In this document: positions 1 through 45,476 of the stretch, one piece after another
Layout: every line of letters starts with the position of its first letter
Numbering within the stretch: the stretch's first letter is position 1
Assembly (NCBI GenBank): GCA_014240285.1
Contig: JAAZXI010000007.1
Location: 1-45,476 of the forward strand
DNA length: 45,476 nucleotides
DNA from: Methanobacteriota archaeon
GTDB lineage: Archaea; Thermoplasmatota; Poseidoniia; Poseidoniales; Thalassarchaeaceae
Reading direction: 5' to 3'
The notes under the pieces: generated by a model
What the model saw: only the letters and a program-made list of their open reading frames with translations
What the model was told of the DNA's origin: nothing
Database searches by the model: none
Made by a program: the position numbers and the translations under genes

Positions 1-874
1 GGACCTGTTGGAGCATGGCATCCGCGATGACGTCCTTGATGGTGATTTCAGTTCCTGTTCTCGGGTTGATTATCGTGCACCAAGGCCCGCCATCTAGTTC
101 GGTGGCTCTGAATTCATCCTTTGCGAGTTGATAGCCCCAATCACGGAAGCCTCCCTCTGTGAACTTCATGATGTTGCCCTTGTGAACCAGTGTCACGTTG
201 TCCTTGTCATTCTCGATTGCATGATTGATAGCGGCGCGGACTATGCGTGCCGTTCCCTCCTGACTGACTGGCTTGATACCGATGCCGCTGGTATCGGGGA
301 ATCGTATTTTGTCGACGCCCATCTCGTTCTGGAGGAAGTTGATCACTTTGTTGACTTCATCACTGCCCGCCTCCCACTCGATACCGGCATAAACATCTTC
401 GCTGTTTTCTCGGAAGATTATCATGTCCACCGCTCCCGGGTCCTTGACTGGGCTCGGAGTTCCTGCGTACCAGCGAACGGGGCGAACGCATGCATAGAGG
501 TCGAGTTGTTGGCGGAGTGCCACGTTGAGGCTGCGGATGCCGCCGCCGACTGGAGTTGTCAAAGGCCCCTTAATCGAGACCAGTCCCTCGCGCATTGCTT
601 GCTTGGTGGCCTCGGGTAACCACTCACCGGTGGCATCGAAGGCTTTCTGCCCGGCCAGAACCTCACTCCAATGGATGCTGCGCTGGCCTCCATATGCATG
701 CTCGACTGCGGCGTTTACCACAGCCATCATGACCGGTGTGATATCGATGCCTATGCCATCACCTTCGATGTAGTGTATGATGGGGTCGTCGGGCACGCTC
801 AGGCGGCCTTCCACCATCGAAACTCGGGTACCCTCGACCATGTCTCTCAGCGCGCCGACCAACCCCCCCTTCAT
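1..874 (-). CDS. icd: NADP-dependent isocitrate dehydrogenase, C-terminus cut by the window edge
   Basis: Oxidative decarboxylation of isocitrate to 2-oxoglutarate in the TCA cycle, cytoplasmic. About 291 residues are present on the minus strand and the frame is still open at base 1, so roughly the last third is outside the window. Visible motifs are YIEGDGIG near residue 36, [17 protein letters not shown] (substrate and nucleotide contacts), [39 protein letters not shown] and [12 protein letters not shown]. These follow the E. coli-type (type I) enzyme almost motif for motif. The ATG at 874 is the most upstream start, because an in-frame stop lies just before it. An ATG at 841 is an alternative that gives an N-terminus closer to family length. 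The gene is divergent from the OsmC gene, and the aconitase-family gene 5 kb away supplies the preceding TCA step. Confidence 0.95.
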
Positions 875-925
875 GAAGCCAACCCTTCAAGGGCGATGGC
901 GCCGGTGAGTGGGGCATGAAGGGGG
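865..925. repeat. 10-bp inverted repeat covering both divergent start codons
   Basis: CCCCCTTCAT at 865-874 and ATGAAGGGGG at 916-925 are perfect reverse complements separated by 41 bases. Each arm contains the first codons (ATG AAG GGG G) of the most upstream start for icd and osmC. It may be a shared regulatory element for the divergent pair, or a coincidence of similar N-terminal codons. No clear TATA box is visible between the arms. Confidence 0.35.
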
Positions 926-1308
926 AGGTGAAGTGGTCTGACTCGGGTGGTTACGTTGGTACCACCTCTGGTGGCAAGAGCTTCGGAATCTATGGTGACT
1001 CTTCCCCTAGTCCTACGGAGATGGTGATTCATGCACACGCTGCTTGCTCTTTGATTGACGTAATTGATGGTCTGAAACATAGAATTGTAAATGTTGAAAA
1101 TGCGACAGTAGAAATTGAGGTTGAGATGGCGGAAAAAGCTCCCAAGGTATTCACATCTGTTAACATGAATTACATCATCAAAGGTGATGTTCCCGAAGCC
1201 CTTGTCCGCCGTCTCATTGAGAGTAGTCACGAGAAGTACTGTAGAATCGGAATCATGATTACTCGCTCTGGCGCAACTCTGGAATGGACGCTAGATATGC
1301 TGGACTAG
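916..1308 (+). CDS. OsmC/Ohr-family peroxide or thiol-stress protein
   Basis: Small cytoplasmic protein of 130 residues, the usual OsmC size. Family features are an N-terminal V-K-W start, a central EMVIHAHAACSLIDVI segment with the first conserved cysteine followed by a long helix, a KVFTSVNMNYIIKG strand, and the EKYC motif with the second conserved cysteine near residue 108. In characterised OsmC/Ohr proteins the two cysteines reduce organic hydroperoxides. Many archaeal members of this YhfA-like branch have no tested substrate, so the peroxidase role is inferred. The start ATG is 41 bases from the upstream start of icd and has no Shine-Dalgarno sequence, which suggests a leaderless or very short-leader transcript. 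Confidence 0.88.
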   Translation: MKGEVKWSDSGGYVGTTSGGKSFGIYGDSSPSPTEMVIHAHAACSLIDVIDGLKHRIVNVENATVEIEVEMAEKAPKVFTSVNMNYIIKGDVPEALVRRLIESSHEKYCRIGIMITRSGATLEWTLDMLD

Positions 1309-1320
1309 AATTATCAAATC

Positions 1321-1370
1321 CGCCATAATCGTAAAGTGTAATTATTGTTGATTTCGCCATGAGTAAAGTG
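1321..1370. repeat. Direct repeat upstream of nrdJ
   Basis: CGCCAT-AATC-GTAAAGTG at 1321-1338 recurs as CGCCAT-GA-GTAAAGTG at 1355-1370, about three helical turns apart, with the AT-rich TAATTATTG between them. It lies in the 163-base gap between osmC and nrdJ, about 100 bases before the nrdJ start. It could be a paired regulator site. Nothing else in this gap is recognisable apart from the AT-rich CATTAAACA near 1385, a weak TATA candidate. Confidence 0.4.
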
Positions 1371-1471
1371 GTCGGCTTACTCAATCATTAAACACCCTCC
1401 ATTCGGAAGAGTGAATCCCTTGCGCGAGGCCAAACCAAACGGGACCGCTAGCCACGACGGAGAGATACCAG

Positions 1472-4400
1472 ATGCAAACCAGAATCAAAGGTGACTCCGA
1501 AGTTGGAGAAGCAGAATCTGGGCTGGTCATTGAACGTCGTTTCACAACGGCCGGAAAAGATCCGTTCGACGTCTTCGACTGGATAGAGATGGATGTCGAG
1601 ATTAGGAATCCAGACGGCTCTATAGCCGATACCATAGAGGGGGTGAAACTTCCCTCAGGCTTCACTGGCGTACCTGGAAAGGTATGCGCCCAGAAATACC
1701 TGCGCAAGGCCGGCGTTCCGAAGCACTTGCGCAAGGTGCCAGAGGAAGGCATACCCGTCTGGTTGCAGCGGAGTGCACCGGACCACGAGACGCTTCAGAC
1801 ATTGGATGCCGAACATAGAATGGGTGGAGAGACCGACGGGAGGGAGCTCTTTCGTCGCCTCGCAGGGACCTGGACCTACTGGGGCTGGAAGTACAACTAC
1901 TTCGCCAGCGAGGCTGATGCCCGCGCCTACTTCGACGAGATGTGCTACTTGATTGCCAGCCAGCGTTCGGCACCTAACAGTCCCCAGTGGTTCAACACCG
2001 GACTGCATTGGGCCTATGGAATCGAGGGGCCGGCTCAAGGTCACTCGTTCGTCGACCCTGACAGCGGCGAGGTGGAGTATTCGACTAACGCTTACGAGCA
2101 CCCTCAACCTCACGCCTGCTTCATCCAATCGGTATCCGACTCACTGGTCGGTGGCTCGGAGTCGATTATGGGCCTATGGAATCGAGAGGCGCTGCTGTTC
2201 AAGTACGGCTCCGGGACCGGTTCGAACTTCTCCAGAATCCGAGGAGCGGGTGAGCCTCTCTCGGGTGGCGGTAGTTCTAGTGGATTGCTGTCCTTCCTCA
2301 AGATAGGCGACAGAGCGGCTGGGGCGATAAAGTCCGGAGGTACTACCAGAAGAGCCGCCAAGATGGTCACTCTGGATCTCGACCACCCCGATATCGAGGA
2401 GTATATCGACTGGAAGTCGAGCGAGGAGGAGAAGGTCTCAGCGCTGGTAATAGGGAGTAACATCCTGCAGAAGCACGCAAATGGCCTGATGGATGCGATT
2501 TGGGAGTACGGCGACGACGACGGCCGATTCGACCAGAAGGCAAACCTCGGTCTGCACAGAGCCATGGTACGAGCCATCAGAGAACACGTCCCCCAACCTC
2601 ACATCCAGAGGATTCTGGACCTTGCGAAGCAGGGATGGAAAGGTGTCGACTTTGAGGTTCTGGACACCGACTGGCAGGGTGAGGCTTACCTTACCGTATC
2701 TGGTCAGAACAGCAACAATTCGGTCCGTGTCCCGAATCAATTCATGGATTCAGTCAAGGAAGGCGGTGATTGGAATCTCTACTGGAGGACCGAGCTGGAG
2801 AAGTCAGAGGCAGATGGGAGGAAACCTGAGCCATGCAAGACCTTGGATGCGGGAGAATTGTGGGACAAGGTGGCATACACTGCTTGGGCCTGTGCTGACC
2901 CTGGCATCCAGTTCGACACCACCATCAACGAGTGGCACACCTGCCCCGAAGGAGGGAGAATCAACGGCTCCAACCCCTGTTCCGAGTACATGTTCCTCGA
3001 TGACACCGCCTGCAATCTGGCCAGTATCAACCTTCTACACTACTACGACCTCGACACCCAAACTTTCCAGATAGACGACTTCAGGCACAGCGTCAGGCTG
3101 TGGACCGCGACCCTCGAGATCAGTGTCCTAATGGCACAGTTCCCCTCTGAGGAGATAGCCCGCAAGTCCTACGAGTATCGCACTCTAGGTCTAGGCTACT
3201 GCAACATAGGCTCACTGCTGATGCACATGGGCATCCCGTATGACGATGAGCGAGCCTATGCCATCTGCGGCGCAATCACCTCCATTATGTGCGGCGAGAC
3301 GTATTCGACTAGTGCGGAGATGGCTTCTATTCTCGGCGCCTTCCCTGACTATGAGAGAAACTCCGAACACATGCTGAGAGTGATGAGGAATCATAGGAGG
3401 GCCGCTTACGACTCCTCCGTAGATGAATACGAGGGACTCACTGTTCCACCTATAGGAATCAACTCGAAGAAATGCCCGAAGGATCTGCTCGATGCTGCGA
3501 GGGGGTCTTGGGACCGTGCGGTGAGAGAGGGGGAGGAGCATGGATACAGGAACGCGCAGACCACAGTCATCGCACCTACTGGTACCATCGGTTTGGTAAT
3601 GGGTGCGGACACCACTGGAGTCGAACCTCAGTTCTCACTCGTGCAGTTCAAAACACTGGCTGGAGGCGGTTCACTGAGAATCGTCAACAAGGGGGTACCG
3701 AGTGCTCTTCGACGACTCGGCTACTCTGACAGCGAGTGCAAGACAATCGAGGAGTACATAGTAGGCACCGGGCGACTCAGCGGATGCTCCACACTCCCAG
3801 TGGATCGTATGAAGGAGGCTGGGTTCAATGCCGAGGACCTCGCTGCAATAGAGAGCAAGATGGGTGATGTGTTCGATCTGCGCTCGGCCTTCGCCCCATC
3901 CTTACTCGGGAAGGATCTGTGCACCGGCGCTCTTGGCATGTCAGAGGAGCAGTATGAGGATGCTTTCTTCGATACCCTAGGCTTCCTCGGCTTCACTTCA
4001 GAAGAGATAGAGGCGGCTCAAGATCATATATTCGGCAACCTGACCATCGAGGGTGCGCCCGGACTCAAGCAGGAGCATCTGGCCGTGTTCGACTGCGCTA
4101 CTCCGTGTGGGGCGAAGGGGACTAGGTCAATCGCTTGGCCTGCTCATGTGAAGATGATGGCAGCTGCGCAGCCATTCATCTCAGGAGCGATATCCAAGAC
4201 CATCAACATGCCATCTAACTCAACAGTGGCTGATGTCAGGGAGGCTTACAACCTCAGTCACACCACCATGAACAAGGCATGTGCAGTATACCGCGACTGC
4301 TCGAAGCTGTCACAACCGCTGATGAATCAGCTCGTAGAGGACACCGAACTCCCCGAAGATGTCGCAGAGGAGGAGTTGGTCGAGAAAATGATCAAGGAGA

Positions 4401-5113
4401 CTGTCAAGGCGCTGCCCCTCCCAGAACCTGTGGCTCAACCAGTGGCAGAGTCGTTCGTGAAGTTCATCGCAACCAGACGCTCCCTGCCAGACAGGAAGAG
4501 AGCTACTTCGACCAAGGCCAGGATAGGTGGACACAGCGTGCGTCTAATCACAGGAGAGTACCCTGATGGTAAACTGGGCGAGATTATACTGGTGACCTCC
4601 AAGGAGGGTGCCGCTTGGAGAGCCATGCTCAATCAGTTCGCAATAGCGGTCTCCATCGCTCTCCAGCACGGCGTACCATTGGAGGCTTTCATCAAGGTGT
4701 TCACCTTCCAGAAGTTCGAGCCTAGCGGGCCAGTTGAAGGTGGTAGTGGGCGGGTCAAGATGGCTTCGAGTCTAGTCGATTGGATCTTCAGGGAGCTGGC
4801 CATCGAGTACGCTGGCCGGGATGACCTAGCGCACGTTGCTATCGAGGACTTCGATCAGTTCTCGATTAGTAAACCTGAGATTACCGATCAGGGAGTGATG
4901 CGGACCGAGGGCGAGAAGAGAGAGATTCAGATGACTCTTGATGCTGCGGTCGCTCCGCTGCAAGAGAAGGACGCTGAGGCCCGCGCGCGGCAGGCAGCAC
5001 GAGAGAGTGGGTTCACAGGAGACATATGCGATGACTGTGGGAGTAGCCAGATGGTCCGTAATGGAACCTGCCTGAAGTGCAACGCCTGCGGCTCTACAAC
5101 CGGTTGCTCGTGA
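1472..5113 (+). CDS. nrdJ: Adenosylcobalamin-dependent (class II) ribonucleotide reductase, long form
   Basis: Reduces ribonucleotides to deoxyribonucleotides using coenzyme B12 to make the thiyl radical, with no oxygen requirement. At 1213 residues this is the long form, whereas many archaeal NrdJ proteins are shorter. Visible are the ATP-cone-free N-terminus, APNSPQWFNTGLHWAYG, HACFIQSV with a redox cysteine at residue 216, GSGTGSNFS, the active-site NPCSE with C503 and E505, PTGTIGLVMG near residue 703, and PFISGAISKTINMP near 895. A TSCPD-type domain lies around residues 1050-1110, and a C-terminal Cys-rich tail has CDDCG, CLKCNACG and GCS (from about 1186) for reductant exchange or zinc binding. 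The pattern matches the long NrdJ I know from Alphaproteobacteria. No intein is apparent. The start ATG follows GGAGAG. The gene converges on the TFB gene with 7 bases between stops. Confidence 0.96.
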   Translation: MQTRIKGDSEVGEAESGLVIERRFTTAGKDPFDVFDWIEMDVEIRNPDGSIADTIEGVKLPSGFTGVPGKVCAQKYLRKAGVPKHLRKVPEEGIPVWLQRSAPDHETLQTLDAEHRMGGETDGRELFRRLAGTWTYWGWKYNYFASEADARAYFDEMCYLIASQRSAPNSPQWFNTGLHWAYGIEGPAQGHSFVDPDSGEVEYSTNAYEHPQPHACFIQSVSDSLVGGSESIMGLWNREALLFKYGSGTGSNFSRIRGAGEPLSGGGSSSGLLSFLKIGDRAAGAIKSGGTTRRAAKMVTLDLDHPDIEEYIDWKSSEEEKVSALVIGSNILQKHANGLMDAIWEYGDDDGRFDQKANLGLHRAMVRAIREHVPQPHIQRILDLAKQGWKGVDFEVLDTDWQGEAYLTVSGQNSNNSVRVPNQFMDSVKEGGDWNLYWRTELEKSEADGRKPEPCKTLDAGELWDKVAYTAWACADPGIQFDTTINEWHTCPEGGRINGSNPCSEYMFLDDTACNLASINLLHYYDLDTQTFQIDDFRHSVRLWTATLEISVLMAQFPSEEIARKSYEYRTLGLGYCNIGSLLMHMGIPYDDERAYAICGAITSIMCGETYSTSAEMASILGAFPDYERNSEHMLRVMRNHRRAAYDSSVDEYEGLTVPPIGINSKKCPKDLLDAARGSWDRAVREGEEHGYRNAQTTVIAPTGTIGLVMGADTTGVEPQFSLVQFKTLAGGGSLRIVNKGVPSALRRLGYSDSECKTIEEYIVGTGRLSGCSTLPVDRMKEAGFNAEDLAAIESKMGDVFDLRSAFAPSLLGKDLCTGALGMSEEQYEDAFFDTLGFLGFTSEEIEAAQDHIFGNLTIEGAPGLKQEHLAVFDCATPCGAKGTRSIAWPAHVKMMAAAQPFISGAISKTINMPSNSTVADVREAYNLSHTTMNKACAVYRDCSKLSQPLMNQLVEDTELPEDVAEEELVEKMIKETVKALPLPEPVAQPVAESFVKFIATRRSLPDRKRATSTKARIGGHSVRLITGEYPDGKLGEIILVTSKEGAAWRAMLNQFAIAVSIALQHGVPLEAFIKVFTFQKFEPSGPVEGGSGRVKMASSLVDWIFRELAIEYAGRDDLAHVAIEDFDQFSISKPEITDQGVMRTEGEKREIQMTLDAAVAPLQEKDAEARARQAARESGFTGDICDDCGSSQMVRNGTCLKCNACGSTTGCS

Positions 5114-5120
5114 GCAATTC

Positions 5121-6053
5121 TCAAATCTCGAGTTCGATGTTGAGGTTCTGTATCAGTTCCTTGTAGCGGTTCCTGATTGTAACCTCGGTCACACCAGCTA
5201 CCTCGGCGACCTCGCGCTGGGTCCTGCGCTTACCACACAGAACGCTAGCGATGTAGATGATTGAGGCTGCTATTCCAGTTGGACCTCGGCCACTCGTGAG
5301 TTCCTTCTCCTGAGCAGCGGCGATTAGTTCGTATGCCTTCGACTGGACCTCGGCGTCCAAGTGCAGGCCAGAACAGAATCTCGGTATGTAGTCCTCTGGC
5401 TTGGTAGGTGGTATCTTCATCTTGAGTTCGCGGACCATGAATCGGTAGGTCCGGCCAATCTCCTTGCGTCCAGTCCTACTGGCCTCGCCTATCTCATCGA
5501 GAGTGCGTGGGTTGTTGCATTGCCTGCAAGCAGCGTATAGACTGGCTGCGGCAACTCCTTCGATAGAGCGACCGCGGATGAGCCTGGCCTCAACGGCTTT
5601 CTTGTAGTTCACAGCAGCCGACTCACGTATCGACTTCGGTAGATCGAGGCGACTGGCCATGCGGTCGAGCTCGGCCAGAGCCATGGCGAGGTTACGCTCG
5701 GTGGCGTTGCTTACCCGGGAGCGCTTCTGCCACTTCCTCATACGGTAGAACTGGCTTCGGTAGCGGCTGGATATTGCCTTGCCAGAGTAGTCTTTGTTCT
5801 GCCAGTCAATATCGGTCGACAAGCCCTTGTCATGCAGCATCACCGTCATTGGTGCTCCTGTACGTGCGCGCTGATCGCCCTGCTCGGGGCTGAACACACG
5901 CCACTCAGCGCCTTGATCGATTACGTTGTCTTCCAGCACTAGGCCGCAGTCCTCACACACAACTTCTCCTCTGGTTTCGTCTCTGTTCAAACTCCTGCTA
6001 CCGCACTCGCTGCACTTCACAGTGTCTTCCACTAGATATCCTTCGTCTGCCAT
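5121..6053 (-). CDS. tfb: Transcription initiation factor IIB (TFB)
   Basis: General archaeal transcription factor that bridges TBP on the TATA box and RNA polymerase. The 310-residue protein has an N-terminal zinc ribbon (CSECGS at about 14-19, CEDCGL at about 33-38), a B-reader/linker region with the conserved GAEWRVF (about 49-55), and two cyclin-like repeats. The second repeat contains [17 protein letters not shown]. It ends with the HTH-like [20 protein letters not shown], which contacts the BRE. The length is typical and all four zinc-ligand cysteines are present. The gene has its own upstream region with a TATA-like box and a palindrome, described separately. Confidence 0.97.
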
Positions 6054-6065
6054 TTTACCACTCCC

Positions 6066-6083
6066 ACCTTTGCTGGCAAAGGT
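6066..6083. promoter_or_regulatory. Perfect 8-bp palindrome in the TFB leader, putative operator
   Basis: ACCTTTGC-TG-GCAAAGGT is a perfect inverted repeat with a 2-base centre, 12 bases upstream of the TFB start codon. If the TATA-like element at 6101-6113 is used, transcription on the minus strand would begin around 6081, placing the palindrome over the start site. That is a common place for archaeal repressor binding. It could also form an RNA hairpin next to the ribosome binding site (AGGTGGGAG). Confidence 0.5.
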
Positions 6084-6100
6084 AGTAAATCCCGACAGAC

Positions 6101-6113
6101 CATATTATTTAAG
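6101..6113 (-). promoter_or_regulatory. TATA box for TFB
   Basis: On the minus strand this reads CTTAAATAATATG, close to the archaeal TATA consensus. It lies about 55 bases before the TFB ATG, which predicts a leader of roughly 25-30 bases containing the AGGTGGGAG ribosome site. It is the most AT-rich stretch in the TFB/aconitase divergent region. The reverse reading (TATTTAAG) could serve the aconitase gene with a leader of about 100 bases. Confidence 0.5.
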
Positions 6114-6216
6114 ATTGATAGTAGAAGAAAAAAAGCATAATCGCCTTACTGAGCGGCTGTGTAAGGCAATACGACCATTGAGAATGATGAAATAGAGCGG
6201 GACCTTGACATTAATT

Positions 6217-6227
6217 GAAGGAGGTGG
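6217..6227 (+). promoter_or_regulatory. Strong Shine-Dalgarno that sets the aconitase start
   Basis: GAAGGAGGTGG is the best Shine-Dalgarno match I noticed in the window. It precedes the TTG at 6235 by about 8 bases, but it lies inside the reading frame opened by the upstream TTG at 6205. The start at 6235 is therefore preferred. Confidence 0.7.
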
Positions 6228-6234
6228 TGGAACC

Positions 6235-8232
6235 TTGTCCGAACAGTGGCCCCCGGCGCAGATAGCCCTGACCCCCGGTAAGAGAGTGCTCTTCCTCACC
6301 AAGGATCTCGAACTTATTCGAAGGCAACTCTACGAGGGCCTCAATCTGAGTATGGTGGACCTCGGGGTCGACGATTTGCTCGACGATATCAACACCGATG
6401 TCATGACTCCGGCTTGGGTCTGCTTCGACCACGAGCCGGCAATCATCGCCGAGAATGCCTACGCTGGTTTGGTTCACGAAGGGAGGCGTGTGTTTGAGCC
6501 TCGTGCATTGCTGGACGGAGGCTTCGAGGCCATAGTATCTGGTCATCGTAAGGGCACCGGTTCAAGCCGTGAGACTGCCGCTCAGTGCGAGCGCTGGTCG
6601 GGAGTCAGAATCGTAATCGCGGCGTCCTTCGCGCCAATCCACGAGCGGAACAACATCAACCTCGGTCAATTGATGGGGAACTACGAGATGCTGGAGAGGC
6701 TGCAAAAGGGGGAAAGCATCTCGCTGGATGAGTTCACATCGGAGTACGATCCGGTGACTAAGTTGATTGTCGAGAACGGTGGCATCCTACCGTTTGCGAA
6801 AAATCTCGGAGAGGGTGGTGTGAGTCTGCCTGAGTTGGACACCGGGCCTCGATCAATGACGATGGTCGAGAAGATGATTGCGAACAAGCTGCTGGGACGT
6901 AACGGTGCGGCGCGTTACGTCAAGCCCGGGGACGCCGTGCTCTCACAGGTCGACGGAGGATACTCGCACGAGTTCACAACCGCGCAGGTCCACGAGTTCC
7001 TCAAGCAGGAGTACGGTGACGACTACTCGCTGCCAAACCCCTCGAAGTACGCAGTCTTCGAGGACCATCTGCTGTACGCCACCGAGGTGCCGAGATTCGG
7101 TCGCTTCACAGAGAAAATCCAACGGCTCCGAGACATGCAGAACATGTTCCAGCGGCACACTGGGGTGCGTGATTACTCAGCAGAGGATGGCATCAGCCCA
7201 GGTATCTGCCACCAAGTCGCTAGAGAGGAGTTCATCGACATTGGTGACTTCATTCAAGCGACCGATTCGCACACCTGCATGGGTGGCGCTACGAACGCAT
7301 TGGCCTACGGCGTCGGTTCGACCGAGTACGCCAATCTAGTGTACAACCAATTCGCCTTCGTACAAGTTCCAGAGAGTATTCGCTTCGAGTTGGTGGGTAA
7401 CCTAGACCCCGGGTGCACAGCCAAGGATGTCATCCTGCATATTCTCTGGAAGTACGCCGCTAAGTCCGAGACACTTGACCGTAGCATGGAGTTCGGAGGC
7501 CCCGGGCTTGCCAGTTTGTCGATGGATGAGAGGGCGACGCTGTGCAACATGGCCACCGAGTGCAGCGCCAAGACTGGGATATGCGAGCCCGACAAACTCA
7601 CAGTGGATTGGCTGATGAATCGCAGGTCTGGATTGAGTGAGAAAGAGATGTATGAGGCCTTCGTCCTACCAGACGAGGGGGCGGAATACCATGGTGGTGT
7701 CCACACCATCGATCTGTCACGAATCCGTCCTATGGTCGCGCACCCTGGCAAGCCCGATGAGGGCATCCCCTCCGATCCGACCAATGGCGCTTACATAGAC
7801 GATCTTGGCGAAGTCAACATAGACATCGCTTACGCGGGCTCGTGCACCGCTGGCAAGGATGATGACTTCGCCTACTATGCGCAGGTCACCGAGGCAGCCC
7901 TTGAGGCAGGTCTGACGATTCCGGAGGAAGTTGACTGTTACATCCAGTTCGGCTCGAAGACGGTGAAGAGTCTGTCTGAGAGAAATGGCTGGAGTGAGAT
8001 GTTTGAGCGCGCTGGTGTCAAGCTGATTGACCCTGGATGCGGCGCTTGCATAGGCGCCGGTCCCGGAATCAGCGACGATGCGGAACAAGTCACTATCTCA
8101 GCGATTAACCGCAACTATCAGGGTCGCTCCGGACCGGGCAAGTTGTATCTGGCAAGCCCCCTGACTGTGATGGCCAGTGCCTTCGTCGGGAAGATTACGG
8201 CATGGCATCCCGATATCTTCGCACAGGGTTAA
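6235..8232 (+). CDS. Aconitase-family hydratase with N-terminal swivel domain (probable aconitate hydratase)
   Basis: A [4Fe-4S] hydro-lyase of 665 residues. The small-subunit swivel domain comes first: DDINTDVMTP, then SGHRKGTGSSRETA near residue 105, then SFAPIHERNNINLG. The large catalytic part follows: ATDSHTCMGG with cluster ligand C348, SCTAGKDDDF, PGCGACIGAGPG with C602 and C605, and NRNYQGRSGPG. All three cluster cysteines are present. In most aconitase and fused isopropylmalate-isomerase proteins the swivel domain is C-terminal. The order seen here resembles AcnB without its HEAT domain. With isocitrate dehydrogenase nearby, aconitate hydratase is the best guess, but isopropylmalate or homoaconitate isomerase cannot be excluded. 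Start is TTG at 6235, chosen by its Shine-Dalgarno. Confidence 0.85.
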   Translation: MSEQWPPAQIALTPGKRVLFLTKDLELIRRQLYEGLNLSMVDLGVDDLLDDINTDVMTPAWVCFDHEPAIIAENAYAGLVHEGRRVFEPRALLDGGFEAIVSGHRKGTGSSRETAAQCERWSGVRIVIAASFAPIHERNNINLGQLMGNYEMLERLQKGESISLDEFTSEYDPVTKLIVENGGILPFAKNLGEGGVSLPELDTGPRSMTMVEKMIANKLLGRNGAARYVKPGDAVLSQVDGGYSHEFTTAQVHEFLKQEYGDDYSLPNPSKYAVFEDHLLYATEVPRFGRFTEKIQRLRDMQNMFQRHTGVRDYSAEDGISPGICHQVAREEFIDIGDFIQATDSHTCMGGATNALAYGVGSTEYANLVYNQFAFVQVPESIRFELVGNLDPGCTAKDVILHILWKYAAKSETLDRSMEFGGPGLASLSMDERATLCNMATECSAKTGICEPDKLTVDWLMNRRSGLSEKEMYEAFVLPDEGAEYHGGVHTIDLSRIRPMVAHPGKPDEGIPSDPTNGAYIDDLGEVNIDIAYAGSCTAGKDDDFAYYAQVTEAALEAGLTIPEEVDCYIQFGSKTVKSLSERNGWSEMFERAGVKLIDPGCGACIGAGPGISDDAEQVTISAINRNYQGRSGPGKLYLASPLTVMASAFVGKITAWHPDIFAQG

Positions 8233-8314
8233 GAGCGTTCCCTGTCCGGGGACTTCCATCCACAAGAGGCCCCGTACCATCCGGGTATCGGGAGGACCTG
8301 CTGGAGGGTTGCGA

Positions 8315-10387
8315 ATGGGTGAAGAAAAACCGCTAGCCGGGAAACAGAAGCAAATTGCGATAAGTGAATTCTTTGAGAAGAACAAACATTTCCTGGGCTT
8401 TGACTCTTTGCAGAGATCCATCATCACGGCTGTCAAAGAGGCAGTCGACAATTCTCTAGATGCTTGCGAGGAGGAGCGGATACTTCCCGATATCAGAGTA
8501 GAGATTAACCGACTCGAGGGTGACCGAATAGAGCTGATATCACAAGACAATGGTCCGGGCATACCAAGAGGGACCATCGAGCATGTCTTCGGAAAGTTCC
8601 TGCTCGGATCAAGGTTCCACGCAATCAGGCAGACCAGAGGTCAGCAAGGAATTGGAATTACAGGGGTGGTGATGTACGGTCAGCTCACCACAGGCTCAAA
8701 GACCACTATTGTCTCAAAGGTCGAGGACGAATCCTCGGCGGTCAGGGTCGACCTCGGTATTGACACTAGGAAGAACAAGGCAATCAAGACCGGTGAAAGT
8801 AGAGATGTCTGGGTCGACGAGGTCACGGGTGAGGAGATCAAGCACGGCTTGAGGATACGGACCGAGATGAAGGCCAAGTACCAACGAGGCAGACAGTCGG
8901 TCTACCAGTACCTCAGGATGACTTCGATTGTCAACCCACACGCCACCATCAGTCTGACTGTCAAGGACCGTGACGGGGGAGTGATTGAGCAAGGTCACTG
9001 GCCTCGTACGACCGACCGTCTACCCAGGGTGGTCGAAGAGATCAAGCCCCACCCTCACGGCATCCACCTCGGCACTCTGCAGAGGATGCTGCGTGAGGCC
9101 GAGGAGAGGAAGATGACTTCTTTCCTAAGGCATAATTTCTCCGGAGTCAGTATGAGGGCGGCTCGTGAGATTCTCAAGAAGTCGGGGCTTGAGGAGAGTA
9201 GGCAGCCGCGCAGAATCAAGGCCGAGGAAGCTCATACCGTGCTTGATTCATTCCAGAAGGTCAAACTCCTGAATCCGCCTACTGACTGTCTCTCCCCCAT
9301 CGAAGACCTGTTGATCAAGAAGGGACTATCCAAGGCTATTGACTCGCGCTTCGCCTCGACTGTTACTAGAGAGCCACGGGTCACTCAGGGCAACCCCTTC
9401 CAAATTGAAGTCGGCCTAGTTTTCGGCGGAGACCTAGCCTCTGACAGCCCTATCGAGATTCTGCGATTTGCCAATCGGGTACCTCTGATGTATCAGCAGG
9501 GTGGATGTCTGCTCACGAAGGCGGTGGAGTCTGTCGACTGGAAGCGCTACGGCCTAGATCAACCGGGCGGTAGAGGACTACCCAAGGGACCAGCAGCCGT
9601 TCTCATCCATCTCGCCTCTACCAACGTCCAGTTCACCAGTGAGGCGAAGGAAGCCGTCGCTGGCAACGAGGAGGTACTAGGAGAAATCAGGAGGGCCCTG
9701 ATGGAAGTAGGCAAGGGCCTGAAGAACCACCTCAAGAGAAGTTCGCAGAGGAAGAAGGCTCAAGAGAAGTTCGAACTGATAAATGTCATTCTCCCTGAAA
9801 TCTCACAGAAAACCTCGCAAATATTAGACAGGGAGGAGCCTAATCTAGCGCCGATAATTACCCAAATTATGAATGCGGTTTTCTGTGAGGAAAATCTTGG
9901 ATGGGACACCACAAGGAAACTGGCGACCTGCGATATCACCGTGTTCAACTACACCGCACGAGCGCGGGCGTACACAATCTTGGCCAAATGGCCCGAGAGC
10001 GAAACTGTCGCCATGGTGGACAACCCTCTCGGAGGTCGTAAGGAGACTCATGGTCTGTGGGCTTGGCGATTGGACACACTGGACCCTGGCTCTTCGGCGG
10101 TTATCTCGTTCACCGTCTCTGGTCTCAGCAAGGGTGATTGGCCGGACATGGAGATCTTTTTCAGAGGTAATGGCGATATCATCGGAGCCACCAAGATCGA
10201 TGAGAATCTACTCGATGAGATGAGGAACAAGGAGGCTCTTGACGCCGCGGTGGAAGAGGTACGCAGTAAGGAAGACCCTGTGATTGAGAATCTTGTTGAG
10301 AGGGCCGAAGAAGCGGTTCGGGTCCCGAATGACGATGGTGTAATCGACATGGGGTCATTGACTCCAGATCAGGGGGTGGATGAATGA
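8315..10387 (+). CDS. top6B: DNA topoisomerase VI subunit B
   Basis: ATPase subunit of the type IIB topoisomerase (A2B2) that relaxes and decatenates DNA. The 690-residue product has the GHKL fold: AVKEAVDNSLDACEE with the Mg-ATP asparagine N46, QDNGPGIP with D78, and the glycine-rich RGQQGIGITG near residue 110. A transducer domain and a C-terminal region follow, ending in an acidic tail. The frame is open from 8177, but the ATG at 8315 has GGAGGG 6 bases upstream and gives the usual SEFFEKNKHFLGFD beginning, so the 46-residue extension is rejected. The stop overlaps the top6A start (ATGA), indicating translational coupling. Confidence 0.96.
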   Translation: MGEEKPLAGKQKQIAISEFFEKNKHFLGFDSLQRSIITAVKEAVDNSLDACEEERILPDIRVEINRLEGDRIELISQDNGPGIPRGTIEHVFGKFLLGSRFHAIRQTRGQQGIGITGVVMYGQLTTGSKTTIVSKVEDESSAVRVDLGIDTRKNKAIKTGESRDVWVDEVTGEEIKHGLRIRTEMKAKYQRGRQSVYQYLRMTSIVNPHATISLTVKDRDGGVIEQGHWPRTTDRLPRVVEEIKPHPHGIHLGTLQRMLREAEERKMTSFLRHNFSGVSMRAAREILKKSGLEESRQPRRIKAEEAHTVLDSFQKVKLLNPPTDCLSPIEDLLIKKGLSKAIDSRFASTVTREPRVTQGNPFQIEVGLVFGGDLASDSPIEILRFANRVPLMYQQGGCLLTKAVESVDWKRYGLDQPGGRGLPKGPAAVLIHLASTNVQFTSEAKEAVAGNEEVLGEIRRALMEVGKGLKNHLKRSSQRKKAQEKFELINVILPEISQKTSQILDREEPNLAPIITQIMNAVFCEENLGWDTTRKLATCDITVFNYTARARAYTILAKWPESETVAMVDNPLGGRKETHGLWAWRLDTLDPGSSAVISFTVSGLSKGDWPDMEIFFRGNGDIIGATKIDENLLDEMRNKEALDAAVEEVRSKEDPVIENLVERAEEAVRVPNDDGVIDMGSLTPDQGVDE

Positions 10388-11496
10388 GTATAAGCAGAGA
10401 GAAATCCAAGGATGAAGTAATTCAGGCGCTCCATAATGTGGCTTCAGAGATGCATGACAAGATGTCCAAGGGCAATCCTCCGACGATGACACTGCCTGTC
10501 CGTTCTAAGAGTAACATCGGCTTCGACCAGCGGTTGGGGGTCTACAAATATGGCAAGAAAAGGACGGTCCGCGACGCAACCAACCTCGGTTCCGCTAAAC
10601 AGTTGCTGCGCTCACTACACGTCACCGAGTTCATCGAGGACATGATCAACAGCGGTAAGTCCTCAACCCTGAGAGAGATGTACTACATCTCCGAAGCCTG
10701 GGGCAACGGCAAATTCCACTCGCAGAATGAAAGCAATAACCTAGCTGAAGATCTCGAGATTGTCACCAAGTGTCTACGCGAGGACTTCCGTCTGAGACCG
10801 GAGGAGGACGGGGCTAGAATCATCGGGAATGTGACTTTTGAAGAGCGTAATCGACGTGGTGACTGGATGAGGATAAACTGTCGCGACGACGTCGGCGACT
10901 CTGGATATGGAGTCCCTTACAATGTCGAATCGGAGAAACTCAGACTCATTGATGAGGACATAGATTTCGTCATGGCAATAGAGACTGGTGGGATGTTCGA
11001 TCGACTGATTGAGAATGGTTTCGATGAGGAGGCGCGGTGTGCGCTAATCCACCTCAAGGGGCAACCTGCACGCTCCACTCGTCGAATTATGCGACGAATG
11101 AGTGACGAGTGGAAAAAGCCAATCGTGGTATTCGCTGACTGCGACCCATGGTCGTTCAGAATCTTTGCTAGTATCGCATACGGGGCTATCAAGACTGCTC
11201 ATATCTCAGAATACCTGGCGAGCAAGGGGGCGATATATCTCGGGATTACTGCAGATGATATTCTCGCTTATGACCTACCTAGCGATGACCTCTCAAAACA
11301 AGACTTGGGCGCTCTGCAGGCCGAATTGTCCGACCCTAGATTCTCTACAGGGTGGTGGCAGCAGCAGATTGAGTTGATGCAGGAGCTCGGGAAGAAGGCC
11401 GAGCAGCAGTCCCTAGCCAAGTACGGACTGGATTTCGTGACAGATACCTATCTCCCTGAAAAGTTGGCTCACCCGGATGTTGGTCTCGCCTACTGA
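10384..11496 (+). CDS. top6A: DNA topoisomerase VI subunit A (Spo11-like)
   Basis: DNA-cleaving subunit of topoisomerase VI, homologous to Spo11. The 370 residues are typical length. The winged-helix CAP domain carries TLREMYYISEAW with adjacent Y100 and Y101, one of which is the expected catalytic tyrosine. The Toprim domain has E200 in IETGGMFDRL and D252/D254 in FADCDPWSFRIF, which bind Mg2+. The conserved KGQPARSTRR lies between these motifs. The start overlaps the top6B stop by four bases (ATGA). The pair is complete, which is informative for placement because Thermoplasmatales proper are known to lack topoisomerase VI. Confidence 0.96.
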   Translation: MSISREKSKDEVIQALHNVASEMHDKMSKGNPPTMTLPVRSKSNIGFDQRLGVYKYGKKRTVRDATNLGSAKQLLRSLHVTEFIEDMINSGKSSTLREMYYISEAWGNGKFHSQNESNNLAEDLEIVTKCLREDFRLRPEEDGARIIGNVTFEERNRRGDWMRINCRDDVGDSGYGVPYNVESEKLRLIDEDIDFVMAIETGGMFDRLIENGFDEEARCALIHLKGQPARSTRRIMRRMSDEWKKPIVVFADCDPWSFRIFASIAYGAIKTAHISEYLASKGAIYLGITADDILAYDLPSDDLSKQDLGALQAELSDPRFSTGWWQQQIELMQELGKKAEQQSLAKYGLDFVTDTYLPEKLAHPDVGLAY

Positions 11497-11534
11497 TTGA
11501 GAAGTCTGATAGCACGGAGCCATCACCTCACGTC

Positions 11535-12269
11535 GTGGCTGACGTTACACTCTGGGCCAAAAGGCTCTCAGGAGCCTCGCTACTGCTGGTGCTGATTGGC
11601 GTAGTGTCATACTACAACGCCATGCCAGTGATGTTCGACGAGCTCGACCCCGCCCAGCGGCATCTTCTAGAGTTGGAAGTTGGAGAGAGTGAGGAAGTCA
11701 CTCTAGAGTTGTTTGGAGAGTATGTCGCCCTGCGTGTCACCGAAGGGGATTCGCAGACTGCTGAACTACGGCTGATTGATGCAATAGGGTCTGAGGAAAG
11801 TGGTTCGGCGCCCACGGGCCTAGATGTCGATAGACCGGGTGAGGACGGGACCTTGTATGCCCCTGTGAGGGTCTTCAGATCGGCTCAGGCCGGTGATTAC
11901 ACCCTACACAATGACGGAAACACTACCCTGTGGTTCGTGGATGATATATCTGCACAAAAAGCGCTTTTCGGTAGCGGTTGGTTCGTGATGATGTTCTTCG
12001 GGTGTTGCCTTGGATTGCCTCTTGGCGTCATCGCACTCATACTGGCTCTCGTAGGACGGGGGCAGCGTAAGAAATCCGGAGGACCTGTGGTCATGTCCAA
12101 AGAGGGTAGGTTGCCGACAACCGACGAGTTGTACAGACAGTACCGCGGCCTTCCGGAGGTAGAGGAGGAGAAACCGATAGCGGATCCTTTTCCTGGTCAA
12201 ACGAAGGTCGGTGAGGAATCCCAGCAGACCGGGGGCGATCGAGATTGGCAAGGCTGGGACGAAGGTTGA
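11535..12269 (+). CDS. Membrane protein of unknown function, two transmembrane helices
   Basis: 244 residues from a GTG start. An N-terminal transmembrane helix (about residues 9-30) is followed by an acidic extracellular domain of about 110 residues that looks beta-rich (ELEVGESEEVTLELFGEY). A second helix (about 146-172, MMFFGCCLGLPLGVIALIL) precedes a charged cytoplasmic tail with YRQYRGLPEVEEEKP. I do not recognise a family. The topology of a short extracytoplasmic sensor-like domain between two helices fits a small surface or accessory membrane protein. It lies 38 bases after top6A and may be co-transcribed. It ends directly against the convergent gene at 12270 with no base between the stops. 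Confidence 0.75.
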   Translation: MADVTLWAKRLSGASLLLVLIGVVSYYNAMPVMFDELDPAQRHLLELEVGESEEVTLELFGEYVALRVTEGDSQTAELRLIDAIGSEESGSAPTGLDVDRPGEDGTLYAPVRVFRSAQAGDYTLHNDGNTTLWFVDDISAQKALFGSGWFVMMFFGCCLGLPLGVIALILALVGRGQRKKSGGPVVMSKEGRLPTTDELYRQYRGLPEVEEEKPIADPFPGQTKVGEESQQTGGDRDWQGWDEG

Positions 12270-12563
12270 TTACTGTCTCTTTCTGATTGCTACCATGACT
12301 ACTGATACCACAAGAATTGCAGCACCTAGGTAGCCAATCATCTGGCCGAGGGAATCAACTCTGTCTCTCATATCGCGGCCGTCTTGACACTGGCCCTCAT
12401 CAGCACCGATAATTTCTCCAATTGTGCCTGTCTCGTCTTCGCATTCATCGGCAATCCTCTGATTAATGGTATCAACTACTATTGAAGCAACAAACGACAA
12501 AGCCAGCATCAGCAATCCAGCGATGACTAGTACTGTGACTAGTACGGTCTTCCCGGCTCCCAT
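12270..12563 (-). CDS. Small membrane protein of unknown function
   Basis: 97 residues with a helix at about 5-30 (VLVTVLVIAGLLMLALSFVAS), a short acidic extracellular loop with two cysteines (ADECED, EGQCQD) that could form a disulfide, and a second helix at about 73-92 ending in RKRQ. No family is recognised. It is divergent from the SurR-like regulator gene and may be its target, since the two share an 89-base promoter region. Confidence 0.7.
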   Translation of the reverse strand: MGAGKTVLVTVLVIAGLLMLALSFVASIVVDTINQRIADECEDETGTIGEIIGADEGQCQDGRDMRDRVDSLGQMIGYLGAAILVVSVVMVAIRKRQ

Positions 12564-12630
12564 GACAGTTTTACTAGTTCGCCGGATATTATCCTATGCT
12601 CAAGTTGGGTTTTTAGAAGGCCCCCACTAC

Positions 12631-12645
12631 CCAACCTCAGGTTGG
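12631..12645. promoter_or_regulatory. Perfect 7-bp palindrome ahead of the winged-helix regulator, putative operator
   Basis: CCAACCT-C-AGGTTGG is a perfect inverted repeat with a one-base centre, ending 7 bases before the ATG of the regulator at 12653. A T-rich TATA candidate (TTTTTAGA, about 12610-12617) lies about 25 bases further upstream, so the palindrome would overlap the transcription start. Another partial half-site (GTTGGG) occurs at 12604. Autoregulation of the divergent pair is a reasonable inference. Confidence 0.5.
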
Positions 12646-12652
12646 TAAGTAA

Positions 12653-13390
12653 ATGGTAGGTTTCGACGAGGCGCTCTCGATACTCGAAAACCCCACTCGG
12701 CGTCAGATTCTCAGGAAATTGGTCAAGGAACCTCACTACCCTTTGCAACTCTCTGAGTTACTGAATGTAAGTCAGCAAGCAGTGGTCAAGCACCTCAAGG
12801 TGCTAGAAGAATCGGGGTTCGTGGATTCCGAACGTGTGCCATCTGAGAAAGGAGGGCCGCCGAAGAAGATGTACAAGGTCAATCAGTCCTTCTCCCTGCG
12901 TCTCGACCTCGGACCTGATCTGTTCCGCGCCGAGCACAGGAAGATACCAGCTGGAGGGCCGATGCGCCTCTCGAATAGGCTGCCGGCTGAGTTGAATGGA
13001 GTGGTCGACAGGCTGGGTACTCGACGCAAACTCCCTATGGTCGAAGCGATGGGGGTCCTCTCGGAATTGGACTCTGCGCTCGAACGCATAGACGAACATC
13101 GTGACGCTGTGATAGCACTCCATCAGCAAGTGATGAGGAAGGTCTCTCCAAGCATCTCCGAACAATCTGAGACATACGAGGAGAGGCAATTGGCGCACGC
13201 CATCATGAATCAGCCTCGCAGGCCCCTCGATCTGGATGCCTTCTCGCAGGGCCTGCGTATCCAGTCGATGGATGCAGAGGAAATGATGGATGCTCTGCGC
13301 GAGCGTCTGATGCGTGATTTCGCGGCCAGCCGAGGACGTCTCGTCGCGGCACGTGAGGGCACGCCGCTGCCGTGGTGGCTGGCGCGCTAA
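12653..13390 (+). CDS. ArsR-type winged-helix transcriptional regulator, SurR-like layout
   Basis: 245 residues. Residues 1-80 form an ArsR-like winged helix: LENPTRRQILRKLV, then the recognition segment LLNVSQQAVVKHLKVLEESGFV, then the wing GGPPKKMYKVN. The rest is helical, with a coiled stretch around LSELDSALERIDEHRDAV and a possible second small helix-turn-helix near the C-terminus. This order resembles Pyrococcus SurR, but the SurR redox CxxC motif is absent, so a sulfur-responsive role is not supported. A palindrome sits just upstream of the start. Targets probably include its own gene and the divergent small membrane protein. It ends directly against the giant surface-protein gene. Confidence 0.85.
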   Translation: MVGFDEALSILENPTRRQILRKLVKEPHYPLQLSELLNVSQQAVVKHLKVLEESGFVDSERVPSEKGGPPKKMYKVNQSFSLRLDLGPDLFRAEHRKIPAGGPMRLSNRLPAELNGVVDRLGTRRKLPMVEAMGVLSELDSALERIDEHRDAVIALHQQVMRKVSPSISEQSETYEERQLAHAIMNQPRRPLDLDAFSQGLRIQSMDAEEMMDALRERLMRDFAASRGRLVAAREGTPLPWWLAR

Positions 13391-16300
13391 TCAGAAGACC
13401 ATGTCCTCATCATCGAGATTCGAAAGCATGCTGGACTTCTCGGCGAAGCGGATCTTCGCCTCCTCCCTACGACTCCACATGACCACTGCGACCACTCCGA
13501 CTAAAGCGATCGTCGCGCCGAGGATGATGGTCGGCACGGTGTATTGGGCAACAATCTCAATTCCAACATCGAGGATCCCTAGATTCGAGCCCATCTTCTG
13601 AGAGACCTTCTTGATGTTGCTATTTATGGATTCATCAGTCTCGACGATTACGTTGTCCGGGTCCACGACGACCACGACATCGTGGTTTCCAGCTTCAACC
13701 ATGTAGAGCAGGGCTATCTGAGGTGGCTCCGAGCCATCGCATGGCTCTGGAAGACTTTGAGGATTGTCACAGGGCATTATCGCCTCAACAATCTGCCTGT
13801 AAACGATGTTGTCCTCATCGCATCCGTTCCTTTTGATGTCTGAAGGAGACTGGTCAACACACAGTATGATGTTAACATCAGTGGCGTGCGAGTTGCCAGC
13901 GTTGACAATCTCTACATTGACCGAAAGCATCTCGCCGACCTCTCCAGTGTAATCTTCAACGTTGACCGCGACAATCTTGAGATCGGGAGCCCTGAGTCTC
14001 AGTTCGATGATTTGCTCGTTGGTGTCGCAGTTGGGGCGGTAGTTGTCCGGCAAACCGTCTTTGTTCGCGTCGAGGGTGCAGGAGTCGTCCCATACAGCGG
14101 TCTCATCGTGATCACCGCCTGCTTCCGAGGAGCCAAAGTCTGAGAAGACCTTGATTCCAATCTCTCGGTTGGTCAGTTTAGCAGTCGGTTCAATCTGGAT
14201 TATTACGACAATTTGTAAAGTCGAATAGGCTTCCATCACCGGCATAGTGATTGCATTGGTACGGGCTGATAGGTAGCAGCCTTCTGGGGGATTATCGCCC
14301 AGAATCTGAACGCTGCACGGCCTTTCAATTGGATACTCTGTGTCGAAGTCTTCGAGCAATGCGTAGCTGATAACCCAATTGTCTAGCAGGGGTCCCATCG
14401 AAGGGGACGTTTGCCACGAATATGGATCATCGCGGTCGTAGAGGGTGTAGTTGTGCAAGGTCGGCTGGTCGTTGACATTGCCGAAGTTAGTGATATTCAT
14501 GGTAAATCGTACAATCCTGCCAGGGGCTGTGGTCTTGATTCGGCTCTCAACCATAGGATCAACCTCTATCCGCATGTCATGGAACTCTACTATCTCGATC
14601 TGCAACTGGATGGTATCCCTCAGTTTGGTGCCCTCGTAGGTCTCCTCACTGAGCACATGTAGAGTCACGGTGTATTGGCCGGCGAGGGCCATCTCGGGTA
14701 TATTGAGTATGATCGGAACGGTCTGCGACTCATCGCGATCCAACTCTTGGAAAAGCATCCTAGGAATTTCTATATCCCAAACTTGAGAATTGCCAAATGA
14801 GTCGGTTATTGAATTCACAATGATGTTGTATCTATCAGCCCCGTTGCCGATATTGTCTACAGTAGTGTCCAACTGGTATATCTGGCTTGGATATAATGAC
14901 AATATGGTCTCCGGAACACTTGCATCCAAATTGTACTCCTGAATAACATTGGTAAGGAGGACAACCGAATCTCTAACCCTTGGTGTTCCCTCTAAGTGTG
15001 CTTTCACAGAAACAGAATCGCCGAGACCTGCCGTGGCATTGTATGGAGCACACATGATAGCAGTGACTGTGGAAGGAGTATCGATAATAGACCAATAACG
15101 GGGGGCACTATCAGGAATGCCGTTTCCTCCTGGGGCTTGTGAGAAGTCAAGGTCTACTGTCCAATGGTCGAATCTCCAAGTCTGTTCGGAAATCTCAGGA
15201 GGTCTCTCCTCGGGTCCTCCAGGTGTGGTGAAAATGATGTGTCCTGGGGTGAAGTGTTTGGTCACATCTATATCGAATTCTGCACAGTCCCCGGGTAACA
15301 CATACTGAGTCGTGTCGCCCATCTGGAAAACTATGTTTCCGGTGCTCTTGATAGAGACGTTAATCCAGAGCTCAAGGACATCGAAGGTACCTTGCTCAAT
15401 TGAGAGCACGGGCTCCCCAGTGGACCAGCCTTTCAGATAGATAACAAAAGTCCCTGGGTCCTGTGAAGTAGGGACTGAAACCTGTAGATTCCTAGTAACT
15501 GACTGCCCTGGATCCAGCGATAAAGAGAGGGGGAATGTCAGGCCCCAACCGAAAGGTAGGGCCCATTCGACTTGTCCCTCTAGAGTAGACGGATCGTAGA
15601 ACGCGTACGAATCATAGACGTTGCCAGTATTAGTTACTGTAATGGAGAAGAACGCTGATTCTCCTTGTTCGACGTCGACTTGGTAGTGACTTGTGTCGAG
15701 GTCTATCCCATGTACAACATCCATCAGTGTCAGCGTGATTAAGTTGTCATTGATGGCTGGATCTTTGTGAGAAACTGCGGCAACTGTTATTGTAGCTAAT
15801 TCATCCGAATGGGCTTGATATATCGTAGGTGCGCGGACGCGCATGTACAAATGAGCAAAATCTCCCCCACGCAGGAATACTGGAGTGGAGTCGAAAATAG
15901 GTGTGTGGTTGGTTGCGAAAAACAACGTGGCTGTCCAATTATTCGGGACTCCTTGCAACGTAACTGTGAAGGTATCGGATACGAGATTGACTGGGCCAGG
16001 AGTCGGGTTAGAGATGGTCATGTTGAACAAAGTCTGTTCACCGGGCTCAATGGTGTGATAGTAAGTCTCAGTCTCTGCAAAAGAAACGTCAACAAGACCG
16101 GTGAGTACATGCACATAGCAAAGAGTGTACGTGCCCCCGTTACTCTGGTCATTGCACTTGTTGGTGTCAGACCAAGCTAGGTGCGCCCCGCTGCCCATAT
16201 CATTCACGAATGCTGGTGGCTGACCGAGATCAGGGGCGGCTGGTGAATTAGGACCCAGTTTATCTGATTGCCACTCAGTCACGGACACGACCTCCCATGG

Positions 16301-18508
16301 GTCAAATATACCTAAAGCTAGAGAATTGAGTGGAAACCCTTCCGGATAGTCGTCATTTGTATTGTTTAGCTTTGCATAGACTATGGATTCACCTTGGCTT
16401 TCATTAGAATTTTCCAGCCACGCAAAGTGAACATTGTCGAAAGAGTCCGTGATAATGCTGGGCATATGTGAGTTGGCCCCATAAGGACGGCCGGTCGGAA
16501 TTCCATCGACACCTTCAACATTGGATATAGCGGAGTCGACAATCTGTTTGATTCCGTACGAAGGGAGGCCATCTGGTGCCCCATCCCAGTCACCAGCACC
16601 CCGGAGTCGCAAACGGGTGTAGTAGATTTCATAGTTGACATTCATGTCAAAACCATATGCTCGTCCATCCATCCAAGCTAAGTGGGTGTTGCCCGAATTG
16701 TCCACTGAAATAGCAGGGTGTAAACTGTAAGCGTCATTGAGTGTTATTCTAGTGTCGTTGACTACAACAAGATGGCCATAACCCAATCCATCCAAAGAAG
16801 GGCCTAAATCTTCAACGTATGAGTTTCCTTGAATCTTTGTTCCCGGGTCTCCCTTCGACCAACTAGGGGGCTGGTTATCCAAAAGGGAGAGGGGGTCGAG
16901 GATGGTCATGAATATCTCACGAGAGTTGTTGGTTGAAAGGTAAATCATCGCCTCAACCATCAACTGCAATTCAGCCGAACTAGATGCAGAGTTTGGGAAG
17001 CTGTACATCTGCCCCTCTGCATCTGTGAGGCTAGTGTTTGTGCCGGGGCATGACCTTGTGTTCAGGCTGACGAACCCATTCGGGCATTGGGCTAGGTCCA
17101 TCATATGAGATCCTACTTCGGTGTCGCCGGATCCGAAACCCGCTGCAAGGAGGGGGACTGGAATGATACCAGCTCGGACGCATGCATCGTGGGCCTCGTT
17201 GATGCTTTGGATATCATCTGACTGCTGGTTGGGAGTCCCGCCGTACGGTCCTTCATCAGAGACTGGAATTACAATCTTGGTCGCGTTAGGATTCCAGCGA
17301 TGGTCTAATTGGGTTGGGGGATTTCCAGGAACGTTTCCTGTTATATCCTTCCATGAAAGGCACGCCCAAGTGGATCCGGGACCCCAAAACTCGCTGTAGT
17401 ACCCACCGTCCTGTGGCAAGTTGACCGCGCCGTTGTTGTAGACCACCTCGGTGAGTTCCCTCAGACCGCCAGAATCATCACCAGGGACCAAGCCAAGAGG
17501 GGTTGAGCGTGGACCTTGGCTGCCGGATCCTCCGGTCTGATAAGCTGCGGCACAGTTGCCACTGGTGGCCGCGCTCGGCCAATTACCACTGAGTGCATAT
17601 AGCGTCTCATAGACGGTCATGTTAGCGGTAAGAAGCATTGGCTTGAGGCCTTCGAAGTAGCCGCCGCTAGCGAAATTGCCACCGTAGAAGACCACACACA
17701 TATCTGCCCACTCAGTGTTCATAGAACCGGAAGTGTCGATTGGGGCGACTATCTCGACCTTGCCGCCTCTGGTATCATCCCAAACAATCTGCACAAAGTC
17801 ATCGGCGTCGACGGCAATATCGGGATGTCCCTTGTGACCGATAATAGGAGTTAGTAGGGTCTCACCTACAGCGCGTATGGCGTCACGTGACAGTACATCG
17901 GGCTCTATCATCGAGTAGTAGATTTGGGGCTGTTGGTAGAACTTGTTCAAAGGTTCAAAAGAGTCCTCCCAGACTATGTGTGCGTTGTTCTGCGAGTCGG
18001 TTGCGATTGCTGGCCAGTCGCGATTCTGTGAGTGAACCGAGACCTCGTAGTCGTTGATGATTGAGATTACTTCGTCGGATGCTGAGTCACCGTCTTGGTC
18101 ATCTTGAGATGGATCAATCATCGTGTAAAGAATAGTCCATTGGGACGATTTATCCGCCCAGGTGATATGCGCATTATCATCTCCGTCGATAATTATGTCC
18201 GGGTGCCAAGCACGGTGAGCTCCGGGGTTGGATATCTGTGTCTCGGCAATCAGAACCTCCCCTCTCGGATCGTGCATCTGGTACCAGAGGTGCTGGGTGT
18301 TGCGACTCCAGACGAAGTGCACGTTGCCCATCGAATCGGCATCTGCAGCCACCATCTTGTCGCTAGCTGAGCCCCCATTTACAATCTGAATCGCGTCAGT
18401 CAAAACCACTTCACTAGCCTCGGCCTGCGGGAATTCGATTACCGCGAAAGTACTCATCATCATCAGAAGAACCATTGTTACGCTGTTTCTCATCTTTGCA
18501 GTTTCCAT
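13391..18508 (-). CDS. Giant surface protein: propeller with inserted VWA domain, Ig-like repeats and C-terminal anchor
   Basis: 1705 residues with a signal peptide (about 7-31, ending in A-E-A). A recurring blade motif, D-x-x-N-x-H-x-x-W-x-D, occurs at about residues 62, 112, 175, 238, 606, 690 and 770, which makes seven copies. Between copies 4 and 5 lies a von Willebrand A-like domain with MIDAS DTSGSM at 258-263, TKIVIPVSDEGP, and a C-terminal segment ending near 560. After about 790 come several Ig-like or NEW3-type beta domains (for example VEQGESAFFSITVTNTGN) and a CARDB-like domain near 1505 (GEMLSVNVEIVNAGN). A single transmembrane helix at about 1660-1680 and a short charged tail finish the protein. 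It is expected to be anchored outside the cell and may bind metal-dependent ligands. GGAGGG precedes the ATG. The central part looks more AT-rich than its neighbours. Confidence 0.85.
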   Translation of the reverse strand: METAKMRNSVTMVLLMMMSTFAVIEFPQAEASEVVLTDAIQIVNGGSASDKMVAADADSMGNVHFVWSRNTQHLWYQMHDPRGEVLIAETQISNPGAHRAWHPDIIIDGDDNAHITWADKSSQWTILYTMIDPSQDDQDGDSASDEVISIINDYEVSVHSQNRDWPAIATDSQNNAHIVWEDSFEPLNKFYQQPQIYYSMIEPDVLSRDAIRAVGETLLTPIIGHKGHPDIAVDADDFVQIVWDDTRGGKVEIVAPIDTSGSMNTEWADMCVVFYGGNFASGGYFEGLKPMLLTANMTVYETLYALSGNWPSAATSGNCAAAYQTGGSGSQGPRSTPLGLVPGDDSGGLRELTEVVYNNGAVNLPQDGGYYSEFWGPGSTWACLSWKDITGNVPGNPPTQLDHRWNPNATKIVIPVSDEGPYGGTPNQQSDDIQSINEAHDACVRAGIIPVPLLAAGFGSGDTEVGSHMMDLAQCPNGFVSLNTRSCPGTNTSLTDAEGQMYSFPNSASSSAELQLMVEAMIYLSTNNSREIFMTILDPLSLLDNQPPSWSKGDPGTKIQGNSYVEDLGPSLDGLGYGHLVVVNDTRITLNDAYSLHPAISVDNSGNTHLAWMDGRAYGFDMNVNYEIYYTRLRLRGAGDWDGAPDGLPSYGIKQIVDSAISNVEGVDGIPTGRPYGANSHMPSIITDSFDNVHFAWLENSNESQGESIVYAKLNNTNDDYPEGFPLNSLALGIFDPWEVVSVTEWQSDKLGPNSPAAPDLGQPPAFVNDMGSGAHLAWSDTNKCNDQSNGGTYTLCYVHVLTGLVDVSFAETETYYHTIEPGEQTLFNMTISNPTPGPVNLVSDTFTVTLQGVPNNWTATLFFATNHTPIFDSTPVFLRGGDFAHLYMRVRAPTIYQAHSDELATITVAAVSHKDPAINDNLITLTLMDVVHGIDLDTSHYQVDVEQGESAFFSITVTNTGNVYDSYAFYDPSTLEGQVEWALPFGWGLTFPLSLSLDPGQSVTRNLQVSVPTSQDPGTFVIYLKGWSTGEPVLSIEQGTFDVLELWINVSIKSTGNIVFQMGDTTQYVLPGDCAEFDIDVTKHFTPGHIIFTTPGGPEERPPEISEQTWRFDHWTVDLDFSQAPGGNGIPDSAPRYWSIIDTPSTVTAIMCAPYNATAGLGDSVSVKAHLEGTPRVRDSVVLLTNVIQEYNLDASVPETILSLYPSQIYQLDTTVDNIGNGADRYNIIVNSITDSFGNSQVWDIEIPRMLFQELDRDESQTVPIILNIPEMALAGQYTVTLHVLSEETYEGTKLRDTIQLQIEIVEFHDMRIEVDPMVESRIKTTAPGRIVRFTMNITNFGNVNDQPTLHNYTLYDRDDPYSWQTSPSMGPLLDNWVISYALLEDFDTEYPIERPCSVQILGDNPPEGCYLSARTNAITMPVMEAYSTLQIVVIIQIEPTAKLTNREIGIKVFSDFGSSEAGGDHDETAVWDDSCTLDANKDGLPDNYRPNCDTNEQIIELRLRAPDLKIVAVNVEDYTGEVGEMLSVNVEIVNAGNSHATDVNIILCVDQSPSDIKRNGCDEDNIVYRQIVEAIMPCDNPQSLPEPCDGSEPPQIALLYMVEAGNHDVVVVVDPDNVIVETDESINSNIKKVSQKMGSNLGILDVGIEIVAQYTVPTIILGATIALVGVVAVVMWSRREEAKIRFAEKSSMLSNLDDEDMVF

Positions 18509-18589
18509 TATTCAACCCTCCAGCACGGTTGCTGTAACATCCTAGTTTGGCTTCCAGCGATACTTAACCTCGCCCCTTTGCCGTCACTT

Positions 18590-18609
18590 GCGCGCGTAAG
18601 GGCGCGCGC
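18590..18609 (-). terminator. All-GC 7-bp hairpin after the 18626 gene
   Basis: GCGCGCG (18590-18596), a six-base loop, and CGCGCGC (18603-18609) form a perfect stem 16 bases past the stop of the minus-strand gene at 18626 and upstream of the surface-protein gene. No T-run follows, so termination is uncertain. It may be a processing or attenuation hairpin separating the five-gene operon from the giant surface-protein gene. Confidence 0.35.
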
Positions 18610-18625
18610 GACTGAGGAGGAGGGA

Positions 18626-19258
18626 TCATGCCCATTCTGAAGGGTCGAAGTCGCGACCGAAACTGCCTGTCTCATCAGTGTCTATCTCACTCACCTCTGA
18701 ATGCACTTGAGGCTGATTGCTCCTACTCTGAGCCTTCTTGGAGATCCAGTCGTCAACCGGCCCGGGCTTGCCGACACCGGGCCCGTAAGCGAACTTAATC
18801 TTGTGAATCAAAGCGAGCTTGGTGAGCCAAAGATGGCGCATTGTGTGCATGAACTCGTTCTGTGTCAGGCCGTCGAACCAAATCGGACGAGAGAGGTTGA
18901 ATGCCTGCAGCGGACCGGGTACCCCATTCTGCTTCTTGCCCACATGAAGGACCCAGTCGAGGTCCGCCTGAGTGAGGTGTATCCTAGTATCGTGAAGCCA
19001 TCGCTCCCAATCCCCAGACTCTCCTCTGGAATGTTCGGTCATCTCGTTCTGCTGACCGTCGTCGACACGGGTTACTGAGTAAATCAGGATGAGGTCGCGG
19101 TTCTTCGGGATAACGACGTTGAACACATGGCCCTGCTTGGTCGGGGGGTAACGGACGTGAAGGTGTAGCATGGCCTGCTGGTCAACAACATCTCGGGCTT
19201 CGAGGCGCTCGCTCTGCAGCCACTCTCGCACCCTGTCGGCGGCCTCGCGGGAGTTCAT
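18626..19258 (-). CDS. Conserved hypothetical protein, possible DUF2299 relative
   Basis: 210 residues, soluble. The N-terminal half (REAADRVREWLQSE, then LHVRYPP, then NVVIPKNRDLILIYSVTRV) resembles archaeal DUF2299 proteins in pattern, but I cannot confirm this without a profile search. The C-terminal 50 residues are polar and low in complexity (QSRSNQPQVHSEVSEIDTDE) and probably disordered. It is the last gene of the minus-strand operon, 21 bases after the acyltransferase gene, followed by the GC hairpin. The function is unknown. Confidence 0.7.
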   Translation of the reverse strand: MNSREAADRVREWLQSERLEARDVVDQQAMLHLHVRYPPTKQGHVFNVVIPKNRDLILIYSVTRVDDGQQNEMTEHSRGESGDWERWLHDTRIHLTQADLDWVLHVGKKQNGVPGPLQAFNLSRPIWFDGLTQNEFMHTMRHLWLTKLALIHKIKFAYGPGVGKPGPVDDWISKKAQSRSNQPQVHSEVSEIDTDETGSFGRDFDPSEWA

Positions 19259-19279
19259 GATGGGTTTGAAGCGCCCGTC

Positions 19280-20803
19280 CTATTTGAGAACGCCGAGTCG
19301 GGGAACCAGTTGGCCCACCAACTCCTCCAAGCGACTGCCGGCTGCTGAGGAAGCCAGTCTCCTTCTTCTTCGAGAGTCACCGAAATCGGTCCACATATCA
19401 TAGCCCCAGAGGAAAACTAGGTTGGATAAATGGATGACTAGGAAGAATGCTGCGAGATAGAGCGAGAGCAGGAAGGTCGCACCGAATAGAGAATAGAGGA
19501 ATGCGAGGGAGATTAGTGGCCAGATGACTAGGGGAGAGAGAATTGCAGCAATCATGTGGTGAGTCGTCCTAGCGTCGACCCCCTCGTCCGATTGTTCGCC
19601 CGCGTACCACCCTACGAACGCTTGCAGGCCGGTCGATGGGATGGTGATGGGGGCGGCGAGGAGCATTACCAGAACCCCTAGTGCGCCTTCGATCAGTCTG
19701 GAATCTCTCTTGATTCTCCCTGTTACATCCAACGTTCGGCCATCCAGATTGCTCGATTGTAGTATGTCTGCGGCCTCCCTGGCGTCCTCGATGAGAGGAT
19801 CGGAGCCCCCGATAAGAGTGAGGCGTTCCCTGATGTCCCGGGCGGCGAGAACCTCCTGCTTCAGAGAACTGAGGGGAGTGGTGGAGTAATTCGCCCTCAG
19901 GTGACCCAGTAGGTGCCATGCCCTGTAGGTCTCCCAGTCTGGAGCCTCGGGGGTCATGCGGGTCAGGTTTTCATACAATTCGTCGCGCAGAGGGATGACT
20001 TGCTCTGCCGGGGGCTCTAACCACTCTCCCCCCGCGAGAGCGGCGTGATGTTGGGCGTCATTGAGCAGTGGTATGGCAATTGGCTCGCCGAACTCGACGA
20101 AGACGTCAGTGCGAAACCAGTAATGGCATCTGAAATGCAGTCCTACAGGCTGAATCACTGGCTGAGGTAGTCCCCTCTCATGTGCGATGCTGGCGGCGTT
20201 GAGGGTGAACCGGAGGGCCCCTGTCCTGAGAGCGTGCAGCTTGGTGTCCTGGTGCGACTTGCCCTCGGGCATCACTATCGCCGCGTGACCCGATGCTATG
20301 CAGTTAGCCATGGTCAGCATGCTCCTTTTGTTAATTTTCTTCGCGAACCCGGGGTCACCTATCCCCCTCTCCAGTTCGGCTTTCCTGATTACCGGCTGTG
20401 AACCAATGCGGCGAGTAAGCCAGCCTATTACAGGCATGGTCATGATGTCGTGCCTGCCGATGGCGATGATGCGCCTATCCTGTGATTTCATGATAGCCAA
20501 TGGATCGATGAGGCCATTGATGTGCGTGGAAGCGTACACAGAGCCGCCGTCCACCATAGGAGGTTTGTCCATCTCCGAGTTCCTGATGATGTAAGACCAG
20601 GCTATGTCGATGACTCGCCGGATGACCTCCCAGAATGGGCGGCTTCCAGGGTGTTTCCCACTGTGATCCCAAGGCAGACGCTCTAATTTCTTGACATTGA
20701 CCCGAGTAGCACTGCTCGACAGTCTTGGGAGCACGTCGGGCGCGTTTTCGGAATCAGACACGATACACGCACAGGGTTGGTGGTTGAGAACGCACCGGGT
20801 CAC
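19280..20803 (-). CDS. PlsC-family glycerol-phosphate acyltransferase with C-terminal membrane helices
   Basis: 507 residues. The acyltransferase core spans about 85-240, with a catalytic THINGLIDP block (H94 and D100, five residues apart rather than the PlsC four) and MPEGKSHQDTKL at 178-189. This spacing and the PEG-x-SH block resemble the SCT1/GAT1-type glycerol-3-phosphate acyltransferases more than bacterial PlsC. Several membrane helices follow between about 365 and 470. It would transfer fatty acyl groups to a glycerol-phosphate acceptor at the membrane. Bacterial-type acyltransferases have been reported in Marine Group II archaea. The GTG start overlaps the stop of the HIT gene (GTGA), indicating coupling. 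The native acyl donor is unknown. Confidence 0.82.
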   Translation of the reverse strand: MTRCVLNHQPCACIVSDSENAPDVLPRLSSSATRVNVKKLERLPWDHSGKHPGSRPFWEVIRRVIDIAWSYIIRNSEMDKPPMVDGGSVYASTHINGLIDPLAIMKSQDRRIIAIGRHDIMTMPVIGWLTRRIGSQPVIRKAELERGIGDPGFAKKINKRSMLTMANCIASGHAAIVMPEGKSHQDTKLHALRTGALRFTLNAASIAHERGLPQPVIQPVGLHFRCHYWFRTDVFVEFGEPIAIPLLNDAQHHAALAGGEWLEPPAEQVIPLRDELYENLTRMTPEAPDWETYRAWHLLGHLRANYSTTPLSSLKQEVLAARDIRERLTLIGGSDPLIEDAREAADILQSSNLDGRTLDVTGRIKRDSRLIEGALGVLVMLLAAPITIPSTGLQAFVGWYAGEQSDEGVDARTTHHMIAAILSPLVIWPLISLAFLYSLFGATFLLSLYLAAFFLVIHLSNLVFLWGYDMWTDFGDSRRRRRLASSAAGSRLEELVGQLVPRLGVLK

Positions 20804-21225
20804 TCCAGATGGCTGCGGATGCGCTCGGCGAGGATTACGCCCTCCTCGGGATCGAGTTGTGAGGTGGCAAATGGCCAGGCCAGGCCGCTGCCGTCATCGT
20901 GTTTGGGGATGATGTGAAAGTGAACGTGGAATACTGATTGGAACGCTGCCTCACCATTGTTCTGCAAGATGTTGAAATCACGAGCACTGGAGGCAGCAAG
21001 GACAGCTCTGGATATCCTTGGAAGGACTCTTCCAACTGCTGCAGATGCCTCGTCCGATAGTCCGTCCAGTGTGGCGCTCTGCTCCTTGGGAACAACGAGG
21101 GTGTGCCCGACGCTGCACGGATTGATGTCGAGGAAGGCGAATACATGCTCGTCCTCGTACACCTTATGACAGGGGATCTCGCCTTGTATGATGAGTGTGA
21201 ATATGCTTGGATCAGGGTTGGCCAT
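20800..21225 (-). CDS. HIT-family nucleotide hydrolase
   Basis: 141 residues with the histidine triad HVHFHIIP (H100, H102, H104), the early PCHKVYEDEHVFAFLDINP segment and SVGHTLVVPK. These are typical of the Hint/HinT branch that hydrolyses adenosine phosphoramidates or AMP-linked compounds. The ATG at 21225 is preferred over the one at 21243 because it lies one base after the stop of the flavoprotein gene and has GAGGG about five bases upstream. The downstream acyltransferase start overlaps its stop. The physiological substrate cannot be read from sequence. Confidence 0.93.
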   Translation of the reverse strand: MANPDPSIFTLIIQGEIPCHKVYEDEHVFAFLDINPCSVGHTLVVPKEQSATLDGLSDEASAAVGRVLPRISRAVLAASSARDFNILQNNGEAAFQSVFHVHFHIIPKHDDGSGLAWPFATSQLDPEEGVILAERIRSHLE

Positions 21226-21226
21226 G

Positions 21227-22663
21227 CTATCCCTCGGAGCCAATTATCGCCTCGGCCAGAGCAAACATACCCTCAAGGTGGATCGCGGTTACCAACTCGG
21301 TGTTCATCACCATGGAATGGTCTGTGACCCCTATTCCCTTCTCTCGCAGCCCAGCAAGGCTGGTTGCTGCCGCTTCGAGGGCTCTCTCATCGCGGGTGCC
21401 ATTGAGATTGCTCATGATAGAAGACATAGTAGCTGAAACTCGGCCTACTGACTCACCACCTCCTCTCATCAGCGACGCCACTCTGTTCTGTTCTGCCTGA
21501 ATCGCCCCCTCAACCAAAGAAGAGCCACCGAAGGATGTGTTCGATGTCCAGGCTCCTGCATGCTCTCCTGCGATGTTGCCAGTCACTAGGTCCTCAAGCA
21601 ACTGGTTCCCAGGTAGCATGCCCGCCCCGTGCATTCCGGTGTTGGCTGAGCGCCCGGCTGCGTAGAGTCCTGTGACCCACATGCTGCCATCGTCGAAGGT
21701 TACTCTACCGCTCTCATCCACAGGAGCGCCTCCGGTCGTCGTGGCAACGCTTGGGGACAAGGGGATGACTTCGGTGGCTATGTCCAAACCAGCCCGCTCC
21801 CTCACCCGTCTCGTGGTCTGAGCGAACCACGGCGAAGCCGTAGCATCTAGAGAACGCAGATCGAGCACGCATCCCTCGCCGACGAGGACTGCCTCGGGTC
21901 CGGCATCCTCGCCGGTCTCCTTGCGCAGTCTTCCTCCTGAACCCAACAAATCGATGGGGAGATGCATGTCCGTGCCACGGATAGTGAGTGGGTGACGAGG
22001 GGAGTTGGCCATACCAGATAGTAATACACCGGCAGAGGCCGCGAGGGCGGCGCCAGTACCAGGTCCGTTAGAGGGGGTTGACCATATCCCCTGATGACCT
22101 TCTGTGGCCAGAATCACAGCTTTGGATTGAATCGAAGATACGTCTCCTGTCAAGAGATCCAACACTACGACACCGCGCACCTGCTGATTGTCCATCACCA
22201 GAGAGAGGGGGATTAGGTCTGACCGTCGAGGGACTCCCCTCTTGATCACCTGCTCCTCGAGAATACGGGTAACCTCTCTGGCTGTACTGTCCCCACACCC
22301 GGTCAGACGGGGGCTGCTGTGGCCAGGCACCTCCGAGGTGTGGGGCAATCCTCCTTCTCTACGACGAAGAACCAAGCCCCATCTCTCGAGTTCGGCTAAG
22401 ACAGATACTGCCTCACCACAGAATCGGGCTGCTACGACCTTGTCGGTTGTCTCGCCACCAGCTGTGACGGTGTCGTTACAATGCGCAGTGGAGTCAAGTT
22501 CGTCTATCGAAGCCGCCAATCCTGACAGGGGGGCTGCGCCGGAGAACGAACCGACACCAGAGGAATCGATAAGCAGGGGGATTGTGCCAGCGTCGGCAGA
22601 AGCGATGGCTGCTCGCAGAGCAGCGGGTCCGCTGCCGAACACGACGATGTCCCACGACTCCAT
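21227..22663 (-). CDS. FAD-dependent oxidoreductase of the SdhA/NadB (fumarate reductase flavoprotein) family
   Basis: 478 residues. The N-terminal dinucleotide-binding motif is VVFGSGPAALRAA. SGAAPLSGLAAS replaces the usual AQGGI segment, and VILATEGHQGIW begins the second FAD part. The C-terminal FAD site is TTGGAPVDESGRV followed by GLYAAGRSANTGMHGAGMLPGNQLLEDLVTG. It is shorter than SdhA (about 580), and no iron-sulfur or membrane-anchor subunit lies beside it, so it is probably not respiratory succinate dehydrogenase. L-aspartate oxidase, a soluble fumarate reductase or a lipid-acting flavoenzyme are alternatives. The ATG at 22663 has GGAG at good spacing, and an upstream GTG at 22687 is less likely. 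Confidence 0.8.
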   Translation of the reverse strand: MESWDIVVFGSGPAALRAAIASADAGTIPLLIDSSGVGSFSGAAPLSGLAASIDELDSTAHCNDTVTAGGETTDKVVAARFCGEAVSVLAELERWGLVLRRREGGLPHTSEVPGHSSPRLTGCGDSTAREVTRILEEQVIKRGVPRRSDLIPLSLVMDNQQVRGVVVLDLLTGDVSSIQSKAVILATEGHQGIWSTPSNGPGTGAALAASAGVLLSGMANSPRHPLTIRGTDMHLPIDLLGSGGRLRKETGEDAGPEAVLVGEGCVLDLRSLDATASPWFAQTTRRVRERAGLDIATEVIPLSPSVATTTGGAPVDESGRVTFDDGSMWVTGLYAAGRSANTGMHGAGMLPGNQLLEDLVTGNIAGEHAGAWTSNTSFGGSSLVEGAIQAEQNRVASLMRGGGESVGRVSATMSSIMSNLNGTRDERALEAAATSLAGLREKGIGVTDHSMVMNTELVTAIHLEGMFALAEAIIGSEG

Positions 22664-22733
22664 GTTCACTCCGTTGGTCGCAATCACAGTAGCGTCATGA
22701 ACGTGACGCTCGGGACTTTGTCCCGAAGAGCCT

Positions 22734-24185
22734 TCAATCGGCTATGGACAGAGCTAGTCTGCGAACAGCCGAGGCTGCGTCCGACATCCGCTGGCCAGCA
22801 CTCTCCTGTTGCGCCTTCGGCGACAGAGTGGTCTGCACCACAACTGAGGAGAGTGTCTCACCATGTTCACCCCTCAAGGTGACTTGCACTGGGTGGGGAC
22901 CTAGTTTAGAGTCTGGCCATGCAAGGCCAATCCAGAGCACGGTGGCGTCATCCAGTAGACGCCCCAATGTATCGACCTGGTCTGTGGCTCTGGACCTGTC
23001 AATGCGGCGGGAGGCTCTGGCCTCGACTCTGATTGTCTGCAGCGCTGGCTCCCCCTCAGCCACCACAACATCGACCTTGACGTTGGAAGTGGCTCCGGTT
23101 TTGTTGTGCAGCATAACGAACAGATCGGCCCGACCTTGAGAGCAGCGTGGAGGAAGGTCGAGGTCCAACCTCCAAGGAGTCTCATCCAGTGATTGGTCAC
23201 CTCTGATAGCCGAGTCCTGGAGTCTGTCGATTAGCCTGAACAACCCTGGCTGCCAAGCCTTGGTGTGTGCCAACAAGGTCCGCAGCGACCTCAGGTCAAA
23301 CTTGTTGGATTTATCCATCAAAGTGTCTATCGCTGTAATCTTGAAAACACGTTTCGCCTCGGTCATCAGTCGGGCGTCGTCGAGGAGTCCCTGCTCATTG
23401 AGATGTAATGCTTGTAGAAGTTGCTCTACGGCCGAATTCGGGGTCTGATCCCCTCTCACACTGTCCATCAGGGAGAGTTTCCAATCGTCCCATGCCGCCG
23501 CGGTCTCCGGATCGAGGTGCGCTACCATCAGGTCAGACAGCGGCCTGGCCAAGGTACTGTCATGCAGAGTCGGGGCGTGCAAGGAGAGCAGGGGGAACGA
23601 ATTGGAGCGCATGGGTATAGAATCGTCCAGCATTAGTGAGTTAAGGAAGCATAGAATCCCCAGAGCCACCGAAGCGCCCAGCAGCAGTGAGCCGAGAGTG
23701 TCTCCCGTGTCGAGTTCCCTCACTGCAATCAACGCTACCCCGCCGAGTGCTGCTGAAAGGAGTCGTATCCTCTCCCTCAGAGACCTCTCCCTCAAGGTGT
23801 TGAGGATTCTCTCAACACCTGGATAGGCGTCCATCGACCTCTGACCTCCATCTCGTAACTTGAGGCGATCGCGCGCGGACATCCTCGCGAAGGTCGCTGA
23901 TAGATTGGTAGGGATTAACAGGACAGTGAGCAAGGCATATGAGGCGATGGCAGCATCAAAGGAGGCGAAATCCCACTTGACCAAAAGTAGACCGGCGCAG
24001 ATGGGAGCTACCAAGGAAAGGGTCTGGCGGATCAAAGGAGTCTGGACGGAACCAGAAACGCGGGTCCAGAAACGTCTGCCGGCATCTCTAGCCGCCACTC
24101 TGCGTGAGAGAGCCCGATTCTTCAAGTCACCAAACTCGCTCGAGTCTGAATAAGGTGTTGGGAGCTTCGAAGGTGGGCCCTCCAT
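22734..24185 (-). CDS. Membrane protein of unknown function with cytosolic helical and beta domains
   Basis: 483 residues. Four hydrophobic segments occur in the first 200 residues (about 54-72, 76-98, 140-157, 165-182), with an Arg-rich loop between the pairs (RMSARDRLKLRDGG). A long soluble part follows: helical to about 350, then a beta-rich domain (ADLFVMLHNKTGATSNVKVDVVV, HPVQVTLRGE) resembling an Ig-like or CARDB fold. It ends with a short amphipathic helix. No family is recognised. It begins the operon that continues with the flavoprotein, HIT protein, acyltransferase and the 18626 gene, so a role at the membrane or in lipid handling is possible but untested. Confidence 0.75.
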   Translation of the reverse strand: MEGPPSKLPTPYSDSSEFGDLKNRALSRRVAARDAGRRFWTRVSGSVQTPLIRQTLSLVAPICAGLLLVKWDFASFDAAIASYALLTVLLIPTNLSATFARMSARDRLKLRDGGQRSMDAYPGVERILNTLRERSLRERIRLLSAALGGVALIAVRELDTGDTLGSLLLGASVALGILCFLNSLMLDDSIPMRSNSFPLLSLHAPTLHDSTLARPLSDLMVAHLDPETAAAWDDWKLSLMDSVRGDQTPNSAVEQLLQALHLNEQGLLDDARLMTEAKRVFKITAIDTLMDKSNKFDLRSLRTLLAHTKAWQPGLFRLIDRLQDSAIRGDQSLDETPWRLDLDLPPRCSQGRADLFVMLHNKTGATSNVKVDVVVAEGEPALQTIRVEARASRRIDRSRATDQVDTLGRLLDDATVLWIGLAWPDSKLGPHPVQVTLRGEHGETLSSVVVQTTLSPKAQQESAGQRMSDAASAVRRLALSIAD

Positions 24186-24243
24186 GGAGCTTCGGAGGAC
24201 GCAGGATGCTTGATGGCATCGGCACTATTGCTGTCGATGGAGG

Positions 24244-24250
24244 TAATTTT
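24244..24250 (+). promoter_or_regulatory. TATA-like element upstream of tRNA-Arg
   Basis: TAATTTT, about 42 bases before the tRNA 5' end, is the only AT-rich block in the 106-base gap after the start of the 24185 gene. A start about 26 bases downstream would leave a leader of roughly 20 bases for RNase P to remove. Confidence 0.3.
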
Positions 24251-24291
24251 GCGAACGCTACCTTTCTTGGGGAGTGTGTTGTCGCAGAGTC

Positions 24292-24368
24292 GGGCGATTA
24301 GTGTAGTCTGGATATCACCTTGGCCTCCTAAGCCGAGAACACGGGTTCAAATCCTGTATCGCCCGCCA
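24292..24368 (+). tRNA. tRNA-Arg(CCU)
   Basis: The acceptor stem GGGCGAT pairs with ATCGCCC, followed by discriminator G and an encoded CCA. The anticodon loop CTCCTAA sits on the TTGGC/GCCGA stem (one T-G pair) and gives anticodon CCT, decoding AGG. The T-arm contains GGTTCAAATCC. There is no intron. The gene ends 5 bases before the stop of the convergent RFC-like gene. Confidence 0.95.
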
Positions 24369-24373
24369 TTCCA

Positions 24374-25513
24374 TCAGCCGAAAGCAAGGCCGTGCTCCTT
24401 GCCTGCCCTGGATACTTTGTGTAGAAAGTTCTCGAATGGAATTCTGGCGTGCATCGAGCGGTTGAGCTGGGTGTCACAGTTGGCCAATGCCTCTAGCAGT
24501 TGCTCACGAAGAGGATCGGGGAGAGAGAGTCTGCGACCGACCAGAACATCGTGGAGTTGGTGGACCACGTCGTCGGAGTCCATCCCGTGGTCGTTCATCA
24601 TGCGGTCGATTTCGGCCAATGCCCCGGCCAGCACCTTCTTCTTGCGGCCGCCCCGGTTCTCCCACCTCCACTCGACCACTCTCCCCCTCAGAGCCAACTC
24701 CAGCAGGTGTCTGCCAGACTGCAGGGTGGTTGACTGGACTAGGGTGTGAACCGCCGAGCGATCGTGTGCGAGATCTCTCAGATGAAGCATCTCTAGTGTG
24801 AACAGGGCCTTCCTGAGATTGCCCTCAGAGATGTATGCAATGTCCTCTAGGACTCCGTCTGCGGTCTCCACACCCTCTGATTCGGCGATGGAGCGCATAG
24901 CAGACAGCATAATCCCACGCTCAGTCGGTGGAATCCGTATCATCTGGGTGCGAGAGCGCAGCGCGTCGATTATCCTTGATGGGGCTCTGGCCACGAGGAT
25001 GAATCTGGAGGCGTTTCCGACGGTCTCCATCATTCTGCGTAAATAGGCCTGTCTAATTGAGCCGAGATAGTCGGCGTCCTCAAGGACGATGAGGCGACTA
25101 ACCGGCAGGACACCAGAGGTGATTTCGATTTCGCGGCCAGCAGGGGCAATGTCGTTAGGCGAGCCGGTTGACATCGCTCTGTCGAATGCATCCAAACTGA
25201 GTCTTCCAGCTAGGGTGTCGCTCGAACCGGTACCACCAGGTCTGAGGAAGTCCTCGAATATGCCCATGGCGCCGCGTTGCCGGACGAGGTCCCGGGCCTG
25301 CAGCACGTGTGTCGTGGAGCGCCAGCCCCTTCCAAGGATCTGACGGGCGACCAATCGCCACGCTGCTGTCTTTCCCACACCCGCCGGGCCAGTTATCAGC
25401 AGGTGTGGCGGATCGGCCGAGAGGCTGGCTGAGAGTAGTGCCTGTCGCGACTTGTCAGGCATGGCCAATTGCTCGAAGGTTTGAGGAGAGTGGGAGTTCA
25501 GCCAGCCCGTCAC
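24374..25513 (-). CDS. Replication factor C small-subunit-like clamp loader ATPase (divergent)
   Basis: 379 residues of AAA+ clamp-loader type. Walker A is GPAGVGKT at 42-49. Walker B is LIVLEDADYL at about 141-150, which reads EDAD where most RFC subunits read DEAD. The sensor segment is SRFILVARAPSRIIDALRSR, with SRF in place of the canonical SRC. A helical C-terminal collar domain follows. It would load PCNA onto primed DNA as part of an RFC pentamer. The deviations suggest a second or paralogous small subunit, comparable to archaea with two small subunits, or an RFC-like accessory loader. It is downstream of the Rpo12-like gene with about 40 bases between. Confidence 0.82.
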   Translation of the reverse strand: MTGWLNSHSPQTFEQLAMPDKSRQALLSASLSADPPHLLITGPAGVGKTAAWRLVARQILGRGWRSTTHVLQARDLVRQRGAMGIFEDFLRPGGTGSSDTLAGRLSLDAFDRAMSTGSPNDIAPAGREIEITSGVLPVSRLIVLEDADYLGSIRQAYLRRMMETVGNASRFILVARAPSRIIDALRSRTQMIRIPPTERGIMLSAMRSIAESEGVETADGVLEDIAYISEGNLRKALFTLEMLHLRDLAHDRSAVHTLVQSTTLQSGRHLLELALRGRVVEWRWENRGGRKKKVLAGALAEIDRMMNDHGMDSDDVVHQLHDVLVGRRLSLPDPLREQLLEALANCDTQLNRSMHARIPFENFLHKVSRAGKEHGLAFG

Positions 25514-25553
25514 AAGAGGTCGTCGGATTGGCGGGCCTTGAAGACCGCGCTGT

Positions 25554-25853
25554 TCACTCGGCCTTCAGGGTCTTGTGGCGGCCTTCTTTGCGGGGCTTGA
25601 CGAAGATCCTGTATCCGCACTTACGGCAGGAGTGACCGGCAGAGCCGGCCTCGTTCCAGGTCAATGCGCCGCAGCGCAGGCACTTGTAACGAATCTCGAG
25701 TGGATCCATGGTCGATTCACAATGTGTGCACTTAGGCAGTTCGGAAGGGTTCCAACCCCTTCGGTCGGTGCGATTGCAGTTCCTGCACTTGTGGAGCACG
25801 AGACGTTCTGCTTCGGTGGACATCGAGCCGGCGACCTGCCGGACCTTCTTCAA
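25554..25853 (-). CDS. Zinc-ribbon protein with an Rpo12 (RpoP)-like C-terminus
   Basis: 99 residues with four Cys pairs: CRNC and CTHC form an N-terminal ribbon (about 23-45), and CLRC and CRKC form a second ribbon (about 58-79) followed by GYRIFVKPRKEGRHKTLKAE. The last 50 residues match archaeal RNA polymerase subunit P in length and in the CGYRI-K-R-P ending. Rpo12 is normally about 45-60 residues, so this is an N-terminally extended form unless translation starts at the internal ATG at 25709. Starts at TTG 25853 (AGAGGA upstream) or ATG 25823 keep the first ribbon. A general zinc-ribbon protein is the alternative. Confidence 0.75.
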   Translation of the reverse strand: MKKVRQVAGSMSTEAERLVLHKCRNCNRTDRRGWNPSELPKCTHCESTMDPLEIRYKCLRCGALTWNEAGSAGHSCRKCGYRIFVKPRKEGRHKTLKAE

Positions 25854-25866
25854 TCTGTCCTCTGCC

Positions 25867-26460
25867 TCACCGGGCCCTGCGGGCCCGTTCGCACACCCCT
25901 ACGAAATTCTCGAAAATCCTTGCGCCATACTCTGAGTCGTTTACTTCGGGGTGGAATTGAAGTCCAAATCGATCTCCAGATTCGTTCTGCATACCCTGCA
26001 CTCCGCAGGACTCGCTATGCGCGGTAATATCGAAGCCGGGGGGTACCTCTGTGACTTCGTCGTTGTGGCTTTCCCAGACCGTCTGCTCGTCTGGGGTTCC
26101 CTCAAAAAGTGTGCCCCCACCACCAACTAGAGAGATGGAAGCGGCGCCGAACTCAGGTTTTGGCGCCTCGGCAGCACTACCACCGTAGAAACCGGCCATG
26201 AACTGATGACCAGCGCATATTCCGAGTATGGGAATGTCCATGCCGAGGAAACCTCCACAATTGCCTAGTTCTCCGGTGAGACCTACGCGGGCTGCCCCCC
26301 CCGATAGGATGAGGCCATCCACAGGCCGGAGTTCCTCGACGGGTGTGTCGTTGGGAAGAATCTGGGTGTCAACACCTAGGTAGCGCAGCATGCGCCACTC
26401 ACGGTGAGTCCACTGGCCACCATTGTCAATGACATCAATGACGAGAGGATGCTCACCCAT
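25867..26460 (-). CDS. guaAA: GMP synthase glutamine amidotransferase subunit (GuaA subunit A)
   Basis: Class I glutamine amidotransferase that supplies ammonia to the separate GMP synthase ATP-pyrophosphatase subunit, as in archaea with a split GuaA. The 197 residues match the family. The nucleophile is C82 in LGICAGHQ, and H170/E172 in LQFHPEV complete the triad. ILSGGA and the ending IFENFVGVCE are typical of the GMP synthase branch. The synthetase subunit is not in the window. It heads a three-gene minus-strand set (guaAA, Rpo12-like, RFC-like) with short spacers. Confidence 0.92.
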   Translation of the reverse strand: MGEHPLVIDVIDNGGQWTHREWRMLRYLGVDTQILPNDTPVEELRPVDGLILSGGAARVGLTGELGNCGGFLGMDIPILGICAGHQFMAGFYGGSAAEAPKPEFGAASISLVGGGGTLFEGTPDEQTVWESHNDEVTEVPPGFDITAHSESCGVQGMQNESGDRFGLQFHPEVNDSEYGARIFENFVGVCERARRAR

Positions 26461-26538
26461 GTCGAACCCCAGTGGGGGCGGGTGATGAACAATACCCTAT
26501 CAAAGATTGAAAAAGAGTGGCCTTGTCGAAGGGGCTCT

Positions 26539-26614
26539 GCCCTGATGGTGTAGTGGCCTATCATGCAGCCCTGTCGAGGCTGCGACCCGGGTTCAAATCC
26601 CGGTCGGGGCGCCA
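26539..26614 (+). tRNA. tRNA-Asp(GUC)
   Basis: The acceptor stem GCCCTGA pairs with TCGGGGC (one T-G pair), followed by discriminator G and an encoded CCA. The anticodon stem CAGCC/GGCTG encloses loop CTGTCGA, giving anticodon GTC. The T-arm is CCGGGTTCAAATCCCGG. There is no intron. The gene ends 5 bases before the stop of the convergent 26620 gene. Confidence 0.96.
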
Positions 26615-26619
26615 CTTAT

Positions 26620-26949
26620 TCACTCAGTGTTCTCTTCCCACCAGTTGGCTTCTTGCTCGGGCTCCGGTTCTGGGTCTGATGGGGTTTCGGGCTGATGTTT
26701 CCAGCAGTAGTCAGTGGATCTGAATGACAGGGCGTGGCAGCCGTCGAACGAACAATTGCGAAGTGTGTTCCGGTTCTCAGTAAGTCGCTTACTCCGGTTG
26801 CCTGGCGGCGGTGGCGGCGGTGCTGAAGTGCTCAATTTGGTGGGTGGTTTTTGAGCGTTTTTCACAGCAGAATCGCCGCCTGCGAGTCCGGCGAATAGTG
26901 CATGGCACAGCCCGGAACAAATTAATTCCCCAATCAGATTGGCTATCAC
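26620..26949 (-). CDS. Small Cys/His-rich protein of unknown function
   Basis: 109 residues from a GTG start. A short hydrophobic N-terminus is followed by a linker with a run of six or seven prolines. A candidate zinc site follows (CSFDGCHAL, then DYCWKHQ, about residues 66-86), with three cysteines and two histidines. The C-terminus is acidic (PSDPEPEPEQEANWWEENTE). The ending ANWWEENTE resembles the EANWWDEES stretch of the YccA-like protein at 44132, though this may be chance. The family is unknown. The start is uncertain and the true protein may begin further in. Confidence 0.55.
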   Translation of the reverse strand: MIANLIGELICSGLCHALFAGLAGGDSAVKNAQKPPTKLSTSAPPPPPPGNRSKRLTENRNTLRNCSFDGCHALSFRSTDYCWKHQPETPSDPEPEPEQEANWWEENTE

Positions 26950-27000
26950 AATGGTTCATTGAAGAGGGCGAGATAAGTTTGTCTGCGGCATTGGGGTCAT

Positions 27001-28827
27001 TCATACCTCAAAGGAGCATTGTGGATATTGGGGGTGCATGGGTGGTAGGAAGAGATCTGTGCAGTCACGGTTGACTGTAGACAAGCCCAAGAGGCTTGAA
27101 GAATCGAGACTTAGGGTTACAGGCATCATGGATACTGGACTGGGAACATAATCCTCACCAGTTTGAGTGATAATCAGATTGATGGCATCACCGGAGGGAA
27201 TGATTACATCCATTCCAAAGAATTCCATTTTGGCGATAACCGTCTCTCCTGGGGTCAATATCTCTCCATCACCTCCTCCTTCATGGAACCTCAGGTCCAT
27301 CACAGCATGCCCTAAATGCATGCCACTACTTGCTTGGACCATTTCCACGAAGAGATGTCCGCTGCTTGCAAAGAGGGATATTGTGGCCTCGACGTGGAAA
27401 GTTGGAGTCCCAATAATGCGAGTTTCGGCATCGAACTCGGGGCACTCAACAATCAAACTGGAAGTCGATGTTATTGTGTTGCTTCCTCCTATCGAACATG
27501 AGTCCATATCGAAGTAAATCCACTCTTGATCAGGAGGAGGGTAGTTGGGTTCAACCCTCCATCCTCCCATGTTGTCTTGAACCTCAGCAATCAGTCTGGG
27601 TTGGGGTCCCTTGTCCTTGAGGTAGAAATTGAACCATTCTAGCATATCATCTGCCCAATCCCAACGCAGTGTATGCGGGAATGCCTCGGCTCCCCGACCA
27701 CTGTTCAGACCCTCATGACCGCTTTTGCGGTCAGGGTAATCGTGGCCCCATTGCCCGTAGAGGCCCTTGACATCAAAGCCAGCCTCAAGCATAGTATTGT
27801 GTACTGGGAAAGCCATGTGAGGGTCGACGTTCCAATCCTGCAGACCGTGGATGATGTACACAGAGCCGTTGTAATTCTGCAAAGCCCTGGTCAGGAAGTG
27901 GCGCTCTTCCCAGTAGTCACTGCCCGTCCACGCGAGATTGTCGCCGGTCAGATACGCCCCCACTCCTGCGTAATACCCCTCGAAATATCCTTCACAAGCA
28001 TTCTGGGCGTCCTCCAAATCGCCGTCCAAACCGAAGCTACCGTAGACGCCGTTGTGCATGATGGCTCCGCGCGCCTCCATGCTGCCATTGCGCCACATCA
28101 AGTCGTGGACGCCAATTAGTCCGGACATTGGCACTATGGTCTTCAGGTGGTCCGAACCCATCGCCGCTGCTTCCCATGGTGTAGAGCCGTCATACGATTT
28201 GCCAATCACCCCGACATTGCCGTTCGAGAAGGGCGCGTCTCCGAGATACTCCACAGCAGCATGTATTCCCTCTTGCTCATCCAGACCCATGAGATCCATG
28301 CAGTGATTTGACTCTCCGGTGCCAAATACTGACACCTGCGCGACTCCGAAACCATGTGGTACAAAGTTCTCTATTAGGAAACGACCGAGTCTGTCTGCTG
28401 GAGTCAAGGCATCAACGTCACCATCATCATAATACGGCCCAATCTCGGCAATTACAGGAACCTTGCACTCCTCAGGTAACTCTGCGGCGTCCATGTCACA
28501 CCCTTCGATAATAGGAAGCCACAGACCCATGTGGACTTCTGCGCCACCAGTGACTCCAGCACCACCATCACTCGCAGTAATTGCTGGTACTGGGACGAAG
28601 ATGGAGCGAACTGTGTCAATACCAAATGAGCCGTTCCATGAGACTCGGCTAAACACGTCGTCGTCCTGATAGTACTTGTTGGATCGATCCTCGACGTCCG
28701 GAAGCCAGTGCTCGTACTCTGGCTCTTCTTGTAATTCGTCATCGAAGCCAAAACAGCCCGTAAGAGTTGAAGAAAGTAAGATGAGGGTTAGGAAGGTGCA
28801 TCCAAAACGAGTTGCCACGCTATTCAC
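27001..28827 (-). CDS. Secreted lipoprotein, S15 (X-Pro dipeptidyl-peptidase/CocE-type) alpha/beta hydrolase
   Basis: 608 residues. The signal peptide has a lipobox (LSSTLTGC, C25), so the protein is exported and likely lipid-anchored. The hydrolase domain contains the nucleophile motif GKSYDG (S211), HGLQDWNVDP with acid D331, and WGHDYPD with H362 as candidate base. The C-terminal third is a jelly-roll-like beta domain (VEATISLFASSGHLFVEM), as in CocE/X-Pro peptidases. It probably cleaves proline-containing peptides or esters outside the cell, which fits protein scavenging. The GTG start at 28827 overlaps the trm5 stop by 8 bases, and a second GTG three codons later is equally possible. Confidence 0.87.
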   Translation of the reverse strand: MNSVATRFGCTFLTLILLSSTLTGCFGFDDELQEEPEYEHWLPDVEDRSNKYYQDDDVFSRVSWNGSFGIDTVRSIFVPVPAITASDGGAGVTGGAEVHMGLWLPIIEGCDMDAAELPEECKVPVIAEIGPYYDDGDVDALTPADRLGRFLIENFVPHGFGVAQVSVFGTGESNHCMDLMGLDEQEGIHAAVEYLGDAPFSNGNVGVIGKSYDGSTPWEAAAMGSDHLKTIVPMSGLIGVHDLMWRNGSMEARGAIMHNGVYGSFGLDGDLEDAQNACEGYFEGYYAGVGAYLTGDNLAWTGSDYWEERHFLTRALQNYNGSVYIIHGLQDWNVDPHMAFPVHNTMLEAGFDVKGLYGQWGHDYPDRKSGHEGLNSGRGAEAFPHTLRWDWADDMLEWFNFYLKDKGPQPRLIAEVQDNMGGWRVEPNYPPPDQEWIYFDMDSCSIGGSNTITSTSSLIVECPEFDAETRIIGTPTFHVEATISLFASSGHLFVEMVQASSGMHLGHAVMDLRFHEGGGDGEILTPGETVIAKMEFFGMDVIIPSGDAINLIITQTGEDYVPSPVSMMPVTLSLDSSSLLGLSTVNRDCTDLFLPPMHPQYPQCSFEV

Positions 28828-30013
28828 CCTCAGAAGTTGTGGCTATCCATGCCTGGAAGGAACAAAGTCGCAATGTGGAGCTGTAGTCACGCTTGATTCT
28901 CAACACAGGCTCAGGCGCGCCCTCTAGGCGATTGGGGAGTGCGGAGCGGATAGTGGCGTTAGTGGCGTCGATCTCTGATTCTGCTACTATCACCCTACCT
29001 CTGATTAAGCTCGGAGATCGAGTATCCAACAGAGGGATGAGCGAGGGGAGGAGTTCGACGGTTCGGTGGGGTAAGTTGGCCAGTAGTAAGTCCCAGTTAC
29101 CAGAGATTTGTGGATCCAAGGGTAGGGAAGTGGCGTCGGCCACCCCAACGAGTCTGTCAGGGTGAATCTGAGAGAGGGGGGTGGGATCACTAGGGTAGTC
29201 CCTGCGATCCCAGCGACGTAGGTTGTCGAATAGCATCTCGACGGCGTCGGGATTGAGGTCTGATGCGAGTGCTTCGCCCACCAAATCGGGTTCACCGAGA
29301 AGTGTGGCGAGGGCCGGACCGACGCCGCAGAACGGGTCGCATACGCGCAGTGGACGGTCGAGCAAGGAGCGCAGCTCCTTGGCGAGAGCCAGTGTCTCAA
29401 GCCTCTCCGACTGCAGCTTGGTGGAGAAGTACGCCCGAGAGGGGTCGCATAGTATGCTCTTTCCGGACTCTCTGACCATTACTGTGGTGCTAGTGATGTC
29501 CTCAGGAATATTCTCCAAGATTATCTCGTTTTCTCGCCGCGCGCCGATGGGAGTCAGGTCCCGGATTCTGAGTTCACCCAGCACCCCTCGGTCAGACAGG
29601 ACCAACCTGATGTGGGGGTGTGATTGTAGCTTGGCGGAGGCAATCTGCTGTGAGTAGGTGGCGACCTCGTCGTCCAACCTTACAATCATCATGTCGCCGA
29701 AGAACTCGTGCGAGGATGGCCATGCCTCGCCGTGGCGCTCGACTGTCTCCTCGCCAAGCAGTCCACTCAGATGTGTCCACCAGTCGCTGTCAACCCTCTC
29801 GTCAGGCTTACCCTCGTGTTCCACGATATCGAAGTCCGCTAGTCCATCGGGCAATGACAGCGGAGCACCGAAGTCCAGAGGAATAAGCCTAGATTTGCCG
29901 TCCTCAGCCGGGAACACATGCATGCTAGGAGCAAGTAGGTCATGCTCTCGAATCAGGCCTAATACCTGCTCCACATGACGATTGGGTACTGAGATATGGC
30001 GCATCACGTTCAT
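28820..30013 (-). CDS. trm5: Trm5/Tyw2-type tRNA (guanine-37) methyltransferase
   Basis: 397 residues. An N-terminal region of about 180 residues precedes the class I methyltransferase domain, which contains DPSRAYFSTKLQSERL, CDPFCGVGPALA (SAM binding), a DLNPDAVEMLFDNL acidic loop, and the catalytic-type LLANLPHRT motif. These are typical of the Trm5 family, which methylates N1 of G37 next to the anticodon. A Tyw2-like role (wybutosine aminocarboxypropyl transfer) is the main alternative. The frame is open from 30109, but that segment is antisense to dph5, so the ATG at 30013 (or 30004) is chosen. This leaves 28 bases to the divergent dph5 start. Confidence 0.87.
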   Translation of the reverse strand: MNVMRHISVPNRHVEQVLGLIREHDLLAPSMHVFPAEDGKSRLIPLDFGAPLSLPDGLADFDIVEHEGKPDERVDSDWWTHLSGLLGEETVERHGEAWPSSHEFFGDMMIVRLDDEVATYSQQIASAKLQSHPHIRLVLSDRGVLGELRIRDLTPIGARRENEIILENIPEDITSTTVMVRESGKSILCDPSRAYFSTKLQSERLETLALAKELRSLLDRPLRVCDPFCGVGPALATLLGEPDLVGEALASDLNPDAVEMLFDNLRRWDRRDYPSDPTPLSQIHPDRLVGVADATSLPLDPQISGNWDLLLANLPHRTVELLPSLIPLLDTRSPSLIRGRVIVAESEIDATNATIRSALPNRLEGAPEPVLRIKRDYSSTLRLCSFQAWIATTSEGE

Positions 30014-30041
30014 GATGGGCAGCAGGGCAGCCCGCTTCACC

Positions 30042-30857
30042 ATGACGGATGAAGATGCGGTGACCGGACTCTGGCTGATTGGTATTGGTCCGGGTGACCT
30101 CGACCACATGACCGAGCGGGCTAGGAGCGTTGCCAGAGAGTGCTCGAAGAGGTTTCTTGAGGGCTACACTGCGGTCCTACCCCCTAGTGAGGAAGAGCGA
30201 TTGGAATCAGTAGTTGGTAGTTGGGAGAGGTTGATGCGGGATGAGGTCGAGAAGCCCGACAAATTACTCGAGTTAGCACGCACGGGGCCAGTAGCACTTC
30301 TGATCGTCGGCGACCCCATGCAGGCGACCACGCACATCGATCTGGAGGAGCGTTGCGCTGAGAAAGGGATTGGTTTTCACGTGATTCCCGGGCTGTCTGC
30401 CACTACCCTTGCAGTTTCGCTATCCGGATTACAGTCATACAGGTTCGGCCGGCAGGTCACCATCCCGTTCTCGGTCGGAAAATATCTGCCGACATCCCCT
30501 CTGGAGATGATTTGCAGAAACAAGGATGCTGGGCTCCACACTCTGGTCCTTCTCGACCTCGATCCAACAGGAATGGGTGTGGAGAATCCCCGTCCGATGG
30601 TGCCTGGAGAGGCCGTGTCCCTGCTCGAGAGAATGGGTGAGCGAATCAAGAACTCTTCGAAAGCACTTGACCGACCCATCAAAGATTGGAGTGGGATGTT
30701 GCTGAGCGACCTCGGCACCGAGGAGGAAAGAGTTGTGTCAGGCACTCTGGGGGGGCTTTCGGAGATTGATGGGGGATACGTGCACGCGTTCATACTTCCA
30801 GCCGAGTTCAGTGGTATGGAGGAAGTTGCCTTCGAGCGCCGCAGGCTAACCCATTAG
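30042..30857 (+). CDS. dph5: Diphthine synthase
   Basis: Methylates the modified histidine of elongation factor 2 during diphthamide synthesis, using SAM. 271 residues with the tetrapyrrole-methylase fold: LWLIGIGPGD at the N-terminus, EGYTAVLPP (cf. EYYTSILP in the family), LLIVGDPMQATTHIDLEERC, GLSATTLAVSLSGLQSYRFGR and LVLLDLDP. The start ATG at 30042 leaves out an upstream 20 residues that are antisense to trm5. It is divergent from trm5 and may be followed in the same transcript by the 30902 gene. Diphthamide is restricted to archaea and eukaryotes, which supports an archaeal source. Confidence 0.93.
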   Translation: MTDEDAVTGLWLIGIGPGDLDHMTERARSVARECSKRFLEGYTAVLPPSEEERLESVVGSWERLMRDEVEKPDKLLELARTGPVALLIVGDPMQATTHIDLEERCAEKGIGFHVIPGLSATTLAVSLSGLQSYRFGRQVTIPFSVGKYLPTSPLEMICRNKDAGLHTLVLLDLDPTGMGVENPRPMVPGEAVSLLERMGERIKNSSKALDRPIKDWSGMLLSDLGTEEERVVSGTLGGLSEIDGGYVHAFILPAEFSGMEEVAFERRRLTH

Positions 30858-30901
30858 ACGACGGACTCAAACATGGGCTTTGCTTGGAGGGGGTGAGAGA
30901 G

Positions 30902-32602
30902 ATGGCGAAACCACCTGCTGAAGTTCGTTTCCCGGGTGACAGGAACCGCCGCAAGAAGATTCGTATGCGGGGGATAAAACTGGCCTCTAAGGAGATTCAG
31001 AACCGGCTGGACAGGAACCTCGAGGAGTTGATGGAAGACCCTGAAATCTTCGTGCCGGAGATAAGGGGGGAGGTTGATGGATCGTTCTTCTCGAAAGACA
31101 GGATGGCGAGAACTCTCAAGGAACTCTCTGTGGTGGCCTCAAAGCGCAGCGATCCTCGATGGCTGCGTAAGCGGATGACGAAGAAAGGTGGCGACCCGGT
31201 CTGTTGCGCGTTGGCTGGAAGTCTGCTTGCTGCATCAGAGGAAGATCGGACTACCGTCGCGGTGTTCAAGAATCCTCTGTTCGGGGTCGCCAGTTACATC
31301 CGCAGAGGCAGCGGCAAGCAGAGCCACCTCGCTGGAATCCAGAATCACACTCACCCGAAGATACGTCTTCTGGTCTGGGACGAACACGCCAAGGCAGGGC
31401 AGTGGTTCTTCTCATGGGACGGTGGCTTCGTATTCACGGGAAGCACTCCTTCCCCTCCAGCTGAATGGGTGGAGTGGAGCCTTGATAACGCCTCGATAGA
31501 ACTGAGTGGTGACGAGATTAGATGGAGCAGAGGCCTCAATGAACAGACAGTCGCTGATGGCGAACTAACTGAGGTTGGTTGGTTGCGTATGGAGTTCGGT
31601 GATGGCACTGTAGTAGGCCTGTCTCAGGCGGCTCTGGCGAAAACCGAAGAGCAGTTTGCCCAGAGCGTGGCGATGGGGATGATGCCGCCCCGCCTTAGCG
31701 ACGTGTCAAGCACTGAGTGGATGTGGAGACCACAGGGATGGCCCGAGGACAGGGGATTGCCAGAAGAGGGCATCGAGCGTCTCGAGGAGGTTTTGGGGGC
31801 TTGGCTCGGGTTGGCACTCGACGATTCTCTTCTAACGAGGTCCTGCCGAAGCAGCATACTGAACTCCATCTGCGATGGTTTTGTGGTCGGTACCCACTGG
31901 TTCTCAGAGGAAGCACGGGTTGATTTCCTAGAGCACATGACGGGGGCTGCAGAGGAGAGGGCTGCGTTGTCCTGCATCCTGGACTCGCTGGAAACCGGGA
32001 TTCACGTCAGGACTGATGGTGTTGTTCTCGAAATCGAGGACGACGTAGTCCGCTTTGAGGACTCGTCCTGCCACCCCAATCTTGTCGCGCTATGGCCTGA
32101 GCACGGCCTCACCATACTCGAGGGAATCTACGGGATGTCGGGGGAGGAAGCCGAGGATATTCTAAGCAAACAGGAGAAGCGTAAGCAGGGTTTCGGGGCA
32201 TTCCTTCGCGAACTTAGCGTCAGTAGGTCCACGGCAATGCGACTGGAGCGATTGCCATGGGAAGCCGGCTCTCTGCCTAGCCCGCTGAACTTTGCTGACA
32301 ATCTGATTAGGCAGGCCGTCGACAGTGGGGTTGCTTCCACCGTCTCCAAGGCCCGTAAAGGGAAGGGGTTGGAGATGGCTATGGGTTGGGCTTGGCTCAA
32401 TGTGCACGAAAGGACCGAGTCGGACGCCTGGCGCTTCGATGAGGCCAGTCGGGACAAGGGGGGCGATTGGGTCCCGGCCCTTCAGGCATTGTGGGATGCA
32501 GCCGAGGACCTGTTACTCAACGAGAACAAGGATGCGGTACAAGATTACGAAGCGGCGATGAAGTGGCTTTCCGAGACTAGTGGTTCAGGCCAGCTGCCCT
32601 AA
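30902..32602 (+). CDS. Large soluble protein of unknown function, downstream of dph5
   Basis: 566 residues, no signal peptide or membrane segment. A basic N-terminus (RNRRKKIRMRGIKL) leads into a coiled stretch (SKEIQNRLDRNLEELMED), which could bind nucleic acid or a ribosome surface. A mixed middle region rich in Trp (QWFFSWDGGFVF, PPAEWVEWSLD) and a helical C-terminal part follow. No family is recognised. GGAGGGGGTGAGAG precedes the ATG at 30902, so an upstream TTG at 30884 is unlikely to be used. The 44-base spacing from dph5 suggests co-transcription. It ends directly against the stop of the LysE gene. Confidence 0.75.
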   Translation: MAKPPAEVRFPGDRNRRKKIRMRGIKLASKEIQNRLDRNLEELMEDPEIFVPEIRGEVDGSFFSKDRMARTLKELSVVASKRSDPRWLRKRMTKKGGDPVCCALAGSLLAASEEDRTTVAVFKNPLFGVASYIRRGSGKQSHLAGIQNHTHPKIRLLVWDEHAKAGQWFFSWDGGFVFTGSTPSPPAEWVEWSLDNASIELSGDEIRWSRGLNEQTVADGELTEVGWLRMEFGDGTVVGLSQAALAKTEEQFAQSVAMGMMPPRLSDVSSTEWMWRPQGWPEDRGLPEEGIERLEEVLGAWLGLALDDSLLTRSCRSSILNSICDGFVVGTHWFSEEARVDFLEHMTGAAEERAALSCILDSLETGIHVRTDGVVLEIEDDVVRFEDSSCHPNLVALWPEHGLTILEGIYGMSGEEAEDILSKQEKRKQGFGAFLRELSVSRSTAMRLERLPWEAGSLPSPLNFADNLIRQAVDSGVASTVSKARKGKGLEMAMGWAWLNVHERTESDAWRFDEASRDKGGDWVPALQALWDAAEDLLLNENKDAVQDYEAAMKWLSETSGSGQLP

Positions 32603-33202
32603 TCAGTGAGAGAGAGTTATCCAAATTGCAACAGCGAACAGCGATACTCCCATCACCAGATTGAGGTTTTTCGCAGAATCAGGGCTACTGAAGGCCCTCT
32701 TGAGGATAGTGCCGAAGGCGGTCCAAGATATCACTGCAGGTAGGCCGAAGAGAAGATTCAGGAAAACAAGCAGGGCCTTGGCTTCAAACCCGGTTCCAAA
32801 AAGGGAGCCAAAGGCTGTCATTAGCACGAGGAAGTGAATCCACGCCTTTCCATTAACGACTTGCAGGACAATACCTGTAATGGTTCCAAGACGGTCGCTC
32901 TCCTGATCTTCTTCTGTAATTGGAGAGGCCGTGGCTACCTTGAATGCGAGATAAGCAATGTAGGCCGCACCTAGATATCTCAGCAAATCGAAGTACGACT
33001 TATTCTCCTCGATAAACACCGTAGCGCCGGCAACGAACAAACCGAGGGTCGACCAGCCAATTGCCATACCAGCAATCAGAGGGAGGGTTGCTCGTAGACC
33101 ATGTTGGGATCCATGAGCAGCGCATAGTACATTATTCGGGCCCGGTGAAAAACACATCGGGATGATGAATACAAGAGTAGCAAGTAGTAGATTAGTGTCC
33201 AT
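32603..33202 (-). CDS. LysE/RhtB-family amino-acid exporter
   Basis: 199 residues with about six hydrophobic segments and the family signature SPGPNNVLCAAHGSQHG after the first helix. It is expected to export an amino acid across the cytoplasmic membrane. Start ATG 33202 is favoured by GAGAGGGG just upstream and by the 11-base spacing from the PLP enzyme gene, and an in-frame extension to 33274 overlaps that gene. The genetic link with trans-sulfuration suggests export of a sulfur amino acid or homoserine-type compound, as an inference only. Confidence 0.9.
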   Translation of the reverse strand: MDTNLLLATLVFIIPMCFSPGPNNVLCAAHGSQHGLRATLPLIAGMAIGWSTLGLFVAGATVFIEENKSYFDLLRYLGAAYIAYLAFKVATASPITEEDQESDRLGTITGIVLQVVNGKAWIHFLVLMTAFGSLFGTGFEAKALLVFLNLLFGLPAVISWTAFGTILKRAFSSPDSAKNLNLVMGVSLFAVAIWITLSH

Positions 33203-33213
33203 GCGGACCCCTC

Positions 33214-34416
33214 TCAAGCTCTGGCTTCTAGCAAGGCGTTTGCAGCAGCCAATGCCTGCTGCATGTCGGCCCACAGGTCCTCAACGTCCTCTATACCAAC
33301 GCTCATACGTACGAAACCGGGAATGATACCTGCCTCGGTCCGCACCTCCTCGGGGACGAACATGTGACTGGAGTTGAACGGGCACTCAATGAGGCTCTCT
33401 ATCCCTCCAAGACTGGTGGCCTCGAAAATCAACTCCAGGGCTCTCAAGAAACACAGAGCTGCGGCGTCGCCACCCTTGATGACGTATGACAGCATACCAC
33501 TTCCTCTAGGCATAATCCTCTGGGCGACCTCGTGGTCGGTGTAACTCGGCAAGGAGGTATGATTGACACTCTCTATCATCGGATGTGCCTCCAATCTGCT
33601 CGCTAACTCGGCGGAGTTGGAGGCATGAATCGGCATGCGGGCGTGAAGTGTCCTCATCCCCCTCTCGAGTAGGTAGCACATATGTGGGTCGGCTGCGCCT
33701 CCTAGATGCACCTTCTTAGGGAATATCTCAGCCACTAGGTCCTTGCTTCCGACGACGATTCCGGCTATCAAGTCCGAGTGGCCTCCGAGGTACTTTGTCC
33801 CCGAGTGGATGACTAGGTCAAAGCCCATTGATATGGGATTGCACGCCCAAGGGGTTGCGAAGGTGTTGTCAACAATGGCAATGAGACCGTGCTTCTTGGC
33901 TACCGCAGCCATTGCCTCTAGATCACACACCTTGAGAACAGGGTTGGTCATGGTCTCTACGTACAGGATCTTGGTGTTCTCCTGAATAGCTGCCTCGTAG
34001 GACAAGGGGTCCCTGATATCAGCCATTGATACTTCGATGCCGAATCTCGGAAGGTCCTCGGTCATGAATCCGTATGTCCCACCATAACAATCGGGGCTCG
34101 CCACCATGTGGTCGCCATTCGAAAGCAGAGCGAGAAGGGTCGTTGTGACTGCCGACATTCCACTCGCGAATGTCTCCCCATCCTCTGCACCCTCAAGGGC
34201 AGCGACCTTCTGTGCCACCCCCTCAGAGTTGATGCTTGAGAGTCGGCTATACAGCGCCGTGTGCTGGGCTCCGTTGGCCCAGCCCTGATAGCGCTCGTCG
34301 GTGAGTTGGTAGGTCGAGGTCAGGAAGATCGGAGTGGTGGCGGCTCCCTCGATGTTTTGGATGCCGGACCATATCGCCCGCGTTGCGAATTTCTTGTCGG
34401 AGTACTTGTCGCTCAT
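33214..34416 (-). CDS. Cys/Met metabolism PLP-dependent enzyme (cystathionine gamma-synthase/lyase family)
   Basis: 400 residues, the usual size. Family markers are ATTPIFLTSTY near residue 26, YSRLSSIN, FASGMSAVTT, IVDNTFATP, and the PLP lysine K208 in SGTKYLGGHSD, then GGMESL-like GGIESLIE. Members catalyse cystathionine synthesis or cleavage or methionine gamma-elimination, and the exact reaction cannot be told from these motifs. It is divergent from an Lrp regulator with a 135-base shared region and precedes a LysE exporter. GGAG lies five bases before the ATG. Confidence 0.92.
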   Translation of the reverse strand: MSDKYSDKKFATRAIWSGIQNIEGAATTPIFLTSTYQLTDERYQGWANGAQHTALYSRLSSINSEGVAQKVAALEGAEDGETFASGMSAVTTTLLALLSNGDHMVASPDCYGGTYGFMTEDLPRFGIEVSMADIRDPLSYEAAIQENTKILYVETMTNPVLKVCDLEAMAAVAKKHGLIAIVDNTFATPWACNPISMGFDLVIHSGTKYLGGHSDLIAGIVVGSKDLVAEIFPKKVHLGGAADPHMCYLLERGMRTLHARMPIHASNSAELASRLEAHPMIESVNHTSLPSYTDHEVAQRIMPRGSGMLSYVIKGGDAAALCFLRALELIFEATSLGGIESLIECPFNSSHMFVPEEVRTEAGIIPGFVRMSVGIEDVEDLWADMQQALAAANALLEARA

Positions 34417-34469
34417 GGAACTCCGAGGAGTGATGGTTTCATCAACTATACGCCGGTGATTTCTAGAAT

Positions 34470-34521
34470 ATGTCGAATAAAAAACATAAAAGCACAGATT
34501 AACCGACTAAATGTCGGAATA
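34470..34521. promoter_or_regulatory. Candidate Lrp operator between the PLP-enzyme and lrp genes
   Basis: CCGAC-TAAAT-GTCGG at 34503-34517 is a palindrome, and ATGTCGAATA (34470-34479) recurs as ATGTCGGAATA (34511-34521) 41 bases away, close to four helical turns. Both lie in the AT-rich centre of the divergent region. This arrangement suits cooperative binding of an Lrp octamer, with TATA elements on either side. Confidence 0.45.
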
Positions 34522-34527
34522 TTTTAT
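34520..34527 (+). promoter_or_regulatory. TATA box of the lrp gene
   Basis: TATTTTAT is centred about 28 bases before the ATG at 34552. This is the normal archaeal TATA-to-start distance and implies a leaderless mRNA. No Shine-Dalgarno is seen before the ATG, which agrees. Confidence 0.55.
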
Positions 34528-34551
34528 CTCTCACCGTCACTTCCCAAACTC

Positions 34552-35022
34552 ATGCCTACCTCTGAATTGGACCTTAAGGATGCAAGCATAATTGAAATGT
34601 TGAAAGAAGACTCAAGGGCCAGTACACAGGCTATAGCCGATGCTTTAGCAATGCCTAGGGTCACCGTTCATGATAGGATAAGGAGACTGCAAGAGAGAGG
34701 GATCGTGCGACGCTTCACGGTGGAGCTTGGGAAGGAGGAGCTTGGATGGAGTCTGCACGCCTTCATCCTCGCCAACTGGGCCGGGGAGAGGGGGGAGACT
34801 GACAGGCGGGATGTGGCTCAGGAGATCTGTAGCATGCCATTCGTCGTCGGATGCCACATAGTCACTGGACAGTGGGACTTCATCATCGAAGTCCTAGCGA
34901 AGAACATGGAGGATCTCGGTGACTCAATTCTCGATGGACTCTCAGCAATACGGGGGGTGGGTCACACTCAGACACTGGTCTCATTCTACAACTTTGATGG
35001 AGAGGCAAAGGCCCTTAGTTAA
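34552..35022 (+). CDS. Lrp/AsnC-family transcriptional regulator
   Basis: 156 residues. The N-terminal helix-turn-helix includes [43 protein letters not shown], typical of Lrp. The C-terminal RAM/AsnC domain ([26 protein letters not shown]) binds amino-acid effectors and oligomerises. The frame is open from 34261, but the ATG at 34552 has a TATA box 28 bases upstream and gives the normal family length. It is divergent from the PLP-enzyme/LysE pair and likely regulates it and itself. Its TAA stop overlaps the thrC stop in the palindrome TTAA. Confidence 0.92.
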
Positions 35023-36080
35023 TCCAGCCCGATTACTGCAAGCACTGAATCCAAATTGGCGTCAACCACTGTTGATTTGGCGAGAGAGTTCTCGACCGCT
35101 ACTTCAGGGTCTTTCAAGCCGTGGCCAGTCACTGTGACTACTACTGTACTACCTTTAGGAATATTACCGGCGGCGTGGCACTTCAGTAGGCCTGCTATAC
35201 CAGCGGCGGAGGCAGGTTCAACGAAAATACCTGCACTACGGGCGAGCATCCTCTGCGCATCTAGTATCTCCTCATCACTAACCACGTCGATTGCTCCAGA
35301 GGAATCGGTAGCCGCGGTGACAGCTTGCTCCCAACTCGCGGGGTTGCCGATTCGTATTGCGGTGGCAATGGTCTCAGGATTCTCTACAGGGGTGCCGAGG
35401 ACTATCGGAGCCGCACCCTCGGCCTGCCAGCCCATCATCCGGGGTAGCCTACTGCTTCGCCCAGCTGCGAGATATTCATTGTAGCCTAACCAATAGGCGG
35501 TGATGTTACCGGCATTGCCTACGGGAAGAAAATGCATGTCAGGGGCGTCGCCGAGATTATCACAGACCTCGAATGCTGCAGTCTTCTGCCCCTGTATGCG
35601 GAATGGGTTGATACTGTTCACAACCTCAATCTCATCTCTCTCACCCAGTTTCCTGACAATATCGAGGGCGTCGTCGAAGTTACCTCGGATCTCGAGGGTC
35701 TTGGCTCCATGTATCAGCGCCTGAGCCATCTTACCGTAAGCGATTTTGCCTTCCGGTATCAAGACCAAGCAGGTCATCCCGGCAGCGGCGGCATATGCCG
35801 CGGCAGAGGCACTAGTATTGCCGGTGCTGGCACACACAACGATGCTGGCCCCGCGCTCAGCAGCCTTGGTGACGGCTAGTGTCATTCCCCTGTCCTTGAA
35901 CGAGGCTGTCGGGTTGAGTCCCTCGTACTTGATGAAAAGGCGGAAGTCCCCTCCGATCTCACTGACTATGCCTGTGACCTCAATGAGAGGGGTGCCTCCT
36001 TCGTTCAGTGTGACTGTACGGGTCTCCTCTGATACTGGTAGGAACTCGCGATAGCGCCGAATCACGCCGTGGCCCGTCAT
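35019..36080 (-). CDS. thrC: Threonine synthase
   Basis: PLP enzyme converting O-phosphohomoserine to threonine. 353 residues, the short archaeal/bacterial form. The PLP lysine is K62 in [11 protein letters not shown], followed by [16 protein letters not shown], which grips the cofactor phosphate. Further motifs are [24 protein letters not shown] and [12 protein letters not shown] short N-terminal part without a zinc finger is seen. It is in the same direction as the membrane-protein gene at 36099 with a short gap. The convergent lrp gene may regulate threonine or methionine branches. Confidence 0.94.
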
Positions 36081-36098
36081 GGACAGACCAGATGGGTT

Positions 36099-36779
36099 TC
36101 AGCCATGAACCTCACCCGGGCTACCGAAGCGTCCAGCTAGATTGAGGCAGATTGCAACAACAGGTCCTATCAGTATAGCGAAAAGGATAGTACCCTCCCT
36201 AAATGTCCCCCCTAGAAATACCCCGAATACTAGAACAGAAACTTCGATGCTGCCCCGGACCCTTGCTAGTGGAATCCCGGAGGCCTTCTGCAACCCGGTC
36301 ATCCATCCGTCCCGCGGACCCGGTCCCAGATTGGCTGTGAGGTAGATGCCGCTGCCGATTCCGATTAGGAGTACGCCAACTAGGACCTGTGCTACAGCCA
36401 ATACCTGTGAATCGGGGACTGGAAGAAGTGGTACCATCACCTCAATCGCCAGAGAGATGATGACTGCATTGAGGATTGTACCGATACCAGGCTTCTCCTT
36501 CAAGGGAATCCAAAGTAGAAGGACGAGGATGCTGACAAGGAAGGTGGCTTGGCCAACAGACCAATCGATGTTTCGTGCTATTCCCTGAGCCAGTACAGTC
36601 CAGGGCGTGTTACCAATACCTGCTGCAATCAGTATGGCGTCGCCGGTGCCGAAAATCCAAAGTCCAGCTATCAGAATCAACAGGGTCCTCGCGGGTGGTC
36701 TCGTGGTCATGGGGTCGGTCGCGCTCCACCATGTGGTCGGCACTTCCTTGGCGGGACGCAGGAAGGTTAGCACGCCCAC
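36099..36779 (-). CDS. YczE/YitT-like integral membrane protein
   Basis: 226 residues with about five hydrophobic helices. Motifs fit the YczE family: GIGNTPWTVLAQGIARNIDWSVGQAT, the GTILNAVIISLAIEV segment, and ANLGPGPRDGWMTGL. The segment from REGTILFAILIGPVV to the C-terminus is also characteristic. Family members are uncharacterised or annotated as putative transporters. The first 30 residues are less conserved, and ATG 36779 is the most upstream start, while a start nearer the ATG of DPMTTRPPARTLL is possible. It is upstream of thrC and 18 bases from it. Confidence 0.8.
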   Translation of the reverse strand: MGVLTFLRPAKEVPTTWWSATDPMTTRPPARTLLILIAGLWIFGTGDAILIAAGIGNTPWTVLAQGIARNIDWSVGQATFLVSILVLLLWIPLKEKPGIGTILNAVIISLAIEVMVPLLPVPDSQVLAVAQVLVGVLLIGIGSGIYLTANLGPGPRDGWMTGLQKASGIPLARVRGSIEVSVLVFGVFLGGTFREGTILFAILIGPVVAICLNLAGRFGSPGEVHG

Positions 36780-36795
36780 GGCACACGATGGGGTT

Positions 36796-37149
36796 TCAGC
36801 CTTGAACCCAATCGGAGTATCCGGGCGTGCTGGAAGCCTCCCACGCCACTATCTGAGGAGTCCTGTAGGGGTGGTTGGAAAGTATTGTCTCAATGAGTAG
36901 ATCCTTGCTGTCGGCATTGGTCTTGATCACCAAACGCCATTCCTCAGAGCTCTGAGTTGTTTCGTCCCAAGAGTATACGGAGGTTATGCGGTCCCTCTGC
37001 ACACAGGCAGCGAATCCTTTCTCAACCAATTCGGAGGACCAAGCCCCCACCTCCGCCTCTATCCATTCTCCTGGGAGAGTGGTCTGTACCACCCACACAA
37101 TATGGCTCACAGCACAACGAAGAGGTGAATACGAATCAACCCGATGCAT
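36796..37149 (-). CDS. cutA: CutA1-family divalent-cation tolerance protein
   Basis: Small trimeric protein of 117 residues. It shows the HIVWVVQTTLP beginning, AACVQRDRITSVYSWDE, EWRLVIKTNAD and the HPYRTPQIVAWEAS ending, followed by YSDWV. These are the standard CutA1 motifs. The role in metal tolerance is from the bacterial family, and in archaea it is unclear. The first 15 residues are additional to the usual length, so a GTG start at 37110 is possible. It is divergent from the geranylgeranyl reductase gene by 43 bases. Confidence 0.9.
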   Translation of the reverse strand: MHRVDSYSPLRCAVSHIVWVVQTTLPGEWIEAEVGAWSSELVEKGFAACVQRDRITSVYSWDETTQSSEEWRLVIKTNADSKDLLIETILSNHPYRTPQIVAWEASSTPGYSDWVQG

Positions 37150-37192
37150 AGTTTGAATGCAAGGTGTCCCTTAGCCCGGATACGGTGAGCCA

Positions 37193-38566
37193 ATGGAGCA
37201 GTGGGAACAGCCTATCGACACGGGAGTGGTCCCAGATGGTGGTTCTAGCTTCGATGTCATAGTGGTCGGAGGAGGGCCTGGGGGCTCGGCCGCAGCCGCC
37301 TACAATGCGATGAACGGCTGCCGGGTGTTGTTGCTCGAGAAAGGGATTTGGCCTCGCGACAAGCCGTGTGGAGACGCTGTCGGTGGTAAATCGCTGTCCC
37401 ATGTTGAGGAACTCGGCGTGTTGCCCATGATTGAAGCCACACCTCACTATGTCGTCGACTCGATTGTCTTCGGCAGCTCCAACAACTCAGAGGTCAGGGT
37501 GATGTTGCCCAAGGAGACTTATGAGGCGAAGGGGTTGTTGTCGGGATACGCCTTGCCTAGGATTCAATTCGACTACATGCTTTTCAAGCGCGCTACTGAA
37601 ATTGTGCTCGAAGCGGGTGGTGCGGTGATCCAAGGCTTCTCTGTCAACGACGTAACTGTTGAAGGGGCGGGAGAAGGAGTGAAGATAGTAGGAGTGAGGG
37701 GGAAGACGGGGGGCGCTCGCTCTGAGGAGCCCAATCTCTCCTTCAGTGCTCCCTTGACAATAGGAGCAGGTGGGTACAACTGTCCGGTATCCCGCGCCAT
37801 CACCGAGGTCCACGATGAACCACATCGAGATGACGAGCACTTTTGCGGCGGCTACCGCGAATACTGGGAGAACGTAGAGGGACTCGAGGACTCAGAGGGT
37901 CCCATCGAGATACACTTCATCGAGGAGGTGCTGCCCGGCTACTTCTGGTTGTTCCCGGTTCAGAAGGGAGTCGTAAATGTCGGAATCGGCATGCTGATTT
38001 CTGAGCAGCGAAAGCAGAAGGGAATGAAGAAGTCGCTCAAGCAAATTCAGAGATGGGTCATCGAGGAGCACCCCGTATTCAAACAGAGGTTTGCCAACGC
38101 CACTTTCGTGCCTAAATCACAGAAGGGGTGGCAACTCCCATTCGGATCACCAAGGAAAAATGCGCCGTCCTACCAACCGAGGCGAGCAGCGATGGCTGGG
38201 GCGATGGCTGTGGGAGACGCCGCTAGTCTGGTTGACCCATTTAGCGGAGAAGGTATCGGAAACGCACTGGTAACGGCCAAGATGACGACTAGGCACTTCG
38301 ACAAGAAGGTACACTCCGAAGGCTTCCCTCAGGGTGCAGCGGAGGAGTACATGGAGAACCTGTGGGATGAGTTGGGCAAGGAACTGACGAACTCTACGAA
38401 ACTGCAGAGGTTGATGAAGCGGAAGCGTCTCACTAACTGGTTCATCAAGAAAGCGTCGAAGAAGGAGGAGATTGGGAAGATGATGTCAGAAATGATTGCG
38501 AGTAAAGAGAGTCAGGAGGCGCTTTGGAGCCCCTGGTTCATGTTCAAGACCCTGATACTACCATGA
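37193..38566 (+). CDS. Geranylgeranyl reductase-family flavoprotein
   Basis: 457 residues. The FAD dinucleotide motif GGGPGGSAAA is near residue 26, followed by EKGIWPRDKPCGDAVGGKS (family CG motif), LPGYFWLFPVQKGVVNVGIG (the PxxYxWxFP signature), and GDAASLVDPFSGEGIGNAL (second FAD motif). These enzymes saturate the isoprenoid chains of archaeal lipids or quinone tails. Long Lys/Glu-rich C-terminus (RLMKRKRLTNWFIKKASKKEEIGKMM) may contact the membrane. Its stop overlaps the Shine-Dalgarno of the following HAD gene, so they are likely co-transcribed. Confidence 0.9.
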   Translation: MEQWEQPIDTGVVPDGGSSFDVIVVGGGPGGSAAAAYNAMNGCRVLLLEKGIWPRDKPCGDAVGGKSLSHVEELGVLPMIEATPHYVVDSIVFGSSNNSEVRVMLPKETYEAKGLLSGYALPRIQFDYMLFKRATEIVLEAGGAVIQGFSVNDVTVEGAGEGVKIVGVRGKTGGARSEEPNLSFSAPLTIGAGGYNCPVSRAITEVHDEPHRDDEHFCGGYREYWENVEGLEDSEGPIEIHFIEEVLPGYFWLFPVQKGVVNVGIGMLISEQRKQKGMKKSLKQIQRWVIEEHPVFKQRFANATFVPKSQKGWQLPFGSPRKNAPSYQPRRAAMAGAMAVGDAASLVDPFSGEGIGNALVTAKMTTRHFDKKVHSEGFPQGAAEEYMENLWDELGKELTNSTKLQRLMKRKRLTNWFIKKASKKEEIGKMMSEMIASKESQEALWSPWFMFKTLILP

Positions 38567-38575
38567 GGTGATGTG

Positions 38576-39361
38576 TTGACGGGAATAACTCACTCTCTGG
38601 ATGGTATCGAGGCTGTGTTCCTCGACCTCGATGGTACCCTCTACCTAGGTGACGAGTTAATCGAGGGGGTTCCCGACTTCCTGACTCGTCTCGAAACAGC
38701 AGGGATTCGTCGCTTCTTCCTGTCCAACAACTCGAGTCGGTCGGTTGAACAGTATGTCGAGAAGTTGCATGGGATGAGCATTCATGCGAAGTCTGAGGAC
38801 GTGATGCTTTCGACCCATGACCTGCTAGCATGGCTCGGCTCCAAAGGAGTTACCCAGAGTTATCTGGTGGGCACTGAAGGGATGCGGGATATGCTAGAGG
38901 AAGCGGGTGTTTCTACCGATTCAACCGAGCCGCAATACGTCGTTCTTGGTTATGACACGGAGATTACTTACGAAAAACTCAGCACGGCTTCAGTGCACCT
39001 CCACAGAGGGGTCCCAATGGTCGCCAGTCACCCCGACACGGTCTGTCCCTCACCGGATGGTGGTCTGCCTGATACTGGAGCCTACATGGATCTCTTCGAA
39101 GCGACCACCGGGATACGCCCGGAGCATGTATGTGGCAAACCAAACGCGGGAATGATATTGCACAAGGTCGAGGAGCTGGGTCTGCGACCTCAGCAATGCG
39201 CAATGGTTGGGGATCGTCTTTACACCGATATGGAAATGGCTGAGAGAGCTGGAGTCCACGGCATACTGGTGCTCAGTGGGGAAGCCACAAAAGAGGATCT
39301 AGGGGATGCACCACAGGACCCTTCGCTCGTGGTCGGATCGGTAGATGAACTGATTCAGTAG
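38576..39361 (+). CDS. HAD-IIA (NagD-like) phosphatase
   Basis: 261 residues. The HAD core shows FLDLDGTLYLGDELIEG (nucleophile Asp in motif I), FLSNNSSRS (motif II), a CAP domain, then CGKPNAGMILHK and MVGDRLYTDMEMAERAGVHGILVLSGE (motif IV), all typical of NagD/p-nitrophenyl phosphatase. A phosphosugar or phospho-lipid-precursor substrate is possible. The best start is TTG at 38576 because GAGGTG lies 5 bases upstream, although a GTG at 38573 is in the same frame. The gene starts just after the reductase stop. Confidence 0.88.
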   Translation: MTGITHSLDGIEAVFLDLDGTLYLGDELIEGVPDFLTRLETAGIRRFFLSNNSSRSVEQYVEKLHGMSIHAKSEDVMLSTHDLLAWLGSKGVTQSYLVGTEGMRDMLEEAGVSTDSTEPQYVVLGYDTEITYEKLSTASVHLHRGVPMVASHPDTVCPSPDGGLPDTGAYMDLFEATTGIRPEHVCGKPNAGMILHKVEELGLRPQQCAMVGDRLYTDMEMAERAGVHGILVLSGEATKEDLGDAPQDPSLVVGSVDELIQ

Positions 39362-39400
39362 AGGGAGAAACCCTCAACCACACCAGCCCCTACCGGAACC

Positions 39401-40432
39401 GTGAACGAGGGACTGGTCACGGTTACTGGCGCGAGCGGCTTCATCGGCAGCCACATCGTCGCAAACCTGCTCGCTCGCGGCAGAGCCGTCAGAGCAACTG
39501 TGAGGGATTCCACGGACCCAGACAAAGTCGACCATCTATACGCTCTTCCTGTGGCCGAGGGTGGATCTCTCGAAGTCGTCGAGATGGATCTGTTCGATGA
39601 AGGCTCTGTGAATGCTGCAATCGTCGGGTGCACTGACCTGATACATACCGCAGCCGCAGTGAGAATCAGTGCTAAGGATCCTCAGAAGCAGATTGTTGAC
39701 CCGAGTGTGATAGGCACACAAAATGTAGTTTCGGCAATCGACGCTGCCGGGACAGTCAGGAGATTCGTGCATACTTCCTCCACCGCCGCCATCAGGCCGA
39801 TGAAATGGAGGGATGGGGAGACACTGACCACCGAGACCTGGGCAGATGATGCTACGCTCGATGGCAATCCCTACGGATTGGCTAAGGTCGAGGCGGAACG
39901 CGTGGTCAGGAAATGGCATGCCTCTTCAGATGTTGAAACCCGCCCGCGTATAGTGACAATACACCCGAGCGTGGTGTTCGGTCCGCCGATGAGCAAGATT
40001 CACCTACGCGGCTCGCTCTCTTTCGTGATGGCGCTCGTCCGAAGGGAGATTCCGGTGGTGCTGCCCATGCAGGTCAACATCGTGGATGTGAGAGACGTTG
40101 CCGAGGCCCACGTCAGAGCATTGACTCGGGGCGAGGATGCCGGACGCTACCTGACAGTGAGTGGGGACATGCAGTTCAAGGATATCTCGCTTGCAATCAG
40201 GCAGGCCCATCCTGAAATCAGGACGCCGACATTTACTCTTCCATACCCAATAGCACTGGTGGTCTCAATCTTCCACCGCAGGCTGAGCTTGGCCTGGGCT
40301 CGCCAGCACCTTAGGCGGCGGTTATACTGGGATGCGACACCCGCAGAGAAGGACTTGGGAATGTCATGGAGGGCGCCGCAAGAGGCGCTCCTAGACTCCA
40401 TGCCAGTCATTCTTGAGAGGGGTTGGGCATAG
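39401..40432 (+). CDS. Extended short-chain dehydrogenase (NAD-dependent epimerase/dihydroflavonol-reductase-like)
   Basis: 343 residues from a GTG start. Nucleotide-binding TGASGFIGSH at 9-18, SST at 126-128, and catalytic Y158 and K162 in YGLAKVEAE. The HPSVVFGPP segment and the VNIVDVRDVAEAH region also fit extended SDRs acting on sugars, flavonoid-like or 3-beta-hydroxysteroid substrates. The C-terminal part carries basic, possibly membrane-associated helices (ALVVSIFHRRLSLAWARQHLRRRLYW). The substrate is unknown. It follows the HAD gene by 39 bases. Confidence 0.88.
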   Translation: MNEGLVTVTGASGFIGSHIVANLLARGRAVRATVRDSTDPDKVDHLYALPVAEGGSLEVVEMDLFDEGSVNAAIVGCTDLIHTAAAVRISAKDPQKQIVDPSVIGTQNVVSAIDAAGTVRRFVHTSSTAAIRPMKWRDGETLTTETWADDATLDGNPYGLAKVEAERVVRKWHASSDVETRPRIVTIHPSVVFGPPMSKIHLRGSLSFVMALVRREIPVVLPMQVNIVDVRDVAEAHVRALTRGEDAGRYLTVSGDMQFKDISLAIRQAHPEIRTPTFTLPYPIALVVSIFHRRLSLAWARQHLRRRLYWDATPAEKDLGMSWRAPQEALLDSMPVILERGWA

Positions 40433-40467
40433 GATTGGTTTTCATACAGGGTTACTAACGGAGAGCC

Positions 40468-41994
40468 GTGACCAGAGTAGCTCAGCTACTAGTGCTGCTG
40501 ATGTTGAGTTCTTCAATCAGTGGTTGCCTGTGGTGGGGGGATGAAGAGGTCGTCGAAGAGGAAACAGGTCCGTTCGATTTCGATCAGGATGTACCAATCA
40601 CGACTTGGTACCATTATCCTGGAACGGTACCGGAACCATGGGCTGTTGATGCTACCGACTCTACCGCGGTATCCGCGGCAAACATCACCGCAAACCTGAG
40701 TGGGAACAGTACCCCTTACTTCACCAACGCTACCTACTATGGCACTGGGTTCGACACCTTCGAGCCGACCATCGGAATCACCTCCTCCGGAGCCATCTTT
40801 TTCACCAACTACAACGGACTCGGTGATGGTACTCACATCATCCGCTCTCGGGACCAGGGGCAGACCTGGGAGGATGTAGGGCCGTTCGGGACTGTGGATG
40901 AGGACTCTGGGCAGACTCCCAACTCCAACGACCCTTACATCTACGTCGACAAATTCACGGACAGGCTGGTTAAGTTCGACATGCACGCGCTTGCGGCAAT
41001 GTTCGTTGAATACTCTGACAATGACGGTGACTCATGGAGCGCCCCTTTTCCGGTAGAGGGTTACTATGTGACTCAAGATCACCAAAGTATAGCCTCGATG
41101 CCTCCTCCTCCTGGTGTAACGGCGTTTCACGAGGTGATTTACGTATACTGTATCAACACCGGCTCACCAGCCGCTGGAGCGCAATGCTCGCGCTCGCTCA
41201 ATGGGGGGTTGTCATGGGACGTTCAAAGAATTGGGTTCCCCAGTAGTAGCTTCCCGCAGTGCTCAGGGTTGCACGGCCATGTGGCGGGGGGAATTGACGG
41301 AGCTGTCTACAGAGGCAATCCCTCGTGCGGGGGTCCAGCAGTCTATCGCTCTCTAGATGGAGGCTATACTTGGACGGAGCATACCATAACCACAGAAGTA
41401 GGGATGCAGCAGGGTTGGCACTCGCACGAGGTCGCTACGGCAGTGGATGATGGGGGCAATGTCCACGCCACTTGGATCAGTAATGACCAGTTGCCATGGT
41501 ACGCTTACTCGCGGGACCAAGGCAACACCTGGAGTGAACCGATGATGGTAGCAGCCCCGGGCGTAAGAGAAACCGGTTTCCCGACAATCTTTGCAGGAGC
41601 AGAGGGGCGCGTAGTGGTTGGTTACATCGGCGAGGTAAACGACGTGGGGGATAACAACTCAACCTCTGGTGGAGTCGGTTGGGGCGGCTACATGGCCATC
41701 ATGACAGATGCCTTCTCTGAGAACCCACTCATCACCACTGTAGTTGTGAACCAACCGGATGATCCGCTGGACATCACATCTGATTGTGGTAATGTGCGCT
41801 GTGGAGGGTTCGGAGACTTCATCGATGTCGAGATCGATGATGAAGGGCGTCCTTGGATCGCTCTCGCACACAACGCCGCTGGGTTTGAGGAGGCAATCAT
41901 AGGCACGCTCACCGAAGGGCCGGCGCTGTATGGCGACCTCGCGTACCTTCCGGCGCTCCCGCCTGGTGGCAATACAACCCTGTTGATGGGGTGA
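40468..41994 (+). CDS. Secreted lipoprotein with Asp-box (BNR/sialidase-type) propeller, copy 1
   Basis: 508 residues from a GTG start preceded by GGAG. The signal peptide ends in lipobox ISGC (C20). Five Asp-boxes are visible: SRDQGQTW, SDNDGDSW, SLNGGLSW, SLDGGYTW and SRDQGNTW, typical of sialidase/BNR-type propellers. The conserved C-terminal core DCG-x-x-RCGGFGDF then DEGRPW and ALAHN may close the propeller. Candidate role is binding or cutting extracellular polysaccharides, but no catalytic residues for sialidase could be identified. It is a tandem paralogue of the gene at 42039. Confidence 0.85.
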   Translation: MTRVAQLLVLLMLSSSISGCLWWGDEEVVEEETGPFDFDQDVPITTWYHYPGTVPEPWAVDATDSTAVSAANITANLSGNSTPYFTNATYYGTGFDTFEPTIGITSSGAIFFTNYNGLGDGTHIIRSRDQGQTWEDVGPFGTVDEDSGQTPNSNDPYIYVDKFTDRLVKFDMHALAAMFVEYSDNDGDSWSAPFPVEGYYVTQDHQSIASMPPPPGVTAFHEVIYVYCINTGSPAAGAQCSRSLNGGLSWDVQRIGFPSSSFPQCSGLHGHVAGGIDGAVYRGNPSCGGPAVYRSLDGGYTWTEHTITTEVGMQQGWHSHEVATAVDDGGNVHATWISNDQLPWYAYSRDQGNTWSEPMMVAAPGVRETGFPTIFAGAEGRVVVGYIGEVNDVGDNNSTSGGVGWGGYMAIMTDAFSENPLITTVVVNQPDDPLDITSDCGNVRCGGFGDFIDVEIDDEGRPWIALAHNAAGFEEAIIGTLTEGPALYGDLAYLPALPPGGNTTLLMG

Positions 41995-42038
41995 CATGTC
42001 GCCGTTCATCTGATGTATGCGAGTACTGACCGCTAATC

Positions 42039-43493
42039 GTGCGCGCGACAGCGATGATGTTGGTGCTGGTGATGATATCAGCCCCCCTTGGGGGCTGTTT
42101 CGGCAAAGAAGAAGTCGTAGTCGATGAGAAAGGTGTGTTCGAAGAACTGTGCCCCGACAGTATCGCAAACAACACCTGGTACCATTACTCCAACGCTACT
42201 GATGCCACCAAGGTCTCTGACATCTTCAACGGTACCTCGGTGCTCATCGGGAACAACGCCCCGGCCTGCGCGAGAGGGACCTACTACGGGATTGGAATGA
42301 CCACCTTCGAGCCGACCATTGGGGTAACCTCGGCTGACAACCTCTACATGACAAGTTGGGGAAATGGCGCCGCTGGTTCGACAGCGATAGTACGCTGCTC
42401 GGGAATGATAAGTATGGTCAACGTGAGTGAATACGTCTGCGAGGATGTGTACAGCGCGTTCCTCCCAGTGGCTAACAGCAACGATCCTTACCTCTACGTC
42501 GACCCATGGACGGACCGAATCATGAAGTTCGACATGCACGCACTGCTTGGTATGACTGTTGAGTGGTCCGACAACGATGGAGAGAGTTGGACTGGACCTT
42601 CTGTGGCCACAGGGTGGTCGGTCCAGGACCACCAGACGATAGCATCCTCGCCCTACCCGGCTCTCCTTCATCCTACTACCTGGGTGTTTTGTGTCAACGG
42701 CAACTACCCATACCCAGTTTGCGCCGCTAGTAATGATGGTGGATTGACTTGGGGGCCCGAGCTTCCAGGTGCGCCGAATGGTTGTGACAGTGGGGGTCTC
42801 ACCGGTCATATGATGGGTTCAGAAAACGGTAACTTCTACCGTGGAAATAGAGGTTGCAACGGAGGAGAGGGTTACTCCATCTACAGAAGCACTAACGGGG
42901 GCATAACTTGGACGGAGCATCCCCTTCCAACAGAGACCACAGGGACGGCTGAGACTTGGAACTTCGAGGAGGCACAGGTCTATCCAGACTCGGATAACAA
43001 CGTCCACGCGATGTGGATGGGATCTGACAATATGCCATACTACTCATACTCTACAGACGAAGCAGAAACGTGGAGTGCGCCGATGATGGTAGCGCCGCCG
43101 ATCGGTCTCAACGGAACTGGGTTCCCGGTACTAACTGCAGGAGGACCCGGTCAGGTCGCATTGGGTTATTTGGGGGACTCTGGAGGAGACACATGGAATG
43201 GCTACCTCACGGTCATCTCTGACGTGTTCAGCCCGATGCCACTGATGACGACCGTGCAGGTAAACGGGTGGGGTGACCCACTCGACACAACGGCTGACTG
43301 CGGCTTCAACCGGTGCGGTGGATTCGGTGACTTCAATGACATCGTAATCGACCAGTATGGTAGACCCTGGTTCGGTCTGGCTCACAATGTAGCTGGTGAG
43401 ATTGGTATCTTTGGGACCATGGCCATAGGGCCCTCTCTTCGTGGCAATGGCACTCTGACAGAGTTGCCCTCTGGTGGCCCGGACACCCTCTAG
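42039..43493 (+). CDS. Secreted lipoprotein with Asp-box propeller, copy 2
   Basis: 484 residues from GTG. Signal peptide with lipobox LGGC (C20). Four Asp-box-like motifs remain: SDNDGESW, SNDGGLTW, STNGGITW and STDEAETW (degenerate). The segments NNTWYHYSNAT, TTFEPTIGVTS, NSNDPYLYVDPWTDRIMKFDMHAL, and DCGFNRCGGFGDF match copy 1 closely, so the pair arose by duplication. Copy 2 gained extra cysteines (CARGTYYG, RCSGM, EYVCED). The stop TAG overlaps the convergent LysE stop in the tetranucleotide CTAG. The function is as unclear as for copy 1. Confidence 0.85.
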   Translation: MRATAMMLVLVMISAPLGGCFGKEEVVVDEKGVFEELCPDSIANNTWYHYSNATDATKVSDIFNGTSVLIGNNAPACARGTYYGIGMTTFEPTIGVTSADNLYMTSWGNGAAGSTAIVRCSGMISMVNVSEYVCEDVYSAFLPVANSNDPYLYVDPWTDRIMKFDMHALLGMTVEWSDNDGESWTGPSVATGWSVQDHQTIASSPYPALLHPTTWVFCVNGNYPYPVCAASNDGGLTWGPELPGAPNGCDSGGLTGHMMGSENGNFYRGNRGCNGGEGYSIYRSTNGGITWTEHPLPTETTGTAETWNFEEAQVYPDSDNNVHAMWMGSDNMPYYSYSTDEAETWSAPMMVAPPIGLNGTGFPVLTAGGPGQVALGYLGDSGGDTWNGYLTVISDVFSPMPLMTTVQVNGWGDPLDTTADCGFNRCGGFGDFNDIVIDQYGRPWFGLAHNVAGEIGIFGTMAIGPSLRGNGTLTELPSGGPDTL

Positions 43494-44128
43494 AAGACTT
43501 CTGGATACAAGCCGTACGCTTGGTATGCAAAGCTTACCGCGAAGCCGAGCATTGCGAAGCCGCAGATTACCATCGCGAAGCGATACTTGTGAGGAGATAG
43601 CCAGGTTCCGCCGCCTACGAAGAGCCATGCGATGGATGCCTTCACGAGGATAATAGTGATCAGAAAACAGATGGCATACAGGATCGGTGCCAGAGGTTCC
43701 TGTTCTGCAGCCGAAGCCATCAGGGGGCCGCCGATGAGAAACCAAAACATGTACACATTGGGATTCAGAAGATTGGTCAGCACTCCGCGCTTTAAAGACC
43801 CGGTTGCATCGTCTTCTGTCTTCACGGGATCGGGGGGTTCCAGAGAGAAGCACTCCAGCCCCATCTTGGTCAAAAACAACGCCCCAAGAAGTGAGATTGA
43901 GAACAGGACAGATGGTTGTGTAGCCATCCAACCAGCTAGGAGTAGACTAACGATTATCAGCGGGCCATCGGTGAAGATAGGGGCAGCAGCAGTCCACATA
44001 CCGGCTTTCAGACCCTTGGAAAGGGATTCTCTGATTACCATAGTCAGAAGTGGGCCTGGCTTGATGCCTTCGATGATTCCGAGAGCTATTCCCGCCGCCG
44101 CTAGGCTGGCGATAAGGTCTGTTTCCAT
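43490..44128 (-). CDS. LysE-family transporter, second copy in the window
   Basis: 212 residues, about six hydrophobic helices. The signature IKPGPLLTMVIRESLSKGLKAG follows the first helix, and LNPNVYMFWFLIGGPLM is also a family motif. It differs from the copy at 32603 in sequence, so they are not recent duplicates. Substrate unknown. The gene is adjacent (3 bases) to the YccA-like gene, suggesting a shared transcript. It ends over the stop of the lipoprotein gene. Confidence 0.88.
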   Translation of the reverse strand: METDLIASLAAAGIALGIIEGIKPGPLLTMVIRESLSKGLKAGMWTAAAPIFTDGPLIIVSLLLAGWMATQPSVLFSISLLGALFLTKMGLECFSLEPPDPVKTEDDATGSLKRGVLTNLLNPNVYMFWFLIGGPLMASAAEQEPLAPILYAICFLITIILVKASIAWLFVGGGTWLSPHKYRFAMVICGFAMLGFAVSFAYQAYGLYPEVF

Positions 44129-44131
44129 ACA

Positions 44132-44887
44132 CTACCTCGAGGCGGCTATCTTGGCTAGGAGTTTGAGAATCTCGAGATAGAGCCAAATCAATGTGACCAT
44201 CAAACCGAAGGCCGCTCTCCACTCCAATTGTTTGGGAGCTCCTCTCTCCACTCCCTTCTCTATGAAGTCGAAGTCCGCGACCAAACAGAGTGCTGCTATA
44301 CCTATGACGAACAGGGAGAATCCTATGCCGATTGGACCAGCGCCGTGAATATATGGAATTGCGTACCATCCAGAAAAGGAGCCTATGATTGAAACTAGGT
44401 AAATCAGGACGATTGCAACTAGTGCTGAAGAGACAGCAATCTGTGTGTTACGGTCCCATGCGATTAGTCCGGCTCTGTAAATGGCAATCATGGACCCAAG
44501 GATGAGGAAAGTGAGAAGTGCAGCGAGAATACCAATACCTGGCATATCTAATGCAACCTCGAAAAACCAAGTTATTCCTCCAAGAAACATTCCCTCCAAA
44601 GCGGCGTAAGAGCCAATCAACAGTGGATTCATGGAGCCAGAAAAAATCACTATCAAAGCAACGACAAAACCTCCCACAAACCCAATTAAAATCAGTGGCG
44701 ATGCCTCTGGCATCGAAAAAGCCGTCATTATGGCGGTGGTCGCTGTAATCAATAGGAGTAAACCGGTCTTCTCGGCTACTCCTTCAATGGTCATTAGATT
44801 GGATTCCTCATCCCACCAGTTGGCCTCCTCATAGGAGCTCTTATCGAACGTGGCATCGGAAAGTGCAGGGTTCCCTGAGCGGTACAT
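44132..44887 (-). CDS. YccA/Bax-inhibitor-1-like integral membrane protein
   Basis: 251 residues with six or seven hydrophobic helices. The N-terminal MYRSGNPALSDATF matches the start of the YccA-like (COG4760-type) branch, followed by MTIEGVAEKTGLLLLITATTA, MNPLLIGSYAALEGMFLGGITWF, and the C-terminal DFDFIEKGVERGAPKQLEWRAAFGLMVTLIWLYLEILKLL. Bax-inhibitor relatives modulate ion leak or membrane proteases in other organisms, but no role is known here. The ATG at 44887 is chosen over a TTG at 44917 because it gives the family N-terminus. Confidence 0.88.
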   Translation of the reverse strand: MYRSGNPALSDATFDKSSYEEANWWDEESNLMTIEGVAEKTGLLLLITATTAIMTAFSMPEASPLILIGFVGGFVVALIVIFSGSMNPLLIGSYAALEGMFLGGITWFFEVALDMPGIGILAALLTFLILGSMIAIYRAGLIAWDRNTQIAVSSALVAIVLIYLVSIIGSFSGWYAIPYIHGAGPIGIGFSLFVIGIAALCLVADFDFIEKGVERGAPKQLEWRAAFGLMVTLIWLYLEILKLLAKIAASR

Positions 44888-44936
44888 TAGAGGAACTGAT
44901 GCGGTGCCCCTTCTCAAGGCTTAGCCCGGCGTATGC

Positions 44937-45476
44937 TCATACGAAGCCTAACAGGTGCTTCCCGGTGTAACTGTCGGGGTTCTCGGTAATTTCTTCGGGT
45001 GTACCCTCGGCAACCACCAAACCGCCCCGTTCTCCCCCCTCAGGCCCGAGATCTATGACCCAATCTGCGCACTTGATTACATCGAGATGGTGTTCGATGA
45101 TGATGACTGTGTGACCGTTACGGCGTAGACGGAGGAGTACTTCGATGAGTTGGTGGACGTCAGCTAAGGAGAGGCCGGTGGTCGGTTCGTCGAGGATGTA
45201 CACGGTGTGCTTGGTAGCCGGGCGGTGTAACTGGGTGGCAAGTTTGACCCTCTGGGCCTCGCCTCCAGAGAGGGTTGTTGCGGGCTGACCCAGACGGATG
45301 TAACCTAGGCCGACATCCCGGATTGTTGACAGAATGCGATAAATCGAACGCTGGTTGGCGAAGAACTCGCAGGCCTCAGTGACATTCATCTCAAGGACAT
45401 CATGGATGGTCTTGCCTCGCCATTCAACCTCTAGAGTTTCGCGGGCGTAGCGCTTGCCCTTGCAGATGTCGCAGAC
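44937..45476 (-). CDS. uvrA: UvrA, C-terminal part cut by the window edge
   Basis: The ATPase subunit of the UvrABC nucleotide excision repair complex recognises DNA damage. About 179 residues are present and the frame remains open at the right edge. Visible are [16 protein letters not shown] (zinc-module end), [21 protein letters not shown] (ABC signature), [17 protein letters not shown] (Walker B), [23 protein letters not shown] (His switch and D-loop area), and the [18 protein letters not shown] ending. The rest of the gene is beyond base 45476. UvrA in mesophilic archaea is thought to derive from bacteria. Confidence 0.96.

Follow-up and report, generated by a model that had tools for sequence, protein, structure and literature searches.

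In those integrin alpha subunits that possess an alpha-I domain, a von Willebrand A (VWA) domain, the seven-bladed propeller bears it between blades 2 and 3 (PMC12422189, PMC3192720). Passages of two papers report alpha-I domains from chordates only, with none before the urochordates, and describe the separate domains from prokaryotes (PMC4237329, PMC3192720). The VWA-in-propeller head has hitherto been regarded as a chordate innovation within the integrins. The FG-GAP propellers of integrin type described from bacteria (Chouhan et al. 2011, PMC3192720) are, like the archaeal propeller described here, seven-bladed and prokaryotic, but they were reported with no transmembrane helix and their blade motif is unlike that of our receptor. 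A VWA domain nested in a prokaryotic propeller was not found in our literature search, in which subscription journals were little covered. The earlier note on this DNA, which knew of no described protein with such a nesting, had overlooked the alpha-I integrins; what survives of its statement is narrower, as the layout itself was already known, while the insertion inside blade 4 and the occurrence in a prokaryote appear to be new in the literature searched.

Here, the window, meaning the whole stretch of DNA analysed (45,476 nucleotides), comes from the chromosome of a Marine Group II archaeon of the order Ca. Poseidoniales, to which Ca. Thalassarchaeum / Thalassarchaeaceae provide the closest named genomes. 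Neighbours of the gene described below include ordinary core genes, encoding topoisomerase VI A and B, aconitase, ribonucleotide reductase and TFIIB. One open reading frame on the minus strand (ATG at 18508, stop at 13391) encodes 1705 aa, arranged from N- to C-terminus as a signal peptide, a propeller with a VWA domain, an Ig-like stalk, one transmembrane helix and a short cytoplasmic tail. We consider it probable that the product is a type I membrane receptor or adhesin of Ca. Poseidoniales, with a closed HIVW-type seven-bladed propeller bearing the VWA in blade 4, and that it acts in a metal-dependent manner; our confidence is high for its architecture and moderate for its function. Its features and those of the adjoining genes are:

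13391..18508, minus strand: whole gene of the 1705 aa surface protein (open reading frame and orthologues)
18413..18508, minus strand: putative Sec-type signal peptide, residues 1-32 (read from the sequence)
18260..18412, minus strand: repeat unit 1, residues 33-83 (HMM test and AlphaFold2)
18110..18259, minus strand: repeat unit 2, residues 84-133 (HMM test and AlphaFold2)
17897..18073, minus strand: repeat unit 3, residues 146-204 (HMM test and AlphaFold2)
17762..17881, minus strand: first part of repeat unit 4 (strands D, A, B), residues 210-249 (HMM and AlphaFold2)
16922..17761, minus strand: VWA domain inside blade 4, residues 250-529 (fold model and conservation)
17720..17737, minus strand: MIDAS motif 1, DTSGSM, residues 258-263 (conservation)
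17372..17374, minus strand: candidate MIDAS motif 2, S/T379 in WGPG[ST] (alignment only)
17255..17257, minus strand: MIDAS motif 3, D418 in PVSDE (conservation)
16892..16921, minus strand: blade 4 strand C, which follows the VWA, REIFMTILDP, residues 530-539 (join scan and AlphaFold2 strand)
16601..16774, minus strand: outer strand of blade 4 and repeat unit 5, residues 579-636 (HMM and AlphaFold2)
16358..16558, minus strand: repeat unit 6, residues 651-717 (HMM test and AlphaFold2)
16097..16297, minus strand: repeat unit 7, residues 738-804 (HMM test and AlphaFold2)
13553..16096, minus strand: Ig-like or beta-sandwich stalk, residues 805-1652 (NEW3/NPCBM-associated and CARDB matches)
13475..13552, minus strand: transmembrane helix, residues ~1653-1678 (hydropathy maximum 2.52)
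13394..13474, minus strand: cytoplasmic tail, residues 1679-1705, RRxEAxxRxAExSSL (conserved motif)
18626..19258, minus strand: DUF2299 gene, upstream of the receptor gene on the same strand (its direct neighbour in both order families)
19280..20803, minus strand: acyltransferase gene, upstream of the receptor gene (usually syntenic too)

Seven motifs of the type D-x-x...-H-x-x-W start at residues 56, 108, 171 and 234 and, after a long gap, at 603, 688 and 770. In a leave-one-out HMM test, each unit was compared with a profile of the other six over 49 homologues and with about 1000 shuffles, the units being scored in the order outer strand D, A, B, C and unit 4 without its VWA. Units 1 to 7 reached 20.7, 43.5, 35.0, 29.4, 36.2, 27.6 and 10.5 bits, unit 7 being the lowest; the shuffle maxima lay between 6.3 and 11.4 bits, and each of the seven units exceeded its own maximum. 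AlphaFold2 modelling of residues 33-940 with 49 sequences, which takes in only the first domain of the stalk, gave a pLDDT of 84.4 and a pTM of 0.78 and revealed a four-stranded blade register both before and after the VWA fold, with no assignment for strand D of blade 6. The N-terminal strand EVVLTDAIQI of unit 1 resembles the outer strands of other units, e.g., HLVVVNDTRIT, and would form the outer (fourth) strand of blade 7, a velcro closure to which both the sequence and the model point.

Comparison of the head with known structures via Foldseek showed that seven-bladed lectins of about 340 residues, the Photorhabdus PHL/PLL lectins, align over about 750 columns of the model and therefore span the VWA insertion. 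The better target TM-scores were 0.58-0.61 for 5mxf, 6rgg and 5mxe and 0.62 for the glycoside hydrolase 5mvh. These lectins have no VWA, stalk or membrane anchor and displayed no similarity in the PDB sequence searches, which yielded nothing useful for either the single protein or the head profile; a BFVD search gave generic propeller matches only. As four units precede the VWA and three follow it, neither set could, we infer, close a ring of its own, and a single closed seven-bladed ring is well supported by the strand register of the model together with the Foldseek matches. This is in line with the earlier note, which had counted seven motifs, four and three around a gap, and had proposed one closed propeller.

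The top matches of the head include bacterial sialidases in addition to the PHL/PLL lectins, with moderate TM-scores (0.6), and passages on Marine Group II describe these archaea as degrading high-molecular-weight organic matter (PMC6336850). Both would suit a protein that captures substrates or polymers and feeds them to extracellular hydrolases, with a sialidase- or lectin-like, glycan-binding propeller and the VWA as a secondary site. We regard such a capture role as rather improbable, as no hydrolase family match was found on the protein and the syntenic block around the gene holds no adjacent hydrolase or transporter genes.

The point at which the VWA enters the ring can be placed closely. 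Strand B of blade 4, VQIVWDD (239-245), is followed by TRGG (246-249) and then directly by VWA strand 1 (250-257), VEIVAPIDTSGSM. At the other end, the last VWA helix leads through TNNS into REIFMTILDP, similar in appearance to the third strand in the other blades (QIYYSMIEP, TILYTMIDP, EIYYTRL). In a join scan, residue 249 was joined to each residue from 250 to 550 (301 junctions, a range that stops short of residue 579, past which junctions capture blade 5) and the products were scored with the profile of the other blades. The scan peaked at 522-529 with 32.1 bits, compared with a median of 24.4 (sd 1.4), 22.9 for the unjoined sequence and 28.3 for the best junction outside 515-535. The strands of the AlphaFold2 model run 226-233, 239-245, then the VWA, 530-537 and 581-587, followed by blades 5-7. 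Since REIFMTILDP is the missing third strand and HLVVVNDTRIT the fourth, and both come after the VWA, the domain is, as judged from sequence and model, predicted to be inserted inside blade 4, in the B-C hairpin between strands B (239-245) and C (530-537).

That the VWA is an insertion on the propeller had been proposed before and stands; its earlier placement between blades 4 and 5 does not, for strands C and D of blade 4 come after it. A pure linker insertion between the two blades, as in integrin alpha-I, with blade 4 complete beforehand, would agree with the four motifs ahead of the VWA and the three behind. It is very unlikely, as merely the four residues of TRGG separate the blade 4 motif from VWA strand 1 and the third and fourth strands of this blade (REIFMTIL and LVVVNDTRIT) follow the domain.

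The DTSGSM motif that had been noticed in the gap as an intact MIDAS lies at residues 258-263 and is near-invariant. Among the 49 homologues, D258 is kept in 48, S260 in 49, S262 in 46 and D418 in 49. The second MIDAS loop, assigned from the alignment only, has S/T379 in 47/49 or T380, and is not a strict threonine. T336 was rejected as the MIDAS threonine because it sits in an extra segment that is missing from the VWAs of non-propeller proteins. Modelled alone, the VWA reached a pTM of 0.90, and its PDB matches via Foldseek were mostly VWA domains of integrin beta-I, PTMP1, integrin alpha-M, CMG2 and Rpn10; the E-values were weak, a single one falling below 0.001. Pfam VWA (PF00092) did not match the VWA sequence of this protein; it matched 8/38 family members, at best with 1.8e-5. 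Six cysteines of the VWA are invariant across the 49 homologues, which suggests that they form disulfides. MIDAS residues are altered in some paralogues with an identity of about 32% over the head, and metal binding may therefore not be universal.

The hydrophobic stretch after METAKMRNS, a cleavage-like site at PQAEAS and a hydropathy peak near residue 9 indicate a putative signal peptide. The stalk matched the NPCBM-associated and CARDB families and, weakly and below its cut-off, choice-of-anchor T, and a hydropathy peak of 2.52 at about residue 1658 marks the single transmembrane helix; Ig-like repeats ending in a membrane anchor had also been anticipated in the earlier reading. The tail of this protein reads WSRREEAKIRFAEKSSM. 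Its motif RRxEAxxRxAExSSL is kept across both families of the order, with R1680 invariant and E1690 and S1693 at a column identity of 0.91, and this conservation suggests that the tail makes a cytoplasmic contact.

Orthologues were found in 58 of the 60 near relatives searched. Of 146 genomes of the class, 122 have one; these all belong to the order families f1 and f2, and none to the sister family f3, which probably corresponds to Marine Group III. The best 80 loci in a scan of named genomes were mostly from Poseidoniales, and no relative was found on viral contigs. All 49 aligned homologues, from both Ca. Poseidoniales families and including paralogues (31-44% identity over the head), have the VWA at an unchanged position; the nesting and the conservation across the order are well supported. 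In one genome the receptor has a close second copy in tandem (G013:C363:7362-14205), and in another there is a second copy on a different contig (G012:C14, 59% identical). One orthologue (G007:C23:13647-16906) is broken by several stops and frame changes and is either a pseudogene or a product of assembly errors. In G028, a genome of that family with a completeness of 94%, no orthologue was found, only a weak match to the head profile.

Two paralogues carry an extra insertion inside the VWA (L078, residues ~555-821 of the open reading frame, and L083, ~545-700). The insert, about 150-270 aa long and apparently beta-rich, lies after the position equivalent to 507 and gives a triple nest of propeller, VWA and extra domain; Pfam returned nothing significant on it. 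In a genome of family f5 (L179:736-6564 and L185), the blade type of the receptor encloses a Peptidase_C13/caspase-like domain (DTCHSGG), which suggests that such propellers accept other nested domains as well.

The head and the layout as a whole invite comparison with the alpha-I integrins. Shared are the seven-bladed propeller head with a nested MIDAS VWA, a stalk of beta-sandwich or Ig-like domains, a single transmembrane helix and a short cytoplasmic tail; by propeller topology, the VWA insertions of both would presumably share one face. The differences are the insertion site (between blades 2 and 3 in integrins versus inside blade 4), the blades (calcium-binding FG-GAP versus HIVW-type), the tail (GFFKR-type versus RRxEAxxRxAExSSL), the assembly (heterodimers versus a probable single chain) and the hosts (chordates versus archaea). 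No FG-GAP or integrin alpha domain matched the protein up to E = 1, the stalk had NPCBM_assoc and CARDB matches in place of any match to an integrin thigh or calf family, and the GFFKR juxtamembrane motif was absent from the tail. In view of these differences (FG-GAP, blade and GFFKR), the integrin-like layout was most likely reached independently, by convergence.

Were the prokaryotic protein a true integrin alpha, inherited or transferred, this would account for integrin alphaE being the second-best PDB structure match of the head by E-value (4.1e-10 over 1044 columns) and for the alpha-M I domain being the sole PDB sequence match of the VWA profile, at a non-significant E of 0.95. The superposition of alphaE on the head is poor (TMq 0.23, rmsd 19.6), and membership of the integrin alpha family is extremely improbable, as neither FG-GAP nor integrin alpha matches were obtained, another blade and another hairpin hold the VWA, and the relatives of its two parts lie in archaeal proteins, those of the VWA without a propeller and those of the propeller without a VWA. 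The report of alpha-I from chordates only, in the passages cited (PMC4237329, PMC3192720), likewise argues against it.

Beyond the order, members of this VWA family turned up only in f5, another family of the phylum, and in the three f5 proteins read (L176, L177 and L178) the VWA sits outside a propeller. These Thermoplasmatota surface VWAs, located between Ig-like repeats (in L177, Big_7, Y_Y_Y and PKD matches support such neighbours), are homologous to that of the receptor (L176 and L177 30-34% identical) and share its DTSGSM, E-x-WG and SDE signatures; unlike it, they lie outside a propeller and have no extra segment around residues 320-370. Conversely, the HIVW ("RIVW"-like) propellers of archaeal and bacterial surface proteins (L181, L182) share the repeat type of the receptor, with no VWA in the relatives examined outside Poseidoniales, and the archaeal L181 has exactly seven motifs. 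As both parts exist separately in related archaea, the sequences favour the view that the nest was put together locally, in the Poseidoniales stem, rather than through any link to integrins. The archaeal head, with another position and another propeller family and spread across an order of very abundant surface-ocean archaea, suggests that evolution can reach the VWA-in-propeller solution repeatedly. With propellers lacking the VWA and VWAs outside propellers both still present in related archaea, the way in which a nested receptor is built from its parts is open to direct study.

Judged from its sequence and by analogy, the protein is most likely a cell-surface receptor for adhesion that depends on a divalent metal; its MIDAS and its layout lead us to infer metal binding, ligand binding and adhesion. 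The chain of Ig-like domains would lift the propeller-VWA head above the membrane, and the VWA would bind an acidic group of a ligand via a divalent cation at the MIDAS. VWA strand 1 comes straight from strand B of blade 4 and the last helix runs straight into strand C of that blade, so that a ligand-induced movement of this helix could be passed to the propeller, in a possible relay like that of integrins. Signalling onwards through helix, propeller, stalk and tail is speculative. The full proposal, that archaea independently evolved an integrin-alpha-like receptor for metal-dependent, signalling adhesion of Marine Group II, in which a MIDAS VWA inside a blade transmits helix movement via propeller and stalk to the tail, is accordingly put forward as tentative, and we would sooner expect it to fail than to hold. 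In passages of papers on Marine Group II, adhesion is discussed through archaella, thrombospondin and flotillin genes, and this protein is not mentioned there. The receptor is a candidate molecule for the attachment of uncultured Marine Group II cells to particles or to other cells.

Archaeal cell surfaces are protein-based, and the receptor is ubiquitous in the order, has a long Ig stalk and contains 14 N-glycosylation-type sequons. A passive structural component of a surface layer, which together with the capture role is the main alternative, could have all of these features; in it, the VWA and the propeller would both be rigid, calcium-stabilised blocks that touch adjacent copies, and no ligand would trigger a change. 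The protein matched no S-layer family, and the conserved tail and the near-complete conservation of the MIDAS suggest more than packing, which makes a passive role unlikely next to that of an adhesion receptor.

The receptor gene is flanked by the acyltransferase and DUF2299 genes and by a convergent ArsR-type HTH gene, and these three accompany it in both families at nearly all loci examined. Five f3 genomes, which have no receptor either, yielded no DUF2299 in a search run without a positive control, and the HTH gene is present in f3 genomes where DUF2299 was not found. No remnant of the receptor locus was detected in f3 via DUF2299, and the HTH gene there shares no neighbours with the locus. 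No candidate for an integrin-beta-type partner was noted among the annotated genes of the window; the DUF2299 product is a possible partner or chaperone of the receptor. A second propeller-like (BNR) protein is encoded at 40468-41994 of the window and shows a weak match to the profile of the receptor head.
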